From assembly GCF_030012215.1 (NCBI RefSeq), contig NZ_JASCXX010000010.1, positions 62,001-126,000 of the forward strand: a DNA stretch of 64,000 nucleotides, in the 5' to 3' direction. The DNA comes from Anaerobaca lacustris. GTDB lineage: Bacteria > Planctomycetota > Phycisphaerae > Sedimentisphaerales > Anaerobacaceae. Made by a program: the position numbers and the translations under genes. Below, piece after piece: positions 1-64,000 of the stretch (position 1 is its first letter; every line of letters begins with the position of its first letter). Under the pieces are notes generated by a model, which saw nothing but the letters and a program-made list of their open reading frames with translations, searched no databases and was not told the DNA's origin.

Positions 1-1963
1 AGAGCGTGTTGGCCGTGGCGTCGGAGCACTCAAACTTGCCGGCGACCGGCGTATCCGAGGTCAGTTCGATCCCCGTGATGTCGCTCAGTCGCGGCCGGCC
101 CGGATAGCCGGTCACCTCGACGTACTGGAACCCGTGGAAGGTGAACTCCGGCTGCCACGTCTCTTTGCCCTGGCCTCTGCAGATGTAGGTATCGGTGGCG
201 CGAGCGCCGCGCAGGTTGGTCGTGTAGATCGTGCCGTCGGGATTGAGACGCTCGGCGAAGCGCAGGACCACCTTCTGTCCCGCCTCGGCGCCGTTGACCT
301 GCAAGCGGGCGAAGCCGGCGAAGTTGGTCCCCATATCGAAGACGAACGCGTCCGGCGTCGGCTCGGTCATGGCGACGGGCTTGATCTCCTTGAACCGGCG
401 GACCGGGACGCCCGGATAGGCTTCGAGCCTGGCGTCAATGCGGTTGGTGACGTTGACGCCGGACCAAGGCGACTCGTCGAGGTCGGCCTCGCTCCAGGCG
501 AGGACCTCTTTGCGGGCGTCGTACGTCTCGCCCATGAGGAAGTCGGCTTCGAGGACGGGCCCGCCCGTCGCTTTCCAGCTCCCGTCGGTTGTCACGACCC
601 TCGCGGTCCCGTCGGTGAACTCGATCACCAGTTGTGCCGCGAAGCGCGGATCGGTCCCGTAGTGGTCGCGGGCGTGATACCATCCGATATAGCCACTGTA
701 CCAGCCGTCGGCCAGCATGGCCCCCATCGCGTTGAAGCCCTTCTTGAGCTGCCGCGTGACGTCGAATGTATTGTAGTAGACGCGAATGCGGTAGTCGGTC
801 CATCCGGGCGTGAAGTAGGCGTCGCCGACCGGCCGGCCGTTGAGGTAGAGCCGGTAGTCGCCGAGGGCCGAGGCGTACACCGTCGCCCGCCGGACCGGCT
901 TGTCCAGCACGAAACGCGTGCGCAGCAGTTGGACCGGCGGCAGGAACAACTCGGCCGTATCCAGCGAGATCTCGCCCCAGGGGCCGGCGCCGTAAGCGGC
1001 GGCGATCGCGACATGCTCCCAATCGCCGGCGTCGAACGGCGGCATCATCCAGTCGGTCGGAGCCGACTGGGCGGTCCGCCACGAGCCGTCGGAGACAATG
1101 ACCGTCGCGCTGCCGTCGGCAAACCGCAGATTCAGCACGGCCAGGACGCCGGCGGGATTGGCCGCGTCGCCTTGATTGGCCGCATCGACCGCCAGCACGT
1201 TCCTGCCGGCCACGAGACTGTCCTTGATATCGACGACGCGGGCCTCTTTGAAGTTGCCGCCGTCGCGGACGGGCCGGCCGTTGACGTAGAGCTTGAACCA
1301 GTTGTCGGCGGTCACCGCGCACGCGGCCGAAACGATCTCGCGTCCTTCGGGAACGGTGAACTCCTTGCGGAACAGCCGGTGGCCCACGGGCACGGCGGCC
1401 GTCGCGTCGCCCTCGGGATACCAGATCCACGAGGCCTTCGACAGGTCCACCTTCTCGGCCGCCGCCTTACGCTGCCGCGAGGCGTCGAAGCCGATCCAGC
1501 GGGCCTTCCAGTCGTCCGGATCGAGCAGGCCCATCGACCAGGACGCGACCTTGCTCCAGGCCGACGGCTCGTCGTCCTTGTCCCAGACGCGGACCGTCCA
1601 GAAACATTGCATCTGCGACCTCAGCGGCTTGCCGGCGTAGACCACGTGAGTCGTCCGATCCGATACGACCATGCCGCTGTCCCAGAGGTCGCCGACCTTC
1701 TTGTCGATCAGCTCCCGGCTACTGGCGACCAGGACCCGATAGGCGCTCTGACGCTGGCCTCGCTGATTGGATCGCACGGTCCAGCTCAATCGCGGCTCGA
1801 CCACGTCGATGCCGAGCGGATCGACGAGGTATTCGCATCGCAGCTCGTCGGGCGTCAGACCGCCGCCCCGCGAGAAGAGCCGACCGCCAAACAGCCCCCC
1901 CGCCACGGGGACGCTCGGCCAGAGAATCACCGCCGCCAACAGAATGATCGTCCATGTCCTCAT
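1..1963 (-). CDS. alpha-L-rhamnosidase, GH78 family (partial, C-terminus beyond window)
   Basis: The reading frame is open from an ATG at 1963 to the left window edge (about 654 codons). It begins with a short hydrophobic leader (MRTWTIILLAAVILW), so the protein is probably exported. Next comes the GH78 N-terminal pattern LRCEYLVDPLGID followed by PRLSWTV, QSAYRVLVAS and WKARWIGFDA. Near the edge it reads FTFHGFQYVEVTGYPG, a hallmark of the segment before the (alpha/alpha)6 catalytic barrel. The catalytic barrel itself is not in view. GH78 enzymes hydrolyse terminal alpha-L-rhamnose from plant or algal polysaccharides. GGGAGGTG just upstream of 1963 supports the start. The long plus-strand frame over this gene is a GC-rich shadow. 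Confidence 0.9.
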   Translation of the reverse strand, partial: MRTWTIILLAAVILWPSVPVAGGLFGGRLFSRGGGLTPDELRCEYLVDPLGIDVVEPRLSWTVRSNQRGQRQSAYRVLVASSRELIDKKVGDLWDSGMVVSDRTTHVVYAGKPLRSQMQCFWTVRVWDKDDEPSAWSKVASWSMGLLDPDDWKARWIGFDASRQRKAAAEKVDLSKASWIWYPEGDATAAVPVGHRLFRKEFTVPEGREIVSAACAVTADNWFKLYVNGRPVRDGGNFKEARVVDIKDSLVAGRNVLAVDAANQGDAANPAGVLAVLNLRFADGSATVIVSDGSWRTAQSAPTDWMMPPFDAGDWEHVAIAAAYGAGPWGEISLDTAELFLPPVQLLRTRFVLDKPVRRATVYASALGDYRLYLNGRPVGDAYFTPGWTDYRIRVYYNTFDVTRQLKKGFNAMGAMLADGWYSGYIGWYHARDHYGTDPRFAAQLVIEFTDGTARVVTTDGSWKATGGPVLEADFLMGETYDARKEVLAWSEADLDESPWSGVNVTNRIDARLEAYPGVPVRRFKEIKPVAMTEPTPDAFVFDMGTNFAGFARLQVNGAEAGQKVVLRFAERLNPDGTIYTTNLRGARATDTYICRGQGKETWQPEFTFHGFQYVEVTGYPGRPRLSDITGIELTSDTPVAGKFECSDATANTL

Positions 1964-2069
1964 TCCCGTTCACCTCCCAAATGATATGCCTGGCATGACC
2001 TGCCCCGCTCGCCACGGTCTCGAGCGTCCGTGCGTGTGGCGTTCCGAATCGCCGCAGGTCTTCCGTCGA

Positions 2070-3698
2070 TCAATTCACTTCGTCGTCGGCCCGCGTGCCG
2101 CCGTCGGCGACCCCGCCGTAGATGAAACGCATCCGTCCGACGTTCGGGATCCACCGCAACGAAGCCAGCGTGTGGAGCACGCGCGCGCCCAGGTTGCGTT
2201 CGGCGTTCCTCAGCAGCAATTCCTTCACCGGCGCCGGCCAGGGGAACTCGAACCCGCTGGGCCAATAGACGAACAGGGCCTTGCCCACCATGTAGTATCG
2301 CGGCACGACGCCGGCTCGCGGCGGCTCCATGCCCCGGCTGGCCATCGTCGGTGGCCCCCACCAGCGTCCGTCCTCGCTGTTGGGACTGTTGTCGCCGAGC
2401 ACGAAGAACTCGTCGGCGTCCAGCGTGAAGGGGACCTCGTCGGTCGCGCGGGGGATGCGCCCCCCTTCCGACTGGCTCAGGTAATGGATGTCCCTGAAGA
2501 TGGCCACGTGCGACAGCGCCAGCTTTCCGGCGCCGAAGATCTGGACGCCCGGCGACCCGGTCCGGCTGCGGTCCAGCGCGTCGGGCGATCGGCCCAGGTC
2601 GGCCGTCAGCAGGTGCCCATTGAATTCAAAGAGCAACTGACGGTCCACATTGGCGAACTTGACCAGGGTGAAGGTCCCGGGCGCCGGCCCCTCGGCCGGC
2701 TTGCGGGCGAGGATCGTCTCTTCGTTTCCGTCGCGGCGCGACAGGACCATCTCGCCGCTCAGGTCCACCCAGGCCCGGTAGTCCACGCCGTACTTGCTCA
2801 GCGTCGCGCCGACCCGGCCTTCGTCGCTCTGCGGATCGACGTAGAACCGCACCATCAGGTCGCTGCACTCGGGCATGCGCGGGTACATCCGAATGTCGTT
2901 GTAGGCGTACGTGACCTTGAAATCGTTGGCCGAGCGGCCCCCGTACGTCAGCGTCTCGATCCGGTCGGCCCGACCGTCCAGCACGAACGCGGTGGGATTT
3001 GCCTCGCTGACCGTCCAGGCGGAAGCGTCCAGATCGAACGGCGGCTGCCACCGATAGCCGTTGAAGGCGCCCCGCTGGTTCGGGTTGATCGGCCGGTAGT
3101 CGTTGTCATAAACGGGCATCCACAGCTCCCGCTGCACGCCGGGCGGTTTCCGCGCGATCAACCCGTCGATGTAGATATCCCCGTCGATGATTTCGATCCG
3201 CTCGTTCGGCAGTCCGATGAGGCGCTTGATGTAATTCTCCGCCGGGTTGGTCGGGTTCTTGAAGACTACCACGTCCCAGCGTTTGGGCTCGGCGAACTGA
3301 TAGAGGCACTTGAGGACCAGGATGCGATCGCCGTTGGAGACCGGATTGCCGTTGCTGGCCGGCACCAGGTAGCCGCAACTGGGGCAGCGCGTCTGCTGGA
3401 TGTCCACGGGCCCCAGCGGGATCGTGTCCTCTCGCATGCGGTAGATGCTTGGGATGAACCCGTATTGGTATCCGTATCCGCATTCCGGGCAGCGCAACTG
3501 GAAGTGGGCGCCCATCAGGGTGTCGGCCATGCTGCCGGTCGGGATGCGGAAGGCCTCCATGACGAAGGCGCGAAACACGAACGCCAGGATGAACGCGGTG
3601 ATGAGCCATTCGAAGGTATTGGCGATCTCCCCGGCGCGGTCCTTCCGCTTCGGAGCGGGCTTCTTGTCGGGGGCTTTGGGAGGGTTGCTTGCAGCCAT
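2070..3698 (-). CDS. lepB: signal peptidase I with zinc-ribbon and large insertion
   Basis: Serine/lysine-dyad signal peptidase that removes signal peptides at the outer face of the cytoplasmic membrane. A single membrane segment (about residues 31-48) is followed by the Ser box IPTGSMADT (nucleophile near S56). The Lys box is NYIKRLIGLPNE (general base near K158), and the C-terminal box is FVLGDNSPNSEDGRWWG (about 432-448). At 542 aa it is far longer than the usual 200-320. Two parts are extra. One is a four-cysteine zinc ribbon (C70, C73, C105, C108) directly after the nucleophile. The other is a roughly 230-residue beta-rich stretch (about 190-420) that looks like a LamG or concanavalin-type fold. 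It is transcribed in the same direction as the rhamnosidase, 106 bp upstream of it. Confidence 0.93.
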   Translation of the reverse strand: MAASNPPKAPDKKPAPKRKDRAGEIANTFEWLITAFILAFVFRAFVMEAFRIPTGSMADTLMGAHFQLRCPECGYGYQYGFIPSIYRMREDTIPLGPVDIQQTRCPSCGYLVPASNGNPVSNGDRILVLKCLYQFAEPKRWDVVVFKNPTNPAENYIKRLIGLPNERIEIIDGDIYIDGLIARKPPGVQRELWMPVYDNDYRPINPNQRGAFNGYRWQPPFDLDASAWTVSEANPTAFVLDGRADRIETLTYGGRSANDFKVTYAYNDIRMYPRMPECSDLMVRFYVDPQSDEGRVGATLSKYGVDYRAWVDLSGEMVLSRRDGNEETILARKPAEGPAPGTFTLVKFANVDRQLLFEFNGHLLTADLGRSPDALDRSRTGSPGVQIFGAGKLALSHVAIFRDIHYLSQSEGGRIPRATDEVPFTLDADEFFVLGDNSPNSEDGRWWGPPTMASRGMEPPRAGVVPRYYMVGKALFVYWPSGFEFPWPAPVKELLLRNAERNLGARVLHTLASLRWIPNVGRMRFIYGGVADGGTRADDEVN

Positions 3699-3894
3699 TC
3701 ACAGTCGTCCTGTTCGTCGATCACGTTGATTTCGCCCCGCCACCGGGCGAAAAACGCATTATGACCCCAAAGCGCGCCCCGGTCAACTGTCCCGTCCACC
3801 TTCTTGACGATGCCTGCAATTGCCCTCTGCGGGCGAATCTCGGCGTACCCGCCCCCGCGGCTCCGGACGACGGGAATTTTTTGCCCAAAATCGC

Positions 3895-3923
3895 TTGCTG
3901 CATAGAAGTCTTTGCTGTATAGT
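3895..3923 (+). promoter_or_regulatory. sigma70-like promoter upstream of the HU-like gene
   Basis: TTGCTG (3895-3900), a 17-bp spacer and TATAGT (3918-3923). This is the best promoter in the 446-bp divergent spacer between lepB and the HU-like gene. It implies a leader of about 210 nt before the ATG at 4145. No other feature was recognised in the spacer. Confidence 0.5.
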
Positions 3924-4144
3924 AGGTTGCAGACGCTTGTCCCTTCCGCATCGGCGGTGACAGATTGGTTCGCATGCGGGTGCGTTCTGCCGGTGCAACT
4001 GATGGAAAGGGTCTTCGTTGGTCATAAGGGTTCCGGACGCCGTCGATGCGACGTCGGGCCAGGCTTTGGATGCCGGATCGCGCCGTCGGGAACCCGATAT
4101 GGTTTCTGTTTTCGCAGCGCTCTTTCCTTCAAATGAGGTAATGT

Positions 4145-4465
4145 ATGGCGACAGTAACCAAGAAAGAACTCATCGACCGCATCGCGGAACGCACGCAGGC
4201 CAAGAGGGTGTCGGTAAAACGGATCGTTCAGACCTTCCTTGACGAGATCGTAAGGGAGTTGTGTCAGGATAATCGCTTGGAGTTCAGAGATTTCGGCGTT
4301 TTCGAGACCCGGACGCGGGCTTCGAGGGTCGCCCAAAACCCCAAAACGCTCGAACGCGTGGAGGTGCCGTCGAAGCGCACCGTCAAATTCAAGATGGGCC
4401 GGCTCATGAGGGAGAACCTCAGTCGTTCCAGCCCCGAATCGGCCGATGCCAAGCCGAGGGTGTGA
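4145..4465 (+). CDS. HU/IHF-family DNA-binding protein
   Basis: A 106-aa histone-like protein. It starts [31 protein letters not shown], the dimerisation helices of the HU fold, and then has [24 protein letters not shown], where the beta-arm contacts the minor groove. The usual R-x-G-R-N-P is replaced by SRVAQNP, as in several planctomycete HU paralogues. The tail (about 95-106) is polar and probably disordered. GAGGT at 4135-4139 precedes the ATG by 5 nt. It is the first gene rightward from lepB and lies about 100 bp before a cold-shock gene in the same direction. Which HU or IHF paralogue it is cannot be told from the sequence alone. Confidence 0.9.
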
Positions 4466-4563
4466 GAGTCGATCTTGCGCATCCCTCGGGCCCGGCCGAC
4501 ACCGTGGCAAAGCACCAGGAACACAGACGAATCGCACGAGGCGTCTTCCAAGAGGAGCGTTGT

Positions 4564-4776
4564 ATGCAGGAAGGGACGGTCAAATGGTTCAACCCACGGA
4601 AGGGCTACGGGTTCATCGGGACGCCCGACGGTCGAGATATCTTCGTGCATTATTCGAGCATCACGGCCGAAGGGTTCAAGACACTGGACGAGGGAGATGC
4701 CGTCGCGTTTGACATCGTCGAGGGAGAGAAAGGCCCCCGCGCCGCCAACGTCGTACCGAAACCCCCCGCCCAATAG
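4564..4776 (+). CDS. cold-shock domain protein (CspA family)
   Basis: A 70-aa single cold-shock domain. It has the RNP1 motif KGYGFIG (residues 13-19) and RNP2 DIFVHYS (24-30), after the typical opening [13 protein letters not shown]. It is predicted to bind single-stranded RNA or DNA and melt secondary structure. The start at 4564 follows GAGGAG (4552-4557) with a 6-nt gap and gives the standard Csp length. Longer in-frame starts upstream would add an unrelated tail. A weak GCCGAT-TTT-ATCGGC hairpin (4885-4899) lies between this gene and the next but lacks a T-run. Confidence 0.95.
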
Positions 4777-4904
4777 CCTTCCCCGTCGCCCGAGCACCTG
4801 CCCCCGCGGCGTCTGAGGCGCCCGCAGACCACCCCTGCCGCCGAGACAGGCACAGGCCGAAGGACGCACACAAACCTTCCTGCCGCCGATTTTATCGGCG
4901 CCTC

Positions 4905-4933
4905 TTGCATTGCCGCCCGATCTGCGATATGAT
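4905..4933 (+). promoter_or_regulatory. sigma70-like promoter for the HNH nuclease gene
   Basis: TTGCAT (4905-4910), 17-bp spacer, TATGAT (4928-4933). It would start transcription near 4940, about 24 nt upstream of the ATG at 4964. Confidence 0.5.
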
Positions 4934-4963
4934 CGACCGTAGTTATTGCCGAAGGCCATCGTA

Positions 4964-5596
4964 ATGTCTTATGAGAGCCAATCCGGTCTGAATTGCAGCG
5001 TCCTGGTGCTGAACAAGCACTACATGGCGATCCGTATCATCGGCGTCAAGCGGGCGTTCTCCCTGCTGTGCCGCGATCTCGCCGAGGTCGTCTCGCTGGA
5101 ACAGGGATCGTACGCCAACTACGACTTCCGCAGTTGGTGCGAGGTCAGCCAGTTCCGCCGCCGGTTCGAGCCCGACGGCCACGACTGGATCGCCACCGTC
5201 AATTTCTATGTCGCCGTGCCCCGGATTATCCGACTGCTGTTCTACGACCGCCTGCCGCGAAACGATGTGAAGTTCAACCGGCGCAACATCTTCGCCCGCG
5301 ACCGCAACCGCTGCCAGTACTGCGGCAAGCACTTCCCCACCACCGAACTGTCCCTCGATCATGTTGTCCCCCGCAGCCTGGGCGGCAAGGCGACGTGGGA
5401 GAACATCGTCTGCGCCTGCACGCGATGCAACGTCCGCAAGGGCGGCCGAACGCCCAAACAGGCCGGCATGGACCTCTTCCGCCAGCCCGCCAAGCCCCGG
5501 CACAACGCCCTCGTCCACGTCCATCTCGGACACGCCCGCTACCGATCCTGGAAGCAGTTCCTCGACCACGCCTACTGGTCCGTCGAACTGAAATAG
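4964..5596 (+). CDS. HNH endonuclease-domain protein
   Basis: A 210-aa protein with a C-terminal HNH nuclease module. A zinc pair CQYC is followed by LSLDHVVPRSLGGKATWENIV and then CTRCNVRKGGRTP. The DH, the N of WEN and the CxxC pairs form the beta-beta-alpha metal finger. The N-terminal half (VLVLNKHYMAIRIIGVKRAFSLL) is the conserved extension of the stand-alone chromosomal HNH family found in many free-living bacteria. Its cellular substrate is not established. The ATG at 4964 is chosen over an upstream TTG because GAAGG (4951-4955) sits 8 nt before it. Confidence 0.88.
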   Translation: MSYESQSGLNCSVLVLNKHYMAIRIIGVKRAFSLLCRDLAEVVSLEQGSYANYDFRSWCEVSQFRRRFEPDGHDWIATVNFYVAVPRIIRLLFYDRLPRNDVKFNRRNIFARDRNRCQYCGKHFPTTELSLDHVVPRSLGGKATWENIVCACTRCNVRKGGRTPKQAGMDLFRQPAKPRHNALVHVHLGHARYRSWKQFLDHAYWSVELK

Positions 5597-5657
5597 CCCT
5601 TCCACGGCTCCATACGCCCCGGTCCTTCGGCCCTGTGCCACCGATGGCGATTCGTGC

Positions 5658-5701
5658 TTGTCGGCCGGTTGTTTCTTACGTTATAATGTAGACGTAAGAA
5701 A
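5658..5701 (+). promoter_or_regulatory. promoter with overlapping 10-bp inverted-repeat operator of the TA module
   Basis: TTGTCG (5658-5663), 18-bp spacer, TATAAT (5682-5687). The -10 hexamer lies in the 10-bp gap between perfect 10-bp arms TTTCTTACGT (5672-5681) and ACGTAAGAAA (5692-5701). AGGAG of the ribosome-binding site follows at once. A dimeric repressor here would block RNA polymerase, which fits autorepression by the antitoxin encoded 10 nt downstream. Confidence 0.75.
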
Positions 5702-5710
5702 GGAGCCGCC

Positions 5711-5965
5711 ATGGACAAGATACTCTCGGCACGTGTAGACGAGTCGATCCTGCAAAGGATTGGAGTTCTGGCAAGACAGATGGGCACCACGAAGAAACGC
5801 GTGATCGAAGAGGCGATCTGCCTGTACGCGGAAAAGGTTCGATCGGGCGAAGCGGACGTATTCGATGCGACGCTGGGAGCCTGGTCGCGCCGTGAATCAC
5901 CCACGCAGACCGTTGCCAAGGCCCGCAAGGCCTTTCGCCAATCGATGGGAAGGCACCATTCGTGA
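5711..5965 (+). CDS. ribbon-helix-helix antitoxin (VapB-like)
   Basis: An 84-aa protein opening MDKILSARVDESILQRIGVLARQMGTTKKRV. This is a ribbon-helix-helix DNA-binding pattern (beta-strand ILSARVD, then two helices). The C-terminal half, which should wrap the toxin, is basic (KARKAFRQSMGRHHS). Its stop overlaps the toxin GTG start by 4 nt (GTGA), a classic coupled TA arrangement. The inverted repeat around the -10 box just upstream is the obvious autoregulatory operator. AGGAG (5701-5705) supports the start at 5711. Confidence 0.85.
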   Translation: MDKILSARVDESILQRIGVLARQMGTTKKRVIEEAICLYAEKVRSGEADVFDATLGAWSRRESPTQTVAKARKAFRQSMGRHHS

Positions 5966-6345
5966 GAACCTACATCGACTCCGACGTCTTGGTCTGGCAC
6001 CTGCGCGGGGAACGGAGGGCCGCCCGCCTGCTGCAACGTCTCCGAAGCGACCGCACGCGAGAACTGTGGACGGGAGCCCTCCAACGGGCCGAAATCGTCT
6101 TCTTCATGCGCCCGGAAGAGGAGCACGCCACGCTGCTCCTGCTCGGCGAACTGAAGACCGCCCCGGTGGACCAGTCCATCGTGGACCGGGCGGCGGGTCT
6201 GTATCGCCGATGGCACCCCGGTCATGGCGTGGACATCCACGATTGTATTCTCGCGGCAACGGCCATGCAGAGCGGAGGAGAGATCTTCACCCTGAACCGC
6301 AAGCACTTTCCCATGCCGGAACTCACCGTCACCAGAGCATGGTAG
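5962..6345 (+). CDS. PIN-domain toxin (VapC-like ribonuclease)
   Basis: A 127-aa PIN domain. The first acidic residue is in TYIDSDVLVWHL (D6). A Glu follows in QRAEIVFF, then the DIHDCILAATA motif (about 93-103), and the domain ends with GGEIFTLNRKHFP. The spacing fits VapC-type RNases that cleave tRNA or rRNA when free of antitoxin. Its GTG start overlaps the antitoxin stop. All expected acidic positions are present, so this module looks intact, unlike several other TA loci in the window. Confidence 0.88.
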   Translation: MRTYIDSDVLVWHLRGERRAARLLQRLRSDRTRELWTGALQRAEIVFFMRPEEEHATLLLLGELKTAPVDQSIVDRAAGLYRRWHPGHGVDIHDCILAATAMQSGGEIFTLNRKHFPMPELTVTRAW

Positions 6346-6408
6346 CATGGTAGAGACATGGATTGCGGACTTGCTTTCGGGATGGGATTCTGCGAGAATC
6401 GCCGGCCC

Positions 6409-7206
6409 ATGATGTCACGATGGTGCAAGAGTCTGCTGTGCGTCTGCGTGTCGGCGATGTCGCTTCCGGGCTGGGCAGCCGAGCCCGATGGCGCGCCCGC
6501 GACGGGCTGGGTCGAGTCGGCCAGGACGGATCTCCGCGCGCTGCCCGATCGGCTCAAGGCCGACGCCAAGGCCACGTTCCTTCACAACGACAACCTGGCC
6601 CTGCTCGCCTGGGCCGGGCTGGTCAGCGTCGCGATGCACAACGGCGGCGCCGACAGGGACGTCGCCGACCATTTCGACAAACACGAGAGATTCCACAACG
6701 GTGTCGGCGAGACGCTCAACGTCCTCGGCTCGCCCGCCTGCCACTTCCCGGCCGCCGCGCTCTGGTACGTCGTCAGCGCGAACGAGCAGGACGAGATCAA
6801 CAGGCAACGGGCCGTCACGATGCTCTCGGCCCTGACCATCAACGGCGCCGTCACCGGCGCTCTGAAGGCCGTCCGCCAGAACGATCAACCCGACGGGGAC
6901 ATCTGGGCCTGGCCCAGCGGCCACACGTCCAGCTCGTTCACCGTCGCCTCGGTCCTGCACGAGTTCTACGGCCTGAAGGTCGCTCTGCCCGCCTACCTCG
7001 GCGCCGGGGCGGTCGCCTGGCGCATGATGGACCAGGGCGACCACTGGGCCAGCGACGTCGTCTTCGGGGCCTGCCTCGGGTGGGTCGTCGGCCACACCGT
7101 CGCTCGCAACCACAAGGGACCCGAGATCGCGGGATTCGACGTGCTGCCCTATTACGGCAACCACCGGGAGCCGGCGGTCGGAATCCATCTCTTGCGCCAG
7201 TTCTGA
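6409..7206 (+). CDS. PAP2-family (phosphatidic acid phosphatase type 2) protein, exported
   Basis: About 265 aa with a signal peptide (MMSRWCKSLLCVCVSAMSLPGWA). The PAP2 active-site signature is spread over KAVRQNDQP (motif 1, degenerate), WPSGHTSSSF (motif 2, phosphate-binding) and RMMDQGDHWASDV (motif 3 with the nucleophilic His). Such enzymes dephosphorylate lipid phosphates or pyrophosphates, and periplasmic members may act on undecaprenyl or phosphatidylglycerol phosphates. No strong ribosome-binding site was seen. The ATG pair at 6409/6412 gives the best signal peptide, while an upstream ATG at 6358 would add 17 residues of poor quality. It lies just after the VapC gene. Confidence 0.85.
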   Translation: MMSRWCKSLLCVCVSAMSLPGWAAEPDGAPATGWVESARTDLRALPDRLKADAKATFLHNDNLALLAWAGLVSVAMHNGGADRDVADHFDKHERFHNGVGETLNVLGSPACHFPAAALWYVVSANEQDEINRQRAVTMLSALTINGAVTGALKAVRQNDQPDGDIWAWPSGHTSSSFTVASVLHEFYGLKVALPAYLGAGAVAWRMMDQGDHWASDVVFGACLGWVVGHTVARNHKGPEIAGFDVLPYYGNHREPAVGIHLLRQF

Positions 7207-7233
7207 ATCCAGCGTGCCTGAAATCCGCCGGCG

Positions 7234-8049
7234 CTATAAGCCCCCGCCGTTGGCTTCCCAGATGTCTCGCTTGACCACCCAGACGCCCGGCTGATACGGC
7301 TTGACCTGCGCGTGCTCGGGGACCCAGAGCTTCTCTTTGCGCCAGCTCTCCACGTGGCCGTCGTAGAAGGCCAGGTTGACCGAATGGTTGTGCCGATACA
7401 TCGTCGGCCCGCCGCAACCGACCTGCTTGTACTCGTTGACGCTGCCGTCCTGGCCCAGGACGTCCCAGCCGTCAATGTAGTTGGCGCCGCTCCACTTGCT
7501 CCACCAGTCGTGCGCCTCGTTGAAGTGAAGCTTCTCCGCCGGCTGCGGGATCGTGGACATCTTGTACCCCAACACCGCCATGTCCATCGTCGCCGTCCAC
7601 GAAGGCTGCCCGACGGAGGGATACCAGTCTTCGATGTTGAAGCCGTAGCTGACCAGCGTGCCCGTCGTGCTGCCCTGCTCGACGTCGTAGGCATGCTCCC
7701 AGGCCTTCTGCCGGTCGCTCGGGCACTTGTACTTCTTCGGGGTCTGCACGATGGACTGGTCGGGGAAGTCCTCGGCCCCTTTGTAGCCGATATACGTGCG
7801 AAAGAGGGAATTCCCCGTCCAGAGGACCGTTCCCCTGTCGTTGAAGACGCGGCACGGGACCCCCCAGTCGTCGTTGTTGGTGGCATACAGGGCATTGGCC
7901 ACGGCCAAGCTGTGCAGATTGCTCGCGCAGACCATCTTGCGCCCCTGGTCGCGGGCCAGGTTCAAAGCGGGCATGAGAATCGCCATCAGAACGGCGATGA
8001 CGGCAATCACGACGAGCAGCTCGATCAGTGTGAACGCGTGTCGTTTCAT
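7234..8049 (-). CDS. type IV prepilin-like protein with H-X9-DG motif
   Basis: A 271-aa protein beginning MKRHAFTLIELLVVIAVIAVLMAILMPAL. This is a class III signal sequence with cleavage and N-methylation expected at A/F in HAFTLIE, followed by the long hydrophobic helix. The C-terminal part contains HNHSVNLAFYDGHVESW, the H-X9-DG motif that defines a very large planctomycete family of pseudopilin-like proteins. Its role is unknown, possibly in type II secretion-like structures. AAGGAG lies just upstream of the ATG at 8049. An in-frame extension to 8139 would place the prepilin signal internally and is rejected. It converges on the PAP2 gene with a 27-bp gap. Confidence 0.9.
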   Translation of the reverse strand: MKRHAFTLIELLVVIAVIAVLMAILMPALNLARDQGRKMVCASNLHSLAVANALYATNNDDWGVPCRVFNDRGTVLWTGNSLFRTYIGYKGAEDFPDQSIVQTPKKYKCPSDRQKAWEHAYDVEQGSTTGTLVSYGFNIEDWYPSVGQPSWTATMDMAVLGYKMSTIPQPAEKLHFNEAHDWWSKWSGANYIDGWDVLGQDGSVNEYKQVGCGGPTMYRHNHSVNLAFYDGHVESWRKEKLWVPEHAQVKPYQPGVWVVKRDIWEANGGGL

Positions 8050-8250
8050 CGTCCGGCTCCTTCTGACGCGTCGGGGGTCCGGTCCGCAGAACAGCCGGGC
8101 CAGGCCGCCCCGCGAATCGTCGGCATGGGACCGGTCCATGCCCGTCGCCCCCCATCATACCGCTTCGCCCCCGTCCGGATCAAGGGGCATCCCTGTCCCC
8201 TCCGCACTTCGCCTTGTCGCAGCACCGGCCCGGCGTTATGCCCCCCTGTA

Positions 8251-8272
8251 GGGGCGACGCATGCGTCGCCCC
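8251..8272. repeat. 22-bp perfect palindrome, GTAGGGGCGA-type element
   Basis: A perfect palindrome (arm GGGGCGACGCA) preceded by GTA in the 548-bp divergent spacer 8050-8597. It shares GTAGGGGCGA...TCGCCC with elements at 34077-34104 (inside hisC) and 44395-44419. About 20 bp further on, GGCCC-TTAC-GGGCC and CACTACGAAC (about 8281-8305) resemble the repeat block at 14501-14650. Apart from these and the promoter at 8411, no feature was recognised in the spacer. Confidence 0.7.
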
Positions 8273-8410
8273 CGCCATAGGCCCTTACGGGCCCACTACG
8301 AACAGCCTCATCCGACGCCCGATAACAATTGAGGTCTCATAGCTTCCGGCGGCGCCCGCCGTCGCGAATCGCATAAGCCTATTCTATTTGGGCGATTTAG
8401 GAAAAATGAC

Positions 8411-8439
8411 TTGACCTTTTGGGGGCGTCGGCGTAAAAT
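8411..8439 (+). promoter_or_regulatory. sigma70-like promoter
   Basis: TTGACC (8411-8416), 17-bp spacer, TAAAAT (8434-8439). It points into the coiled-coil gene at 8598 and implies a leader of about 150 nt. Confidence 0.6.
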
Positions 8440-8597
8440 TATAGTACGCAGTTGCCGTATCGGGACGTGGGCTGGAGTTTGTGAACTCTTGCAACGAAGA
8501 AGCTCTCCCAACTGCCGTGAGAAACATGGCCCAACGTCCGATAGCATGGGGTGTCGGAGATCTGCAAGAACGTACTGATTGGTGAAAGGAGCCTGTC

Positions 8598-9470
8598 TTG
8601 AGTACGCTTACGAAGGTTCTGATTGTCCTGCTGACAGTCTTTTCCATCTTCCTGTGCGGCATCGTGGTGACGTACGTCGCCAATGCGACCAACCAGAAGG
8701 AGCGGGCCGACAAGCTGGACCGAGACTGGCGGGCCGCCCGCACGGCGCGGGAAGCCGCTCAGAACGATCTGGTGGCGGCCAAGGAAGAGGCCGACCAGAT
8801 GCGGCGGGACCTGGACGCCCAGATGAGCGGGCTGAAAGTGACGATCTCCGATCTCCAGGCCAAGCTCGAAAGCGTCCAGCGGGAGAACACCCAGATGGCC
8901 CAGCGGGTCCGGGACATGGGCGCCTCGGTGCAGCAGGCCAACGAGTTGCAGGCCAGCCAGATGCAGCAGTCGCAGACGGCCCAGCAGCAGGTGGCCGCCC
9001 TCGAGGCCGAGCGGACGCGGCTGAGCAAGGAACTGGCCGAGACCGATCAGGCGCTGCTGGAGAAGATGGCCATCGTCGTGCAACTGGAAGAGAAATACCG
9101 GCAACTGACCGAGGCGAATCAGGACCTTGAGTCACGTCTGAATCAGTACCTGCGTCAGTACGGCAAGACCGCGGCGGCCCCGGTCCCGGTGACGCAGCGA
9201 ACCGGGATCGTCCAGCCGGCCGCTCCGGCCGCTCGCGACATCAATCTAACGGCGCGCGTCACCGCCGTGGATATCCGCAATTCGCTGGCCGAGCTGTCGA
9301 TCGGTTCGGCCGCCGGCGTCCGGCCGGACATGCGGTTCCACGTCACCAGAGACCAGCAGTACGTCTGTGACGTTCGGATCCTCGAAGTCGGGCCCGACCA
9401 GTCGGTCGGCATCCTCGAGAGGATTCAGATACCGCCTCGCGTCGGCGACGCGGCCGCAACCAATCTGTGA
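8598..9470 (+). CDS. membrane-anchored coiled-coil protein upstream of mreB
   Basis: A 290-aa protein not recognised by name. One N-terminal membrane helix (about residues 5-28, VLIVLLTVFSIFLCGIVVTYV) is followed by a long heptad-rich coiled coil (about 33-170). A linker containing AAAPVPV comes next, then a small C-terminal domain (about 200-290, DINLTARVTAVDIRNSLAELSIGSAAGVRPDMRFHV). That domain recalls the beta-barrel of MreC-like proteins. The start is TTG at 8598, with AAAGGAG at 8585-8591. It sits upstream of mreB in the same direction, so a role in cell shape or envelope scaffolding is plausible but inferred. Confidence 0.8.
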   Translation: MSTLTKVLIVLLTVFSIFLCGIVVTYVANATNQKERADKLDRDWRAARTAREAAQNDLVAAKEEADQMRRDLDAQMSGLKVTISDLQAKLESVQRENTQMAQRVRDMGASVQQANELQASQMQQSQTAQQQVAALEAERTRLSKELAETDQALLEKMAIVVQLEEKYRQLTEANQDLESRLNQYLRQYGKTAAAPVPVTQRTGIVQPAAPAARDINLTARVTAVDIRNSLAELSIGSAAGVRPDMRFHVTRDQQYVCDVRILEVGPDQSVGILERIQIPPRVGDAAATNL

Positions 9471-9486
9471 GATGAACCCTTCGCGA

Positions 9487-9505
9487 GGGGCCCCGCACGG
9501 GCCCC
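9487..9505 (+). terminator. GC-rich hairpin after the coiled-coil gene
   Basis: GGGGCCC (9487-9493), loop CGCAC, GGGCCCC (9499-9505), with flanking GCGA/TTCGC extending the stem. No T-run follows, so it may attenuate rather than terminate transcription into the small ORF and mreB. Confidence 0.4.
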
Positions 9506-9535
9506 TTCGCTTGAATGCCGGGAGGTTGTTCCAGC

Positions 9536-9691
9536 ATGAGTGCAATGCCTCAACGCTCCGCCCAGATCGCTGTGCCCAGCAATCTCTACACGGCCATCCT
9601 GGCCGTCGCCTTCGGCGCGGTGCTGGCGACCGCCGCCTTCGTCGCCTACCAATGCTACAGCCAGTACGGCACGATTTTTGGCATGCCCTGA
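9536..9691 (+). CDS. small membrane protein (51 aa)
   Basis: ATG at 9536 to TGA at 9689-9691 encodes MSAMPQRSAQIAVPSNLY, then a single hydrophobic helix (about residues 19-39), then a short tail ending in QYGTIFGMP. GGAGG at 9521-9525 is 10 nt upstream. It lies between the coiled-coil gene and mreB on the same strand. No family was recognised. Position and topology suggest a small accessory of the rod-shape operon, but this is inference. It is short enough to be missed by length-filtered gene callers. Confidence 0.6.
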   Translation: MSAMPQRSAQIAVPSNLYTAILAVAFGAVLATAAFVAYQCYSQYGTIFGMP

Positions 9692-9763
9692 CAGAATCCT
9701 CTTGACGATCTCGCCCTCCGGCCGCGACAATATCCAATGGCCAGCAGAGAAAGGAGTCGCCTC

Positions 9764-10819
9764 GTGCTATTGGATTCGATCCTCGGCATGTTCAGTATGG
9801 ATATGGGTATCGACCTCGGTACCTGTTCGACCCTGGTGTGCGTCCGGGACAAGGGCATCGTCCTGAACGAGCCATCGGTGGTCGCGGTCCGCAAAGGGAC
9901 CAATATCGTCCTGAACGACGGGGAGGCGGTGGGCCTGGTGGCCCGCGAGATGCTCGGCAAGACCCCCGGCTCGATCAGTGCAATCCGTCCGCTCAAGGAC
10001 GGGGTCATCAGCGACTTCGAAGTCACCGAGGCGATGCTGAGCTATTTCATCCGCAAAGTGCACGGGCGGGGCGGCCTGGTTCGTCCACGCGTGGTCATCG
10101 CGGTCCCCAGCGGCATCACCGCCGTCGAGCGCCGCGCCGTGGTCGACAGCGCCGAGCGGGCCGGCGCCCGCAAGGTGTATCTCGTCGATGAGCCCATGGC
10201 CGCCGGGATCGGGGCCGGACTGCCCATCACCGAGCCGACCGCCTCGATGATCGTCGACATCGGCGGCGGCACCACCGAGGTGGCCATCATGAGTCTGGCC
10301 GACATCGCGACCGCCGAGTCCATTCGCATCGGCGGCGACGACATGGACGAGGCCGTGATCAACCACCTCAAGAAGACGTACAATCTCCTGATCGGCGAGG
10401 CGAGGGCCGAGAAGGTCAAGATCGCCATCGGCTCGGCCGCCCCGCTGGACGAGGAGCTGACGATGGAGATCGCCGGACGCGACACCATCAGCGGCCTGCC
10501 CCGCAAGATCGTGATCACCAGCGAGGAGATTCGCGAGGCGCTGAAAGACCCCATCACCGCGATCATCGACGCGGTCACGACGACGCTGGAGAGGGCCGAG
10601 CCGGAACTGGCGGCCGACCTGATCGACAACGGCATCCATATCTGCGGCGGAGGCTCCTGCCTGCGCGGGCTGGACATCGTCCTGAAGAACGCCACGGGAC
10701 TGACGGTCCACACCGTCGAGGACCCGCTCAGTTGCGTCGCCCGGGGCACGAGTGTCTACCTGGAAAACCTCGAGATATGGAAAGACACGATGGATCACAG
10801 CGAACGAGGGTGGGAGTAA
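9764..10819 (+). CDS. mreB: rod-shape determining protein MreB (actin-like)
   Basis: Bacterial actin homologue that polymerises under the membrane and guides lateral cell-wall synthesis. It has phosphate-1 MGIDLGTCSTLVCV and IVLNEPSVVA. Also present are VIAVPSGITAVERRAV, LVDEPMAAGIGAGLPI, phosphate-2 IVDIGGGTTEVAIMSL and the adenosine motif ICGGGSCLRGLD. Length is about 351 aa from GTG 9764, chosen because AAGGAG (9751-9756) is 7 nt upstream. The in-frame ATG at 9737 would add nine residues and lacks a binding site. It heads the order mreB-mreC-mreD-PBP2. The presence of the full rod complex is notable, since many planctomycetes lack parts of it. Confidence 0.96.
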   Translation: MLLDSILGMFSMDMGIDLGTCSTLVCVRDKGIVLNEPSVVAVRKGTNIVLNDGEAVGLVAREMLGKTPGSISAIRPLKDGVISDFEVTEAMLSYFIRKVHGRGGLVRPRVVIAVPSGITAVERRAVVDSAERAGARKVYLVDEPMAAGIGAGLPITEPTASMIVDIGGGTTEVAIMSLADIATAESIRIGGDDMDEAVINHLKKTYNLLIGEARAEKVKIAIGSAAPLDEELTMEIAGRDTISGLPRKIVITSEEIREALKDPITAIIDAVTTTLERAEPELAADLIDNGIHICGGGSCLRGLDIVLKNATGLTVHTVEDPLSCVARGTSVYLENLEIWKDTMDHSERGWE

Positions 10820-10896
10820 CAGCGTAATCGTATCGGCCGCCCTGCTCGTGGCCGAGGCGGTGGGCGGTCGTCGCCGTATCCAGTGAGCCGATCCTT

Positions 10897-11751
10897 ATGA
10901 CACGCAATTGGGTCAAAACATCCAAGCGAATGATGCTCACCTATTTCGTGCTGGGGGGATTGATCTTTCTGTTCAGCCCCCCGCGTCTGACCGGCAGGCT
11001 TCAGTTGGCGTACGCGCGCCTGTTCAGTTGGCCCCTGTCGGTCGGTCGGCAGGTGACGGTGGCGTCGCGGACGGCCCCGGGGATTGACCTGGGCCGCCCG
11101 AGCGATTACACCAGCGCCATCGACGCCCATCGGCAGTTGCAGGACCGCCTGGCGAACCTCGAGGCCCAGCACCGCAAGCTGCGCAACCATCTGGCCAACC
11201 GCGAGGCCCAGTTGGACCAGGCGCAGCGCAAGATCGACGAGCTGGCCCGCCTTCGGAACGTTCCGGAGTGGAATCGCATGAGCTTCCAGCAGGCCGGGAT
11301 CATCGCCGTCAGCGGGCAGACGCAGAGCGAGCTGATGATCGACCGGGGCCAGGACGACGGCCTGGCGGTCGGGCAGTACGTCCTGGGCGACCTGAGCATG
11401 ATCGGGGTTGTCTCGGCCGTCTCGACCCAGACGGCGCGGATCAAACTGGTCACCGACCCGACGTCGCGGATTCCCGTTCGCATCGAGCAGTTGGACGCGC
11501 GAGGCGTCATGGAGGGCCGGAGCTCCGGAACGGCGGAGATCTCGCAGGTCCCCGCCCGGCAGCAGGCCCGCCCGGGCGACCGCGTCTACGCCCTGAACAC
11601 CCCGGGGTTTCCGAGCGTCCCGATCGTGACGGCCGAGGTCGTCGATTCCCGCCGCGACCCGGACAACCCGATGCTGTGGAGCATCCGGGTGCGGCCGGTT
11701 TGTGACCTGGCCAACCTGACGAACGTGGCCGTCATCGTCTCCGGAAAGTGA
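10897..11751 (+). CDS. mreC: rod-shape determining protein MreC
   Basis: A 284-aa protein with one N-terminal membrane helix (about residues 12-27), a coiled coil (about 75-115) and the double beta-barrel domain. The barrel is seen in the order AGIIAVSGQTQSELMIDRGQDDGLAVGQYVLG, then GVVSAVSTQTARIKLVTDP, PGDRVYALNTPGFPSVPIV and a final VIVSGK. MreC links cytoplasmic MreB to periplasmic PBP2. It follows mreB by 77 bp and precedes mreD by 56 bp. The ATG at 10897 has only a weak ribosome-binding site. Confidence 0.93.
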   Translation: MTRNWVKTSKRMMLTYFVLGGLIFLFSPPRLTGRLQLAYARLFSWPLSVGRQVTVASRTAPGIDLGRPSDYTSAIDAHRQLQDRLANLEAQHRKLRNHLANREAQLDQAQRKIDELARLRNVPEWNRMSFQQAGIIAVSGQTQSELMIDRGQDDGLAVGQYVLGDLSMIGVVSAVSTQTARIKLVTDPTSRIPVRIEQLDARGVMEGRSSGTAEISQVPARQQARPGDRVYALNTPGFPSVPIVTAEVVDSRRDPDNPMLWSIRVRPVCDLANLTNVAVIVSGK

Positions 11752-11807
11752 TGGCGTCCGAGGCCTCCAACACGACCGCTGCCGCAACCGGCCGGAGGTG
11801 TGCCTGA

Positions 11808-12320
11808 ATGCGTTGGCTTCGGTTTGCCGTGCTCGTTGTCGTCGCCGCCATCCTGCAAACGACGTTCGTGGACATGATCTGGGTCCTCGACGCCAGTATC
11901 AAGCCGGATCTGCTGCTGATCCTGCTGGTGTTCTTCGCCGTGCGCTGCGACCCGACTGACGCCGTCATCACATCGTTCGTCCTCGGCTTCGCCGCCGACC
12001 TGGCCAGCCCGACCACGGGGTTCATGGGGCCGAGGATCCTCAGCTTCGGCGTCTTCGGGACCCTGCTCAACAACCTGCACAACGTGATCGCCATCCAACG
12101 CCTGCCCTACCAGGGGGCCGCCATTTTCGTCATGGGCATCGTCACCGCCGTCGCCAGCCACCTGCTCAGCTATCTGCGGGCCGAGCCGATGGCGTTCAGC
12201 ATCGCCCGGCAGTGCTTCTTGCAGCCGGCCCTGTCGGGCGTCATCGGGCCGTTCCTGTTCCTGCCGGTGAACTGGTGGATGCACATGAACGGCGCGAGGC
12301 GCAGACGTCGCAAGCATTAG
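11808..12320 (+). CDS. mreD: rod-shape determining protein MreD
   Basis: A 170-aa integral membrane protein with four to five hydrophobic segments, including LRFAVLVVVAAILQTTFVDMI. It also has the MreD-like pattern KPDLLLILLVFFAVR...VLGFAADLASPTTGFMG. MreD couples MreC to the elongation complex. GGAGG at 11794-11798 supports the ATG at 11808. It lies between mreC and the PBP2 gene, with a 16-bp gap to the latter. Confidence 0.9.
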   Translation: MRWLRFAVLVVVAAILQTTFVDMIWVLDASIKPDLLLILLVFFAVRCDPTDAVITSFVLGFAADLASPTTGFMGPRILSFGVFGTLLNNLHNVIAIQRLPYQGAAIFVMGIVTAVASHLLSYLRAEPMAFSIARQCFLQPALSGVIGPFLFLPVNWWMHMNGARRRRRKH

Positions 12321-12336
12321 GTCGAATCGAGTCGCC

Positions 12337-14478
12337 ATGTACGACAAACGGGTCAAGATATTCATCGGCATGGGCCTGTCGCTTCTGCTGATCGCCCTGC
12401 TACGGCTGGTGCAGATGCAGTTGCTGGCCGATTCCTCCCTCCAGGACGAGATCGCCGCCCTCAAGCGCCAGCGAGGCCGCTCCCGCCAGCTCAACACCCT
12501 TCGCGGCCAGATCCTCGACCGAAAAGGCCGCGTCCTCGCCACCGACAGCCCCCAGTTCCAGATCGCCGTCGATTACCGCCTCACCCGATTCTACGACGAC
12601 CGCGTCGTCGAGGCGATGGAGCTGCTGGCCCGCGACCGGACCAATCCCTCGGTCCTGTACGACCTGCAGAAGGAGGTCGAGGCCAAACGCAGCGACCTGC
12701 AACGGATCATCCACGATTGCAGCGCCTTCGGCGCCGACCCGAACGCCATCGAGAGGCGAATCCGAAGTCTCAACGACGAGAAGTGGAACCTCCGGACGTT
12801 CATCGCCTGGGTCCGCGGCGGGCCCGACCCCAATCTCGTGGCCCGCTACGGCGGCCGCATCAACAGCATCCCCCCGTCCGAGGCCGAGGTCGATTTCGAG
12901 CGACGCTATCCCGACCGCGCCGACCGGCTGCGGCGCATCGCCCGCGTCGACGACCTCGCCGGCATGTACGACAGCGAGCCCCTGCTCGAACTGGAAACCG
13001 AAGACGACATCTTCGCCGCCCAGATCGAGTTCATGGACATCAACGACGTCAGCATCGTCCCCAAGGGCCAGCGGCAATACCCCTATGGATCGACCGCCGC
13101 CCAGACCATCGGCTGGGTCGGTCCGGCCGAAGCCGACCACTACACCGAGCTGCTCAAGCACGACCGCCTCGCCAGCTACCGCGAAGGCGAAGTCTGCGGA
13201 CGACGCCCCGGCGTCGAATACGTCTGCGAGGCCATCCTGCGAGGCCGACGAGGCGAGCTGGTCTACGACATCGACCGCAAGCTCATCCGCCAGAGCGAGA
13301 CCGTCTTCGGCAAGGACGTCCAACTGACCCTCGACATCGAGCTCCAGCGACGGATCGAGAACTACATCACCGACCGGACCCTCAACCCCAACTACCTCGC
13401 CCCCTCGTCGGTCGTGGTGATCCAGGTCCGCACCGGCGACGTCCTCGCCCTCGTCTCGACCCCCACCTACGATCTCAATCGCGTCCGCTACGACTACGGC
13501 GCCCTGATGGGCGATCCGAACCACCCGCTGTGGAATCGGGCAATCAGCCAGCAATATCCGCCCGGCTCGTCCATCAAGCCCCTCATCCTGATCGCCGGAC
13601 TTGAGGAAAAGGTCGTCGCCGCCGACGAGATCATCTCGTGCCCTTCGGCGCCGGCGCCACCCGGATGGCCCAACTGCCTGATCTACAGGAACAATCGCTT
13701 CGGCCACGACGTTCGCTGGGACAACATTGCCCGAAACGCGATCAAGGGTAGTTGCAACATCTACTTCACGCACGCCGCCGACCGCCTCGACCGGGCTGCG
13801 CTCCAGCAATGGCTCTACCGCTTCGGTTACGGACACCGCGTCCCGCTGAACTACCCCCCCGCGCCCTCCGACGAAATCGAGCCCCGACAACTGATCCAGG
13901 CCCAGGGCCAGATCAGTTGGAAACGTCCGGAGACGACCATCGCTTCCTTCGAGGACATCCCGGCGCTACGCGACGTGGACAAGCGCCTCTTCGGCATCGG
14001 CCAGGGCAACCTCTGGGCCAGCCCCCTCCAGGTGGCCAACTCTTTCGCCACACTCGCTCGCGGCGGCCTCGCCCGCCCGCCGCGCCTGTTCCTGCAACCC
14101 CAAACGCCCGGACGGCCCGAGGAAACCGTCGATCTCAACATCTCGCCCGAGACCTTGCAGGTGGTCTACGATGGAATGAACGCCGTCGTCAACGAGACCG
14201 GCGGCTCGGGGCAGAATGCCTTTCGACCCAGCGGACTGGCACGCCAGGGCGTCAAAGTCCTCGGCAAGACCGGTTCGACGGAACGGCCTTACCATGCCTG
14301 GTTCGCCGGCTTCGCCGAAGACGATGAAGGCGCTAAGATCGCCTTCGCCGTCCTCATCGAAGGCGGCCAGCAAGGCTCCCGCGACGCCGCACCCGTCGCC
14401 CGCGACGTCATCCAGTTCTGCGTCGACGCCGGCTATGTCGGCACCCCCTCCGATATGCCCATCCCCACCCGCCCGTAG
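12337..14478 (+). CDS. mrdA: penicillin-binding protein 2 (elongation transpeptidase)
   Basis: A class B PBP of 713 aa that cross-links peptidoglycan during elongation. It has an N-terminal anchor (about residues 7-30) and the dimerisation-domain motif LRGQILDRKGRVLA (about 55-68). The transpeptidase motifs are SSIK (S411-K414), SCN in KGSCNIYF and KTGS in VLGKTGSTE. The linker (about 100-230) is longer than in E. coli PBP2 and rich in charged residues. It completes the mreBCD operon. Its 3' end faces ftsI across a repeat-filled 180-bp spacer. Confidence 0.94.
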   Translation: MYDKRVKIFIGMGLSLLLIALLRLVQMQLLADSSLQDEIAALKRQRGRSRQLNTLRGQILDRKGRVLATDSPQFQIAVDYRLTRFYDDRVVEAMELLARDRTNPSVLYDLQKEVEAKRSDLQRIIHDCSAFGADPNAIERRIRSLNDEKWNLRTFIAWVRGGPDPNLVARYGGRINSIPPSEAEVDFERRYPDRADRLRRIARVDDLAGMYDSEPLLELETEDDIFAAQIEFMDINDVSIVPKGQRQYPYGSTAAQTIGWVGPAEADHYTELLKHDRLASYREGEVCGRRPGVEYVCEAILRGRRGELVYDIDRKLIRQSETVFGKDVQLTLDIELQRRIENYITDRTLNPNYLAPSSVVVIQVRTGDVLALVSTPTYDLNRVRYDYGALMGDPNHPLWNRAISQQYPPGSSIKPLILIAGLEEKVVAADEIISCPSAPAPPGWPNCLIYRNNRFGHDVRWDNIARNAIKGSCNIYFTHAADRLDRAALQQWLYRFGYGHRVPLNYPPAPSDEIEPRQLIQAQGQISWKRPETTIASFEDIPALRDVDKRLFGIGQGNLWASPLQVANSFATLARGGLARPPRLFLQPQTPGRPEETVDLNISPETLQVVYDGMNAVVNETGGSGQNAFRPSGLARQGVKVLGKTGSTERPYHAWFAGFAEDDEGAKIAFAVLIEGGQQGSRDAAPVARDVIQFCVDAGYVGTPSDMPIPTRP

Positions 14479-14500
14479 CACAGCGCAGGTTTGGGCCTGG

Positions 14501-14627
14501 CCGTTTGTAGTGACGCCGTAAGGCGTTACTCGTTTGTAGTGACCCGCCTGCGGCGGGTTATTCCCCTTCTATGGAGTCTATGCCCCTTCGACAAGCTCAG
14601 AGCCCGCCCTGAACAGCGTTGAAGGGG
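14501..14627. repeat. block of three palindromic repeat elements between convergent genes
   Basis: Two units begin with the same CGTTTGTAGTGAC. The first folds as AGTGACGCC-GTAA-GGCGTTACT (14509-14530, one mismatch). The second folds as GACCCGCC-TGC-GGCGGGTT (14541-14559). A third, CCCCTTCGAC (14583-14592) with GTTGAAGGGG (14618-14627), encloses AAGCTCAGAGC. CACTACGAAC follows at about 14643, and the same string occurs near 8296. These look like REP-type intergenic elements and could act as a bidirectional terminator. Confidence 0.7.
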
Positions 14628-14658
14628 CCGGCTCTGACGGGCACACTACGAACGGCCG

Positions 14659-16464
14659 TCAGGGGCGGCCGGCGCGGGCGATGGTTTCGCTGTCGGCGGG
14701 TTTCTGGGGGCCTTCGAGATAGGTCAGGGTCCGTTCGATGATCGCGCCGGCGACGGGGGCCGCGATGGTGCCGCCGGTGTAGCCCTTGCGCAACGCGTAG
14801 TTGGGCCGCCGATAGGAGACGAGTACGACGATCCGTGGGTCCTCGGCCGGCGCGCCGCCCATGAACGAGGCGACGTAGGCCCGCTCCTCGTACCCGCGAC
14901 CGTCGCTGCGGGCCAGTTGGGCGGTGCCCGTCTTTCCGAAGACCTGCCACCGGTCGAGCTGCGCCCTTCGGCCGGTGCCGTCGTTGACCACGGCGGTCAT
15001 GGCGTCCTGAACGATCCACCTGGCAACCTCCGGCTTGATGACGTAGCCGACGCGCAGGGCCGGCGGCCGGACATCGATCACCGAGCCGTCCGGCTCGACG
15101 ATCGCCCGGATCACGTGCGGACGCACCAGACGCCCGCCGTTGGCCAGCATGCACAGCGCCCGCACGAGCTGCATGGCGGTGACCGAGATCTCCTGCCCGA
15201 ACGGAATGCGGGTGATGCTGTAGCCGGTCCACTCCGACGGCGGCCGAAGCAGTCCCTCGCCCTCGCCCGGCAAGTCGATCCCGATCCGCTTGCCGAACCC
15301 GAACAGGGTCAGGCCCTCATAAAGCCGCTCGGCGCCCATCCGCTGGCCCAGCTTGGCCATGCCGATATTGCTCGAATTCTGGAGGATCTCGCGCAGGGTC
15401 AGGTCGCCGAACCCCTGGCGATACTCCCCGATCCGCCCGAACCCCCGGCCGCGATAGTTGCCGTGCTCGCAGAAGATCGTCTCGTGCGTGTTGACCACCC
15501 CCGTGTCCAGGGCGATCGCGGCGGTGAACGGCTTGATGATGCTGCCCGGCTCGTACTGGTCCGTCAGCACCCGGTTCAGAAAATGGTTCGGATCGGTCCG
15601 CCCCGACTGCGCCGGGTCGAAGTCGGGCAGCGAGACCATCGCCAGGATCGCCCCCGAACGCGGGTCGGCCACCACCGCCAGGGCCGCCTGCGACTCGAAC
15701 GCCTTGTGCTGCTTGAGCAGCTCTTCTCGGACGAACTGCTGGATCGTGGTGTCGATCGTCAGGATGACGCTGTCGCCGTTGGTGGGCATGCCGTTGTCGC
15801 CGCTGCGCTGTCCGACGGCAAACGACAGCGGACGCCGCTGCACATCGACGAAGAAGACGTGCCGGGCCCCCTCGCCGCGCAGCTCGCGGTCGAACTCATA
15901 TTCGATGCCCCCAAGTCCGCGATTGTCGGCGCTGATATAGCCGATCATGTGCGAGGCCAGCCGGCCCATCGGATAGTGCCGTTGCCAGCCGTACTGGATG
16001 CCAACACCGCGAATCGCTCGCGCCGCCTCCGCCTGCCCGGCGTCGATGCCCGCGGCGATCGGCGCATAGCGCGACCCCGCCCGGTCCAGGATCATCTTGC
16101 ATATCTCGTGCGCCGGCTCATCGAGAATCGACGCCAGGGCGCTGGCCGTCTCCTTCGGGTCGTCGACAATCATCGGATCGACGAAGACCGTGCGAATCTG
16201 GTTGCTGGCCGCCAGCACGCGCCCGCGAGAGTCCAGGATCGCGCCGCGCTGCGGCTCCAGCGGCAGATAGGCGCACTGCTGGCGAAGGCTCAACTGCGTG
16301 TAGTGGTCGGCCGCGGCATATTGAAGATGGTAGCAACGCCAGCCCAGGCCCAGAAACGCCAGAACGACCACAGAGCCGACCGCCGTAATGGTGATCCGCT
16401 CGCGCCGTGCATCGGCGCTCTCGGCCGTGGTGGGACCCGAATTGTCTGCCTGCCCCGTTCGCAT
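14659..16464 (-). CDS. ftsI: septal penicillin-binding protein 3 (FtsI)
   Basis: A class B transpeptidase for septum synthesis, about 601 aa. A cytoplasmic tail and membrane helix (TITAVGSVVVLAFLGLGW) are followed by LEPQRGAILDSRGRVLA. The active-site SIIK is in YEPGSIIKPFTAAIALD, the SSN motif in QNSSNIGMAKL and KTGT in VFGKTGTAQ. The start is placed at ATG 16464 (MRTGQADN). A longer frame to 16533 crosses a 9-bp tandem repeat and lacks a good binding site. It is the last gene of the division cluster. A C-terminal PASTA domain is not apparent. Confidence 0.93.
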   Translation of the reverse strand: MRTGQADNSGPTTAESADARRERITITAVGSVVVLAFLGLGWRCYHLQYAAADHYTQLSLRQQCAYLPLEPQRGAILDSRGRVLAASNQIRTVFVDPMIVDDPKETASALASILDEPAHEICKMILDRAGSRYAPIAAGIDAGQAEAARAIRGVGIQYGWQRHYPMGRLASHMIGYISADNRGLGGIEYEFDRELRGEGARHVFFVDVQRRPLSFAVGQRSGDNGMPTNGDSVILTIDTTIQQFVREELLKQHKAFESQAALAVVADPRSGAILAMVSLPDFDPAQSGRTDPNHFLNRVLTDQYEPGSIIKPFTAAIALDTGVVNTHETIFCEHGNYRGRGFGRIGEYRQGFGDLTLREILQNSSNIGMAKLGQRMGAERLYEGLTLFGFGKRIGIDLPGEGEGLLRPPSEWTGYSITRIPFGQEISVTAMQLVRALCMLANGGRLVRPHVIRAIVEPDGSVIDVRPPALRVGYVIKPEVARWIVQDAMTAVVNDGTGRRAQLDRWQVFGKTGTAQLARSDGRGYEERAYVASFMGGAPAEDPRIVVLVSYRRPNYALRKGYTGGTIAAPVAGAIIERTLTYLEGPQKPADSETIARAGRP

Positions 16465-16502
16465 CGCGTTCGACCTTACTGTCGTATCTCGGCTGTTCTT
16501 AT

Positions 16503-16538
16503 CGGCCCTATAGGTCCAATAGGACCTATACACCTATC
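16503..16538. repeat. 9-bp tandem repeat (RGGACCNAT-type), ftsL-ftsI junction
   Basis: Degenerate 9-bp units (CGGCCCTAT, AGGTCCAAT, AGGACCTAT) fill most of the spacer between ftsL and ftsI and run into the last codons of ftsL. Related arrays are at 41172-41199 and 58464-58510. Confidence 0.65.
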
Positions 16539-16749
16539 GCTCCAATTGCTGTGACACCGAAGCGGGGTTCGTCAGCACCTCGACTTGAAGCTGTTTGCGC
16601 CACAGCTCCTGCTGGAGACGGCGCTGTTCGACCGTGCAGGTCCGAAGCGTATAAAACGCACGGCGGTTGGCGCCGCGCATGTGGACGGCCACGATCAACG
16701 TGGCCGCGAAGAAGAGGATGACAAAGGCAAAACACAATCGAGAGGCCAT
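16534..16749 (-). CDS. ftsL: FtsL-like division protein
   Basis: A 71-aa bitopic protein with a short cytoplasmic start and one membrane helix (about residues 3-22, LCFAFVILFFAATLIVAVHM). A heptad-patterned periplasmic segment (TLRTCTVEQRRLQQELWRKQLQVEVLT) follows. FtsL is too divergent to call by sequence. Topology, size and position directly upstream of ftsI in the mraZ-rsmH cluster make it the natural candidate. It would recruit the FtsQB/FtsWI complex. The last codons overlap a 9-bp tandem repeat, so the C-terminus may vary between strains. Confidence 0.7.
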   Translation of the reverse strand: MASRLCFAFVILFFAATLIVAVHMRGANRRAFYTLRTCTVEQRRLQQELWRKQLQVEVLTNPASVSQQLER

Positions 16750-16773
16750 GGACTCCCCGCCGCCGTCGGCCCC

Positions 16774-17757
16774 CTACTTCGGGGGCAGCCTCAACTGCAT
16801 GCCAATCACGAGGGTGGCGTCCTTGCTCTTGAGCGTATCCGTATTGAGCTTGACGATCTCCTCCCATCGCGCACCGTTGCCGAGCTGGCCGCTGGCGATC
16901 TTCCACAGGCTGTCGCCGTCCTGGACGACGTAGACGGTCCCGGCGGGCTTGGGGGCCTGGACCTCGGCCACATTCCGCTTGCCGATCTGCTCGACCTTCT
17001 CGAACACAGCCTGAGACAGGGTCACGTCGGGTTTGGCGCCGGGCAGCGGCGGAATGACCAACTTCTGGCCGACGACAATCTCGTCGGGCGACTTGAGCTT
17101 ATCGCGATTGGCTTCGAAGATGCGATTGACGTTGACCAGCCGGTTGCCCTCCTCGAGTCCATAGGCCTTCTTGGCCACCGTGGCCAGGACGTCGCCGTCC
17201 TCGACCACGTAGATTCTCTGAGGTGTCGCGGCGGCCGGGGCCGGCTTCTGCGTCGGCGCCGCGGCTGGCGCGGGCGTCGTGGACCGCGCCGCAGCCGTCT
17301 CGGCCGGCCTGGTCTGCGCCGTCTCGGCCTGAGGCAACTCGATCGGCAGGTCCATCCGGGCCGTCGTCTCTTCCGGCGGGACCGGCTCCAGCAGGCCCTT
17401 GACCACCTCCTGGATCTTGCCCGAGACGCCCCCGACCAGCTCGTCGAGCGTATAGACGCGGCGAACCTCACCCGACTCGGAGGCCGCCGTGGTCTCCGAC
17501 AACGTCGCGGACGAGCCCGACGGCGCCGCCGCAGCCGGCGGCAGATCCTGGCCTTCCTGCTCCAGGATGCCCTGCCAGTCCAGCCGCTCCTGAGCGTTGC
17601 GGGCCTGGTCGACAACGCCGAAGTTCTCGCTCGAAACGTGCATCACTGGAGTCGCCTCCGCCCGGTCGCCGAAATTCGGCAGCCCGTTGATGATGAAGGC
17701 GATGACAAAGATGAACACCAGTCCCAGGAGCAAGCCGATCTTCGCGTCTGACGTCAT
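16774..17757 (-). CDS. membrane-anchored double-LysM protein in the division cluster
   Basis: A 327-aa protein with one N-terminal membrane helix (AKIGLLLGLVFIFVIAFIINGLP) and a long Ala/Pro/Thr-rich linker (about 75-170). Two LysM domains follow: IYVVEDGDVLATVAKKAYG...VGQKLVIPPLP and VYVVQDGDSLWKIASGQLG...IGMQLRLPPK. LysM binds N-acetylglucosamine chains, so it should tether the membrane to septal peptidoglycan. The start at 17757 follows GGAG. The upstream frame to 17832 lacks support. It lies between rsmH and the ftsL-like gene, where most bacteria have no such gene. Confidence 0.88.
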   Translation of the reverse strand: MTSDAKIGLLLGLVFIFVIAFIINGLPNFGDRAEATPVMHVSSENFGVVDQARNAQERLDWQGILEQEGQDLPPAAAAPSGSSATLSETTAASESGEVRRVYTLDELVGGVSGKIQEVVKGLLEPVPPEETTARMDLPIELPQAETAQTRPAETAAARSTTPAPAAAPTQKPAPAAATPQRIYVVEDGDVLATVAKKAYGLEEGNRLVNVNRIFEANRDKLKSPDEIVVGQKLVIPPLPGAKPDVTLSQAVFEKVEQIGKRNVAEVQAPKPAGTVYVVQDGDSLWKIASGQLGNGARWEEIVKLNTDTLKSKDATLVIGMQLRLPPK

Positions 17758-17842
17758 GGTTGCACTCCGTTTCTCTTTTTTCCAGTCCCAGATGGTGTGC
17801 GGGGCACACGCTACCTTCACTTCAAACTTCACACTTCAAACT

Positions 17843-18757
17843 TCAAACGCCACACTTCTCTGCGATTCTCAGTTTCGCGCTTCGCGCCCGCCGATTCGCG
17901 GCGATTTCCTGCGCGTCGGCGACGATGGGTTTCTTGGTCAACAGGCGGTATACCCCTGCCTGCTGGTTCCGTTTGAAATCCCATTTGACCCGCCCGTCTT
18001 CGAGGCTGTGAAAGCTGATGACGGCCAGCCGGCCGCCGGGGTTCAGCAATCGCGGAGCCGAGGCGAGCAGCCGATCCAGGTTCTCCAACTCACGATTGAC
18101 CGCAATCCGCAGCGCCTGGAACGTCCGTGTGGCCGGGTGCTTTCTCGGCCGATGCTTGCCCCCAGGTGTTCTCATGGCGCTGCAAACGATTTCCACCAAC
18201 TGACCCGTCGTGGTGATCCGTTCCTGTTGTCGCCGCCGAACGATGGTCCTGGCGATACGCCGGGAAGCCCGATCCTGCCCGTATTCGAAGATCAGGTCGG
18301 CCAGGGATTTCTCGTCGTATCCATTCACTATATCGGCCGCCGTCGTCGTTAAGCTTTCGTCAATTCTCATATCCAGCGGCATATCCTCGGCTCGAAAACT
18401 CAGGCCGATTTCGTCGTCGGCCAGTTGGGCCGAGTTGAACCCCAGGTCGGCCAGAATGAAGTCCACCTTCTCCACGCCCAATTCGCCCAAACGCTCGGCC
18501 AGCGCCGCGAAATTGGATTGGATCAGGACGACCTTGCAGGCGAGTCTCGCCAGTCGCTCACGGGCCCGTTGAAGCGAAAGCGGATCGACGTCCAGGCCCA
18601 GAAGCGTCCCTTCGGGGCCCAGAGTTGCACCGAACAGAAGACTATGACCTCCGTGTCCAACGGTCGCATCGACCATCACCCCATCCTGAGGTAAGTCTAT
18701 CTGTTCGGCCAATGGTCCGGCGAGAACCGGAACATGTTCGACGTCCGCACGATCCAC
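17843..18757 (-). CDS. rsmH: 16S rRNA (cytosine-1402-N4)-methyltransferase
   Basis: SAM-dependent enzyme (MraW) that N4-methylates C1402 in the 16S rRNA P-site region. Motifs in order are VEHVPVLAGPLAEQI at the N-terminus, SAM-binding VDATVGHGGHS, DFILADLGFNSAQL, GLSFRAEDMPLDMRID and LAVISFHSLEDGRVKWDF. About 304 aa from GTG 18757, which follows a GGGGCAGGG stretch and lies 20 nt past the preceding stop. The longer frame to 18907 would overlap the small upstream ORF. Its place between mraZ and the division genes is conserved across bacteria. Confidence 0.93.
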   Translation of the reverse strand: MDRADVEHVPVLAGPLAEQIDLPQDGVMVDATVGHGGHSLLFGATLGPEGTLLGLDVDPLSLQRARERLARLACKVVLIQSNFAALAERLGELGVEKVDFILADLGFNSAQLADDEIGLSFRAEDMPLDMRIDESLTTTAADIVNGYDEKSLADLIFEYGQDRASRRIARTIVRRRQQERITTTGQLVEIVCSAMRTPGGKHRPRKHPATRTFQALRIAVNRELENLDRLLASAPRLLNPGGRLAVISFHSLEDGRVKWDFKRNQQAGVYRLLTKKPIVADAQEIAANRRARSAKLRIAEKCGV

Positions 18758-18776
18758 CCCTGCCCCTGCTCGCGCG

Positions 18777-18977
18777 TCAGCCGACCGACACCGGCTCGCA
18801 GCGCCGCTTGAGTTTCTGGACGTGGGGTGAGAATTCGATAGCGGAAAAAAGCCCTCCCTGGCTCCTAAGCCGTTCCAGGCGTTCGGCCAGCACCGACAGC
18901 GATGCATGGGTCTGCTCGTCGATCGGCCGCTGTCCGGCCAACGTCCTGGCTACTACTTGGCAATGGCTTGCGTTCAT
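18777..18977 (-). CDS. small hypothetical protein between mraZ and rsmH
   Basis: A 66-aa ORF (MNASHCQVVARTLAG...) with a predicted amphipathic helix (HASLSVLAERLERLRSQGG). It fits neatly between mraZ (stop at 19002, 24-bp gap) and rsmH (start 18757, 19-bp gap). No membrane segment or known motif was seen. The tight tandem spacing on the same strand supports a real gene. The function is unknown. Confidence 0.5.
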   Translation of the reverse strand: MNASHCQVVARTLAGQRPIDEQTHASLSVLAERLERLRSQGGLFSAIEFSPHVQKLKRRCEPVSVG

Positions 18978-19001
18978 CCGTGTATTGCCTCCTGTGCAGC
19001 G

Positions 19002-19475
19002 TTAAAGCTCCTTGTGTTGTTTCTGCAGCACGAACTGCCGGGCCTGAGTCATCTGCTTCTGGTACTGGCCCATGTGGTCCGACAGGTACTGTTCCCAATC
19101 TTCGCTGTTCCACAGCTCGATATGGTCGCGGACGCCGACCAGCGTGATGTCGTCCTTGAGGCCCGCCCGCTTGCGCAGTTTGTCGCTGAGCAGGATGCGG
19201 CCCTGGCCGTCGAGCTCGATCTTGCTGGCCAGGGCGAAGCTGATCCGCTCGAAGGCGACCGCCTCGTCGGGGGCCGTCGCCCCCGGGGCCACCGACAGCA
19301 CGATCTGCTCGAAATAGCGCTCCGGGTACAGACACAACACGCCGTTGGCGCCGAGTACGAGATAGAAGTTGCTGCCATGCTCGTCGGCGTCGATCTGGTT
19401 CCGCAGCTTGTTGCTGACGAGCACACGTCCCTTGCCGTCGACAACGTGCTGGTATTCGCCTGTTAATAACAGCAT
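19002..19475 (-). CDS. mraZ: transcriptional regulator MraZ
   Basis: A 157-aa protein of two AbrB-like half-repeats. The first is LLTGEYQHVVDGKGRVLVSNKLRNQI and the second is ISFALASKIELDGQGRILLSDKLRKRAGL, each with the D-x-x-GR motif. MraZ forms ring oligomers and represses its own dcw promoter by binding short G-rich direct repeats. It is the first gene of the minus-strand division cluster. The promoter at 19511-19538 has a G-rich spacer, which fits autoregulation. Confidence 0.95.
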   Translation of the reverse strand: MLLLTGEYQHVVDGKGRVLVSNKLRNQIDADEHGSNFYLVLGANGVLCLYPERYFEQIVLSVAPGATAPDEAVAFERISFALASKIELDGQGRILLSDKLRKRAGLKDDITLVGVRDHIELWNSEDWEQYLSDHMGQYQKQMTQARQFVLQKQHKEL

Positions 19476-19510
19476 GGCAACTGCTCCACTCGATACTCAA
19501 TGCGTGGGAA

Positions 19511-19538
19511 ATAGTACCACTTCCTCCCACCCAGTCAA
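19511..19538 (-). promoter_or_regulatory. promoter of the mraZ division cluster with G-rich repeats in the spacer
   Basis: On the minus strand: TTGACT (19538-19533), 16-bp spacer, TACTAT (19516-19511). The spacer reads GGGTGGGAGGAAGTGG, holding several (G)TGGG-like units, and another AAGTGG lies upstream. Such repeats resemble MraZ boxes but the spacing is not the canonical 10 bp. The rest of 19539-19946 has no recognised feature. Confidence 0.5.
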
Positions 19539-19946
19539 CCGACAAAACCACTTTTTGTCCTTTTTTTCGGAGACCAGATGACGAGACTGTCACGGTGATA
19601 TCGCCTAATTGCTTTGCTACAATGGATTTAGCAACAAGGAAGGACGCGGGCGTCCGATAATGCTGTTTTGCCAACCGGACCTGGCCGAAGGAACGAGCCG
19701 TTTGGGAAAATCTCCCCCTACGCCCCACCCTGCCGCCGACGGGCAAGCGCTAAGTGTGTCACGAGTGACATGCCGTTGGTCCGCCGGTTGTCGTCATCGC
19801 GAATCGAACAGCCCGCCTGTGACTTCCGCCACCTTCCCCCACCCTGGCAAACACACCGCACGGTCCCCCGACACAGACCGCTACCGCCAAGTGACCCACT
19901 GAAGCCCCCCCCATCCGAACACCCCACGCCCCAATACACACAACAA

Positions 19947-20017
19947 AGCGGGTGGCGGGAATCGAACCCGCGTGGCCAGCTTGGAAGGCTGGAGCTTTAC
20001 CCCTAAGCTACACCCGC
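19947..20017 (-). tRNA. tRNA-Gly (anticodon TCC)
   Basis: The minus strand gives acceptor GCGGGTG paired with CACCCGC, a D arm GCTTAGGGGTAAAGC, and an anticodon stem CCAGC/GCTGG around loop CTTCCAA. The T arm is CGGGTTCGATTCCCG. It is 71 nt including discriminator U73. CCA is not encoded. Anticodon UCC reads GGA/GGG. Confidence 0.95.
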
Positions 20018-20029
20018 GATGGCGGTTTG

Positions 20030-20058
20030 TTGATTGCCGGGAGCCGATCTCGTATAAT
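20030..20058 (+). promoter_or_regulatory. sigma70-like promoter of proA
   Basis: TTGATT (20030-20035), 17-bp spacer, perfect TATAAT (20053-20058), about 30 nt upstream of the first proA start codon. Confidence 0.65.
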
Positions 20059-20088
20059 CGGCGGCTTATCGTACGAGACCGAGGTTAA

Positions 20089-21399
20089 ATGGTAAAGGCC
20101 AAAATGTCAAACAAAACGACAATCCGCGAGCGTGCGACGGCGGCGAAGGCGGCCTCGATCCGTCTGGCCGCGATCAAAAGCGAGGCCAAAAACGCCGCCC
20201 TGACCGAAATCGCCAAGGCCCTCACCCAACGCCGCAGCGACATCGTCGCCGCCAACCAGCGCGACCTGGCCGAGGCCGAGCGCAACGCCCTCGCCGCCCC
20301 GCTGCTGAAGCGCCTCAAGTTCGACGAGGCCAAACTCGCCGACGTCTGCGCCGGCATCCACAGCCTGATCAAACTCGACGACCCCGTCGGCCGGCCCCTC
20401 GCCGCCACCGAACTCGACGCGGGCCTCGAACTCTACAAAGTCAGTTGCCCCATCGGCGTCATCGGCGTGGTCTTCGAGTCCCGCCCCGACGCCCTCGTCC
20501 AGATCTCGACCCTCTGCCTCAAGAGCGGCAACGCCGTCCTGCTCAAAGGCGGCAGCGAAGCGGCCCACACCAACCGCATCCTCGCCGAGACCATCGCCGC
20601 CGCCGGCGAAGCGGCCGGCCTGCCCTCCGGCTGGATCGCCCTGCTCGAAACCCGCCAGGACGTCGCCGACATGCTCGAACTCGACGACCACATCGACCTG
20701 ATCGTCCCGCGCGGCAGCAACGAATTCGTCCGCCACATCATGACCCACACCAACATCCCCGTCCTCGGCCACGCCGACGGCATCTGCCACGTCTACATCG
20801 ACGCCGACGCCGACCCCGAGATGGCCGTCGCCATCGCCGTCGATTCCAAGTGCCAGTACGTCGCCGTCTGCAACGCCGCCGAGACCCTCCTGGTCGACGC
20901 CGCCATCGCCGAGACCATCCTGCCCGCCCTCCAGGGCGCATTGGAGGCCAAGGGCGTCCGCCTTCGCGGCTGCCCGCAAACCCGTGAAACGATCGTCTGC
21001 GAGCCCGCCACCGACAACGACTGGGCCACCGAGTACCTCGACCTCGTCCTGTCGATCAAGGTCGTCGACGGCCTCGACGACGCCATCGACCACATCAACC
21101 GCTACAGCTCGGGCCACACCGACGCCATCGTCACCGCCGACAAGGACAAGGCCGAACGATTCATGGCTCTCGTCGATTCCGCCGACGTCTTCTGGAACTG
21201 CTCGACCCGATTCTCCGACGGCTTCCGCTATGGCCTCGGCGCCGAGGTCGGAATCAGCACCAACAAAATCCACGCCCGTGGCCCCGTCGGCCTCGAAGGC
21301 TTGGTAATCTACAAATGGAAACTCTACGGCAAAGGACAGATCGCGGCGGATTACACCGGCGAAGACGCCCGAAAGTTCACGCACAAGAAGCTAAGATAA
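20089..21399 (+). CDS. proA: gamma-glutamyl phosphate reductase
   Basis: NADPH-dependent reduction of gamma-glutamyl phosphate to glutamate semialdehyde in proline synthesis. The 436-aa protein has the ProA patterns PIGVIGVVFESRPDALVQI and GNAVLLKGGSEA. The catalytic cysteine is in YVAVCNAAETLLV (about residue 262), followed by VFWNCSTRFSDGFRYGLGAEVGIS. Two starts are possible: ATG 20089 (GAGG only 4 nt away) and ATG 20104 (MSNKTT, AAAGG 5 nt upstream). No proB is adjacent. Codon use is strongly C-ending, as in neighbouring core genes. Confidence 0.94.
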   Translation: MVKAKMSNKTTIRERATAAKAASIRLAAIKSEAKNAALTEIAKALTQRRSDIVAANQRDLAEAERNALAAPLLKRLKFDEAKLADVCAGIHSLIKLDDPVGRPLAATELDAGLELYKVSCPIGVIGVVFESRPDALVQISTLCLKSGNAVLLKGGSEAAHTNRILAETIAAAGEAAGLPSGWIALLETRQDVADMLELDDHIDLIVPRGSNEFVRHIMTHTNIPVLGHADGICHVYIDADADPEMAVAIAVDSKCQYVAVCNAAETLLVDAAIAETILPALQGALEAKGVRLRGCPQTRETIVCEPATDNDWATEYLDLVLSIKVVDGLDDAIDHINRYSSGHTDAIVTADKDKAERFMALVDSADVFWNCSTRFSDGFRYGLGAEVGISTNKIHARGPVGLEGLVIYKWKLYGKGQIAADYTGEDARKFTHKKLR

Positions 21400-21409
21400 G
21401 CTAAGGGAA

Positions 21410-21540
21410 AAGTGACAAGTCATAAGTGACAAGTGGCAGAACACAAGTGAGAAGCCGTAAGTGATAGGTGATAGGTGATAGGTGATAAGTAACAAACAAG
21501 AGAGGACAGGCGGCAGCTGATATGTGACAAGAACAAGAGG
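21410..21540. repeat. GTGATAAG/GTGACAAG-type short tandem repeats, left flank
   Basis: Copies of GTGACAAG, GTGATAGG and GTGAGAAG are strung together, including a clean 7-bp array of GTGATAG units at about 21460-21487. The block lies between proA and the four-helix-bundle gene. A related block, largely inverted, follows that gene. Confidence 0.7.
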
Positions 21541-21633
21541 ACGGCGTACGAGGCGTCCGGATCAGTGATGGCCCATTTCTGACCTGACACGTATTCCTTG
21601 TCACTTGTTGCCTTCCGTCCCGGAGGAACGATC

Positions 21634-22002
21634 ATGGGAGAGGCAGGATACGAGAAGCTGCTGGCGTGGCAGAAGGCGGACGAATTGGCCTATCAGATCT
21701 ACATGGCAACGAACGCGTTCCCCAAAGAAGAACTGTACGGGATGACGTCGCAGATCCGCAGAGCGGCACTGTCTGTGCCGACAAATATCGCCGAAGGCTA
21801 CGCCCGCCAAGGCAAGAAGGAGTTCCGCCAGTTCGTCAATATCGCCCTGGGTTCGCTGGCGGAAGCGAAATACCTGCTGGGATTCTCGCTGAGGCTAAAG
21901 TACCTGAAACCCGAGGCCCACAAGAGCCTGTATGGCACAGCAGAAGAAGTGGGGCGACTTCTGTGGAAATTCTATAGATCGCTGAGCAGCGACAGGAAAT
22001 AA
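21634..22002 (+). CDS. four-helix bundle protein (23S rRNA intervening-sequence protein-like)
   Basis: A 122-aa protein: YEKLLAWQKADELAYQIYMATNAFPKEELYGMTSQIRRAALSVPTNIAEGYAR. It shows the family signature W-x-K-A-x-x-L, the Y/FP-x-x-E-x-Y-G-x-T-x-Q-x-RRA and S-x-x-x-NIAEG. Relatives are encoded in intervening sequences of 23S rRNA genes and, as Avd, in diversity-generating retroelements. Most occur alone, as here, with unknown function. GGAGG (21622-21626) is 7 nt before the ATG. The gene is embedded in GTGATAAG-type repeats on both sides, which suggests a mobile or formerly mobile cassette. Confidence 0.88.
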   Translation: MGEAGYEKLLAWQKADELAYQIYMATNAFPKEELYGMTSQIRRAALSVPTNIAEGYARQGKKEFRQFVNIALGSLAEAKYLLGFSLRLKYLKPEAHKSLYGTAEEVGRLLWKFYRSLSSDRK

Positions 22003-22095
22003 GTGATAGGCTGAAGTGACGAGTGATAAGCGATGGGTGGTAGGTCAGTATCATCGAGGAGACTTCTCACTTGTCTCATATCACTCGTCACCTGT
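22003..22095. repeat. GTGATAAG-type repeats, right flank of the four-helix-bundle gene
   Basis: The block starts with AAGTGATAGG and GAGTGATAAG in direct orientation. It ends with CTTCTCACTTGTCTCATATC and CACTCGTCAC, which are the inverse of motifs in the left block. Together the two blocks form an imperfect inverted flank around 21634-22002. Confidence 0.6.
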
Positions 22096-22150
22096 AGAAT
22101 CAAGCAGTGAATGCAGTTGAGCAATGGCAGTTGAATCAAGGTTGGTGTCG

Positions 22151-22441
22151 ATGGGAATTTCGGAAATCATCGGGGATAAGCGCGAGGCGATTCTGGCGCT
22201 GGCGGCCAAGTATGGGGCGTCAAATGTGCGCATATTCGGATCGGTGGCCGAGGGCAAGGCGGACGAGGCCAGCGACGTGGACTTCCTCGTGGACATGGCG
22301 CCTGGACGAAGCCTGTTCGACATGGGCGGCCTGCTCATGGACCTCCAGGACCTGCTCGGGCGCAAGGTGGACGTCGTAACGGAGGCCGGACTGCGCAACC
22401 GCATCCGGCAGAGCGTCTGCGACCAGGCGGTGCGTCTATGA
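22151..22441 (+). CDS. MntA-type nucleotidyltransferase antitoxin (copy 1)
   Basis: A 96-aa minimal nucleotidyltransferase with GS-x10-DxD ([17 protein letters not shown]) and a third acidic position in RKVDVVTE. In HEPN-MNT modules this protein adenylylates and neutralises the HEPN RNase. The ATG at 22151 is preferred because the paralogue at 23103 is homologous from exactly this Met (MGI[16 protein letters not shown]). An ATG at 22124 is possible. Its stop overlaps the HEPN ATG by 4 nt. It is nearly identical to the MntA gene 950 bp downstream, so the two arose by recent tandem duplication. Confidence 0.9.
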
Positions 22442-22767
22442 GAAGCGATCGGGAACGTCTGCTGGACATGCTCGACGCCATCGAGGCGGTCAAGAAGTAC
22501 GCGTCGAAGGGCCGAGCCTGCTTCGACACGGAGGAACTGGTGCAGACGTGGATCATCCACCACCTGATGCTTCTGGGCGAGGCCGCAGCACAACTCTCGG
22601 ATGCGTTTTGCGATAAACACCCTGCCATGCCATGGTCGAAGATCACGGGGATGCGAAACGTCCTCATTCATGGGTATTTCGCGATCGACAACGAAGTCGT
22701 CTGGTCCGCCGTCGAGGATGATCTGCCCCAACTCGAATCCGAGATCAGAGCCTGGCTGATGGAGTAG
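22438..22767 (+). CDS. HEPN-domain toxin (RX4HXY RNase)
   Basis: A 109-aa all-helical HEPN protein with the catalytic motif RNVLIHGYF (R-x4-H-x-Y) in the third helix. That is the signature of HEPN RNases paired with MNT antitoxins. The Tyr is the usual AMPylation target. It is translated from an ATG overlapping the MntA stop. The module looks complete and functional, in contrast to the adjacent duplicated copy whose HEPN is deleted. Confidence 0.9.
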
Positions 22768-22908
22768 TCAAGACCGCTCAGCCGGCTGGAAGACGCTGAC
22801 TACGACGGCCACAGTCTCGCCATGCTCGAACGAATCGCCCACGCCCTCGGCCATCGCATCTGCATCCACTTCGTCCCCCAGAACGCGACCTGCCCCGCCA
22901 GCGGGTGA
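22768..22908 (+). pseudogene. C-terminal remnant of an XRE-family (HigA-like) antitoxin
   Basis: The frame right after the HEPN stop has no start codon but reads SRLEDADYDGHSLAMLERIA, then HALGHRICIHFVPQ, ending at TGA 22906-22908. This matches the last third of XRE antitoxins (S-x-LE-x-x-xYxGHSLxML-x-RIA-x-ALG-x-xxxIxFVP). The helix-turn-helix half and any toxin partner are absent. It is a relic of a third TA locus between the two MntA copies. Confidence 0.7.
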
Positions 22909-22920
22909 GTGGCTTTCCCC

Positions 22921-22954
22921 AGCGAGATACGAGATTCGAGCAACGAGATACGCG
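22921..22954. repeat. GAGATACGA-type short tandem repeat
   Basis: Units GAGATACGA, GATTCGA and ACGAGATACG in tandem. The same phrase recurs at 26806-26840 in the same orientation and, inverted, at 26485-26520 and 26572-26605. It marks the left side of the 23.7-26.1 kb island. Confidence 0.65.
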
Positions 22955-23006
22955 TTCTCCGGCCTCCGGCCCACAGGCTGCGGCTCGTCCCAGATTTCGT
23001 CTGCCC

Positions 23007-23036
23007 TTGCAGAGCAAGGCTTGGTGAAGGTATACT
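23007..23036 (+). promoter_or_regulatory. candidate promoter of the second MntA gene
   Basis: TTGCAG (23007-23012), 18-bp spacer, TATACT (23031-23036), about 67 nt upstream of the ATG at 23103. Confidence 0.45.
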
Positions 23037-23102
23037 GGGCTGTAACGAGTGCAGAACGGTTTGACGGTTTTGAGATGGAGAGCCGAATTGGGGTCGGCGA
23101 CG

Positions 23103-23393
23103 ATGGGAATAGGGGAAGTCATCGGGGACAAGCGCGAGGCGATTTTGGCGCTGGCGGCCAAGTATGGGGCCTCGAACGTGCGGGTGTTCGGGTCGGTGGC
23201 TGAGGGCAACGCCGACGAAGCCAGCGACGTGGACTTTCTCGTGGACATGGAGCCGGGGCGGAGCCTGTTCGATATGGGCGGCCTGCTCATGGACCTCCAG
23301 GACCTGCTTGGCCGCAAGGTCGATGTCGTCACCGAGGCGGGACTGCACTGGTATATCCGCGATCGAGTCATCCAACAGGCCAGACCGCTATGA
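23103..23393 (+). CDS. MntA-type nucleotidyltransferase antitoxin (copy 2)
   Basis: A 96-aa paralogue of the gene at 22151, differing at few positions over the first 85 residues. GS-x10-DxD is intact ([17 protein letters not shown]). The start is set at the Met that begins the shared sequence. An in-frame ATG at 23049 would add 18 unrelated residues. Its stop overlaps the HEPN start at 23390, as in copy 1. That HEPN is broken, so this is now an antitoxin without a functional toxin. It may cross-neutralise the HEPN of copy 1, although the HEPN proteins of the two modules are not close to each other. Confidence 0.85.
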
Positions 23394-23574
23394 AAGACGA
23401 GAAGCTGTATCTGATTCACATCGCCGAGTGCATCGGCCGCGTCGAGTCGTATGCCCAGGGGATGACCTCGTACACGACTACCTCGGCGTCGATCTGGACA
23501 AGGTCTGGAACGTCCTCCAAAACGACCTGCCCGCATTGAAGGTCGCGATAGACCATCTGTTGAACGCCAAGTAG
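23390..23574 (+). pseudogene. HEPN toxin gene with internal deletion and frameshift
   Basis: The start reads [24 protein letters not shown], a typical HEPN first helix, and then runs out of frame to a TGA. In another frame the 3' end reads DDLVHDYLGVDLDKVWNVLQ and continues to LLNAK and a TAG at 23574. That is the last HEPN helix with the H-x-Y of RX4HXY retained. Roughly 60 codons between, including the catalytic Arg, are missing. The toxin is therefore inactive. Confidence 0.85.
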
Positions 23575-23750
23575 CCGCGATTGCCCCCTCCCGTCTCCGG
23601 CCTGCCGTTCTTCAAAAATAGGTGGCTGTCCCTCCCAACACGCGACTACAACGGCAGCAAGACGCCACCCGAGTAGCCGTAGGCGATACGTGAAGAAGCG
23701 AAGACAACCCCGAAAAAGTACCGGACACCGTTTCAGTTCCCCGCATAACT

Positions 23751-24794
23751 TCATATCTTTGACGCCCGGCCTACACCCATGCACATCCTCCATGCGAGAG
23801 ACTTCTCAATACCCTCGACCACCCAAAGGTGCGCACCAGGGTCCCAGTAATGTTGAACCACGCCATCGGCTTTCAGCAGGTCGAACGGCAGGGGATGCCT
23901 AGCATATGGATTGTGGTATATCTGCAGACCATCCAAGAGAGTTTCCTCGTACTGGTCCTTCCAAGCACCCACGGCATAGGGCCTTCCTGTGGAATCGAGT
24001 CTCACCGCTCTGAACCCGACATGTTGTCCCTCGTTCTTGGCCAGCGCGCGTACTTTCCCCCACGTGGCTGTGCAACTGAATATTACCGCGCTGATGTCTT
24101 CACAGCGTGAATCGCTGAATACACCCAGTTCAACAGATGCCCCGCTTGGTTTCGTCACGGTGCCTAGTGGATAGGCTGGCACTGGTATATTGAACACCAG
24201 GCGCCCACTCACAGTCTGTTCCTCATCGACATAATAATCATACAAGGCCGCAAGGATCGCACGATTGTATTCAAGGTGGAAGTATGGCTGGTCAAATGTG
24301 GCAAGCGCAAGCACGAAAGGTCTATCCCTGACGTGGTCGAGGTTACAATAGTGCTCTCGATATTTCCGGACCTTTCCATCTATGGCATTTGATGCCCGTA
24401 TGATTGCTTCACGATTGAGCGAGTTCAGATTCATCGATAGGAGCGCACTAGCATCGAGTCTAGTCTCCCATTCGGCTGGTTTGTCACAAGCAGCGTTCGC
24501 CGTCACCGCCTCAATAACGAACTCAAATGGACCTGCTATGACAAAATCCGGCCGATCATGTGCGAAGTCGATCCTAAATGCATATTCTTTCAACACGGCA
24601 TGGATGTACAACTCCCAGAAGCCCGAGTTGAAGGTGGTCTGAAATTCCTTTACGAATTTGCGATCGCGATCAACGAAGCCTTCTGCCCATGCCCGAAGGA
24701 CTCTATGCTCACAACCATAAACACTTGCGTCCTTAATAGCCACGTAGTTTGGATGTTGCTGATTCTCAGGGACCACGTCACTGAAGAGATTCAT
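23751..24794 (-). CDS. hypothetical protein, possible PD-(D/E)xK-like fold
   Basis: A 347-aa protein not assigned to a named family. The segment SGFWELYIHAVLKEYAFRID...DRPDFVIAGPFEFVIEAV (about 57-95) has the E-x(n)-PD-x(n)-ExA-like spacing of PD-(D/E)xK nucleases. This is a weak pattern match. No signal peptide or membrane helix was seen. Base composition is clearly lower in GC than the flanking core genes, and it sits with a DUF4145 gene and a lipoprotein gene on the same strand. This points to an acquired, perhaps defence-related, cargo. The 23575-23750 spacer holds no recognised feature. Confidence 0.6.
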   Translation of the reverse strand: MNLFSDVVPENQQHPNYVAIKDASVYGCEHRVLRAWAEGFVDRDRKFVKEFQTTFNSGFWELYIHAVLKEYAFRIDFAHDRPDFVIAGPFEFVIEAVTANAACDKPAEWETRLDASALLSMNLNSLNREAIIRASNAIDGKVRKYREHYCNLDHVRDRPFVLALATFDQPYFHLEYNRAILAALYDYYVDEEQTVSGRLVFNIPVPAYPLGTVTKPSGASVELGVFSDSRCEDISAVIFSCTATWGKVRALAKNEGQHVGFRAVRLDSTGRPYAVGAWKDQYEETLLDGLQIYHNPYARHPLPFDLLKADGVVQHYWDPGAHLWVVEGIEKSLAWRMCMGVGRASKI

Positions 24795-24859
24795 GCTTTC
24801 CCTCGCGTCATATCTTCGAGAACTAACAGGGGCCCAATGGGTCCTGCCCCCTCCGCGCG

Positions 24860-25507
24860 CTATTTCTTTGCGTCGCGTTTGACAATTGCATCCAGCTTAT
24901 CCTTCGGTAGTGATCCATAAATGTTAGCGATCTCCTTGGGCTCGCTGAGCATCTTCGTCGCAATGAAGTTGACCAACCGAAATAGCATGTTTGCTGTCGC
25001 TCGGTCGTCTCGAAGATCGATCGTACCAGGATGCACAGCCTCATTACCGATGACTCGAACGCTGTCCAATGCCTGTTGCACCGTTGGTGGGAGTCCGCCG
25101 GCAACAAGGGCTTTGATGTCCTCATTGATATTCTCGCCGGATTGGCCGAGATGGGTGCAGAGCTTCTGGATCGCTAACCGCAAAAGGGCAGCTGCCCCTC
25201 TAGGCGATTGGCCCAAGATTGATCTCGCTTCGTCGTAATCTGCCACAATGTCGCGCGGGAGATCCGGATTGGGTGGCTCAGCCCCTGTGTGCATGGGGTA
25301 TATCATGCTTGCACCGAGCCAGATCGTCGGAAAGTGACAGCGTTCACAATCGCTCACCATAAATCGTTCGTCATGGAATTGCGCCCCATAGCCATCGAAT
25401 TGCTCTGCGCCGCACAGATAGAACCAATGCTGCCGACAATAGACGTGGCAGTTCGGGCAGTTGAATGCGTCAAGCCGCAATTCTGGCAATACGTATTCAG
25501 GCTTCAT
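24860..25507 (-). CDS. DUF4145-domain protein with N-terminal zinc ribbon
   Basis: A 215-aa protein. The N-terminal CPNCHVYC and CERCHFPT give a four-cysteine zinc ribbon (about residues 17-59). The DUF4145 helical domain follows (DYDEARSILGQSPRGAAALLRLAIQKLC...DSVRVIGNEAVHPGTIDLRDD). DUF4145 is related to HEPN folds and is common beside restriction and other defence genes. Its biochemical role is not established. It lies 65 bp upstream of the nuclease-like gene on the same strand, probably in one operon, and shares its lower GC. Confidence 0.85.
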   Translation of the reverse strand: MKPEYVLPELRLDAFNCPNCHVYCRQHWFYLCGAEQFDGYGAQFHDERFMVSDCERCHFPTIWLGASMIYPMHTGAEPPNPDLPRDIVADYDEARSILGQSPRGAAALLRLAIQKLCTHLGQSGENINEDIKALVAGGLPPTVQQALDSVRVIGNEAVHPGTIDLRDDRATANMLFRLVNFIATKMLSEPKEIANIYGSLPKDKLDAIVKRDAKK

Positions 25508-25635
25508 AATGATTGCCTCCTGCCCTGCACTACTTCATCTGTATCCGCATAGAATACTCAAGGCCCGAATCATAGGAACAGGTCGCAGTGTTGGGACTCC
25601 ATGCTGCCATATTCTGGTTATTCTCCCTATTGCCC

Positions 25636-26148
25636 TCAGATTGCTGAGTTGATTCCTTCAATCAGCGCTCTAATTTCTTTCATAAGGTTGCCAATCTCGT
25701 CAAGCTTATGCTTCATGCCATCATAATCTCTCTCAGTCCTGTGTTTAGCATTTTGCTCATCAACGTACTTAACATTGTCGCTTAGCCTACCAACCTTGGT
25801 GACAGTCTTTGCTAGAAATCCATCAAGAGCTGAGTCTTCAAACTCTGAATATCGTATTCTAAGTTTGCTGTATGCTGTATTCGCTTCAGAGGCAGCAGAG
25901 AAGATGAGATACTTGGGCGAGTTGAGAACTGCATCACATTTACCGACAACTTCTATTGCGTCTACCATATAGCTTTTACTATAAGAACTCTTCTCGCTTC
26001 CTATCTGTACTGCAATATCTTGCCGATCTATCGTTTCCATAGGGGGAGCGATGTACTGTGAACTGCCAGACTCAGCAGCACAGGAAATCAGGAGGGCCAT
26101 AAGCAATACCAGTGTAACCCGTACCCATGCCATTCTATTGGTAGCCAT
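25636..26148 (-). CDS. small lipoprotein of unknown function
   Basis: A 170-aa protein with a lipoprotein signal peptide (MAWVRVTLVLLMALLISC, lipobox LISC). The mature part is helical and probably coiled (IRYSEFEDSALDGFLAKTVTKVGRLSDNVKYVDEQNAKHRTERDYDGMKHKLDEIGNLMKEIRALIEG). An AAGGAG and a second GGAG precede the ATG at 26148. Its composition is markedly AT-rich for this genome (many AAA, AAT, TAT codons), supporting recent acquisition with the two genes to its left. No family was recognised. Confidence 0.7.
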   Translation of the reverse strand: MATNRMAWVRVTLVLLMALLISCAAESGSSQYIAPPMETIDRQDIAVQIGSEKSSYSKSYMVDAIEVVGKCDAVLNSPKYLIFSAASEANTAYSKLRIRYSEFEDSALDGFLAKTVTKVGRLSDNVKYVDEQNAKHRTERDYDGMKHKLDEIGNLMKEIRALIEGINSAI

Positions 26149-26484
26149 GCTCCGTACTCCTTAAGTGTAGCTGGGATGATATAGAGACACTCCCTTATTG
26201 TATCCGGTCCTTGTCCTGTTCTCTTCGACCTTCCGCCAATTCCATGGAGATAACCGGGGACAGTCACCTAGCGTGTCCTTGCCTTGTCTTCTTCGCTTCT
26301 TCATGCCGCAGGCCGCACGCCGATACAGGCCTGCCGGCCAATCGATAAGCCTCGGCAGAAATATGCCGTGGCGACGGTCCTTGTCTGTCTCTGGTTTCTG
26401 GTGCCGCGTGTGTCTCAATTGGCTGTATTGTGGAGGGGCTTGGGGGGCAAGGCAACAAGAAAATGCGGCTTTGTGCATTTTCTT

Positions 26485-26631
26485 GCGTATCTCGTATCTG
26501 GTTGTTCGTATCTCGTCTCGTGGGACGGCCGGCGGCCGCGTCGCTCGTCGCTGGTCACTCGGGGGAAAAGGCGGTATCTCGTATCTCGTTGCTCGTATCT
26601 CGGGCCACGGGGCACGGGGCACGGGGCACGC
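26485..26631. repeat. heptanucleotide tandem repeats (CGTATCT and GGGCACG units)
   Basis: CGTATCT units occur at about 26485-26520 and 26572-26605 (for example GTATCTCGTATCTCG), followed by four 7-bp CACGGGG units at about 26605-26631. They occupy much of the 779-bp gene-free stretch 26149-26927. The left part of that stretch (26161-26480) shows only GGGGACAGTCACC (about 26255), a phrase often seen at ends of RAYT-type transposons, and no supportable gene. Confidence 0.7.
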
Positions 26632-26805
26632 ATGTACGCATCTACCCTTTTACGCTTCTACCCGCCGGGGCGGGATCGGCGCAAACATCCCCTGCACTCC
26701 GCTGGTTTCGCGTATAGACGGCGTCTGTGGGTGGGCGGATGTGGACATCAAAATCCAAGGAAATTGATAATTGATGAGTGATTATTGATGATTTGGCAGA
26801 AGAGG

Positions 26806-26840
26806 CGAGATACGAAACACGAGATACGAGATACGGCACG
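26806..26840. repeat. GAGATACGA-type repeat, inverse of the 26485-26605 copies
   Basis: GAGATACGAAACACGAGATA-type units, inverse to the CGTATCT arrays 200-300 bp to the left. The two could form a long imperfect hairpin. GGAGGCTG units (about 26849-26874) follow. Confidence 0.6.
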
Positions 26841-26927
26841 AACAGGCTGGAGGCTGCAGGCCGGAGGCTGGAGGGGCAATGCATCTACGCCTGCTCTGGG
26901 AAAAGCGTCATTCCGCTCGCTGCCCCA

Positions 26928-27371
26928 TTACTGTGTCAGTTCCTCGACGTCACCTTTGTCCTTCGCGCGCGGCGTCGCGTTCTTGTTCCTGATGAGGTCG
27001 TCGAAACCGATAAAGGCCACCTCGACGCCGCCATAGGTACCCCGAACCACATGCGGGCGCGCCTCTTCGTAGGTGACGCCGTCGATCTCGTTGATCAGGT
27101 CGACCCGGGTCGGGGCCACGCCAAACGTCAGCATGTTGCCCACCGTCGTAAACGCTTCGCAAGGCAAATCCTCTTCGCGGAAGCCGAATGCAAGGAGCGC
27201 CTGCCGAAGGCGGCCAACGTTATCCTCGCTCCGCTGGAAGAACACGTCGATGTCTTTTGTAAACCGTGGATGCCCATGATAGGCTACGGCGTAGCCGCCC
27301 ACGATCATGTACTCAACGCCGTGCTCTTCGAGTAACCGTAACAGTTCTTCGAAGTCGGGATGGATATTCAT
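26928..27371 (-). CDS. AbiEii-like nucleotidyltransferase (DUF6036-type)
   Basis: A 147-aa nucleotidyltransferase-fold protein. It has GVEYMIVGGYAVAYHGHPRFTKDIDVFF (GG, HG, R-x-T-x-DID), then VGNMLTFGVAPTRVDLINEI with a third acidic residue and GFDDLIRNKNATPRAKDKGDVEEL. This pattern is typical of AbiEii/type IV TA and related nucleotidyltransferase modules. The ATG at 27371 gives the family start (MNIHPDFEELLRLL). It overlaps by 59 nt the 3' end of a small upstream gene on the same strand, its likely partner. Confidence 0.85.
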   Translation of the reverse strand: MNIHPDFEELLRLLEEHGVEYMIVGGYAVAYHGHPRFTKDIDVFFQRSEDNVGRLRQALLAFGFREEDLPCEAFTTVGNMLTFGVAPTRVDLINEIDGVTYEEARPHVVRGTYGGVEVAFIGFDDLIRNKNATPRAKDKGDVEELTQ

Positions 27372-27504
27372 AGAGGAACTTCCCTGCTTCCAATCGCAGT
27401 CTCTCCACTTCGTCCAAACGCTCGGCGGGCGTGCAGGCGCGCCAGTACGCCCGGTCCTGTCTGGCCTGCTCTGCATGGCTCGTAATCGTCAGTTTCATAC
27501 TCAT
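27313..27504 (-). CDS. small partner protein of the nucleotidyltransferase (putative antitoxin)
   Basis: A 63-aa protein: MSMKLTITSHAEQARQDRAYWR, then ACTPAERLDEVERLRLEAGKF, ending SRLRRTVTVTRRARR. The D-x-x-YW-x-x-x-x-P-x-ERL-x-x-VE-x-LR pattern followed by RL-x-RTV recurs in small genes directly upstream of DUF6036 or AbiEii-like nucleotidyltransferases. A two-gene TA-like unit is therefore inferred. ATG 27504 and ATG 27498 are both possible. It overlaps the next gene by 59 nt in another frame. Confidence 0.6.
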   Translation of the reverse strand: MSMKLTITSHAEQARQDRAYWRACTPAERLDEVERLRLEAGKFLYEYPSRLRRTVTVTRRARR

Positions 27505-27714
27505 CGGGCAAGAGTATACCACGGCACGGCGGGCAACGCAACAGAGCCGGCGCCAGGGGCGCATCTTGCCCGGACTCGATTGCCGGCCCAAGCTCCCACA
27601 CTGCCACGCGGCGTCCCGCCGCACCAGGCCACGAATCTACCCGCAGAAACGGCATGGGCTAAAGCCCATCCTACAAGATCTACACTCCGACGTGGCACGG
27701 GTCACGAGCGACGG

Positions 27715-28491
27715 CTATTCGTTCGGGAAGTTGAGGTGGGCGTAGGGGCCGTGGAGTTGGCGGGCGGCGGTGTCGTGGGCTCGGGCGGCGTCTTCTTCGA
27801 CGTCGAAGAGGCCGAGGTTCTTCTGGTGGCCGTTTTTCTTGATGTAGGCGGTCCATTTATTGCGTCGGCGGTCGTAGGCGACGCCGAGGTAGCGGCTGGT
27901 GGCGCCGCGGGCGGGTCGGCGGTTGGCGTTGTTCTGGGCGGTGGTGCAGTTTCGCAGGTTGGCGATGCGGTTGTCGAGGCCATCGTGGTTGGCGTGGTCG
28001 CAGACGAGGTGGTCGGGGGTGTTCATAATCATGCGGTGCATGAAGATGCGTCGGGACCGGCCGTTGTGCTGGACGGTGCGGACGGCGTAGACGGCGTGGG
28101 GGCCGGTCTTGGCGTGCCATCGGAACTGGGCGAGCCAGGGGTAGTACGCCGGATCGACCTTGGCGAAATGGCCCTGGGTCAGCGGGATCTTGCAGTACGG
28201 GCCGTATTGGTCGGTGTGGATCGGCAGGGCCGGTGATTGATGAGGGATAATGGATGATTGATGATTGGGTGCGGAGGCTGCGTCGCGGCCGGAGTGATTG
28301 TCGATTTCGGGCTGCGGATCGCGGTTCTCGGCGAAGGCTCCGCAGGTGTCGGTCGGCCGGACGCGGGGCCAGCGGGCCCGTCCGGTGCGGGGGTCGGCCA
28401 CCGGCGGGTTCCTCAGGCAACACAGGGCCCCCGCCACGTCGCGACAGTAACAGCAGCGGGCGCACCGGCTGGAACCGGGCACATCGTGCAT
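27715..28491 (-). CDS. HNH endonuclease with AP2 DNA-binding domain and N-terminal cysteine cluster
   Basis: A 258-aa protein in three parts. The N-terminus (about 9-55) has a Cys cluster (CARCCYC, CC, CGAF) that could bind metal. A low-complexity linker (NHQSSIIPHQSPAL) is encoded by a TGATGATTG-like repeat. The C-terminal half is the homing-endonuclease-like HNH_3 plus AP2 pair: RIFMHRMIMNTPDHLVCDHANHDGLDNRIANLR and SRYLGVAYDRRRNKWTAYI...LGLFDVEEDAARAHD. Such proteins are usually selfish or DNA-modifying elements. AAAGGA precedes the ATG at 28491. Confidence 0.85.
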   Translation of the reverse strand: MHDVPGSSRCARCCYCRDVAGALCCLRNPPVADPRTGRARWPRVRPTDTCGAFAENRDPQPEIDNHSGRDAASAPNHQSSIIPHQSPALPIHTDQYGPYCKIPLTQGHFAKVDPAYYPWLAQFRWHAKTGPHAVYAVRTVQHNGRSRRIFMHRMIMNTPDHLVCDHANHDGLDNRIANLRNCTTAQNNANRRPARGATSRYLGVAYDRRRNKWTAYIKKNGHQKNLGLFDVEEDAARAHDTAARQLHGPYAHLNFPNE

Positions 28492-28545
28492 CAGTGCGTC
28501 CTTTCGGAGGCCGCAAAACGAGGCGCCTCCATAAAGGGACGGCGC

Positions 28546-28671
28546 TGCACGTTTTTGATCAAAAAAGCGGACCGAAAGGGGATCGCGACGCGGCTAAGTC
28601 GTTATGAGAGCGGGAATAAAAAAAATCTGAATGTCACGGGCCGTGCGCAGAAACGTGTTGCACGTTTTTGA
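28546..28671. repeat. pair of TGCACGTTTTTGA direct repeats upstream of the HNH-AP2 gene
   Basis: An identical 13-bp sequence at 28546-28558 and 28659-28671. The first runs into the 14-bp palindrome TTTTTGATCAAAAA (28552-28565). Both lie in the 253-bp spacer between the HNH-AP2 start and the SGNH hydrolase 3' end and could be regulator sites. Nothing else was recognised there. Confidence 0.45.
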
Positions 28672-28744
28672 CTATTTTGCGGGTCCGTCGGCGGCTGGCG
28701 GACGGGAATTTTGGATCGGCGTGGGTCGGTATAGCCCCACGCTA

Positions 28745-30160
28745 CTACGGCTGGATCGCGCGATCGTAGAAGCGCACGTCGTCAACCAAGCCGGACCAGA
28801 ATGTCTCGGGGGCAAGCCCGTCGCCGGCGCCCAGGAGGAAACCTGCGTTTGACGGCCTGAGGCTGCCGAGGTCGTGCGTGTCGGCCGCCACCAGCCGGCC
28901 GTCGACGTAGAGATATCGTCTCACGCCGGTCCAGACGAACCGAATGCGATGCCATTGGCCGTCCGTGACGACCTGATCCGACGCGAGGGCGACGGTGATG
29001 CGGCCGCCATCGGTCAGGCGCGTCACGACGGCGCCGCTCTGAGCGTCCGTTCCAATCCACGTGACGCCGGCGCCGGAGTCGTCCGCCTGGGACAGGATCA
29101 CCTGCCCCGGCCGGCCCTCTTTGACCCAGACGAACACGGTAAACGGACCATCCGTCGGGCGCACGATCGTTTGCGCGCTGACATAGTCGTCGATGCCATC
29201 CAGGTCGAGGGCCCCGCCGATCGCACCGCCGGCCGGCTGCCACTGAGGCTCGCCGTGCAGGGTCCCATCGAATCGCCCAAGCACATCGGCGGCAATGGCG
29301 CCGTCCGTCTCATCGAGCGGCCAGTGCGCGGTGAGATTCGGATACTTCAGCCAGTACATGCCCAGTCCCAGCAGATCGAGGTAACCGATCAGAGCGTCCC
29401 CATCCGGTGCCGGGGCGATATCCAGCGAGGGTTCCGAGGCAAGCCAGTGGCGGGCCAGGCAGGCGAAGTCGAGCAGGTTCACCACGCCGTCGTGGTTGAA
29501 GTCGGGCGCTCGCCGGATGCCCGTGAGATAGGGCAGGATGGTCTCGGCCATGAGTCCGGCCCCTTCGGCGTTCGGGTGGATGCCGTCGGGGAACAGGTCG
29601 CCGTAGTCCTGGAGTGCTGTATACAGATCGATCACGGGCGCGCCCGTCTGAGCGGAAATCGCGTCGATCATCGGGAGGATCTCGTCGCGGATCACCTCGG
29701 GCCGAATGCTGAAGTTCAGGTAGAAGGCCGGCACGGGCTTGCAGATCCAGACCACCGGCCCGCTCGGCAGGGCTCGGAACGCCTCGATCATCGCAGTGTA
29801 GTCGGAGACATATTCGCTCGCATACGCCCAGTTCTGGGGCTTCGAGTCGTTGGTGCCCAGCTTGATGATGACGATGTCGGGGTCGCTCGCCAGGGCGCTC
29901 TGGTAGGCGCTCTCACGGATGTAGGGTCTGTCGCCCTTGCTCAGCAGCGTCGCGCCGCTGACGCCGAAATTCCGGACCTCCCAGGCCGGGTCGAACTCCT
30001 TGAGCATCCGCTCCAACTGGGCCGGGTAGCCATCCCGCAATCGATCGGAAATGCCCGATCCATAGGTGATGCTGTCGCCGACGCAGGCAACGAGTTTGGC
30101 GTCGGCCGCGGTCGCAGCGCAGAACACGAACAAAAGGACCAGCAGGGCTTGGCGTTTCAT
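28745..30160 (-). CDS. secreted SGNH/GDSL hydrolase with dockerin-like and LamG-type domains
   Basis: A 471-aa exported protein. After a signal peptide (MKRQALLVLLFVFCAATAADA) it has the SGNH blocks CVGDSITYGSG (Ser), the Gly of VSGAT, IKLGTNDSK (Asn) and PDGIHPNAEG (Asp-His dyad), about residues 22-215. A dockerin-type Ca-binding repeat DFNHDGVVNLLDFACLARHWL follows. The last part is a LamG/concanavalin-like domain (LTAHWPLDETDGAIAADVLG...GLVDDVRFYDRAIQP). It probably deacylates or binds polysaccharide outside the cell. AGGAG lies 7 nt upstream of ATG 30160. Confidence 0.92.
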   Translation of the reverse strand: MKRQALLVLLFVFCAATAADAKLVACVGDSITYGSGISDRLRDGYPAQLERMLKEFDPAWEVRNFGVSGATLLSKGDRPYIRESAYQSALASDPDIVIIKLGTNDSKPQNWAYASEYVSDYTAMIEAFRALPSGPVVWICKPVPAFYLNFSIRPEVIRDEILPMIDAISAQTGAPVIDLYTALQDYGDLFPDGIHPNAEGAGLMAETILPYLTGIRRAPDFNHDGVVNLLDFACLARHWLASEPSLDIAPAPDGDALIGYLDLLGLGMYWLKYPNLTAHWPLDETDGAIAADVLGRFDGTLHGEPQWQPAGGAIGGALDLDGIDDYVSAQTIVRPTDGPFTVFVWVKEGRPGQVILSQADDSGAGVTWIGTDAQSGAVVTRLTDGGRITVALASDQVVTDGQWHRIRFVWTGVRRYLYVDGRLVAADTHDLGSLRPSNAGFLLGAGDGLAPETFWSGLVDDVRFYDRAIQP

Positions 30161-30247
30161 ACCTCCACTCCTGTGCATGCGGTGTGTCTGTCGGCGTCGG
30201 GCAAGCCCCAACGGCCAACCTCCATTCTACCGCGTGCGGAGGTCCTT

Positions 30248-32965
30248 TCAAAGAGAAAACGATCCCTTGCGTTGAGGCACTTGGCCGTGGACGCCCAGGC
30301 GTTTGAGCAGTTCGTCGGCGACCCAGATGGAGCTGGAGGTCAGGACGATCCAGAACCAATCCATCGCCGACAGCGCGGTGACGCCGAAGAGCGTCTGGCC
30401 GAGACTCGTGTGGACGACGAGCACTTGCAGCAGGACGGCCAACCCAACGCCAGCGAGGAGCCACCGGTTGCCGGCGACGCCGATCGAGAAGACCGACTGG
30501 TAATGGCTTCTCGCGTTGAACGCCTGGAACCACTGGAAGGCCACCAGCGTGGTGAAGGCAACCGTGCGTGCATGCGCCAGATCAGCGGCGGGCTTCGCGA
30601 TCCAGAACATCAGCAGCGTCCCGGCCGCCATCAGCGGCGTCAGCAAGGCCATACGCCGGATCAGGACGCGATTGAGGATCGATTCGCGCGGGTTGCGCGG
30701 CGGCTGCTTGAGCACGTCCCAGTGTTTCGGCTCGACGCCGAGCGGGATGGTGCACGCGCCGTCGGTGACGAGATTGACCCACAGGATCATCACGGCGGTC
30801 AGGGGCAGGTCCATCCCGATGAGCAGCGCGGCGATCATCGTCAGGATCTCGCCGATATTCGTCGCCACGAGAAAGTACACGACGCGGCGCAGGTTGCTGA
30901 AGATGACCCGGCCCTCCTCGATTGCGTGCACGATGGTGGCGAAATTGTCGTCGGTCAGGATCATGTCGGCGGCTTCCTTGGCGACCTCGGTGCCGGCGCG
31001 CCCCATCGCCACGCCGATGTCGGCGCCCTTCAGCGCCGGAGCGTCGTTGACGCCGTCGCCGGTCATCGCGACGACGTGGCCCTGCTCGCGGAGCGATTCC
31101 ATGATCTTGAGCTTGTGCGCCGGCGAGACGCGCGCGAAGACGCCCGAGCGCAGGGCGGCCTCGGCCAGGGCGGGCTTGTCCATGGCGTCGATATCGGCCC
31201 CGGTGAGCACCTCGCCGTCGCCGGCGATGCCGACCTTGCGGGCGATGGCCAGGGCCGTCGCGGCGTGGTCGCCGGTGATCATCACCGGGTGAATGCCCGC
31301 GTCCCTGGCGTCACTAACGGCCTGGATGCTCTCTTCGCGCGGCGGGTCGATCATCGCCCACAGTCCGGCCAGCGTCAGGCCCTCTTCCACGTCCTCGGGG
31401 GCGATCCGGTCCTTGTCGGCGGAAAACTCGCGAAACGCCCCGGCCATCACGCGCAGGGCGTCGGTGGCGAAGTCGCCGATGGCGCTCTCGATGGCCCCCT
31501 TCCGCTCGGCGTCCAGCTCCACCACCTGGCCGTCGATCCGCACGTGCGAGCAGAACTCCAGCAGCCGGTCCGGCGCGCCTTTGACCAGGGCCACCCGTCC
31601 GTCGCCGCCCTTCTGCGGGTGCAGCGTGGCCATGTACTTTCGGTCGCTCGAAAAGGGCACTTCGTGCAGACGTTCGCTCTCGCCTTGCAGGGTCTTGCGG
31701 TCGAGCCCTGTTTTGTGGGCGGCGGTCAGGAGCGCCGCCTCGCTCGGATTGCCCTCGGCCCGCCATTGGCCGCCGTCCTGGTGCAGCCGGGCGTTGTTGT
31801 TCAGGACGCCGATCCGCAGAAGGGTTTCGAGCGTCTCGGGCAGTTGCTCGACGGGTTGGCCGTCGGCGGTGCGCAGGGCGCCTTCGGGTCGGTAGCCTTC
31901 GCCGGTGAGCTTGAACGTCTTGCCGTCGGCCCACAGCTTGCACACGGTCATCTGGTTTCGGGTGATGGTGCCGGTCTTGTCCGAGCAGATCACGGTGGTC
32001 GAGCCCAGGGTCTCGACGGCGGGCATGTGCCGGATGATGGCGTGGCGGTCGGCCATACGCCGCACGCCCAGGGCCAGCGTGACGCTGATCACGGCCGGCA
32101 GCCCTTCGGGGATGGCCGAGACGGCGATGGCGACCGCGAACATGACCGCCTCGACGACACGATAACCGCGCACCAGCTCCAGCGCCAGGACAACGGCCGC
32201 CAGGGCGATCCCCGCTCCGCCCAGCACGAGGCCGAGTTTGTGCATTCGTTTCTGGAGCGGCGTCTTCTCGCGCACGGTGGTGCGAACCTCACCGGCGATC
32301 TGCCCCATCTGTGTCTGCATGCCAACGTGCACCACCACCGCTTGTCCGCGCCCGCCGGTGACGTTGGTGGACATCCAGACCATATTCTTGCGATCGGCGA
32401 CAGGGATCTCTTCGTCCACCCTTGGGGGTTGCTTGCCGACCGGTTGCGATTCGCCCGTCAATGCCGACTCGTCGACCTGGAGCTCATCGGCACTGAGCAG
32501 CCGGGCGTCGGCGGCGACCCGGTCACCCGTTTCGAGCAGCAGGACATCGCCGACGACAACCTGCGCCGCTTCGATCTCCGTCGGCTCTCCGCCGCGAAGC
32601 ACCCGGGCGTGCAGAGCGCCCATCTGACGCAGGGCCGCCAGGGCCCCCTCGGCGCGCCACTCTTGAAAGAAGCCGAGCAGACTGTTCAACACGATCACGC
32701 CGGCAATCACGCCGGCATCGATGTACTTGCCGACCGCCAAGGACAACACCGCCGCACCGACCAGCAGATAGATCAGCGGATTATGCACCTGGCGAACCAA
32801 CAGCTTCAGCGGACCAGCACCCTCTTCGGCCTCGAGCGTATTGGGACCCTGTTCTTCGAGACGCCGGCCGGCCTGGTCGGCCGCCAGACCGTCCTCGGTG
32901 CTGTCCGTACGCTTGAGAGACTCATCCGCTTCGAGTGCGTGCCACGGGATTTCTGACGACATCAC
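30248..32965 (-). CDS. P-type cation-transporting ATPase (Ca2+ type, P2)
   Basis: A 905-aa membrane pump. Motifs in order are the actuator TGES (about 170-173), PEGLP in M4 (about 286), the phosphorylation site CSDKTGT (D329), MTGDGVNDAPALKGADIGVAMG and M6 NLVTDGACTIPLGVEP. The N-terminal cation-ATPase domain (WHALEADESLKRTDSTEDGLAADQAGRRLEEQGPN) fits the SERCA/PMR1-like group. It likely exports Ca2+ or Mn2+. The C-terminal membrane domain ends near the last residues. Start MM at 32965/32962 with AAGGGG upstream. A 1360-codon antisense frame here is a GC artefact. Confidence 0.93.
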   Translation of the reverse strand: MMSSEIPWHALEADESLKRTDSTEDGLAADQAGRRLEEQGPNTLEAEEGAGPLKLLVRQVHNPLIYLLVGAAVLSLAVGKYIDAGVIAGVIVLNSLLGFFQEWRAEGALAALRQMGALHARVLRGGEPTEIEAAQVVVGDVLLLETGDRVAADARLLSADELQVDESALTGESQPVGKQPPRVDEEIPVADRKNMVWMSTNVTGGRGQAVVVHVGMQTQMGQIAGEVRTTVREKTPLQKRMHKLGLVLGGAGIALAAVVLALELVRGYRVVEAVMFAVAIAVSAIPEGLPAVISVTLALGVRRMADRHAIIRHMPAVETLGSTTVICSDKTGTITRNQMTVCKLWADGKTFKLTGEGYRPEGALRTADGQPVEQLPETLETLLRIGVLNNNARLHQDGGQWRAEGNPSEAALLTAAHKTGLDRKTLQGESERLHEVPFSSDRKYMATLHPQKGGDGRVALVKGAPDRLLEFCSHVRIDGQVVELDAERKGAIESAIGDFATDALRVMAGAFREFSADKDRIAPEDVEEGLTLAGLWAMIDPPREESIQAVSDARDAGIHPVMITGDHAATALAIARKVGIAGDGEVLTGADIDAMDKPALAEAALRSGVFARVSPAHKLKIMESLREQGHVVAMTGDGVNDAPALKGADIGVAMGRAGTEVAKEAADMILTDDNFATIVHAIEEGRVIFSNLRRVVYFLVATNIGEILTMIAALLIGMDLPLTAVMILWVNLVTDGACTIPLGVEPKHWDVLKQPPRNPRESILNRVLIRRMALLTPLMAAGTLLMFWIAKPAADLAHARTVAFTTLVAFQWFQAFNARSHYQSVFSIGVAGNRWLLAGVGLAVLLQVLVVHTSLGQTLFGVTALSAMDWFWIVLTSSSIWVADELLKRLGVHGQVPQRKGSFSL

Positions 32966-33109
32966 GGTGCCCCTTCCCTTGGGTTGGCCCCATTGCCTCT
33001 GCCTGCCGCACCAGCCGGCCGGCCCTGCTCATGGTATAGTATAGCCCCGTACGTGTCACGGGTCTACTGCGTTCAGAACCCGCGTGCGGCCTTGTTCGTG
33101 AATCGGGGC

Positions 33110-33138
33110 TTTTCTTCTGTGGGAGTCGGGCGTATAAT
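33110..33138 (+). promoter_or_regulatory. candidate promoter of hisC-hisB-ispF
   Basis: TATAAT at 33133-33138 with a weak TTTTCT 17 bp upstream (33110-33115), about 60 nt before the hisC start. The divergent spacer 32966-33197 holds nothing else recognised. Confidence 0.45.
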
Positions 33139-33197
33139 CTTCGGCTCGCCGGGCCAATGGATCGAGCCGGGCGATGGAAACGGCGCAGGAACGAACG

Positions 33198-34256
33198 ATG
33201 GGTTACTTTCGAGACAACGTGGAACGGGTGGCGGGGTATACGCCGGGGTTTCAGCCCAGGGCGACGGACGTGGTCAAGCTGAACACCAACGAGAACCCCT
33301 ATCCGCCGTCGCCTGCGGTGATGAAGGCGCTGGCGGGGATCAGGCCGGAGCAGCTTCGGCGCTATCCCGATCCGGTCGGCACCGCCTTCCGCCAGGCGGC
33401 CGCACGCATCCACGGGGTGACACCCGAGAACATCATGTGCTGCAACGGCGGCGACGACCTGCTCAGTATTGCCATCCGGGCTTTCTGCGACGCCGGCAGG
33501 CCGCTCGCGTATCCAGTGCCTACGTACACGCTCTATCCGGTCCTGGCCGCCCTGGAGGACTGCCCGACGATCGAGGTCCCGTTCGACGAGCAGTTCAATC
33601 TTCCGCCGGCCCTGGTCAAGAGCGGCGCGGCGCTGACGATCGTGTGCAACCCCAACGCGCCGAGCGGGACCTGCGTGCCCATCGAAGAACTGGCGTCGCT
33701 GGCCGACGAACTGACGGGCGTCCTGCTGATCGACGAGGCGTATGTGGACTTCGCCGACCGCGACTGCATCGAACTGGTGCGGGAGTTCGACAACGTGATC
33801 CTGCTGCGGTCGTTGAGCAAGGGCTATTCGCTGGCGGGCCTGCGTTTCGGGTACGCCATCGCCGACGCCGCGTTGATCGCCGGCCTGATGAAAGTCAAGG
33901 ACTCGTACAACGTCGATGCCGTCGCCATCGCACTGGCCACGGCGGCGATCGAGGACCAGCCTTACTTCAAGGCAAACGTTGAGAAAGTCCGCGCGGACCG
34001 GGCCGTTCTGACCGAGCGACTGATTGCGCTGGGCTTTGGCGTCCTGGACAGCGCGACGAATTTCGTTCTGGCGACCGTAGGGGCGAAACATCTTTCGCCC
34101 TTACCAGCGGAACGGATTCAGGAGAAACTGGCGAAGCGGAACATCTACGTTCGCTATTTCGATGTCCCGGGACTGGACGACAAACTGCGCATCTCGGTCG
34201 GCACGAAGCAGCAGAACGACAGACTGCTGGCCGCCCTCAAGGAGATCGTGGGATAA
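33198..34256 (+). CDS. hisC: histidinol-phosphate aminotransferase
   Basis: PLP-dependent transaminase (352 aa) converting imidazole-acetol phosphate to histidinol phosphate. Motifs are KLNTNENPYPPSPAV, CNGGDDLLSIAIRAF, CNPNAPSGT, LIDEAYVDF and the PLP lysine in RSLSKGYSLAGLRFGYA. The ATG at 33198 (MGYFRDNVERVAGY) matches the family start. Upstream ATG 33174 is less likely. Near residue 294-302 the sequence VGAKHLSPL is encoded by a 28-bp palindromic repeat inserted in frame where HisC proteins usually have a short surface loop. The last part (NIYVRYFDVPGLDDKLRISVGT) is normal, so activity is probably retained. Confidence 0.94.
   Translation: MGYFRDNVERVAGYTPGFQPRATDVVKLNTNENPYPPSPAVMKALAGIRPEQLRRYPDPVGTAFRQAAARIHGVTPENIMCCNGGDDLLSIAIRAFCDAGRPLAYPVPTYTLYPVLAALEDCPTIEVPFDEQFNLPPALVKSGAALTIVCNPNAPSGTCVPIEELASLADELTGVLLIDEAYVDFADRDCIELVREFDNVILLRSLSKGYSLAGLRFGYAIADAALIAGLMKVKDSYNVDAVAIALATAAIEDQPYFKANVEKVRADRAVLTERLIALGFGVLDSATNFVLATVGAKHLSPLPAERIQEKLAKRNIYVRYFDVPGLDDKLRISVGTKQQNDRLLAALKEIVG
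34077..34104. repeat. GTAGGGGCGA-type palindrome inside hisC
   Basis: Twelve-bp arms (GTAGGGGCGAAA and TTTCGCCCTTAC, one mismatch) around a CATC loop. Same family as 8251-8272 and 44395-44419. It lies wholly within the hisC reading frame and encodes about nine residues. Confidence 0.8.
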
Positions 34257-34310
34257 AGCGACTCCGGCGTCGAGTTGGAGCAGCTTCAGAATATGGTCTT
34301 GTATCGTGGC

Positions 34311-34462
34311 CGAAATACGAAACTCGAATATCGAAATTCGAAACAAGCACGAACGTTCAAAGGCTCCAAAAACGAAACGGCGCCTGCGGCGAGAAGGTTT
34401 GGGACATTGAGATTTCGATCATTCGTTTTTGTTTCGGATTTCGTGCGTCGGATTTCGAGTTT
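34311..34462. repeat. TTTCG-rich imperfect inverted repeat in the hisC-hisB spacer
   Basis: The left arm (about 34311-34354) is rich in CGAAA units, including CGAAATTCGAAACAAGCACG. The right arm (about 34420-34462) is its imperfect inverse (CGTTTTTGTTTCGGATTTCG). They enclose about 65 bp. A closely matching single arm lies at 41918-41960. The element fills most of the 240-bp spacer. Confidence 0.7.
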
Positions 34463-34496
34463 TTGACGCGGGTGTTGTCGCGTCAGTAGGGTGCCT

Positions 34497-35084
34497 ATGA
34501 TGGAACCACGGACTGCACAGATTCATCGCAAGACGAACGAGACCGACATCACGTGCCAGTTGAACCTGGACGGGGTGGGCCGGTATGAGATCGACACAGG
34601 CGTCGGCTTTCTCGACCACATGCTGACGCACGTCAGCAAGCACAGCCGGATCGACCTGACCGTCAAGGCCACCGGCGACCTGCACATCGACGCGCACCAC
34701 ACGGTCGAAGACGTCGGCATCTGCCTGGGCCAGTGCCTCCTGGAGGCGCTGAGCGAGAAGAAGGGCATCGCCCGCTACGGGCACAGTTCCGTTCCGATGG
34801 AAGATGCGCTGGCGAACATCGCACTGGACCTGTCGGGCCGGCCGTTCTGCGTCTACAGCGCCGAGTACCGTTGCGAAAAGATCGGCGATTTCGACGTCGA
34901 GTGCATCGAGGAGATGCTGCGGGCGTTCTCGAATGCGGGCAAGTTCAACCTGCACGTGAACGTCCCGTACGGCACGAACGGCCATCACATCGCCGAGGCG
35001 ATTTTCAAGGGGCTGGGTCAGGCGCTGGCGGCGGCCGTGCGGATCGTCGGCACGGAGGTGCCCAGTACGAAGGGGCAACTGTGA
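34497..35084 (+). CDS. hisB: imidazoleglycerol-phosphate dehydratase
   Basis: About 195 aa, monofunctional. It dehydrates IGP to imidazole-acetol phosphate, the step just before HisC. It has the Mn-binding repeats DTGVGFLDHMLTH and HIDAHHTVEDVGI in the first half. The second half has YGHSSVPMEDALANIALDLSGRP and GTNGHHIAEAIFKGLGQAL. ATG 34497/34500 are adjacent, and a GTG at 34491 is also in frame. Its stop overlaps the ispF GTG start (GTGA), so the two are translationally coupled despite belonging to different pathways. Confidence 0.95.
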   Translation: MMEPRTAQIHRKTNETDITCQLNLDGVGRYEIDTGVGFLDHMLTHVSKHSRIDLTVKATGDLHIDAHHTVEDVGICLGQCLLEALSEKKGIARYGHSSVPMEDALANIALDLSGRPFCVYSAEYRCEKIGDFDVECIEEMLRAFSNAGKFNLHVNVPYGTNGHHIAEAIFKGLGQALAAAVRIVGTEVPSTKGQL

Positions 35085-35596
35085 TCGGGGAACTGACACC
35101 GGCGGAGTATCGAATCGGGATCGGCACGGACATCCACCGGCTCGTGCCGGACCGGCGGCTGATGCTCGGGGGCGTTTACATCCCCTATCCGGCGGGGCTG
35201 CTGGGCCACAGCGACGGCGACGTCGCGCTGCACGCGGTCACCGACGCCCTGCTCGGTGCGGCCGGGCTTGGCGATATCGGCACGCTCTTTCCCGACACCG
35301 ACGCCCAGTGGAAGAACGCCGACAGCAAGGAGTTCATCTACGCCGTCCGCGAGCTGCTCGAAAAGAAGGGCTGGGAGGTCGTCAACGTGGACCTGACGAT
35401 CCATACCGAGGCCCCGAAGCTCGGACCGCTCAAGGGCCAGATCCGCCGGTGCATCGCCGGCCTGCTGGGCATCGATTTCAGCGCGACCAACGTCAAGGCC
35501 AAGACCAACGAGGGCCTCGGCGAGATCGGCGCCGGCGACGCCATGGCCGCCACCGCCATCGCCCTGCTCCGCAAGAAACCCCGCCGAACGCTGTGA
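35081..35596 (+). CDS. ispF: 2-C-methyl-D-erythritol 2,4-cyclodiphosphate synthase
   Basis: A 171-aa enzyme of the MEP isoprenoid pathway, forming the cyclic diphosphate from CDP-ME 2-phosphate. It has the Zn and substrate motifs GIGTDIHRL, LGGVYIPYPAGLLGHSDGDVALHAVTDALLGAAGLGDIG and FPDTDAQWKNADS, and the C-terminal AKTNEGLGEIGAGDAMAATAIAL. The GTG start at 35081 overlaps the hisB stop, with AAGGGG upstream. A longer frame from 34733 is only the hisB shadow. Confidence 0.94.
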   Translation: MIGELTPAEYRIGIGTDIHRLVPDRRLMLGGVYIPYPAGLLGHSDGDVALHAVTDALLGAAGLGDIGTLFPDTDAQWKNADSKEFIYAVRELLEKKGWEVVNVDLTIHTEAPKLGPLKGQIRRCIAGLLGIDFSATNVKAKTNEGLGEIGAGDAMAATAIALLRKKPRRTL

Positions 35597-35702
35597 CAGA
35601 AGCATGTGTAGGGCTCGCGTGCCCGAGACAGCTTGACGACCTGAGAGAGCTTGGACCAGAAGTAAGCGATCTGTGAACGGAGCCAGTCGCTCGCTCCCAG
35701 CA

Positions 35703-36653
35703 ATGATTGAAGAGGACAAGATGGTGGCAGACGATTCCACGGCCAACTGCAATGATGCGAAGCCGTATCTGTGGAAGCGAGAACTGCAAAGCTGGGGCGA
35801 ATTCTGCCGCTTCTTCAATGAAGAATTCGACCTCTGCACAGATACGACCCCCAAGCCCCTCCTGAGGCACTATGTCTGGCGAGGACACAGGCGTGATGAC
35901 TGGAGGCTGTTGTCGTCTTTCGACCGGGTATTTAGCCGGAGTGAGCGATTCAAAGAACTCCACGTCGAAGACAGAGCAAAGCAGCGTGAGATAATTCTCA
36001 CGGCCCACCTCAATTCCTTCGCTTATGCATGCCGGGGCAAGTTGAGCCAGCTTGGCATCAGCGTAATGGAACTGAAGGCATACATTAGACGCCATGTTCT
36101 TCATAGGAATCATATCTGGGCGTTAGGACAGCACTATGGGCTTGTGACACCTCTGCTTGACTGGTGCTACTCCCCATTCGCGGCTGCATTCTTTGCCTTC
36201 GAAGAGGAGAGGGAGAACACGGGCGAGACGAATGATTACCGAGTGGTCTTTGGATTGAAAGTCGGCGAGGTATGTGACGTTCTGAACCTTCCACTCGACG
36301 GATGTCAGTTGGCCTATTTCGACCCGATGTCTTCGGAACACCCTCGGCTCGTCAATCAACGAGGACTATTCACTGTTGCTGAAAAGGGGATCGACATCGA
36401 GACTCTCTTGAAGAAGTACGAAGACCCCGGATTCAGAGAAAGGAACAGGTCCGGGAGAAACCACCCCTGGCTGATAAGGATCAGGGTGCCTGACACACTC
36501 TCCAATCGCCAATGCTTCTTGCGTGCCTTGAACGCCATGAATATCAATCACATAAGCCTGTTCCCAGAAATAGGAGGTGCTGCAGAATTCTGTAACCTGG
36601 GGATAGAGTTGGATGGCTATGCCAAGTTTCACGGTCAGAGTCCTTCAGAGTGA
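35703..36653 (+). CDS. FRG-domain protein
   Basis: About 316 aa with an FRG domain (about 20-170). The signature runs from LRHYVWRGHRRDDWRLLSSFDR (F/Y-RG-x) through a Glu-rich helix to HIWALGQHYGLVTPLLDWCYSPFAAAFFAFEEE (QHYG-x-x-T-x-LLDW-x-x-SP-x-AAFFA). FRG proteins are common in accessory and prophage regions and some act in phage defence. No enzymatic activity is assigned. GC is noticeably lower than in ispF next door, suggesting transfer. Starts at 35703 or 35721 (AGAGGA 4 nt upstream) are both possible. Confidence 0.85.
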   Translation: MIEEDKMVADDSTANCNDAKPYLWKRELQSWGEFCRFFNEEFDLCTDTTPKPLLRHYVWRGHRRDDWRLLSSFDRVFSRSERFKELHVEDRAKQREIILTAHLNSFAYACRGKLSQLGISVMELKAYIRRHVLHRNHIWALGQHYGLVTPLLDWCYSPFAAAFFAFEEERENTGETNDYRVVFGLKVGEVCDVLNLPLDGCQLAYFDPMSSEHPRLVNQRGLFTVAEKGIDIETLLKKYEDPGFRERNRSGRNHPWLIRIRVPDTLSNRQCFLRALNAMNINHISLFPEIGGAAEFCNLGIELDGYAKFHGQSPSE

Positions 36654-36677
36654 GCTTCTGATCTCAGAGTCTTGATC

Positions 36678-36919
36678 CAGTCGGGCAGGGTGCGCCCCGC
36701 ACGCCGATTCGTTCGGATTCGCGGACTGTCACAGAAGGTCAGTGAGGAGAACCGTCGCGATGTACGCTGCGATCATGGCGACAAGCAGGGCACAGAGGGC
36801 CGTCGCGAGCAACGTTCTGAAGCTGGTGTTCATCCGCCAGACGGCAAAGCGGTTTTCGCAGTCCGGCATCAACGGACCTTCGGACGATCAGGCTGACATG
36901 CCCTTGGAACTTCGGTGAC
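36678..36919. repeat. 242-bp direct duplication, copy 1
   Basis: About 90% identical, without gaps, to 37902-38143 (offset 1224 bp). It carries the 3' end of the membrane-protein gene found complete at 37953-38492. The two copies bracket a HEPN-MntA module. Confidence 0.85.
36729..36919 (-). pseudogene. duplicated 3' fragment of the 37953-38492 gene
   Basis: The minus-strand frame ends at the same stop as copy 2 and keeps MPDCENRFAVWRMNTSF, a hydrophobic helix (LLATALCALLVAMIAAYIAT) and the terminal LL. The upstream about 120 codons are absent. An internal ATG could still yield a 46-aa membrane peptide, so it may not be entirely dead. No other gene was recognised in 36654-36992. Confidence 0.7.
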
Positions 36920-36929
36920 ACTAGAACTC

Positions 36930-36960
36930 CGCTGACACCATACTCAATTCGAAGACCTCT
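36930..36960. mobile_element. possible left-end remnant of a RAYT/IS200-like element
   Basis: CTGACACCATACTCAATTC resembles the (GGG)GACACCATACT-x-AATTC phrase often found at the edges of REP-associated tyrosine transposase genes. No transposase frame is present. Confidence 0.35.
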
Positions 36961-36992
36961 GGGGGCTGTCGCGTGAGATGAGCGCCGCCGTG

Positions 36993-37358
36993 CTACTGTT
37001 GCTCCGGCGTCGGCGGACGATTGACACCTATTTCTTCCAGCCGCTCGATCAGCGGGGTCAGCTTGTCGTGGACTACCGCCCACAGTACCTCGTAGCGGAT
37101 CTCCCCATATTCATGGGTCAGGATATTTCGAAGGCCGATCATGGACCTCCAGGGAATGTCGGAGAGACTCTCTCGGGTCTGCTGCGAAACGCACCGGGCC
37201 GCTTCCCCGAGGATCTCCAAGTTGCGTTCCACGGCGTTGCGGGTCTTGCGGTCCTGCAGAAAATCCTGGAATCCGACTCCCTCGGTGAACTCGACAGCCG
37301 TTCTGGCCGCATCGAGCATGTCCCACAGACGCGCCATATCCTTGGCATCAGGCCGCAT
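36993..37358 (-). CDS. HEPN-domain toxin (RX4HXY RNase), second intact module
   Basis: A 121-aa HEPN protein with RNILTHEYGEI (R-x4-H-x-Y) and the upstream helix AVERNLEILGEAARCVSQ. It lies 3' of its MntA-like partner, whose frame overlaps by 11 nt, so the operon order is antitoxin then toxin. Catalytic residues are complete. It belongs to a different subfamily from the HEPN at 22438, since little beyond the motif is shared. The whole module sits between two direct 242-bp repeats. Confidence 0.88.
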   Translation of the reverse strand: MRPDAKDMARLWDMLDAARTAVEFTEGVGFQDFLQDRKTRNAVERNLEILGEAARCVSQQTRESLSDIPWRSMIGLRNILTHEYGEIRYEVLWAVVHDKLTPLIERLEEIGVNRPPTPEQQ

Positions 37359-37650
37359 AGATCACCTGGCGGGTCTTAAGGATTTCGTGTCTTCTCCACG
37401 GGTTCCGCATCGCCTCCTTTTCCACGAGATCGACGGGACGCCCCAAGCGAGTTTCCAGCTCCTCTTTTATGTCGAGCAACCGGTCAATATCCAACGGCGC
37501 TCCAGGCTCGAAGCTCACGAGGAAATCCACGTCGCTCTTCGCGCCGAAATCCTCCCGCAGGACGGAGCCGAAGACAGACAACTCCCGTATCTGCCATTTC
37601 CGGCAGAACGCGGCTATCATGCTGCGGTCTATCTGTACGTTAGCATTCAT
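37348..37650 (-). CDS. MntA-type nucleotidyltransferase antitoxin
   Basis: A 100-aa minimal nucleotidyltransferase: LSVFGSVLREDFGAKSDVDFLVSFEPG (GS-x10-DxD) with RPVDLVEKEA as third acidic motif. It overlaps the HEPN toxin start by 11 nt. It is expected to AMPylate and neutralise that toxin. The 37651-37901 spacer upstream holds RAYT-like end repeats and a short degenerate frame, but no clear promoter. Confidence 0.88.
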   Translation of the reverse strand: MNANVQIDRSMIAAFCRKWQIRELSVFGSVLREDFGAKSDVDFLVSFEPGAPLDIDRLLDIKEELETRLGRPVDLVEKEAMRNPWRRHEILKTRQVIYAA

Positions 37651-37732
37651 GGCTCTGTGGTCATCATAGCGACTCTGCCATCCCAGATCAACTCACGACC
37701 AAACGGAATATCCGTCGAAACTCGGGAGGCTT

Positions 37733-37773
37733 GAATTCCGGGGACTGAATTCCGGGGACGCCCTATGAATTTC
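37733..37773. mobile_element. possible right-end remnant of a RAYT/IS200-like element
   Basis: Tandem GAATTCCGGGGACT and GAATTCCGGGGACG followed by GAATTTCGGGG. GAATTCCGGGGAC phrases are typical at ends of REP-associated tyrosine transposase elements. Together with 36930-36960 it encloses the HEPN-MntA pair. No transposase gene is left. Confidence 0.4.
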
Positions 37774-37901
37774 GGGGTCGGTCAGGAGACTCGGAGAGGG
37801 CGGGATTCTTGCCGATCCGGGCGCGATCGCGGAGGTGGAGGTTGGTTACATTCCGACAGGGAATGCCGGCCTCATCGGCCAGGGCCTTGAGAAGCTCGCA
37901 A

Positions 37902-38143
37902 CAGTCGGGTAGGGTGTGCCCCGCACACCGATTCGTTCGGACTCGCGGACTGTCACAGAAGGTCGATGAGGAGAATCGTCGCGATGTACGCTGCGATCAT
38001 GGCGACAAGCAGGGCGCAGAGGGCCGTCGCGAGCAACCTTCTGAAGCTGGTGTTCATCCGCCAGACGGCGAACCGGTTTTCGCAGTCCGGCATCAACGGA
38101 CCTTCGGACGATCGGACTGACGTGCCCTTGCAGATCCGGCAGG
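37902..38143. repeat. 242-bp direct duplication, copy 2
   Basis: Gap-free duplicate of 36678-36919. Here it forms the 3' end and downstream flank of an intact gene, so this is probably the parental copy. Confidence 0.85.
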
Positions 38144-38492
38144 GACGAACGTCTTCGATATCGTCCTCGCTGGGCCATGCATCGCGGACCGTGACACCCT
38201 CCAGGCAACAGAGATATCCGCCGTCCGTCCAGAGAAGAAAGTGGATCAGGCCCTCGGGGTCCGACTTCGGGCGGGCGATGGCCCCGTCGCACAGTGCATC
38301 GTGCAGTTCCTCGGTCTGCGGCATGGGAGGTATGGACGGGGGCACGGAGATTTTGGTGTAGAAGCCCACGCCCGTGTAGTCCCGCTCCAGGGCCGTGGCG
38401 GCGGCGAACTGCTGGCGCACCACCTCCATCCCATCCACCGGTTTGGACAGGATCGCCTCGATGGCCGCCCTCTCCAGTCTGCTAAACTCCAT
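37953..38492 (-). CDS. hypothetical protein with C-terminal membrane helix
   Basis: A 179-aa protein, no family name recognised. The N-terminal domain (about 1-115) is soluble, with FSRLERAAIEAILSKPVDGMEVVRQQFAAATALERDYTGVGFYTKI and GYLCCLEGVTVRDAWPSEDDIEDVRPC, a fold seen in small planctomycete proteins of unknown role. The C-terminus has one membrane helix (LLATALCALLVAMIAAYIATILL). The C-terminal third is duplicated 1.2 kb to the left. GAGAGG lies 7 nt before ATG 38492. A longer frame to 38582 lacks support. Confidence 0.65.
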   Translation of the reverse strand: MEFSRLERAAIEAILSKPVDGMEVVRQQFAAATALERDYTGVGFYTKISVPPSIPPMPQTEELHDALCDGAIARPKSDPEGLIHFLLWTDGGYLCCLEGVTVRDAWPSEDDIEDVRPCRICKGTSVRSSEGPLMPDCENRFAVWRMNTSFRRLLATALCALLVAMIAAYIATILLIDLL

Positions 38493-38684
38493 GTCTGGCC
38501 TCTCTCTGTGCCGAAGAGCCGCACGGCGCCGCAACGGCCTGTTGCACGTGTCCATCCTACCCGGCCATCCCGCGCGTCGCAAGTCTCCGGCGTCCGGTCC
38601 ACCGCGGACCGGCCAGGTTGCAGGGAGACGAATCCCGCCCGCATCGCAGTTGACCAGGCCCGGCTCCGCTCTTAGAATACGCCC

Positions 38685-38825
38685 ATGTCAACCCGGACGA
38701 CGACACTCTCGGATGCGTTGCGTAGCCAGATCGGCGAGGCGCTGAAACCCATGCACCGCGAGTTCGTCGAGAGGCAGAGCAGCTTCGCCCGCCAGATCAT
38801 GGGCGAGGGGGTCCGACTGATATGA
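38685..38825 (+). CDS. 46-aa small protein upstream of an MntA-like gene
   Basis: ATG 38685 to TGA 38823-38825 encodes MSTRTTTLSDALRSQIGEAL and continues as a basic, helical peptide ending MGEGVRLI. Its stop overlaps the ATG of the next gene by 4 nt (ATGA), strong evidence for a translated, coupled ORF. The function is unknown. It may be a leader or a small third component of the nucleotidyltransferase module. Confidence 0.5.
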   Translation: MSTRTTTLSDALRSQIGEALKPMHREFVERQSSFARQIMGEGVRLI

Positions 38826-39142
38826 TGGCAGCCTGCGACAGAGAGATCGCTCTTGAGTTCAAACGGCGCGCCGACAAACTGGCGCCGATCCTCCAGTTCT
38901 ACGTTTTTGGGTCCAGGGCCAGAGGGGATGCGACGGCCGGTTCGGACCTGGACGTCTTCCTCGTGATCGACCACCTTGACGCGGGACTCCGTGAAAAGAT
39001 TTCAGAGGTCGCCTGGGAGGTTGGGTTCGACAACGGTTTGGTGCTGTCCACCTTTGTCATTACCGCCGAGCAACTGGAGCACGGCCCATTGGGGGCCAGC
39101 CCGATCGTCCGGCAGATCGAGAAGGAGGGTGTCCCACTGTGA
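38822..39142 (+). CDS. MntA-like nucleotidyltransferase (orphaned antitoxin)
   Basis: A 106-aa minimal nucleotidyltransferase: LQFYVFGSRARGDATAGSDLDVFLVI (GS-x10-DxD), then LVLSTFVITAEQL and GASPIVRQIEKEGVPL. This version belongs to the group usually followed by a longer HEPN protein starting (V/M)IDARLRELV. Here that partner is cut to 22 codons, so the protein is an orphan. The start overlaps the 46-aa ORF stop, and its own stop overlaps the HEPN GTG. Confidence 0.88.
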   Translation: MMAACDREIALEFKRRADKLAPILQFYVFGSRARGDATAGSDLDVFLVIDHLDAGLREKISEVAWEVGFDNGLVLSTFVITAEQLEHGPLGASPIVRQIEKEGVPL

Positions 39143-39207
39143 TCGACGCACGGCTCAGAGAACTCGTGACGCTCAGAGTTCGGGACAGAAGAACCATTTC
39201 ACGCTAA
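39139..39207 (+). pseudogene. truncated HEPN partner (first 22 codons)
   Basis: GTG overlapping the MntA-like stop (GTGA) begins VIDARLRELVTLRVRDRR and stops at TAA 39205-39207, 9 nt before cysS. IDARLRELV is the usual N-terminus of the HEPN partner in this module type, which normally runs to over 100 residues and includes the RNase motif. The rest is gone. Confidence 0.7.
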
Positions 39208-39215
39208 AGGACGTT

Positions 39216-40691
39216 ATGGCTTTACAACTTCACAATAGTCTGACGAGGCGGAAGGAGGCGTTTCGGCCGCTGGAAGAAGGTCGGGTGGGGATCTATGTCT
39301 GCGGGCCAACGGTGTACGGGCACGCGCATCTGGGGCACGCCAAGAGCTATGTCAGCTTCGACGTGCTGGTGCGCTACCTGCGATACCTCGGCTACAACGT
39401 CACGTACGTGCAGAACATCACCGACGTGGGGCATCTGACCGACGACGCCGACGAAGGCGAGGACAAGATCGCCAAGGCGGCGGCCAAGGAGCGGGTGCAT
39501 CCGATGGCGCTGGCCGAGCTGTATACGCGCAGCTTCTTCGAGGACATGGACCGGCTCTGCTGCGTGCGGCCGGACATCAGCCCGCGCGCCAGCGGCCACG
39601 TCATCGAGCAGATCGAGCTGGTCCGTACGCTCGTCGAGAAGGGCTATGCGTACGAGGTCAACGGCTCGGTCTACTTCGACGTGGCGCGCTTCAAGGCGTA
39701 CGGCAAGCTGTCCGGGCGCAATATCGAGGAGATGATCGCCGGGGCGCGCATCGAGCCGTCGCCCGACAAGCGCAACCCCGTCGATTTCGCCCTGTGGAAG
39801 CGGGCCGAGCCCAACCACATCATGCAGTGGCCCAGCCCCTGGGGCGTGGGCTATCCCGGCTGGCACCTCGAATGCTCGGTGATGGCGATGAAGTACCTCG
39901 GCAGGACCATCGACATCCACGGCGGCGGACTGGAGAACCAGTTCCCCCACCACGAGTGCGAGATCGCCCAGTCCGAGGCCGCCAACGACGCCCCCTTCGT
40001 CCGCTTCTGGCTGCACAACAACATGGTGACGGTCGACGGACAGAAGATGGGCAAGAGCCTGAACAACTTCATCACGCTCAAGCAGGCCTTCGCGGGCAAC
40101 CACGAGCGGCTGACCAAGGCCTACGAGCCATTGGCCATTCGCCAGCTCATCCTGCAGAGCCACTACCGCAGCCCGCTGGACTTCTCCGACGCCGCCCTGC
40201 ACGCCGCCGACAGCGGCTACCAGAGAATCGCCGAGGCCGTTCGCAGCCTGCGCAAGCAACTCAAGGTCGCGTCGGAAGGTTCGATGGACCAGGACGTCGC
40301 CGGTCAACTCGACGCGCTGAAAGCGAAATTCGAAGAGGCGATGAACGACGATCTCAACACATCGGTGGCGCTGTCGGTCCTGTTCGATCTGGTTCGCCTG
40401 ACCAACACGCTGGCCGGCTCGGCAACGCGCGAAACGCTCGGCGCCGTGGACGACCTGTTCACCCGGCTCGGCGGCGACGTGCTCGGGATCGTCAAGCCTG
40501 AATATGAACAGCAGCCTGACGCAGATGAGACCCAAAGATGTGAACTCGCGGTTGAGATACTCATCGAACTGCGCAACGAAGCTCGGATGAGAAGAGACTA
40601 CGCGTTTGCGGACGACATACGAGAGCGTTTGGGATCGGCGGGAATCGCACTGGAAGACAGTCCGACTGGAACAGGGTGGAAGTTCTTATGA
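39216..40691 (+). CDS. cysS: cysteinyl-tRNA synthetase
   Basis: Class I synthetase charging tRNA-Cys, 491 aa. The Zn ligands start at [19 protein letters not shown], which includes the HIGH-type [22 protein letters not shown] and [20 protein letters not shown] give the remaining Zn ligands. KMGKSLNNF replaces KMSKS. The C-terminal anticodon-binding DALR region is shortish but present. AAAGGACG precedes the ATG at 39216. Its stop overlaps the ruvC start (ATGA). Confidence 0.96.
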
Positions 40692-41173
40692 GGATCCTCG
40701 GGATCGATCCCGGCTTGCAGTGCTGCGGCTACGCCTGCATCGAAACCGACGGCGACCGGGACACCATCGTCGAGGCGGGCGTGCTGCGCACCGATGGCGA
40801 GCTGGCGCTCGAACTGAGGCTCAACCAGATCGCGGCCGATATCGAGACGCTACTGGAGCGGTTCCGGCCGGAGGTCGTCGCGGTCGAGCAGTTGTATGCT
40901 CACTACGCCCATCCGCGCACGGCGATCCTGATGGGCCACGCGCGAGGGGTGATCCTGCAGAAGAGCGCCGCGGCCGGCGTCGAGGTCAAAAGCTTCAGCG
41001 CCACGCGGATCAAGAAATCGCTGACGGGCAACGGACGGGCCTCGAAGGAGCAGATGCAGCGGACCATCCAGACCGTGATGGCCCTGCCGGAGTTGCCGAC
41101 GCCGAACGATGTGGCCGATGCGATGGCGATTGCGCTGTGTTGCGGCAATGCGCTGGCGCGGGAAAGAAGATAG
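40688..41173 (+). CDS. ruvC: Holliday junction resolvase RuvC
   Basis: A 161-aa RNase-H-fold endonuclease that cuts Holliday junctions. Catalytic residues are D7 in ILGIDPG, E in VVAVEQLYAHYAHPRTAILMGHARGV, and the D pair in PNDVADAMAIALC. The start overlaps the cysS stop by 4 nt. ruvA follows 31 bp later, across a 9-bp tandem repeat, and ruvB is nearby. The resolvasome genes are thus together. Confidence 0.95.
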   Translation: MRILGIDPGLQCCGYACIETDGDRDTIVEAGVLRTDGELALELRLNQIAADIETLLERFRPEVVAVEQLYAHYAHPRTAILMGHARGVILQKSAAAGVEVKSFSATRIKKSLTGNGRASKEQMQRTIQTVMALPELPTPNDVADAMAIALCCGNALARERR

Positions 41174-41199
41174 GACCGGTGGGACCGATAGGACCGATG
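41172..41199. repeat. 9-bp tandem repeat between ruvC and ruvA
   Basis: Units AGGACCGGT, GGGACCGAT and AGGACCGAT. Same family as 16503-16538 and 58464-58510. It occupies nearly the entire intergenic gap. Confidence 0.7.
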
Positions 41200-41204
41200 C
41201 GATT

Positions 41205-41831
41205 ATGATTGCCAGGATTGAAGGGAAGCTGCTGAAAGTGGATACGGAGACGGCGCTGGTACAGGTCGGGTCGATTGCCTATGAGGTGATGCTGCCGGGC
41301 TATTGCATCGGCGCTTTGTCCGAGCAGATCGGCGCCGACGTCGCCTTGTGCACGATGGAATACTACGAAGGCACGCTCGGCGGCGGCAATCTCATCCCGC
41401 GCATGATCGGGTTCCTCAATTCGGGCGAGCGGGACTTCTTCACGAAGTTCACCAGCGTCAAAGGCATGGGCATCAAGAAAGGCCTACGCGCCCTGAGCAT
41501 CCCCATCGGCGCCATCGCCGACGCCATCGAGAACGGCGACGAGAAGATGCTGACCGCCCTGCCGGGCGTCGGCAAGCGGATGGCCCAGCAGATCGTCGCT
41601 GAGCTCAGGGGCAAGCTCCTGACGTTTGCCACCGGCGCCGAGCCGACCGAAGCCCGGCCCACGTTCAGGCCCTTCCAGAGCGAGGCCCTCGAAATCCTCG
41701 TCGCCTGGGGCGAGAAGCGCAACGAGGCGATGGAGCTGATCGAGCTCGCCTGCCAGCGTCACCCCGACGCCACCACCGCCGAAGCGCTCGTGCCGCTCGT
41801 CTACCGCCTCAAGCAAGGCATCGAGGTCTGA
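41205..41831 (+). CDS. ruvA: Holliday junction DNA helicase subunit RuvA
   Basis: A 208-aa junction-binding subunit. The N-terminal OB fold is MIARIEGKLLKVDTETALVQVGSIAYEVMLPG. Two helix-hairpin-helix motifs follow (FFTKFTSVKGMGIKKGLRAL and LTALPGVGKRMAQQIVAELRGKL), and domain III (FQSEALEILVAWGEKRNEAMELIELACQ) contacts RuvB. The ATG at 41205 is the natural family start. An upstream frame would run through the 9-bp repeat. Confidence 0.94.
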   Translation: MIARIEGKLLKVDTETALVQVGSIAYEVMLPGYCIGALSEQIGADVALCTMEYYEGTLGGGNLIPRMIGFLNSGERDFFTKFTSVKGMGIKKGLRALSIPIGAIADAIENGDEKMLTALPGVGKRMAQQIVAELRGKLLTFATGAEPTEARPTFRPFQSEALEILVAWGEKRNEAMELIELACQRHPDATTAEALVPLVYRLKQGIEV

Positions 41832-41917
41832 CGTGCCACGTCACGCCATCCCCAAGCCCTTCGGGCTTGAGGCTGCCACCCGGCTGTGTGGCATCGGACC
41901 ATTTCGGGTTTGGGGTC

Positions 41918-41960
41918 TTCGCGCTTGTTTCGTGTTTCGACATTCGGATTTCGGATTTGG
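41918..41960. repeat. TTTCG-rich repeat, single arm matching the hisC-hisB element
   Basis: TTCGCGCTTGTTTCGTGTTT and the following ATTCGGATTTCGGATTTGG align over about 43 bp, with about nine mismatches, to the inverse of the left arm at 34311-34354. It lies in the 245-bp spacer between ruvA and the next gene. Confidence 0.7.
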
Positions 41961-42031
41961 CGACGCGGGATGTGGTTTCGCCCTTGACCGTGCCGCCGGC
42001 CACGGGATACCATACGCGGCGCGATGTGACT

Positions 42032-42049
42032 GCGGAATGCGCATTCCGC
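42032..42049. promoter_or_regulatory. 18-bp perfect palindrome upstream of the zinc-ribbon protein gene
   Basis: GCGGAATGCGCATTCCGC, centred 36 nt before the ATG at 42077 and ending 16 nt before its GGGAGG. The position suits an operator or a leader hairpin affecting translation. Confidence 0.45.
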
Positions 42050-42076
42050 GACCTTGAACGTCATAGGGAGGATGCC

Positions 42077-44398
42077 ATGAGAGCCGTGCGATTCGCCATT
42101 GTTCTGATTGCCGCCTTGGCTTGCGCTGCGCCGGGGGCCGACTACTTCCCCCTGAAGGAGGGCAACCAGTGGTCCTACGCCATGTCCACCGGCGTGGAGA
42201 TGACCGTCACCGTGGTGGGCCACGCCCAGGTCGGCCCAGTCCGCTGCGCCGTGGTCGAGACCCGCATGGGCTGGCAGACCCAGCGCGATTACATGGCGGC
42301 CGACGCCGAGGGCGTCAAGACCTATATGACCCAAGCCCAGGGCCAGGAGATGCGTTACGATCCGCCGGTCCTGCGGGTCAAACTGCCCGTCCAGGCGGGT
42401 CAGACGTGGACCAGCACCGTCGACCAGGCCGGCATGTCGATCACCACGACGAACCGATGGCTGGGCACCGAGCGCATCCAGACGCCGGCGGGGACATTCG
42501 ACTGCGTCAAGGTGCAGTCGAGCGTGGCCGTTCCCGGCCAGCCGCCGATGGTGTCGGTCAGCTACTACGCCGACGGGATCGGTGGCGTGCGCCAGACGAT
42601 GCAGGCGGGCGGCCAGGAGATCAGCGCGGTTCTGACGGCGACCAACGTCCGGCCGACGCGAACGGCGGCGCCGGCAAGGTCCGCCGAGGTCGCAGGCAAG
42701 ACGAAGTGCCAGCAGTGCGGCACCTTGGCCGAAGTGGGGGCGAAGTTCTGCCCGGCGTGCGGCGCCAAGCTCGTTCAGCCGGCCCCTGTCACGGCGTGCC
42801 CGCAGTGCAGCGCCAAGCTGCCGGCCGGGGCCAGGTTCTGCCCCGAATGCGGACACCGAATCTCCGCCGCAACGGCGGGACCCCAGACGACCGAGCCGAG
42901 CGCGTCGCCGATCGAGACAGGCCCGGCCCTCGAACGGTACCAGTCGCCGGATGGGAAGGTCGTGCTCTACAAACCCACCGACTGGACCGTGGAACAGGAG
43001 CCCCTGGGTGAGGGCGCCTTTGCCCTGTCGGTGACGGAGCCCGAGGAGAAGGCCGCCGTAATCTTCGTGACCTTCCCGACGGACGACGAGATCAAGGATT
43101 CCGTCGTGCTGGCGGCCCGGTGTCTCACGGTCCTGGCGCAGGAGATTCCGAGTCTCCAGGCCACCAACGTCCACTCCACACCCGAACGGGAGCGCACCAT
43201 CGCCGAGATCACCTTGATTGACGATGGGGAAAAGGGCGTCGGTCGCGGCTATTTCTTCCACACGCAGCGGACCGGCACCGTCTACCTTCTCCTGGCCCGT
43301 GAGGACCTGTGGGACGAGGTTCGCCCGACACTGACCACGGTGGCCGCCAACCTCGCCTTCGCACCGGAGGGGGTGGCGACCATTGCGGATCGCGCCCGGC
43401 AGTTCGGCGAACAGGCGCCGAGGCCGCAAGGCGGTCGGGTGCTCTCGCCGGCGGCCATGATCCAGCAGGCCTCTCAACGGCCCGGCCGGCAGGTGCCGCT
43501 GCGTCCGGCGGCCCTGTCCGATCAGTCCTTGACCCTGCAAATCCCGCAGGGCTGGAGTCTCCAGGGCCAGAAGGTTCAGTTCACGACCTTCGACAACCCG
43601 CAGACCAAACAGCGAGGGGTCGGCTCGGGCAGCCATACGATCATCCCCACCCAGTTCCCCGTGCCCGGCACGATCAACGCGCCGTATCAGCCGCCGTTGC
43701 AGGCGCTGGGGCTGGTCCTCGAACTCGGCCAGGTCGGGACCGACCTGCAACTGCTGGGCGAGTGTCCGACGGAGCAGGCGATTCCGGAGGCCGCCGACTC
43801 GATCCGCCGGTTCCAGGCGCAGGGCATGCAGGTCGATGCGAGGCTCATGCATGTGCGGTTCCGAAGCATCGCGACGGGTGCGACGCTTCGCGGGCTGTTC
43901 GCCGTCCAGTGCATCGCCATGCCGATGAGCCCGGTCTGGCAGGTGCTGGCCGACGGCAACTGGGCCCCCGACAATGAATACGACGAGTGGCTGCCGCTGT
44001 ATTTGCGGATCGGCAAGACCACGCAGGTCAACCAGCAGTGGTTCGGCGGCGAGATGCAAAGCCGCTACGCGCGGCAGCAGCAGCTCAACCGGAACCTGCA
44101 GAACTCCATCGCCGAAAGCAATCAGGCGTTCGATCAGTACATGGACACCCTTCGCGACGCCGACCGCAGCCGCGACTACGTCGGCCATATGTGGAGCCAG
44201 ACCACCCTCGGGCAAGGGACCTGGGTGGCTGAGAATGAGGGGGCCAGCGTCTATCGGACGGACTCGTGGGGGATCGAGGGGCCTGAGGGACGGATCGACC
44301 ATCAGGCGTTCAATACGACCAACTTCACCGGGCAGGACCACGGATTGGAGCTGATCGACACCCGCGCCGAATACGAGAAGTACATCGCCAATCGGTAG
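42077..44398 (+). CDS. exported protein with tandem zinc ribbons
   Basis: A 773-aa protein with a signal peptide (MRAVRFAIVLIAALACAAPGA). The N-terminal domain of about 190 residues (DYFPLKEGNQWSYAMSTG...GTFDCVKVQSS) resembles DUF3108-like lipoprotein domains. Two zinc ribbons follow in tandem (CQQCGTLAEVGAKFCPACGAKL and CPQCSAKLPAGARFCPECGHRI, about 212-270). The long C-terminal part (LERYQSPDGKVVLYKPTDW...) has no recognised family. Zinc ribbons in an exported protein are unusual. GGGAGG (42066-42071) supports the start. The TAG stop lies inside a GTAGGGGCGA palindrome. Confidence 0.75.
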   Translation: MRAVRFAIVLIAALACAAPGADYFPLKEGNQWSYAMSTGVEMTVTVVGHAQVGPVRCAVVETRMGWQTQRDYMAADAEGVKTYMTQAQGQEMRYDPPVLRVKLPVQAGQTWTSTVDQAGMSITTTNRWLGTERIQTPAGTFDCVKVQSSVAVPGQPPMVSVSYYADGIGGVRQTMQAGGQEISAVLTATNVRPTRTAAPARSAEVAGKTKCQQCGTLAEVGAKFCPACGAKLVQPAPVTACPQCSAKLPAGARFCPECGHRISAATAGPQTTEPSASPIETGPALERYQSPDGKVVLYKPTDWTVEQEPLGEGAFALSVTEPEEKAAVIFVTFPTDDEIKDSVVLAARCLTVLAQEIPSLQATNVHSTPERERTIAEITLIDDGEKGVGRGYFFHTQRTGTVYLLLAREDLWDEVRPTLTTVAANLAFAPEGVATIADRARQFGEQAPRPQGGRVLSPAAMIQQASQRPGRQVPLRPAALSDQSLTLQIPQGWSLQGQKVQFTTFDNPQTKQRGVGSGSHTIIPTQFPVPGTINAPYQPPLQALGLVLELGQVGTDLQLLGECPTEQAIPEAADSIRRFQAQGMQVDARLMHVRFRSIATGATLRGLFAVQCIAMPMSPVWQVLADGNWAPDNEYDEWLPLYLRIGKTTQVNQQWFGGEMQSRYARQQQLNRNLQNSIAESNQAFDQYMDTLRDADRSRDYVGHMWSQTTLGQGTWVAENEGASVYRTDSWGIEGPEGRIDHQAFNTTNFTGQDHGLELIDTRAEYEKYIANR

Positions 44399-44419
44399 GG
44401 GCGAATGATGATTCGCCCC
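44395..44419. repeat. GTAGGGGCGA-type palindrome supplying a stop codon
   Basis: GGGGCGAAT (44398-44406), loop GATG, ATTCGCCCC (44411-44419), preceded by GTA. The TAG of GTAGGGG (44396-44398) terminates the upstream gene. It sits 35 bp before ruvB. Confidence 0.8.
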
Positions 44420-44453
44420 TTGAAATCTGCGGCCGGTCGTGTAAGCTCTCGCT

Positions 44454-45494
44454 ATGGCAATCGGAAGAGTTATCAGCGGACAGCCCCTCAACGAGGCGGA
44501 GGAGGTCTTCACCAGCAGCCTGCGGCCTCAGCATCTGGACGAGTGCATCGGCCAGCCCAACATTCGCGAGAAGATCGCCATTGCGATCCAGGCGGCCCGG
44601 CAGCGGTCGGAGCCGTTGGAGCACGTCCTGTTCTACGGCCCGCCGGGGCTGGGCAAGACGACCCTGGCCCACGTGGTGGCCAACGAGATGGGGGCGAAGA
44701 TCCGCTGCTCGTCCGGCCCGGCCCTCGTCAAGGCCGGCGACGTCATGGGCCTGCTCAGCAGCGTCAACACCGGCGATGTCCTGTTCATCGACGAGATTCA
44801 CCGGCTCAGCACGCCGGTCGAGGAGTTCATCTATCCGGCGATGGAGGACTTCAAGGTCGATTACACCGTCGATAGCGGGCTGCACGCCAAGACGATCAAC
44901 TTCCCGCTGAAACGTTTCACCCTGGTCGGCGCCACGACGCGGGCGGGCCTTCTCAGCGCGCCGCTGCGGAGCCGGTTCGGGATGCTGTACCACCTCGATT
45001 TCTACAGCACGCCGGAACTGACGGAGATTCTCGCGCGATCGGCCCGACTGCTGAAACTCGACTGCCAGGACGGTACGCTGGAGCTGATCGCCAGTCGCTC
45101 GCGCGGGACGCCGCGAATCGCCAACCGCCTGCTCAAACGCGTCCGCGACTACGCCCAGGTCAAGGGCTCCGGCGTTCTCAGCACCGACATCGTCGAGAAC
45201 GCCCTGAAGATGGAGCAGATCGACGCACTGGGCCTCGATCCGCTCGACCGGGCCTTCCTCAAGGCCCTGGTCACCGTCTACGACGGCGGTCCGGCCGGCA
45301 TCGAAGCCATCGCCGCGACCCTGGGCGAGGAACGCGACACCCTCGAAGACGTCGTCGAGCCCTACCTGCTCCAGATCGGTTTCGTCCGAAGAACCAAGCG
45401 AGGCCGCGAAGTCACCCCCCAGGCCCGCGACCACCTCGGCCTGGCCCCGAAGAAGGGCAAACATCCAGAGGATGAGCCGGCGCTGTTTGACTGA
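44454..45494 (+). CDS. ruvB: Holliday junction branch-migration ATPase RuvB
   Basis: A 346-aa AAA+ motor. It starts with SLRPQHLDECIGQPNIREKI and has Walker A FYGPPGLGKTTLAHVVANEMG. Walker B is DVLFIDEIHRLSTPVEEFIYPAMED, sensor 1 is LVGATTRAGLLSAPLRSRFG, and the C-terminal winged helix ends near RTKRGREVTPQARDHL. It works as hexamers on RuvA-bound junctions. It is separated from ruvC-ruvA by the zinc-ribbon gene. Confidence 0.97.
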   Translation: MAIGRVISGQPLNEAEEVFTSSLRPQHLDECIGQPNIREKIAIAIQAARQRSEPLEHVLFYGPPGLGKTTLAHVVANEMGAKIRCSSGPALVKAGDVMGLLSSVNTGDVLFIDEIHRLSTPVEEFIYPAMEDFKVDYTVDSGLHAKTINFPLKRFTLVGATTRAGLLSAPLRSRFGMLYHLDFYSTPELTEILARSARLLKLDCQDGTLELIASRSRGTPRIANRLLKRVRDYAQVKGSGVLSTDIVENALKMEQIDALGLDPLDRAFLKALVTVYDGGPAGIEAIAATLGEERDTLEDVVEPYLLQIGFVRRTKRGREVTPQARDHLGLAPKKGKHPEDEPALFD

Positions 45495-45523
45495 GCCCGC
45501 TCCGCGTCTGCGCTATCGGCGGA

Positions 45524-46279
45524 CTACCTGCGGCGGGGTTTCAGGACGTGGGCGGCCATTTTGGGGCGGGTCCCGAGGGTCTCGGTGAAGTGGTGGATCA
45601 GGACGGCTTCGATCTCGTCGAGGACGTTCTCGGGGGTCTGGGAAATCTGTCTGAGATTGGCCAGGGTCCGGGCGGCCGGGCCGCTGAGCCGGACCCGCTC
45701 GGGGAAGTGCATCTCGCAATCGCGGCAGACCAGCCCGTTGGCGGCGCTGCTGAAGTAGCTCTCTTTCCAATCGGTCGAGAACGACCTTCGGCAATTGGCG
45801 CACGTCTTGAGGTTCGGCCGCAGGCCCACCTCCCGCAGCAGGGCCAACTGAAACAGGACCAGGCGCAGCAGGATGTCGCGACGCGGCCCGGCGGCGGCCT
45901 GCTCGTCAACGTCCTGGATCAACTGGACGAACTGGTCGAAGAGAATCAGATGCGGGTCGCTATCATGGGTGAGCCGGCCGAGCAGCTCGGCGGCGAACAG
46001 CACGCTGTCCAGGGCGAAGAGGTTCCGCCGCAGCCCCCCTCGCATCGGCTGCTGCTGGTACTCCGTCAGGGTCGCCAGCTTGTCCTTATCGGCGCTCGTG
46101 AAGACGATATCGCCATACGACAGGACCTCGATCGGTCCGTCGAAGGCCGACTTGGCCCGCTTGGAGCCCTTGGCGATGGCGCTGATCTTGCCGGTGAGCC
46201 GGGCGAAGAAGGTGGCGACCTGCGAGGTCTCCGAGTAATCGACGCAACGGATGCAGACGGCGCGATCCTTGGTCAGCAT
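45524..46279 (-). CDS. recO: DNA repair protein RecO
   Basis: A 251-aa protein with an N-terminal OB fold (DRAVCIRCVDYSETSQVATFFARLTGKISAIAKGSKR) and a helical C-terminus with a four-Cys zinc finger (CANCRRSF...LVCRDCEMHF). RecO helps load RecA on SSB-coated DNA and anneals strands. It starts 2 nt after the tlyC-like gene ends, in the operon phoH-pgpH-ybeY-corC-recO, an order conserved in many bacteria. It converges on ruvB across a 29-bp gap. Confidence 0.93.
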   Translation of the reverse strand: MLTKDRAVCIRCVDYSETSQVATFFARLTGKISAIAKGSKRAKSAFDGPIEVLSYGDIVFTSADKDKLATLTEYQQQPMRGGLRRNLFALDSVLFAAELLGRLTHDSDPHLILFDQFVQLIQDVDEQAAAGPRRDILLRLVLFQLALLREVGLRPNLKTCANCRRSFSTDWKESYFSSAANGLVCRDCEMHFPERVRLSGPAARTLANLRQISQTPENVLDEIEAVLIHHFTETLGTRPKMAAHVLKPRRR

Positions 46280-46281
46280 GG

Positions 46282-47568
46282 CTACTCTTCCGGCATCTTG
46301 CGGATCGTGACGCGGTTGATCCGTCGCGGTTCGGCTGAAGCGATCGTGAACTGGAGGTTCTTGTAGTCGAAGCGCTCGCCCGTCTTGGGGATATACCCCA
46401 GACGAGAAAAAACGAAGCCCCCGACCGTATCGTAGTCCTCGTCCTCCGGCAGGCTCAGCTCATACTCGTCGTTGAGATCGTCCACGTAGGTTCGTGCATC
46501 GACCTCGATCGTATCGTCATCGACCTGCCTGACGGAGGCCGGGGGCGTCTCCTCGTACTCGTCGGTGATCTCGCCGACCAGCTCCTCGAGGATGTCTTCG
46601 AGCGTCACGATGCCCGCGGTCCCGCCGTACTCGTCGAGCACCACGGCGATGTGCAGCTTCTGGTTCTGAAACTCGTGCAGCAGCGCCCGCAGGGGCTTGC
46701 TCTCCGGCACGAAGTACGCCTCCCGCATCCGGTCGCGCAGACAGAAATCCACGGGGTCTTTGCCGATCTCGGCCAGCAGGTCCTTGGCGTAGATGAACCC
46801 GACGATGTTGTCGATGTTCTCCTCGTAGACGGGGATTCGGGAATGGCCCGCCTTCTTGATCGCTTCGAGCACCGCCGGCAGGTCGGAGTGAACCTCGATC
46901 GCGACCAGGTCCGTGCGCGGCGTCATGATCTCGTCGGCGCAGCTCTCGCTCAATTCGAGGACGTTCTCGATCATCTCCTGCTCTTCCTCGTCGAACGTCC
47001 CTTCCATCCGATGTTGCTCGAGGTCCTCCAGAAACTCTTCGTGCTTCTCCTCCAACTGCTCTTCGGGTGTCACGTCGGTGACGCCGGCCAGGCGACGCAC
47101 GAACCCGTCGTACAACTGGAGAACATAGAGAACGGGAGTCGCCAGGAAGGCGAAGAACATCAGCACGTAGTAGGTGCGGCTGAGCAGCTTCTCCCCGGCG
47201 TACTTGGCCCATGCGTGGGGGATCGCCAGACTGAACACGGAGAAGATCGCCAGCGCGACGAAGAAGACGAGCACGTAGCTGCCGGGACTGAGCACGTGGT
47301 TCCGCAGCGTCGAGAGCACGGCCATCAGCAGCAGCAACGCGCAGAAATTGGCGACGAGCCGATAGAACGAGCACACCAGACTCAGGCGATCCGCGTTCTC
47401 CGCCAGTGTCTCGACCAGCTTGGGCCGTTCCTCTCCGTTGGCGGCCTTGAAGGCCTCCTGCAATCGGAGGCGTGAGAAACTACGCAGCGCGATGGCGTTG
47501 ACGGAAAAGAACAGTGTCGCCCCAACGAGCAGGCAAATCAACAGCACGGCCCAACCGATGAAGCCCAC
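46282..47568 (-). CDS. CorC/HlyC-family membrane protein (CNNM and CBS domains)
   Basis: A 428-aa protein. The N-terminal CNNM transmembrane domain (about residues 1-165) has three to four helices. A charged linker (EEQLEEKHEEFLEDLEQHRMEGTFDEEEQEMIENVLEL) follows, and then MTPRTDLVAIEVHSDLPAVLEAIKKAGHSRIPVYEENIDNIVGFIYAKDLL begins the CBS pair. The second CBS has VVLDEYGGTAGIVTLEDILEELVGEI. The C-terminal CorC_HlyC domain ends the protein. The family is linked to Mg2+/Co2+ efflux. The GTG start at 47568 follows AAGGGG. Confidence 0.9.
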   Translation of the reverse strand: MGFIGWAVLLICLLVGATLFFSVNAIALRSFSRLRLQEAFKAANGEERPKLVETLAENADRLSLVCSFYRLVANFCALLLLMAVLSTLRNHVLSPGSYVLVFFVALAIFSVFSLAIPHAWAKYAGEKLLSRTYYVLMFFAFLATPVLYVLQLYDGFVRRLAGVTDVTPEEQLEEKHEEFLEDLEQHRMEGTFDEEEQEMIENVLELSESCADEIMTPRTDLVAIEVHSDLPAVLEAIKKAGHSRIPVYEENIDNIVGFIYAKDLLAEIGKDPVDFCLRDRMREAYFVPESKPLRALLHEFQNQKLHIAVVLDEYGGTAGIVTLEDILEELVGEITDEYEETPPASVRQVDDDTIEVDARTYVDDLNDEYELSLPEDEDYDTVGGFVFSRLGYIPKTGERFDYKNLQFTIASAEPRRINRVTIRKMPEE

Positions 47569-47626
47569 TTGTGATTACCCCTTCAATCGAACGTCAAACT
47601 CGGCCCGGCACACACCTGCCGGCCCG

Positions 47627-48076
47627 TCACAATGGTGAGCGGTCATTATACACCACTCCGAAGCCGGCGTGTTGCAGAATCTCGTCTTCCATCTCGTGCA
47701 TTCGGCGGGCCTGTTCGGGCTCCGCGTCATCGAAGCCCAACTGGTGCAGCAGGCCGTGCGTCACGTACAGGGCCAGTTCCGCGCGGCCCGGATGGCCGCG
47801 CCGCGCCGCCTCACGCACCGCCATCTGGCCGTTGACGACGAGATCGAACACCCGCGCGTCGCCGTCCGACAGATCGAAGCTCAGGCAGTCCGTGGGGCCT
47901 TCGTGGCCGAGAAACCGCTGGTTCAGCTCGCCGATCCGCGCATCATCGACGATCGCCACACCGATCGTCGCCCCGGAGACACCAAACCTCTCGCAGATCG
48001 TGCGAACCAGCGACTCCAATGCGGGCTCGTCGGCCGGGACATCCTCGGCTTGCCATGTGATCTGAATCGCGTTCAT
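47627..48076 (-). CDS. ybeY: endoribonuclease YbeY (rRNA maturation factor)
   Basis: A 149-aa metalloprotein that trims 16S rRNA 3' ends and takes part in ribosome quality control. The conserved D-x-x-I-x-x-LN is in VAIVDDARIGELNQRFLG, TDCLSFDL follows, and the metal site is HGLLHQLGFDD. The usual third ligand, His in G-x-DH, is Asp here. AAGGGGGCC precedes ATG 48076. It lies between the pgpH-like gene (7-bp gap) and the CorC gene. Confidence 0.92.
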   Translation of the reverse strand: MNAIQITWQAEDVPADEPALESLVRTICERFGVSGATIGVAIVDDARIGELNQRFLGHEGPTDCLSFDLSDGDARVFDLVVNGQMAVREAARRGHPGRAELALYVTHGLLHQLGFDDAEPEQARRMHEMEDEILQHAGFGVVYNDRSPL

Positions 48077-48083
48077 GGCCCCC

Positions 48084-49676
48084 TTACGTCTCGACCATCC
48101 TGGGCACCTGCGGCTTGGTCGGCGGCGGCAGCGGCGCGTCGGCGGGCGTCGGGTAGGCGATGCGGCCGTGATAGTGGGCCGCCAGCGACTTCGACATGCT
48201 CGCCTCGATCCCGCTGAGCTCCCGCAGGGTCAGATCGCACTCGTCGAACTGGCCGTCCTGCAACCGCTTCATGGCGATGTTGTGCACGACGATCTCGACC
48301 TTGGCCAACGTCACGTCGGCCAGCGACCGGACGGCGCCCTCGACCGCGTCGGAGAGCATGATGATCGCGGCCTCCTTCGTCTTCGGCCTCGGACCGGCGT
48401 AACGGAATTCACTCTCGCACGGCGGCGCGCCCTTCGGTCGCTTGCCCGTCGGGTCCGAATCTTCATGCTTCTTCATGGCCTGGTGGTAGAACGGCTCGAC
48501 CAGCGTGGTGCCGTGATGGGTCTCGATGAACTGGCGCAGCACGCTGGGAAGCCCGTACTCCTTGGCCATCTCGACGCCGTCCTTGACGTGGCCGACGATG
48601 ATCAGTTGGCTCATCGCCGGAGACAGCTCCTTGTGCTTGCTGGCCGATCCCATCTCGTTTTCGACGAAGTACTTGGGCTTGTTGATCTTGCCGATGTCGT
48701 GGTAGTAGGCCCCGACCCGGCACAGCAGCCCGTTGCAACCGATGGCCTCGGCCGCGGCCTCGGCGATGGAACCGATCAGCAGGCTGTGACTGAACGTCCC
48801 GGGCGCCTCCATTGCCAGCTTCTTGAGCAGGGGCTGGTTGGCGTCGGAATAGTCCAGCAGCGTCATGCTCGTGGCGATGCGGAACGTCTTCTCGATCAGC
48901 GGCAGCAGGCTCTGGATCAACAATCCGCCCAGGAAGGCGGCCAAGGCATGATGGCCGGCGGCGGCAACGACCGAGACCAGGTCCTGCGGCTCGCCGAGGA
49001 AGTTCAGATAGACCACCGACAACGCCATGCAGAAGACGGCCACCGCCGCCATCGCGCTGACCTCGAGCAGCTTCATGCGGGTGCGGATCTCCTTAAGCGA
49101 GAAACAGCAGGTCGCCACGCCGGCGGCCATCGTCAGGAACAGTCCGATGCCCTGAAGCTGGAACCCATCGCCCGGCCTGGGTCCCACGGCCAAGGATGCA
49201 AAAATGGCATATAGCGTCGCCATGCCGATGGCAAACCGCTGGTCGTAGGCAATGACAAAAACGATCGCCGCGACCACCGCCGTGCCGGTCCCCCAGCTCG
49301 GGGTCCAGCGCGACGCGCCGCTGGACAGCACCGCCACCTTGAGCGCTGCGAGCAGCACCAAAAACACGCCGATCAGCGACAAGGTCCTCGCATGGTTGTA
49401 CAGGAAGCGATTGCCGTAGTGATAGACGTAGAAGGCGGCCCCAACCGAAAGGAAAACGACCACGACGAACAGCGCCCCGACGACTCGGTAGCGTCCCTCA
49501 TTGATCGACTCGAACGCGAGGATCGCCGTACAGGCGGCAACGAACCCCAGCCAGCACAGGATCGAGAGCACCGCCTCCCTGCTGGCCGGCCCAGGGAATC
49601 GGACCGACCGTCCCGAAGAGATGTTCCGACGCACCTGATTGCGCCGAGGACTCGTCTTCTTGTTGAATAGGCCCAT
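48084..49676 (-). CDS. membrane HD-domain phosphohydrolase (PgpH-type, c-di-AMP phosphodiesterase family)
   Basis: About 530 aa with seven to eight membrane helices (about residues 35-285). An HD domain follows with FSHSLLIGSIAEAAAEA (His), CRVGAYYHDIGKINKP (HD) and ETHHGTTLVEPFYHQA. PgpH enzymes hydrolyse c-di-AMP. The large extracellular 7TMR-HDED domain normally after the first helix is absent: helix 1 runs almost directly into helix 2. This gives a short version about 170 residues smaller. ATG 49676 is preferred to the TTG at 49685. It lies between phoH and ybeY. Confidence 0.9.
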   Translation of the reverse strand: MGLFNKKTSPRRNQVRRNISSGRSVRFPGPASREAVLSILCWLGFVAACTAILAFESINEGRYRVVGALFVVVVFLSVGAAFYVYHYGNRFLYNHARTLSLIGVFLVLLAALKVAVLSSGASRWTPSWGTGTAVVAAIVFVIAYDQRFAIGMATLYAIFASLAVGPRPGDGFQLQGIGLFLTMAAGVATCCFSLKEIRTRMKLLEVSAMAAVAVFCMALSVVYLNFLGEPQDLVSVVAAAGHHALAAFLGGLLIQSLLPLIEKTFRIATSMTLLDYSDANQPLLKKLAMEAPGTFSHSLLIGSIAEAAAEAIGCNGLLCRVGAYYHDIGKINKPKYFVENEMGSASKHKELSPAMSQLIIVGHVKDGVEMAKEYGLPSVLRQFIETHHGTTLVEPFYHQAMKKHEDSDPTGKRPKGAPPCESEFRYAGPRPKTKEAAIIMLSDAVEGAVRSLADVTLAKVEIVVHNIAMKRLQDGQFDECDLTLRELSGIEASMSKSLAAHYHGRIAYPTPADAPLPPPTKPQVPRMVET

Positions 49677-49742
49677 AAGACTCAACCCGTCACGAAGAGA
49701 CAGGACTCCACGCCGGCTCCGGGCGCCACGACGGCTCTCGTC

Positions 49743-50708
49743 TCACGAAGGCCGCCGCGTCTGTCCCTGCTTCTGCGATTCCTGCTTCTTCTTGTATGCG
49801 CGCACGATGTTCTGCACGAGCCGATGCCGCACGATATCGGTCTGATTCAGCGAGACGACGCCGATGCCCTTGACCCGACGCAGGGTTTCGATCGCTTCGA
49901 TCATGCCGCTCTTCTGGGCGGTGTCGAGATCGATCTGCGTGATGTCGCCGGTGATGATCATCTTCGAGCCGTGCCCGAGCCGCGTCAGGACCATCAGCAT
50001 CTGAAGACCGGAGGTGTTCTGGGCCTCGTCGCAGATGATGGCGGCCTCGTTCAACGTCCGGCCTCGCATGAAGGCCAACGGAATGATCTCGATGATGTCG
50101 AGCTCCATGAACTTCCGCATCTGGGCGAAGTCCATCATGTCCTCGAGCGCGTCGAACAGCGGCCGCAGGTAGGGGTTCACCTTCGCCTGGATGTCGCCGG
50201 GCAGAAAGCCCAGCTTCTCACCCGCCTCGACGGCCGGGCGGGCGAGCACGATCCGGCGAATCTGCCGCTTCTTGAGCATCGAGACGGCCACCGCCACCGC
50301 CAGGTAGGTCTTGCCCGTCCCCGCCGGCCCCGTGCAGAACGTCACGTCGTTGTTCAGCATCGTCTCGACGTACTTCAACTGGCCGGCGGTGGACGGCTCG
50401 ACCACCTTCCTGGAATAGACCGTCACCGCCTGGCCATTCTCCGGGCCGGTCGCCAGCGTGCCCTGCTCGATGAAGCCGGTGACGTCCTCGCTCGTCAGTT
50501 TGCGGTGCTTGAGCAGGTGCTTCTGCATGCGGTCCACCACCTCGGCCGCCTGTTGCACGCTGTTCTCGACGCCGCTGATGATGAGATTGTGCTGACGCGC
50601 CGTGATCTGGACGCCGATGGCCCGGCGCAGTTGCCGCAGGTGACTGTCGGAAGGTCCGAACAGCTCGAGCTGCTTGCTGCCCGGATCCAATTGTACGATG
50701 ACTTCCAA
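49743..50708 (-). CDS. phoH: PhoH-like ATPase
   Basis: A 321-aa protein. An N-terminal KH-like segment (ITARQHNLIISGVENSVQQAAEVVDRM) is followed by the PhoH ATPase core with Walker A FCTGPAGTGKTYLAVAVAV. The core then has LARPAVEAGEKLGFLPGD, IIEIIPLAFMRGRTLNEAAIICDEAQNTS (Walker B) and KMIITGDITQIDL. It is an RNA helicase/RNase-associated factor linked to YbeY. The start is TTG at 50708 with GAGGA upstream. It heads the phoH-pgpH-ybeY-corC-recO operon. Confidence 0.93.
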   Translation of the reverse strand: MEVIVQLDPGSKQLELFGPSDSHLRQLRRAIGVQITARQHNLIISGVENSVQQAAEVVDRMQKHLLKHRKLTSEDVTGFIEQGTLATGPENGQAVTVYSRKVVEPSTAGQLKYVETMLNNDVTFCTGPAGTGKTYLAVAVAVSMLKKRQIRRIVLARPAVEAGEKLGFLPGDIQAKVNPYLRPLFDALEDMMDFAQMRKFMELDIIEIIPLAFMRGRTLNEAAIICDEAQNTSGLQMLMVLTRLGHGSKMIITGDITQIDLDTAQKSGMIEAIETLRRVKGIGVVSLNQTDIVRHRLVQNIVRAYKKKQESQKQGQTRRPS

Positions 50709-50767
50709 ACCGTTCCTCGCCTAAGCGCTCTCGTGCAATGCTTCACTCTGTGGCCGATCTCCGGCGG

Positions 50768-51625
50768 TCACACGACCAGCCGGAAGAACAGGTACCCGAA
50801 CGGCGCCGCCACCAGGGGCGAGTCGATCACGTCCAGTATACCACCGAAGCCCGGCACACGGTTCGCCGAATCCTTTTGCTGAGCGTCCCGCTTCATCATC
50901 GATTCCGTCAGGTCGCCCAACTGGCCGATCACGGCGAAACACCCGCCGAAGACCAGGGCCCACGACCATGCCATTATACCAAAGGCGGCGGCGAATGCGA
51001 AACTTGTGCCCATCGCCACGATGGTTGCGCCGGCCATGCCCTCCCAGGTCTTGCCCGGACTGATCCGAGGAGAGAACTTGTGCCGGCCGAACAGCTTGCC
51101 GAATGTGAACGCCCCGATGTCCGAGGCCTTCACGACAAACATCAGCATCAACGTCTCCCAAAGCCCCACATCTACCCGGATTCCCACAACAAAGGCCGCC
51201 AGCAGCCCAAGATAGAGCACGGCCAGGCAACTGACGCCGCAATTGGCCAGGACGCCGTCGGTCCCATACCGCCAATACTGGGCCAGGACCGACGCCAGCA
51301 GGGCAAAAACCAGGGTCCAAAGCACACAGGCGTGCAACGGCACGCCGAGCCACTGGGGCCAGTACCACGCGGTCGAGAGCAGGACGACCCCGCCAATGCC
51401 GGGCCCGAGAAGGACGCGCAGGCCCTTGGCCGCAGCAAGGTTGGCGAATTCGACCGTCGCCAGCGCCAGGACGATGGCCACGAGCGCCGTCAACAGCGTG
51501 CCCCGCACCGCCTTGTCGTCGCCGGCCGCAGCGGTGGCCGAGCCGTCCAGCCAGCCGTCCAGGATGACCAGGCCCCCGAACACCAGGGTCATCAGGATTC
51601 CGGAGAGTATTCTGTGTTTGAGCAT
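50768..51625 (-). CDS. cdsA: phosphatidate cytidylyltransferase
   Basis: A 285-aa polytopic enzyme making CDP-diacylglycerol from phosphatidic acid. The signature reads ESMMKRDAQQKDSANRVPGFGGILDVIDS. The usual PGHGG-x-DR-x-D is PGFGG-x-DV-x-D here, but the metal-binding D residues are kept. Upstream are KASDIGAFTFGKLFGRHKFSPRISPGKTWEG. The start at ATG 51625 (MLKHRILSGILM) is chosen from the first membrane helix. The frame extends to 51943 across uppS and is not credible beyond 51625. No clear ribosome-binding site. Confidence 0.92.
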   Translation of the reverse strand: MLKHRILSGILMTLVFGGLVILDGWLDGSATAAAGDDKAVRGTLLTALVAIVLALATVEFANLAAAKGLRVLLGPGIGGVVLLSTAWYWPQWLGVPLHACVLWTLVFALLASVLAQYWRYGTDGVLANCGVSCLAVLYLGLLAAFVVGIRVDVGLWETLMLMFVVKASDIGAFTFGKLFGRHKFSPRISPGKTWEGMAGATIVAMGTSFAFAAAFGIMAWSWALVFGGCFAVIGQLGDLTESMMKRDAQQKDSANRVPGFGGILDVIDSPLVAAPFGYLFFRLVV

Positions 51626-51702
51626 GGCAACGGACAAAATCGGTTCGATGTCTGGTCTAAAAACGGCTGAGCCTCGGCTGTCGGCCTCCGCCGGCCGCGA
51701 GG

Positions 51703-52482
51703 TCATCCACGCGACGAAGGTTCGGTATGGATGGCCCCGAACCGACGATCTCGGCGGGCATAGGCGATCATCGCCTTCTCCAGGGTCGCCTGATCGAAAT
51801 CGGGCCAGAGCGTATCGGTCACGTAGAACTCCGAGTAGGAGATCTGCCACAGCAGGAAGTTGCTCACGCGCAGCTCGTTGGCCGTGCGAATCAGCAGGTC
51901 CGGGTCGGCAAGGCCCTTCGTATAAAGGTGATCGCTGACGCATTGCTCGTCGATGTCTTCGACTTGCAGCTCTCCGTTGCGGACCCTCCGCGCGATGTCC
52001 CTGGTCGCGTCCACGACCTCGGCCCGCCCGCCGTAGTTGAGCGCCATGGCCAGCACCATACCGGTGTTGTCCCCGGTCAGCTCCCCGGTCCCCCGCAGGG
52101 CATCCGTGACCGACGCCGGCAGACCGTCCACGCGTCCCAAGTGGACGAAGCGCACGTTGTTTTCCATCAGGCTCTGGCGGATGCTGACGAGGTAGCCGCT
52201 GTAGATATGCATCAACGCATCGATTTCCGCCTGCGGCCGCTTCCAGTTTTCGAGGCTGAACACGTACAGCGTCACCGACTCGATGCCCAGATCGACGCAG
52301 CGCAGCGAGATCATCTCGGCCGTCCTGGCCCCCTGCCCGTGGCCTTCATACCGCGGCAGTCCCCGGCGCTGCGCCCACCGGCCGTTGCCGTCCATGATGA
52401 TGGCGAGATGGCGAGGCATCAGCTCCGGCGGCACTCCCAGCCGCTCGGCGGTGGCTTTGCGTTTTTGCTCCATGCTGCTCAT
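51703..52482 (-). CDS. uppS: isoprenyl (undecaprenyl) diphosphate synthase
   Basis: A cis-prenyltransferase of about 259 aa producing the C55 lipid carrier. It has HLAIIMDGNGRWAQRRGLPRYEGHGQGA, then VTLYVFSLENWKRP, ALNYGGRAEVVDA, and the C-terminal LADPDLLIRTANELRVSNFLLWQISYSEFYVTDTLWPDF. In the last motif the usual RTSGE-x-R-x-S is RTANE-x-R-x-S. ATG 52482 (MSSMEQ) has AGGT upstream. It is followed by cdsA, the common uppS-cdsA order, and lies downstream of purA. Confidence 0.94.
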   Translation of the reverse strand: MSSMEQKRKATAERLGVPPELMPRHLAIIMDGNGRWAQRRGLPRYEGHGQGARTAEMISLRCVDLGIESVTLYVFSLENWKRPQAEIDALMHIYSGYLVSIRQSLMENNVRFVHLGRVDGLPASVTDALRGTGELTGDNTGMVLAMALNYGGRAEVVDATRDIARRVRNGELQVEDIDEQCVSDHLYTKGLADPDLLIRTANELRVSNFLLWQISYSEFYVTDTLWPDFDQATLEKAMIAYARRDRRFGAIHTEPSSRG

Positions 52483-52547
52483 TGGCACCGACCTGTGAGA
52501 AACCTTTCGACCCGGCCCTCCCACGGCGGGGTGCCGGGCACGTGAGT

Positions 52548-53825
52548 TTACATCCGGGCAAGCGTCTGGCTTCGCTCGGGTCCGACGCCGATCATCTCGA
52601 CCGGCCGGCCGACGATCTGCTCGATTCGCTCGACGTACCGGCGGGCGTTGGGCGGCAACTGGTCGAACGTCGTCACGGCGGTGATGTCCTCATCCCAGCC
52701 GGGCAGCGTTTCATAGATCGGCTTGGCCCTGGCCAGCCGGGTGATGTTGGCCGGGAAGAACGTCGTCTCCCGCCCGTCCAGCTCGTACGCGCGGCACACC
52801 TGCAACTCCTTCAGACCGGTCAGCGTGTCGAGATGCAGCAGAACGAGGCTGTCGATCGAGCCGATCCGAACGCCGTATTGCACCGTCACCGCGTCGAACC
52901 AACCGCACCGCCTGGGCCGGCCGGTCGTCGTGCCGTACTCGTGGCCGGCGTCGCGGATATACTGGCCCACCTCGTTGTCCTGCTCGGTGGGAAACGGACC
53001 GGCGCCGACGCGAGTCGTATAGGCCTTGATGACACCGATGTATTTGTCCACCATCCGGGCGGGCACGCCGCAGCCGGAGGGCAGGCCCAGCGAGCTGGAA
53101 TTCGAACTGGTCACGAACGGAAACGTCCCATGATCGAGGTCCAGCAGCGAACCCTGCGCCCCCTCGAATAGGATCGACTTGCCCTGCCCGATGGAGGTGT
53201 GCAGCAGTTCCGTGGTGTCGGTGATAAACGGTCCGAGCCGCTCGGCATAGCGTTTGCACTTCTCGAGGATCGCCGAGGCGGCCATCGGCTCGGCCCCGTA
53301 GAGCGAACCGAAAAGCTTGTTCTTATAGTCCAGGATGACGTCGAGCTTGGCCTTCAATGCGTCCAGGTCGCGGAAGTCCCCCACCCGCACGGCGTAGCTG
53401 CGTCCGACCTTGTCGGCATAGCACGGCCCGATGCCGCGAATCGTCGTGCCGATCTTGCCCTCGCCGAGCGACTCCTCACGGAGCTGATCTTCGCGTTTGT
53501 GATAGTCGAGCACCACATGGGCGTTCTCGCTGATGAAGAAGCGGCCATCGAGCGAGATACCGCGTCCGGCCAGCCCGTCGATCTCGCCCAGCAGAATCTC
53601 CGGATCGACCACCACGGCGTTGGCGATCACGCACGCGACGCCCTGGCGAATCGAGCCGCTCGGAAGCAGATGCAGCGCGAAGCGACGGTCTCCGATGACC
53701 ACGGTATGCCCGGCGTTCGACCCGCCGCCGAAGCGGACGACCATATCGCACCGCTCGGCCAGGATATCGACGACCTTGCCTTTGCCCTCGTCACCCCACT
53801 GCAGTCCTACCACGCAGATATTCAT
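52548..53825 (-). CDS. purA: adenylosuccinate synthetase
   Basis: A 425-aa GTP-dependent enzyme joining IMP and aspartate on the way to AMP. It has NICVVGLQWGDEGKGKVVDIL (P-loop and catalytic D), GGSNAGHTVV, TTIRGIGPCYADK, LFEGAQGSLLDLDHGTFPFVTSSN, VGAGPFPTE, TGRPRRCGWFD and the C-terminal substrate loop region. It is of normal length and complete. It is separated from the next upstream gene by a strong terminator, so it has its own transcription start. Confidence 0.97.
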   Translation of the reverse strand: MNICVVGLQWGDEGKGKVVDILAERCDMVVRFGGGSNAGHTVVIGDRRFALHLLPSGSIRQGVACVIANAVVVDPEILLGEIDGLAGRGISLDGRFFISENAHVVLDYHKREDQLREESLGEGKIGTTIRGIGPCYADKVGRSYAVRVGDFRDLDALKAKLDVILDYKNKLFGSLYGAEPMAASAILEKCKRYAERLGPFITDTTELLHTSIGQGKSILFEGAQGSLLDLDHGTFPFVTSSNSSSLGLPSGCGVPARMVDKYIGVIKAYTTRVGAGPFPTEQDNEVGQYIRDAGHEYGTTTGRPRRCGWFDAVTVQYGVRIGSIDSLVLLHLDTLTGLKELQVCRAYELDGRETTFFPANITRLARAKPIYETLPGWDEDITAVTTFDQLPPNARRYVERIEQIVGRPVEMIGVGPERSQTLARM

Positions 53826-53862
53826 TGAATCCGTGCTTCCTAAAGCGTACCAGAAACGGGTC

Positions 53863-53907
53863 CAGAAAAAGCAAACCGCAATAGCCTACAGAAGCAGCCT
53901 ATTGCGG
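53863..53907 (-). terminator. rho-independent terminator
   Basis: On the minus strand a 9-bp perfect stem (CCGCAATAG at 53907-53899 and CTATTGCGG at 53884-53876) with a 14-nt loop. It is followed by TTTGCTTTTTC. It ends transcription of the 53945-54406 gene before purA. Confidence 0.7.
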
Positions 53908-53944
53908 TCAATCAAATATTCGAACGCCCCGGCCCGCGGCGCTC

Positions 53945-54406
53945 TCACGTGATTTGCGCGACCAGGTGGTCCAGGATCGGCCCGAGGTTGTCATACTGGC
54001 GGTCCGTCAGTCGCTGTCGTTTCTCGGCGCCGCCGGCGTCCTTGTAGACGATCGTAAAGAACCCTTTCTGCTCGAAGTGGGTCTTGTCGATGGCCTCGAT
54101 GGCATCGTAGGCAATCCTCTTCCTGCCGGCGACGACAAGCTCCTTCTCGTCGGCCACCAGCTTGCGGCCCCGCACGGCGTAGAAGTAGACCCCCACGAAG
54201 GCCGCCACCGCCACCAGAACGGGCGGGGCCTTCTGATTCAGGACCAGCTCCCACTGCGGATTGCCGTCTTCGTCGGTGTATTCCTCGATGAAACGCTCGC
54301 TGATGTAGCCGTCGTAGGCGAACCAGGCGGCCAGGACCAGACAAACAACGATGTAGATTTTGAAGTTGGTGCGTTTGTACTTGCTCAGGGGCGCCTCTAT
54401 GGCCAT
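53945..54406 (-). CDS. small membrane protein with two helices and a C-terminal cytoplasmic domain
   Basis: A 153-aa protein. Two membrane helices (about 15-32, FKIYIVVCLVLAAWFAYDGY, and 59-78, PPVLVAVAAFVGVYFYAVRG) are followed by a beta-rich, PH-like domain (KLVADEKELVVAGRKRIAYDAIEAIDKTHFEQKGFFTIVY). The pattern I-x-YDAI-x-AI-K resembles bacterial PH-domain membrane proteins. No specific function is known. It lies 18 bp downstream of the 54425 gene, likely in one transcript that ends at the terminator at 53863. Confidence 0.7.
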   Translation of the reverse strand: MAIEAPLSKYKRTNFKIYIVVCLVLAAWFAYDGYISERFIEEYTDEDGNPQWELVLNQKAPPVLVAVAAFVGVYFYAVRGRKLVADEKELVVAGRKRIAYDAIEAIDKTHFEQKGFFTIVYKDAGGAEKRQRLTDRQYDNLGPILDHLVAQIT

Positions 54407-54424
54407 GCTCCTCTCCTTATCGGG

Positions 54425-55186
54425 CTACGTCGAACGTCGCTGCGCGATGACCTCCGTCAAGGGCTGCACGAAGTGATGCACGATCCTCTCGGCCATCAGG
54501 CCCTCAGCCAGTTGGCACTGGTTTTCGAACGAGGCCAGCGCATCGAATTTGGCCTCCGGACTGGGAAACTGCCGGACGGTCAGCGACAGGGTGATCGCGT
54601 CTTCCCGGCTGGCCTCTTTCTCGCCGGGTTCGTAGACACTGGTCTTGGACTCGACACTGACCCGCACCTGGGTCCGCATGTCCTGCGAGAGGGACACGAC
54701 CATCGAGGGCGAGAAGACGATGGGCTTGCTGTGCGGCAGATCGAGCAGTCCGTTGAACGCACTGGCCCCGAACAGGGCCTCGGCGATGATCTCATCGTGA
54801 TGGCCGGCACAGTCGAAGTCCATCGCGAACGACAGGTCGATCGAGTCGACGTCCAGAGGCGTGACGCCGAGCATATACGGCATCAATTCCAGGACCAGCC
54901 GGTCCTGGCGGTAGGCCTCTTCGAACGTCGAGGGATTGGCCATCCCCGAGCCGATGCGGTCGCCTTCGAGGCTCACCCATCGGTAGATCCCAGCGGCGTG
55001 GTCCTCTTCGAGGTAGTAGTCGTTGTTGTCGCGACGTAGGAACCGCCCCATCGTCGGAAACTGCTTCTGGATCCGCTCGAAGAAGGTCAGTACCGTGTCC
55101 CGCTCCGTGGGCAGATCCAACTCCGTGTTGACGTACAGGTCAACATAGAAGTCGTCACAGAGAGAGCTATAGCTATTCGCTGCCAT
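54425..55186 (-). CDS. hypothetical soluble protein (conserved-looking, unknown function)
   Basis: A 253-aa protein without signal peptide or membrane segment: MAANSYSSLCDDFYVDLYVNTELDLPTERDTVLTFFERIQKQFP and the later DVDSIDLSFAMDFDCAGHHDEIIAEALFG, ending in a helix (FVQPLTEVIAQRRST). No family was recognised. The start at 55186 follows GGAGG by 11 nt. An upstream ATG at 55204 is also possible. A promoter with perfect TATAAT lies 93 nt upstream. The gene is followed closely by the small membrane protein gene. Confidence 0.7.
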   Translation of the reverse strand: MAANSYSSLCDDFYVDLYVNTELDLPTERDTVLTFFERIQKQFPTMGRFLRRDNNDYYLEEDHAAGIYRWVSLEGDRIGSGMANPSTFEEAYRQDRLVLELMPYMLGVTPLDVDSIDLSFAMDFDCAGHHDEIIAEALFGASAFNGLLDLPHSKPIVFSPSMVVSLSQDMRTQVRVSVESKTSVYEPGEKEASREDAITLSLTVRQFPSPEAKFDALASFENQCQLAEGLMAERIVHHFVQPLTEVIAQRRST

Positions 55187-55278
55187 GGGGGCCGAACCCT
55201 CCATTTTATCTACTGTGTCACGTTTTCGGACCGGTCCCTGGGGATACCCGAACTGGAAAACCCCGCCGGCCCATGTCA

Positions 55279-55307
55279 ATTATACGCTCAAAATATGCGC
55301 TTTCCCA
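55279..55307 (-). promoter_or_regulatory. promoter of the 55186 gene
   Basis: On the minus strand TATAAT (55284-55279) with a weak TGGGAA 17 bp upstream (55307-55302). The region is AT-rich against its surroundings. Confidence 0.45.
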
Positions 55308-55410
55308 CACATTTCCGGCCGATCCTGCGAAATCCCTCGTGGAAAACGCCGCTTCAGGAAGCGGCCGGGAGGGTGGCAACATACCCGGCCTTCCGCCGAC
55401 AGAAACCCCC

Positions 55411-56253
55411 CTACGCGACAAGGAAATAGATCATGCTGCCGACGGCCAGGGCGTAACAATAGAAGCCGAAGTAGCGAAGCTTGGCCCCCTTGGAGACGAC
55501 AAGCAGGAGCTTCAGGGAGCCGACGCCCACCACAGCGGCAGAAACGGCCCCGGCGACTGCGGCGGCAATGCCCGCCCCGTCGGCGCCGACGCTCTGCCAA
55601 TGCCCCACCGTCTCCATCAGGGTCGCCCCCAGAATCGCCGGTATTCCGATCAACATACTGAACTCGACCGCCCGATTGCGTTGCAGACCCAGCAGGACGG
55701 CCACACCGATGGTCGCGCCGCTTCGCGAGATCCCCGGCAGCACCGCCACACCCTGGGCCAGGCCAACGAGGATGGCGCTCTTGAGCCCGAAACTCGCCAG
55801 ATCGAGCGGACTGGTCTTCTTCCGGTCGGTCAGCCACAGGAGCGTTCCCGTAACCGCCCACATCAGGGCCACGACGAACAAGCTGCCCCGTGCATCGGTG
55901 AAGAGCTTCTTGAGGGGCAACACGAGGGCCGCTGTGGCGACATTGGCGGCTACGATCATCAGAACCAAGCGGGTCAGCGACAGGGCCCCCGCCGACGCGC
56001 CCGGCCCGTCGGATTCGTCCCCGCCGAGCGAGGCCGGATGCTTCAAAAACCGGAACAACGGCTTGCGGAAGACGATCAGAACGGCCGCCACCGTGCCGAC
56101 GTGGGCCGCCAGGTCGAACAGCAGCATTTCCGGGCTCTCGGCGTCGAAGCCAAACAGCGTCTCGAACAGAACCAGGTGGCCCGACGACGAGACGGGAAGA
56201 AACTCGGTGATGCCTTGGACAATGCCGAGGAAGACTGCTGTCAGGATATCCAT
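55411..56253 (-). CDS. uppP: undecaprenyl-diphosphatase (BacA family)
   Basis: A 280-aa polytopic enzyme recycling C55-PP to C55-P for wall synthesis. It has the first conserved motif in AVFLGIVQGITEFLPVSSSGHLVL and the second in GVAVLPGISRSGATIGVAVLLGLQRNRAVEFSMLIGIPAILGA. It makes substrate for the same lipid carrier pool supplied by UppS, encoded 3 kb to the left. An intervening hydrophilic loop (about 62-77, GGDESDGPGA) is a small planctomycete-like extension. It is followed upstream by pgpA. Confidence 0.93.
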   Translation of the reverse strand: MDILTAVFLGIVQGITEFLPVSSSGHLVLFETLFGFDAESPEMLLFDLAAHVGTVAAVLIVFRKPLFRFLKHPASLGGDESDGPGASAGALSLTRLVLMIVAANVATAALVLPLKKLFTDARGSLFVVALMWAVTGTLLWLTDRKKTSPLDLASFGLKSAILVGLAQGVAVLPGISRSGATIGVAVLLGLQRNRAVEFSMLIGIPAILGATLMETVGHWQSVGADGAGIAAAVAGAVSAAVVGVGSLKLLLVVSKGAKLRYFGFYCYALAVGSMIYFLVA

Positions 56254-56292
56254 TCCATCTCCAGAACGTGCCGGCCTGCCTCGGCAATGCGA

Positions 56293-56793
56293 TCAGGCGG
56301 CCATCCATAGCTTCACAACAACCGCGAGGACCACCGCCGCGAAGACGCCGGCAAGCAGATCGTCGGCCAGCACCCCCCAGCCATCGGGCAACGACTCCAG
56401 CTTGCGTATCGGCCAGGGCTTGGTGATATCGAAAACGCGAAACAGGAGAAACCCCAATGCCGCTACCAGACAGCATTGTTTCAACGACACGTCGGCCGGC
56501 AGCAGCCACGGGATGACGAGGAAGACCAGCGCCTGGCCGGCCACCTCATCGACGACGACCTCGCCGGGATCGGCCTTACCCGCCAGAGCCGCCACAGCGG
56601 GAACACACGCCACGCACGCCACCGAACCGGCGACGACGAACGCCGCCATCACCGCCGCGACAGCCGCACCCGACACATCGAGGTGCCCCAGCACCGCAAA
56701 CGCCACCACCGGCGGCAGAGACCCCCACGTCCCCGGCGCAACCGGCAGCCACCCCAACCCAAAACACGATGCAATCAACCGTCTCCAGTCCAT
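56293..56793 (-). CDS. pgpA: phosphatidylglycerophosphatase A
   Basis: About 166 aa. It dephosphorylates phosphatidylglycerol phosphate. It has CFGLGWLPVAPGTWGSLPP (G-x-x-PxAPGTxGS), the acidic motif DPGEVVVDEVAGQALVFL and FRVFDITKPWPIRKLESLPDGWGVLADDLLAGV with its DD pair, plus several membrane helices. ATG 56793 (MDWRRLIASCF) matches the family start. An ATG at 56850 would add 19 residues. It shares direction with uppP, with a 39-bp gap. Confidence 0.92.
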   Translation of the reverse strand: MDWRRLIASCFGLGWLPVAPGTWGSLPPVVAFAVLGHLDVSGAAVAAVMAAFVVAGSVACVACVPAVAALAGKADPGEVVVDEVAGQALVFLVIPWLLPADVSLKQCCLVAALGFLLFRVFDITKPWPIRKLESLPDGWGVLADDLLAGVFAAVVLAVVVKLWMAA

Positions 56794-56892
56794 AGGGCCA
56801 AGACCATACCCCACAACCGCCCCCAAGTCAAAAGGAAACAGCGTGTTCATGTTGCGTTGCGCAGGCTGAGGATCGGTGCCCCCGGATGCGGC

Positions 56893-57069
56893 TCAACTCT
56901 GGAGTTTGCGGAGGATGTGGCGGGCGAGGTGCTCGTTGACTTCGCGATGTCTCGGCACGGGCTGGCATATGCCCGTCTTGGGGTTCTGATACCAGTCGTG
57001 GCGCTGCCCATGACGCAGCAGGACGCACCCATCGTTCTCCAGCCGCCGGACCAGATCTATTCGCTTCAT
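56893..57069 (-). CDS. hicA: HicA-type mRNA interferase toxin
   Basis: A 58-aa double-stranded-RNA-binding-like protein: MKRIDLVRRLENDGCVLLRHGQRHDWYQNP, then CQPVPRHREVNEHLARHILRKL. It has the catalytic-type His in G-x-RH-x-x-Y and the conserved PRHREVN-x-x-LA. It lies downstream of, and overlaps by 4 nt, the HicB antitoxin gene. The ATG 57069 matches the family start. The module looks complete. Confidence 0.85.
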   Translation of the reverse strand: MKRIDLVRRLENDGCVLLRHGQRHDWYQNPKTGICQPVPRHREVNEHLARHILRKLQS

Positions 57070-57260
57070 GCGATTCGCAGCTCCGCCACGCGCCGCACGC
57101 CGGGGATTCGCCCGCTCGTCAACTCGTCGTGGAGGTCCTTGAGATTCTCTTGAAGCTCTTCGATCGTCTCGCCCTGCGTCATGTAGTCGGGATACTCCTC
57201 CAGGTGCCCCAACCACATGCCATTATCCTGCCAGTAGATGTAGCGAATCGTCTTCATCAT
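57066..57260 (-). CDS. hicB: HicB-type antitoxin
   Basis: A 64-aa short HicB: YIYWQDNGMWLGHLEEYPDYMTQGETIEELQENLKDLHDELTSG. The partial RNase-H-like fold (W-x-G-x-LEEYPDY-x-TQG-x-T-x-EEL-x-x-NL) is the part that covers HicA. There is no DNA-binding tail, so autoregulation may rely on other features. The antitoxin-first order is less common for HicAB. Overlap with hicA indicates coupling. Confidence 0.85.
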   Translation of the reverse strand: MMKTIRYIYWQDNGMWLGHLEEYPDYMTQGETIEELQENLKDLHDELTSGRIPGVRRVAELRIA

Positions 57261-57328
57261 TTCAGTCTACCATTCTTCGACGCGAAGTACAAGTCAACTG
57301 AACTACCTCCAACGATGGTCTTCTCGCT

Positions 57329-58429
57329 CTATGAAGGCCCGATGCCGAGCACCTTGAGGGCGAATCGGTCGGTCATGCCGGCGATGTAGTCGCAGACGGC
57401 GCGTGGGAGGCCGTGCTGGGGGATGAATCGCTGAAAATAGCCGGGCATCAGGTCAGGCGCGGCGCACAGTCGCTCGAAGATTTGGGCCAGCCGCCGGCGG
57501 GCGTCCTCGGCGTTGCGGATGAGGGATTCGTGATGGTAGAAGCACTCCAGCAGAAACGTCTCCAGCGCCTCCAGCTTGCGGTCGCACTGGGGCGACAGGC
57601 CGATCACGTTCTGCGGCCTGGCGCACGCATCGAGCGGGGTGGCGATCCCCGCGGCGGCGATGTTGCCGTCGCTGGTGGCGATGCAGTCGCCCACCAGGGT
57701 GTCGATGATCGCCTTAGCCGTACGGGTCCGGCGGATCGTTCGGTCCTCGATCGCGTCGGCGTCGACCTGGCGTTGCGCCTCGGCGAAGATCTCGATGTGC
57801 CGCATCTGCTCGCTGTCGAGCAGGCGGGCCTTCATCCCGTCTTCGAGATCGTGGCAGTTGTAGGCGATGCGGTCGGCCAGGTCCACGATCTGGCCTTCCA
57901 AGGTGCCGTTGGCCTCGGCGAAGGGGTCGCCCTGGGGGACATCGTAGCGGCTCTTGTGCTTGGCCAGGCCCAGGCGGGTCTCGTACATGAGGTTCAGGCC
58001 CATGAACGCCGGATAGGGGTGTTCGAGCAGTTCGACGATGCGCAGCGAGTGGGCGTTGTGCTCGAACCCGCCGTAGTCGGCCATCAGCCCGTTGAGGGCC
58101 GCCTCGCCGGCGTGCCCGAACGGCGGATGCCCAAGATCATGCGCCAGGCAGATCGCCTCGGTCAGCGCCTCGTTGAGTCCCAACGCCCGGGCGATGGTCC
58201 GGCCGATCTGGGCGACCTCGATCGTGTGCGTCAGACGCGTGCGATAGTAATCGTCGAGCCCCGGCGTGAACACCTGCGTCTTGCCTTCGAGCCGGCGGAA
58301 GGCCGAGCTGTGGATGATCCGGTCGCGGTCCCGTTCGAACGCCGAGCGATATCGGTGCGGCGTCTCAGCATAGGCCCGGCCCTTGCTCGCCATCTCCGTC
58401 ACGGCGTACGACTGCATACTCTCGGACAT
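57329..58429 (-). CDS. dgt: dGTP triphosphohydrolase-like HD protein
   Basis: A 366-aa HD-superfamily protein. It has RYRSAFERDRDRIIHSSAFRRLEGKTQVF, the first His in TRLTHTIEVAQIGRTIARALGLN, the HD pair in ICLAHDLGHPPFGHAGEAAL and the distal Asp in LADRIAYNCHDLEDG. This is the type-2 dGTPase-like group that hydrolyses dNTPs to deoxynucleosides. The start at ATG 58429 (MSESMQSYAVTEMASKGR) fits the family. The frame to 58456 crosses the edge of a repeat. Confidence 0.93.
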   Translation of the reverse strand: MSESMQSYAVTEMASKGRAYAETPHRYRSAFERDRDRIIHSSAFRRLEGKTQVFTPGLDDYYRTRLTHTIEVAQIGRTIARALGLNEALTEAICLAHDLGHPPFGHAGEAALNGLMADYGGFEHNAHSLRIVELLEHPYPAFMGLNLMYETRLGLAKHKSRYDVPQGDPFAEANGTLEGQIVDLADRIAYNCHDLEDGMKARLLDSEQMRHIEIFAEAQRQVDADAIEDRTIRRTRTAKAIIDTLVGDCIATSDGNIAAAGIATPLDACARPQNVIGLSPQCDRKLEALETFLLECFYHHESLIRNAEDARRRLAQIFERLCAAPDLMPGYFQRFIPQHGLPRAVCDYIAGMTDRFALKVLGIGPS

Positions 58430-58463
58430 TGGGGTTGCTCTGTGAAAAGGATTCAATTCGTCT

Positions 58464-58510
58464 TATGGGTCCCATAGGACCTATTGGACCAATGGGACCG
58501 ATTGGCTCCG
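58464..58510. repeat. 9-bp tandem repeat between dgt and the HIT gene
   Basis: Units GGGTCCCAT, AGGACCTAT, TGGACCAAT, GGGACCGAT, TGGCTCCG. Best-preserved array of the family also at 16503-16538 and 41172-41199. It fills the gap between the dgt start and the HIT-gene stop. Confidence 0.75.
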
Positions 58511-58518
58511 CCTTGCGC

Positions 58519-59028
58519 TCACAGGTTCGGCAGGCCGTGCTCGGCGCTGACGGTTTTCAGTTCTGCCAGCAGGTCCACCAGGGACTGGCTGACGACGTCG
58601 GTATCGCTGCACACGTTCATGAAATTCGTGTCGCCATCCCAGCGCGGCACGACGTGGATGTGCATGTGGCCGGGCAGGCCGGCGCCGGCGCAGCGGCCGA
58701 AGTTCAAACCCACATTGTACCCGTGCGGATTGATCGTCATCGACAGGGCCCGCTGCGATTCGCGAACGAGCTTCATCAACTCGGTCATCTCTTCCTCTCG
58801 GGCGTCGTCGAGGTCGGCGATGTGCCGGGCGGGCGAGACGAGCAGGTGTCCGTTGTTGTACGGATAGCGGTTCAGCACAACCAGGCTCCTCTCGGTCCGC
58901 CACAGCAGCAGGTTCTCGTCGTCGGATTCAGGATGGGCGAAATCGCGACAGAGGAAACAGCCGTCGCCTTTGTCGAGTCCGCGGATGTAGGGGATGCGCC
59001 AGGGCGCCCAGATGTTGCTTCGTTCCAA
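58519..59028 (-). CDS. HIT-family nucleotide hydrolase/transferase
   Basis: A 169-aa protein with the HIT triad HMHIHVVPRW (about 121-130) and the preceding N-x-G-x-x-x-G in GYNVGLNFGRCAGAGLPG. CFLC near residue 24 and a downstream His fit the Zn-binding AP4A-phosphorylase-like HIT branch. The start is TTG at 59028 (MERSNIWAPWRIPYI, a strongly conserved opening), with GGGAGG 9 nt upstream. It probably cleaves dinucleoside polyphosphates or AMP conjugates. Confidence 0.9.
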   Translation of the reverse strand: MERSNIWAPWRIPYIRGLDKGDGCFLCRDFAHPESDDENLLLWRTERSLVVLNRYPYNNGHLLVSPARHIADLDDAREEEMTELMKLVRESQRALSMTINPHGYNVGLNFGRCAGAGLPGHMHIHVVPRWDGDTNFMNVCSDTDVVSQSLVDLLAELKTVSAEHGLPNL

Positions 59029-59062
59029 GGTGCAATGCCTCCCAATTCAGTCGATGCCGGCC

Positions 59063-60061
59063 TCACGGGGCCAGCGATTCGGTCGTCAGCGTCTGCTCGA
59101 TGGTGACGTGCGGGTCGGCCCGTATCCCCATCGGCGGCAACGACGCCCTCATTCGTATGGTGTACTTCTGGTCGCTTGCGAGAAGGCGGCCGGCGTCCAG
59201 ATCGAAGGACTCCCGTCCGGCCCCTTCGAGCGCAAGCACCTGATAGCCGCCGAGAAAGCCAAACGTCCCGCTGACCTGGAACCGTCCGGCATAGGGGATG
59301 GGCCATTCGCTCGGCGCCGCTTCGGCAGGGGCATAGGTGCTTTCGACGATCACAAGCCGTTCGTCATCATGTCGGATTTCGCTGAGCCGGTAGATCACAT
59401 CGCGGGCCTTACGCAGGACCATCGGCAGGGGCACCGGCAGCTTCGACGTCCAGGATTGGCCGACAACCACACCGTCGGCGGGGCGTTCAATGCTCGCCAC
59501 TGCGTCCCACAGGAAGTACTGCCCTGCGACAAAATCGCCGACCATGTCGGGGTTCTTGATGCGGCCGCCCGAGGGCCCCGAGCGAAACGCCCGCTCGCCG
59601 ATTTCCTTCACGAGCGCATCCAATTCGGATCGATCGACGATCTTGCCCCGCGAGTCGACCGTGAACGAGAAGGCCCTTCCGCTTGCGCCCTCGGCGGCAT
59701 CGGTGCCGGAGTGGCGTCCGCTGCGTTCGACCCGAACCGATTCGCAGACGGCCCGGATCGTGCTGATCCCGTACGGGTCCACGCTCACCGGCGTGTACGT
59801 CGTGACCATTTCCAGACGCTCGAATCGTCTCTCGATCTGCTCATCCGCAGCGGCGTTCGGGTCCCAGTCCAGCAGGATGTCCCGATTCGAGACGAATTTG
59901 TATCGCAACGTGCGGCCCGGCTCGAAATCCACTGTCAGAAGAACGCGCTCATCGCCGCGACGCACACCTGCGCCATCGTCCCGGACGCCGACGGTCCGGC
60001 ACCCGACCGACAGCGACAGGACGACGACAAGTCCGAAAGTGAGATTGGTTCTGAGCGCCAT
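59063..60061 (-). CDS. lipoprotein of unknown function (second of a tandem pair)
   Basis: A 332-aa protein with a lipoprotein signal (MALRTNLTFGLVVVLSLSVGC). The mature region (LLTVDFEPGRTLRYKFVSNRDILLDW, FSFTVDSRGKIVDRSELDALV, GVVVGQSWTSKLPVPLP) resembles the beta-rich domain of its upstream neighbour and of planctomycete DUF6263-like proteins. The first in-frame start is a GTG at 60085, touching the previous stop (TAGTG). ATG 60061 gives the better signal peptide. No enzymatic motif was seen. The upstream gene encodes a related lipoprotein. Confidence 0.75.
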   Translation of the reverse strand: MALRTNLTFGLVVVLSLSVGCRTVGVRDDGAGVRRGDERVLLTVDFEPGRTLRYKFVSNRDILLDWDPNAAADEQIERRFERLEMVTTYTPVSVDPYGISTIRAVCESVRVERSGRHSGTDAAEGASGRAFSFTVDSRGKIVDRSELDALVKEIGERAFRSGPSGGRIKNPDMVGDFVAGQYFLWDAVASIERPADGVVVGQSWTSKLPVPLPMVLRKARDVIYRLSEIRHDDERLVIVESTYAPAEAAPSEWPIPYAGRFQVSGTFGFLGGYQVLALEGAGRESFDLDAGRLLASDQKYTIRMRASLPPMGIRADPHVTIEQTLTTESLAP

Positions 60062-60084
60062 GATCTTCTTCTCATCCAGCCGCA

Positions 60085-61179
60085 CTATCGAAGGCGTTCG
60101 AGCCTGTACAACTGCATCCGTTCCATTCGCACGGCAGCGGGATTGGCCGCACCGTCCTGGACGGCCTGCTGGTCAACGGCCACCCATTCCGTGCGGAACT
60201 GCTCGACGTACGTGTCGATCGTGCCCGTATCCAGATCGAGCAGCAACCGGCCCTCGTAGGTGTCCACGTGGTCGAACAGGCCCGCCGCAACCACCTCGGC
60301 CTGCTCCTGATGCAACTGCCGGGCCGCCGCCGAGGAGGGAATGCCCTTCATCGTCACGTGCGCGAGACGAGCGTCCCCGTCGGCCTCGACCCGATCGAGA
60401 CTGTAGAGCCGCTCGTAGGCTCTGTCGCCCATCCGACCGAACGAGAACAGCCGGACGTTGCTCCACCTATCGCCCGGATGGACCGTCCGGCCTTCCGAGG
60501 CCATCAGGGCCGGGACCTCATGCCGCTGGCGGATTTCCTTCTCATCGAGCAGTCTCAGGGCCGTCTGATGCTCCGCCGAACGGCCCTCGATCGAATCGCG
60601 GATACCGGCAACGCCATCGACGGACACGACCGCTCCCTTGGGCGTCATCTCCACTTCGTAGCTCCTGCCGATCAATTCCGACAGAGGCCCCTGCCAATCC
60701 GGATCCCGCACGCTGTCAAAGTCGAGAACGACCGTCTCCCGCGAGCGGCCCAGATACGTCAGCGCCAGGATCGTGACCTCGATCACGGCGTTGCCCTTGT
60801 CGTTGACGCGAAGGACCCGCTGCTCGAATGTGATCTCCACGCGGTTTCCGATCGCACCGCCTCGGAAGCTGTCCGGCTTACTGGACTGGTCGCCCTCCCA
60901 TCGGACGGAGGCCTCGGTCTCTGTCGTCACCTTGCAGGTCACGGCCCGATCCGGGACGAACTCCAGACGCAGATCGACGACGGCCTCCACCTCCATCGGA
61001 CCGTCATCCTCGGCCGTCGGCAAGGGCTCCGGAACGGCTGCCGGCTCGGGTGCATCCCTCGTGACCGGCTCGCCGGACGCGCCCCCTTGCGTGGGCGCGC
61101 TCTTGCAGCCTGCCAGCAGCACGAGCAGGCCAAGGACAATGCCGGCAACGGCGACACAGGCACTTGTCTTTCGTCTCAT
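60085..61179 (-). CDS. lipoprotein of unknown function (first of a tandem pair)
   Basis: A 364-aa protein with lipobox LLAGC after a hydrophobic stretch and a Pro/Glu-rich linker. The domain ([84 protein letters not shown]) parallels the next gene, suggesting tandem duplication with divergence. Both are likely anchored in the periplasmic leaflet. ATG 61179 ([13 protein letters not shown]) is preferred to 61197. It is divergent from ilvD across 174 bp. Confidence 0.75.
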
Positions 61180-61353
61180 CCAGGTCCCTACCCACAAGTC
61201 GGACTACGCCAATTCTTCCATCATACCCCAAGAACCGATTATAGGAGTGCCGGGGCATCCGACAACGATTTTCCTTTATGGATCGCGGGGAGTGAGCTAA
61301 ACTATTTGTTTTTGACCCTCAGTGTTCGTACCGGTGGTTTTGGAGAAGAGACA

Positions 61354-63021
61354 ATGAGAAGCGATACCGTCAAGAAGGGCTTTCAGCGGGCGCCCCATCG
61401 CGGCCTGCTTCACGCGTGTGGCTTGAAGGATGCGGATTTCGATAAGCCGTTCATCGGCGTCGCCAACAGCTTCTGCGAGGTTGTGCCGGGCCACGTTCAT
61501 CTCAACGAAGTGGCCCGCGTCGTGAAGGAAGCCATACGTGAAGCCGGCGGCGTGCCCTTCGAGTTCAATACAATTGCGGTCTGTGACGGCGTCGCGATGG
61601 GCCATACGGGCATGAAGTACTCGCTGTCCTCGCGCGAGATCGTCGCCGACTCGGTCGAAACGATGGTGCGGGCCCACTGCTTCGACGGCCTGATCTGCAT
61701 CCCCAACTGCGACAAGATCATCCCCGGCATGTTCATGGGCGCCGTGCGCCTGAACGTGCCGACCCTGTTCGTCTCGGGCGGCCCGATGAAGGCGGGCAAA
61801 ACCAAGGACGGCAAGACGGTGGACCTGATCAGCATCTTCGAGGGCGTCGCCCAGTTCAACGCCGGCAAGATCAGCGAAGAAGAGCTCAAGGAGCTCGAAT
61901 GCGCCGGCTGCCCCACCCAGGGCAGTTGCTCGGGCATGTTCACCGCCAATTCGATGAACTGCCTGTCCGAGGCGATCGGCATGGCCCTGCCCGGCAACGG
62001 CACGATCCTCGCGGTCGATCCGAAGCGGCAGGACCTGTACAAGGCCGCCGGCAGACAGATCGTCGAACTGGTGAAAAGGGACATCAAGCCGCTCGACGTC
62101 ATCAGCGACAAGTCGATGGACAACGCGCTGGCCCTCGACATGGCGATGGGCGGCTCGACCAATACGGTCCTCCATACGCTGGCCATCGCCAGCGAGGCGA
62201 AGATCGCCTACGACCTGGACCGGATCAATGCCATCTCCGAGAGGTGTCCGAATATCTGCAAGGTCTCGCCGTCCAGCGCCATCCACATCGAGGACGTCGA
62301 CCGTGCCGGCGGGATCAGCGCGATCCTCAACGAGATCAGCAAGGTGCCGAACCTGTTGAACCTCGACTGTCTGACCGTCACGGGCAAGACGCTGGGAGAG
62401 AACATCGCCAGCGCGAAAATCGAGGACACCGAGGTGATCCATCCGCTGGCCAACGCCTATTCCAAGACGGGCGGCCTGTCGATCCTGCGCGGCAATCTGG
62501 CCCCCAACGGCAGCGTCGTCAAGAGCGCCGGGGTCGCCAAGGCCATGCTGACACACACCGGCCCGGCGGTCATCTTCGAGAGCCAGGAAGAGGCCTGCGA
62601 GGGCATCCTGGCCGGCAAGGTCAAGGCCGGCGACGTGGTCGTCATCCGCTATGAGGGCCCCAAGGGCGGGCCGGGCATGCAGGAGATGCTCAGTCCGACC
62701 AGCTACATCATGGGCGCCGGCCTGGGCGAGTCGGTCGCGCTGATTACCGACGGGCGGTTCAGTGGCGGCACGCGCGGCGCCTGCATCGGGCACGTCAGCC
62801 CCGAAGCGGCCGTCGGCGGGCCCATCGGTCTGCTCAAAAACGGGGACATCATCGAGATCGACATCCCCAACAACACGATGAACGCCAAACTCTCCGACGC
62901 CGAATGGGCCCAGCGCAAGAAGGCCTGGAAACCGATGGAACCCCGAATCAAGGAAGGCTGCCTCGGCAAGTACGCCGCCATGGCCACCAGCGCCGACACC
63001 GGCGCCGTGCTGAAATGGTAG
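61354..63021 (+). CDS. ilvD: dihydroxy-acid dehydratase
   Basis: A 555-aa Fe-S enzyme of branched-chain amino-acid synthesis, making the 2-oxo acids of valine and isoleucine. It has [59 protein letters not shown], the cluster motif [12 protein letters not shown] with [19 protein letters not shown], and [25 protein letters not shown] sits about 8 nt before ATG 61354. The plus-strand frame extends upstream to 60268 opposite the lipoprotein but without a start context. Confidence 0.97.
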
Positions 63022-63156
63022 TGCAGCAGTCGGACGCGGGCATCTCGTGTTCTGGCCTTGCGCACCGCGTCCACTGGAATTCGCTCATGACATTCGGTAC
63101 AATGATCGTGGTTTCGAGCGATCCGTCGGAACGTCGCGAGCGCAGGAGCAGGTAGC

Positions 63157-63387
63157 ATGAACGAACGAATCACGACAGACCCCAATATCTGCCATGGGCA
63201 GGCATGCGTGAGGGGCACAAGGATCCCGGTCCACCAGATCGTGCGCATGCTCGCCAATGGTGATACCGTCGAGGATCTCCTGCAGGAGTATCCCTCATTG
63301 ACACAGGAGGATGTCTTCGCCTGCCTCGATTACGCCGCCTCCCTGGCAGAAGAAGAGATTTCTCCTATCGCGGACGCGACACCGTGA
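63157..63387 (+). CDS. DUF433 antitoxin-like protein
   Basis: A 76-aa winged-helix DUF433 protein: ITTDPNICHGQACVRGTRIPVHQIVRMLANGDTVEDLLQEYPSLTQEDVFACLDYAA. DUF433 (VapB45-like) proteins pair with a DUF5615 PIN-like toxin. AGGAG is 8 nt upstream of ATG 63157. The downstream gene, with a GTG overlapping its stop, begins as DUF5615 but is truncated. The antitoxin itself is full length. Confidence 0.88.
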   Translation: MNERITTDPNICHGQACVRGTRIPVHQIVRMLANGDTVEDLLQEYPSLTQEDVFACLDYAASLAEEEISPIADATP

Positions 63388-63521
63388 AGATCCTTGTGGA
63401 TGAGAACATCCCCACGATCTGCGTGGAGCGCCTACGTAAGAAAGGCCACGAAGTGGTGGACATTCGCGGCACGGCGGAGGAAGGCCTGTCGGACGAGAGA
63501 CCATGCGAGACACTGTCATGA
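63384..63521 (+). pseudogene. truncated DUF5615 PIN-like toxin
   Basis: GTG 63384 (overlapping the antitoxin stop) begins VKILVDENIPTICVERLRKK, then GHEVVDIRGTAEEGLSDE and stops at TGA 63519-63521 after 45 codons. Family members run to about 110 and contain further acidic residues and a TxDKD-like motif, all missing here. Only the first active-site Asp (VDEN) remains. Likely inactive. Confidence 0.75.
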
Positions 63522-63546
63522 GCACGTGGGAGGAGGCCAGGGAACG

Positions 63547-64000
63547 GTGAACAGGGGAAACGTTCAGAAATGGTATGCGGCGGGGTTGTGTTTTGAGTGT
63601 ACGGGGTGTGGGGCGTGCTGCTCGGGGCCGGGGGAAGGGTATATCTGGGTGACGCGGCCGGAGATCGAGCTGATCGCCAGGCACCTGAAGACGACGCCGG
63701 GGCAGTTGCGGCAGAAATACCTTCGGCGGGTGGGCCTGCGCACCACGATCATCGAACACGAAACGACCAAGGACTGTATCTTTCTCAGGACGATTGGCGG
63801 CCGCAAACAGTGCGTGATCTACCCGGTCCGGCCGAGTCAGTGCCGAACGTGGCCGTTCTGGCCGGACAACCTCTCAGGGCCCAACGCCTGGAACAGCACC
63901 GCCGTCCGGTGCCCCGGGATCAACCGGGGACGGCACTACAGCGCCAAGCAAATTGAACAAATCAAGAGAAACAAGCAATGGTGGCTGAATCAGAACGATA
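63547..64000 (+). CDS. YkgJ-family cysteine-cluster protein (partial, runs off window)
   Basis: The frame from GTG 63547 is open to the right edge (151 codons). It starts VNRGNVQKWYAAGLCFECTGCGACCSGPGEGYIWVTRPEIELIARHL. The cluster C-x-x-C-x-x-C-x-x-CC and later CIFL, CVIYPVRPSQCRTWPFW and VRCPG are the YkgJ (CxxCxxCC) metal-binding pattern thought to bind Zn or Fe-S. AGGG lies about 6 nt upstream. The function is unknown. The stop codon lies outside the window. Confidence 0.85.
   Translation, partial: MNRGNVQKWYAAGLCFECTGCGACCSGPGEGYIWVTRPEIELIARHLKTTPGQLRQKYLRRVGLRTTIIEHETTKDCIFLRTIGGRKQCVIYPVRPSQCRTWPFWPDNLSGPNAWNSTAVRCPGINRGRHYSAKQIEQIKRNKQWWLNQND

Follow-up and report, generated by a model that had tools for sequence, protein, structure and literature searches.

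The palindrome in hisC

The window analysed here is a stretch of 64,000 nucleotides from the genome of Anaerobaca lacustris, designated G000. One of its open reading frames (ORFs), 360 codons long, was identified as hisC by a match of 315.6 bits to TIGR01141 (cut-off 276.6). It contains a palindrome of 28 bases, GTAGGGGCGAAACATCTTTCGCCCTTAC (Table 1), which is read in frame 0 and encodes the residues VGAKHLSPL; an earlier note on this DNA had given sequence, coordinates and in-frame position correctly. The 12-bp arms described there are present, with Watson-Crick pairing in 11 of the 12 pairs and a G.T pair in the remaining one. As single-stranded DNA the palindrome folds with -9.7 kcal/mol (z -7.0), and none of 200 shuffled sequences folded equally well. 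A separate inverted repeat, imperfect (70% complementarity) and with arms of 54 nt, is located between hisC and the next gene (34313-34462); it is rich in CGAAA/TTTCG and does not resemble a repetitive extragenic palindrome (REP).

In an AlphaFold2 model of HisC based on a 33-row alignment (mean pLDDT 93.8; mean of 78 for residues 301-310), residues 302-311 form the link joining strand 297-301 to helix 312-321. The loop is therefore predicted to lie inside the C-terminal part of the protein and not before the C-terminal domain, where it had been placed previously. The nearest solved structure, 3hdo, has five residues fewer at this loop.

Table 1. Coordinates of the palindrome, its host gene and the related copies in the window
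Feature	Position	Strand	Remarks
hisC, histidinol-phosphate aminotransferase	33174..34256	+	host gene, intact ORF
Probable REP copy in hisC	34077..34104	+	GTAG foot, hairpin GGGCGAAA-CATC-TTTCGCCC, second foot TTAC; encodes VGAKHLSPL(P)
Left arm of the hisC copy, GTAGGGGCGAAA	34077..34088	+	
Right arm of the hisC copy, TTTCGCCCTTAC	34093..34104	+	one G.T pair; separated from the left arm by CATC
Second window copy, centre ACGCATGCGT	8248..8275	+	between divergent called genes
Third window copy, centre AATGATGATT	44395..44422	+	GTAG supplies TAG stop of called gene 42077-44398

HisC sequences from 30 whole-genome loci and from 12 of a set of 80 loci were aligned (42 rows). The long palindromic loop is found only in four of the six members of the genus (G000, G005, G002 and G003). 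In all other rows the loop is shorter, as had been claimed for the family, and none of the 42 rows combines the same loop length and sequence with absence of the palindrome. Following the residues NFVLA, the carriers read VGAKHLSPL (G000), VGAKDLSPS (G005), VGAKHFSPL (G002) and VGARHVSPVPPS (G003), as compared with VKTG in G001, VPNG in G004 and VKNG in G036, and the loop is likewise short in the remaining rows. Of ten core hairpin pairs 9, 10, 8 and 10, respectively, are kept in the four carriers, and one stem pair of the G003 hairpin differs from that of G000 on both sides. The net gain of hisC amounts to 15 bp or 5 codons (7 codons in G003). A precise 28-bp insertion as previously envisaged does not agree with this figure, which implies that target sequence was lost or trimmed later. 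The proposed insertion into hisC is nevertheless right in outline.

A dispersed repeat family

The sequence GTAGGGGCGA occurs exactly three times in the window as compared with 0.12 expected occurrences, a number reached in none of 100 shuffles. The additional copy that had been reported at 8251 exists but starts at 8248, and the one at 44395 is not simply intergenic as thought before because its GTAG contains the stop codon of a called gene (Table 1). Element-like sequence at the latter site is also present in G001, G002 and G005. When the G000 genome (5.73 Mb) was searched with the 28-mer pattern, 79 sites were found with up to two mismatches and 120 with up to three, against 2 and 16, respectively, for the reversed control. 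The genome count thus bears out a dispersed family. That the palindrome in hisC arose by chance, in a loop that is merely longer in this genus, is hardly conceivable. Distant HisC proteins do vary by a few residues in the loop, but HisC sequences without the palindrome also lack the extra residues, and a chance origin was rejected in view of the three exact copies in the window, the excess of genomic sites over control matches and the z value of the hairpin.

Common to the copies are GTAG, a 20-nt palindrome GGGCGA-N8-TCGCCC and then a degenerate second foot. Oriented matches to GTAG-GGGCG...CGCCC number 109 in G000 and 164 in G002, the reversed control giving none in either genome. The fetched stretches contain 92 distinct sites of G000 and 83 of G002, all chosen for one perfect GTAG half. 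The most common centres are AGGCATGCCT (28 sites) and ACGCATGCGT (22 sites) in G000, and AATAATCATT and AATCATCATT (13 sites each) in G002. Among the second feet TTGC (13), CTAC (9) and TTAC (8) prevail in G000, and CTAC (15), GTAC (13) and CTGC (12) in G002. The second foot ends in C at 69 of the 92 and 67 of the 83 sites. A strict C[TC]AC foot is present at 11 and 17 sites, respectively, the others being mainly TTGC, TTAC, GTAC and CTGC.

Copy numbers (up to two mismatches) differ widely within the genus, with 158 in G002, 79 in G000, 76 in G005, 31 in G003, 30 in G001 and none in G004. G029 is the only genome from outside the genus with many copies (29). The others outside the genus have four at most, and copies are absent from 45 of the 61 genomes.

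Location of the copies relative to genes

Genes were called with a home-made hexamer model in 413 kb of G000 (82.8% coding) and 321 kb of G002 (82.2% coding); the G000 stretches comprise the window and the surroundings of copies, and the stretches were picked for their copies. From 136 matches with up to five mismatches in G000, 96 copies were retained on the basis of either a limit of three mismatches or pairing at 12 or more of 14 positions. Sixty of these are intergenic, 16 extend across a gene edge and 20 are inside a gene, and the corresponding numbers for 98 copies in G002 are 56, 17 and 25. Since 45 of 194 copies are located inside called genes as compared with about 81% of positions drawn at random from these stretches (81.3% in G000, 80.6% in G002), genes are strongly avoided.

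Seventeen lone near-gene copies were selected from the 76 copies of G000 that are not inside genes, and for 16 of them an orthologous site with both flanks was available in G001, G002 or G005. The element or a clear relic of it was detected in at least one relative at 14 of the 16 sites, indicating that the compared copies are mostly old and inherited. Of the other two sites, L171 is empty in both relatives compared, and L168 is occupied by another REP family in relatives: at L168:2017, G000 carries a repeat of the hisC type, and G001 and G005 carry GGTGTGCATTGCACACCCTAC, which is of the GTAGGGTGTGC type. In G001 the latter type also precedes another Y1 transposase gene (L200). At L137, L177, L160:17289 and L159 the hairpin centres differ from those of G001 or G005 at the same site and are still largely palindromic, which suggests that one REP may have been overwritten by another. 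Some copies of G005 or G001 at orthologous sites have a longer centre, around TCCGCCNNNGGCGGA.

Avoidance of genes and presence of most comparable extragenic copies in a relative would also suit a selected functional site such as a regulator-binding site, a terminator or an mRNA-stability hairpin, in which case the hisC copy would be cis-acting. The retention of 8 to 10 of the 10 core pairs in all four hisC copies is in line with such a role. We regard it as very unlikely, however, because centres at orthologous sites differ and yet remain palindromic, a pattern more in keeping with a hairpin substrate than with a single fixed site of binding. Moreover, convergent gene pairs do not dominate as they would for two-way terminators: in raw counts of called neighbours, the 60 intergenic G000 copies are located between unidirectional (38), divergent (14) or convergent (7) genes, with one copy left unassigned.

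A transposase gene associated with the repeat

Among the called genes holding copies is a 200-codon ORF of G000 (G000:C7:13108-13710; L143:2109-2711, minus strand) whose product matches the REP-associated tyrosine transposase (RAYT) family NF047646 with an E value of 2.1e-14 and 53.6 bits, which is below the curated cut-off of 80; the match to Pfam Y1_Tnp is weak (E 0.0054) and likewise below cut-off. A homologue in G002 (G002:C77) is 84% identical and passes the Y1_Tnp cut-off (25.8 versus 23 bits). Both genes have the repeat at or just past both ends and one further copy in frame inside, after MPNHxHG. A transposase gene linked to the repeat is thus present in the G000 genome, and in this respect the earlier note, which took the repeat as possibly mobile, is supported. 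By inspection, the G000 protein contains MPNHVHG (HUH motif), RRYTADNP (Y motif) and WQRNYYEHVIR. In the last of these, the GTAG-recognition residues W, Q, E, H and R are spaced like W94, Q95, E100, H101 and R104 as quoted in PMC6006769.

RAYT homologues are present in 15 of 61 genomes searched, and the same search detected none at E <= 1e-8 in G001, G003, G004 and G005. For G005, G003 and G001, with their 76, 31 and 30 copies, this counts against RAYT-mediated spread; these genomes are draft or incomplete, or the gene was lost. Eighteen RAYT loci were inspected (24 search rows minus 6 second pieces). GTAG-tagged stem-loops occur in the fetched stretch at all 18, and at 14, including G000:C7 and G002:C77, one or two of them are located in frame after the HUH motif. 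By eye, most of these in-gene stem-loops match the flanking ones of their locus in sequence type.

A link to the Y1 transposases found with Pfam was rejected. The Y1_Tnp search gave 44 matches in 12 genomes, and a good copy of the repeat was next to the gene at none of the 30 loci scanned. One copy was about 1.2 kb away (L206), and two loci had matches with four mismatches only. A Y1 transposase gene of G001 pairs with another repeat, GTAGGGTGTGCATTGCACACC. A second RAYT gene of G000 (G000:C48:12310-12975) is accompanied by a different set of REPs (GTAGGGGCAGGCC, GTAGGGGCAACC), two of which are in frame inside the gene.

Judged by its features, the palindrome in hisC very probably is a GTAG-type REP of the TnpAREP/RAYT 'subclass 2.4' (group 4) that was inserted by RAYT. 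The enzyme would act on GTAG in single-stranded DNA and insert the hairpin unit, and copies that reach genes would survive only where a loop, linker or N-terminal leader is tolerant and the frame is kept.

Reading frame of copies inside genes

Copies inside genes show the strong in-frame bias anticipated for such a repeat, with 41 of 45 in frame 0, four in frame 1 and none in frame 2. The tally has limits: four sites are orthologous between the two genomes and enter it twice, some of the G000 genes are paralogous, 14 of the 45 copies are so close to the gene start (within the first 10% of the gene) that a misassigned start codon could matter, and feet may have changed since insertion. The typical reading in frame 0 is V-G-A-x-x-x-S-P-L. 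Taking both strands of the 96 G000 copies, 190 of 192 readings are open in frame 0, 143 in frame 1 and 76 in frame 2. Stops originate from the TAG of the foot in frame 2 and from TGA or TAA of AT-rich centres in frame 1. Twenty-six of the in-gene copies could be read through in at least two frames, and 22 of them are nevertheless in frame 0 as compared with 10.8 expected (P 6e-6); stop codons thus explain the preference only in part. Our guess for the rest is that the peptide encoded in frame 0 is better tolerated. A 1209-codon ORF of G002 (L421:883-4512, minus strand, on G002:C62), which we take to be AddB-like from its sequence, contains three separate in-frame copies.

A putative role of the repeat as protein-coding filler, as considered in the earlier note, would be compatible with the data. 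GTAG and the 20-nt hairpin together comprise 24 bp, that is, eight codons, and one might go further and regard the repeat as a ready-made cassette for insertion into proteins, with frame 0 open in nearly all copies. We consider this quite unlikely. If it were true, many proteins of a lineage would be supplied again and again with the same short, soluble loop by RAYT-driven spread, and the part of the frame-0 excess that stop codons leave unexplained would reflect tuning of the repeat for harmless or useful translation.

Filled and empty orthologous sites

Sixteen of the 20 in-gene copies of G000 were compared with 65 orthologues picked by hand among the matches listed, and 14 of the 16 copies were also compared as DNA; left out were hisC, the RAYT gene and two of three copies in one gene cluster. 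With hisC included, the element is present in at least one relative at 10 of 17 sites and in G000 alone, among the relatives compared, at 7. A ClpN-domain protein has EVQG or a similar sequence in six relatives and VGANHDSPVPG in G000 (+21 bp; five compared as DNA). The thiG gene is filled in G000 (+39 bp) and in G002 (+24 bp) relative to G001 and G005, with centres of different type, and is empty in G001, G003, G004, G005 and G036. The gene for a GntP permease is filled in G000 and G005 and empty in G002, G003 and G036 (+21 bp versus G002, +18 bp versus G003), a beta-lactamase-like gene is filled in G000 and G005 and empty in G002 and G004 (+15 bp), and a gene for a MinD-like ATPase is filled in G000, G005 and G002 and empty in G004 and G036 (+18 bp for G000). 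In a BlaR1/ClpN-type gene of 1949 codons the element stands in place of sequence of equal length. Alignment is less sure for the N-terminal cases and for the linker of an AAA ATPase; close to the latter, G001 carries a copy in a different frame.

Taken together, net length changes at the in-gene sites were 0, 9, 12, 15, 18, 21, 24 or 39 bp. An insertion of fixed length is thus not seen today, and a clean 28-bp insertion was rejected for the same reason. A gain of 24 bp fits at two sites, thiG of G002 and the extragenic site L171, with gap-edge alignments that are uncertain. Such variation might arise if another copy had been the source of the hisC sequence through template switching or gene conversion, in place of transposase-mediated insertion. 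The equal-length replacement in the BlaR1/ClpN-type gene, the fact that most other gains are below 24 bp, and centres that seem to have been swapped at orthologous sites are compatible with this route. We consider it unlikely nonetheless, since gains at empty sites, such as the +21 bp in the ClpN-domain gene and the +24 bp in thiG of G002, need an insertion step.

Two further genes show related features. The L139 gene has in-frame copies at two places, near the N-terminus in G000 and between GST and LWWASSG in G002 and G005. At L300 of G005, a poly(A)-polymerase-like gene has GCGGGGGCCCCAC where G000 has the element. This sequence has the appearance of two arms that collapsed on removal of the part between them, and it is possible that it reflects deletion of the hairpin.

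HisC, ThiG, the ClpN-domain protein, the GntP permease and the MinD-like ATPase represent natural before-and-after pairs for the entry of a REP into conserved proteins, which make both the mode of REP insertion and the tolerance of proteins directly testable. Where unrelated proteins of such genomes have peptides resembling VGANHDSPL or VGARHASPL, REP entry would also explain these peptides; they might otherwise be mistaken for motifs.

History of the hisC copy

Trees were computed with IQ-TREE for five genes. The rpoB tree joins G001 and G005 (support 100); it does not include G003, where no rpoB was found. By contrast, G000 and G005 are joined in the trees of hisC without the insert (84) and of hisB (75). 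The ORF after hisB, presumably ispF, weakly joins G000 and G001 (66), and so, with a support of 99, does another neighbouring gene that is partial in G001. All five trees place G002, and also G003 where included, outside the group of G000, G001 and G005. G001 therefore does not have an insert that is present in both its inner and outer relatives.

The hisC copies of G000, G005 and G002 have a common AAA...TTT centre. This centre is found at 2 of the 92 sites of G000 (hisC included) and at 1 of the 83 sites in the G002 stretches; these do not cover the hisC copy of G002, which is among the 164 oriented matches of that genome. The rarity of the centre speaks for a single insertion, after which the G001 allele was replaced. 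On the basis of these sequence comparisons, the hisC copy is probably older than the split of the congeners carrying it and arose once, and the element-free allele of G001 was most likely acquired by recombination. Being shared by four of six congeners, the copy is old and points to no recent jump; the mobility considered for the repeat in the earlier note is, as far as the present is concerned, unsupported.

Alternatively, the hisC copies might go back to parallel insertions at one preferred target. G001, although nested among carriers, has the short VKTGSA, which resembles VKNGSA of the outgroup genus (G036) and so looks ancestral, and thiG offers a precedent, being filled at about the same place in G000 and G002 with different centres and net lengths and empty in the five other genomes named above. 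Parallel insertion is unlikely; it would require three independent draws of an AAA...TTT centre that, by its frequency at the G000 and G002 sites, is rare. We therefore prefer a single ancestral insertion.

Comparison with known REP systems

Searches of the literature by repeat motif yielded nothing relevant. According to Quentin et al. 2018 (PMC6006769), REPs of subclass 2.4 have a GT[AG]G foot directly at the hairpin and a stem starting with three G-C pairs, and comprise a 'double foot' type with C[TC]AC at the 3' side and a type without it. The same paper describes a RAYT gene that is flanked by the repeat and contains REPs in frame between the HUH and Y motifs of the transposase. Several of these traits recur here: the GTAG foot adjoins a long hairpin whose stem opens with three G-C pairs, and the RAYT gene is flanked by repeats and has an in-frame REP between the two motifs. 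A strict C[TC]AC second foot is present in part of the copies, at 11 of 92 and 17 of 83 sites, and in G000 TTGC (13 of 92) is even more common than CTAC (9 of 92), which we count against our assignment.

Di Nocera et al. 2013 (PMC3733652) report GTAG and CGTC palindromes within ORFs, many of them recombination or repair genes, and describe GTAG as providing TAG stops to neighbouring ORFs. The copy at 44395 with its TAG stop corresponds to the latter observation. Small palindromes within ORFs are likewise encountered here, as in the three-copy G002 gene that we assumed above to be AddB-like. In contrast to that account, whose consulted sections do not name hisC, filled and empty orthologous sites are available here. 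Rickettsia palindromic elements (RPEs) also are palindromic repeats located in frame within protein genes. According to PMC3733652, RPE-4 and RPE-6 belong to the CGTC type of repeat, which lacks a linked transposase; the hisC repeat differs from them in being GTAG-tagged and linked to a RAYT gene. Both the REP type and its in-frame setting inside genes are thus already published (PMC3733652, PMC6006769). Because in-gene REP events of this kind are known, the hisC case is ordinary in kind but well resolved, and what is new here, as far as the literature searched shows, is this resolved comparative case of hisC together with its companion genes.
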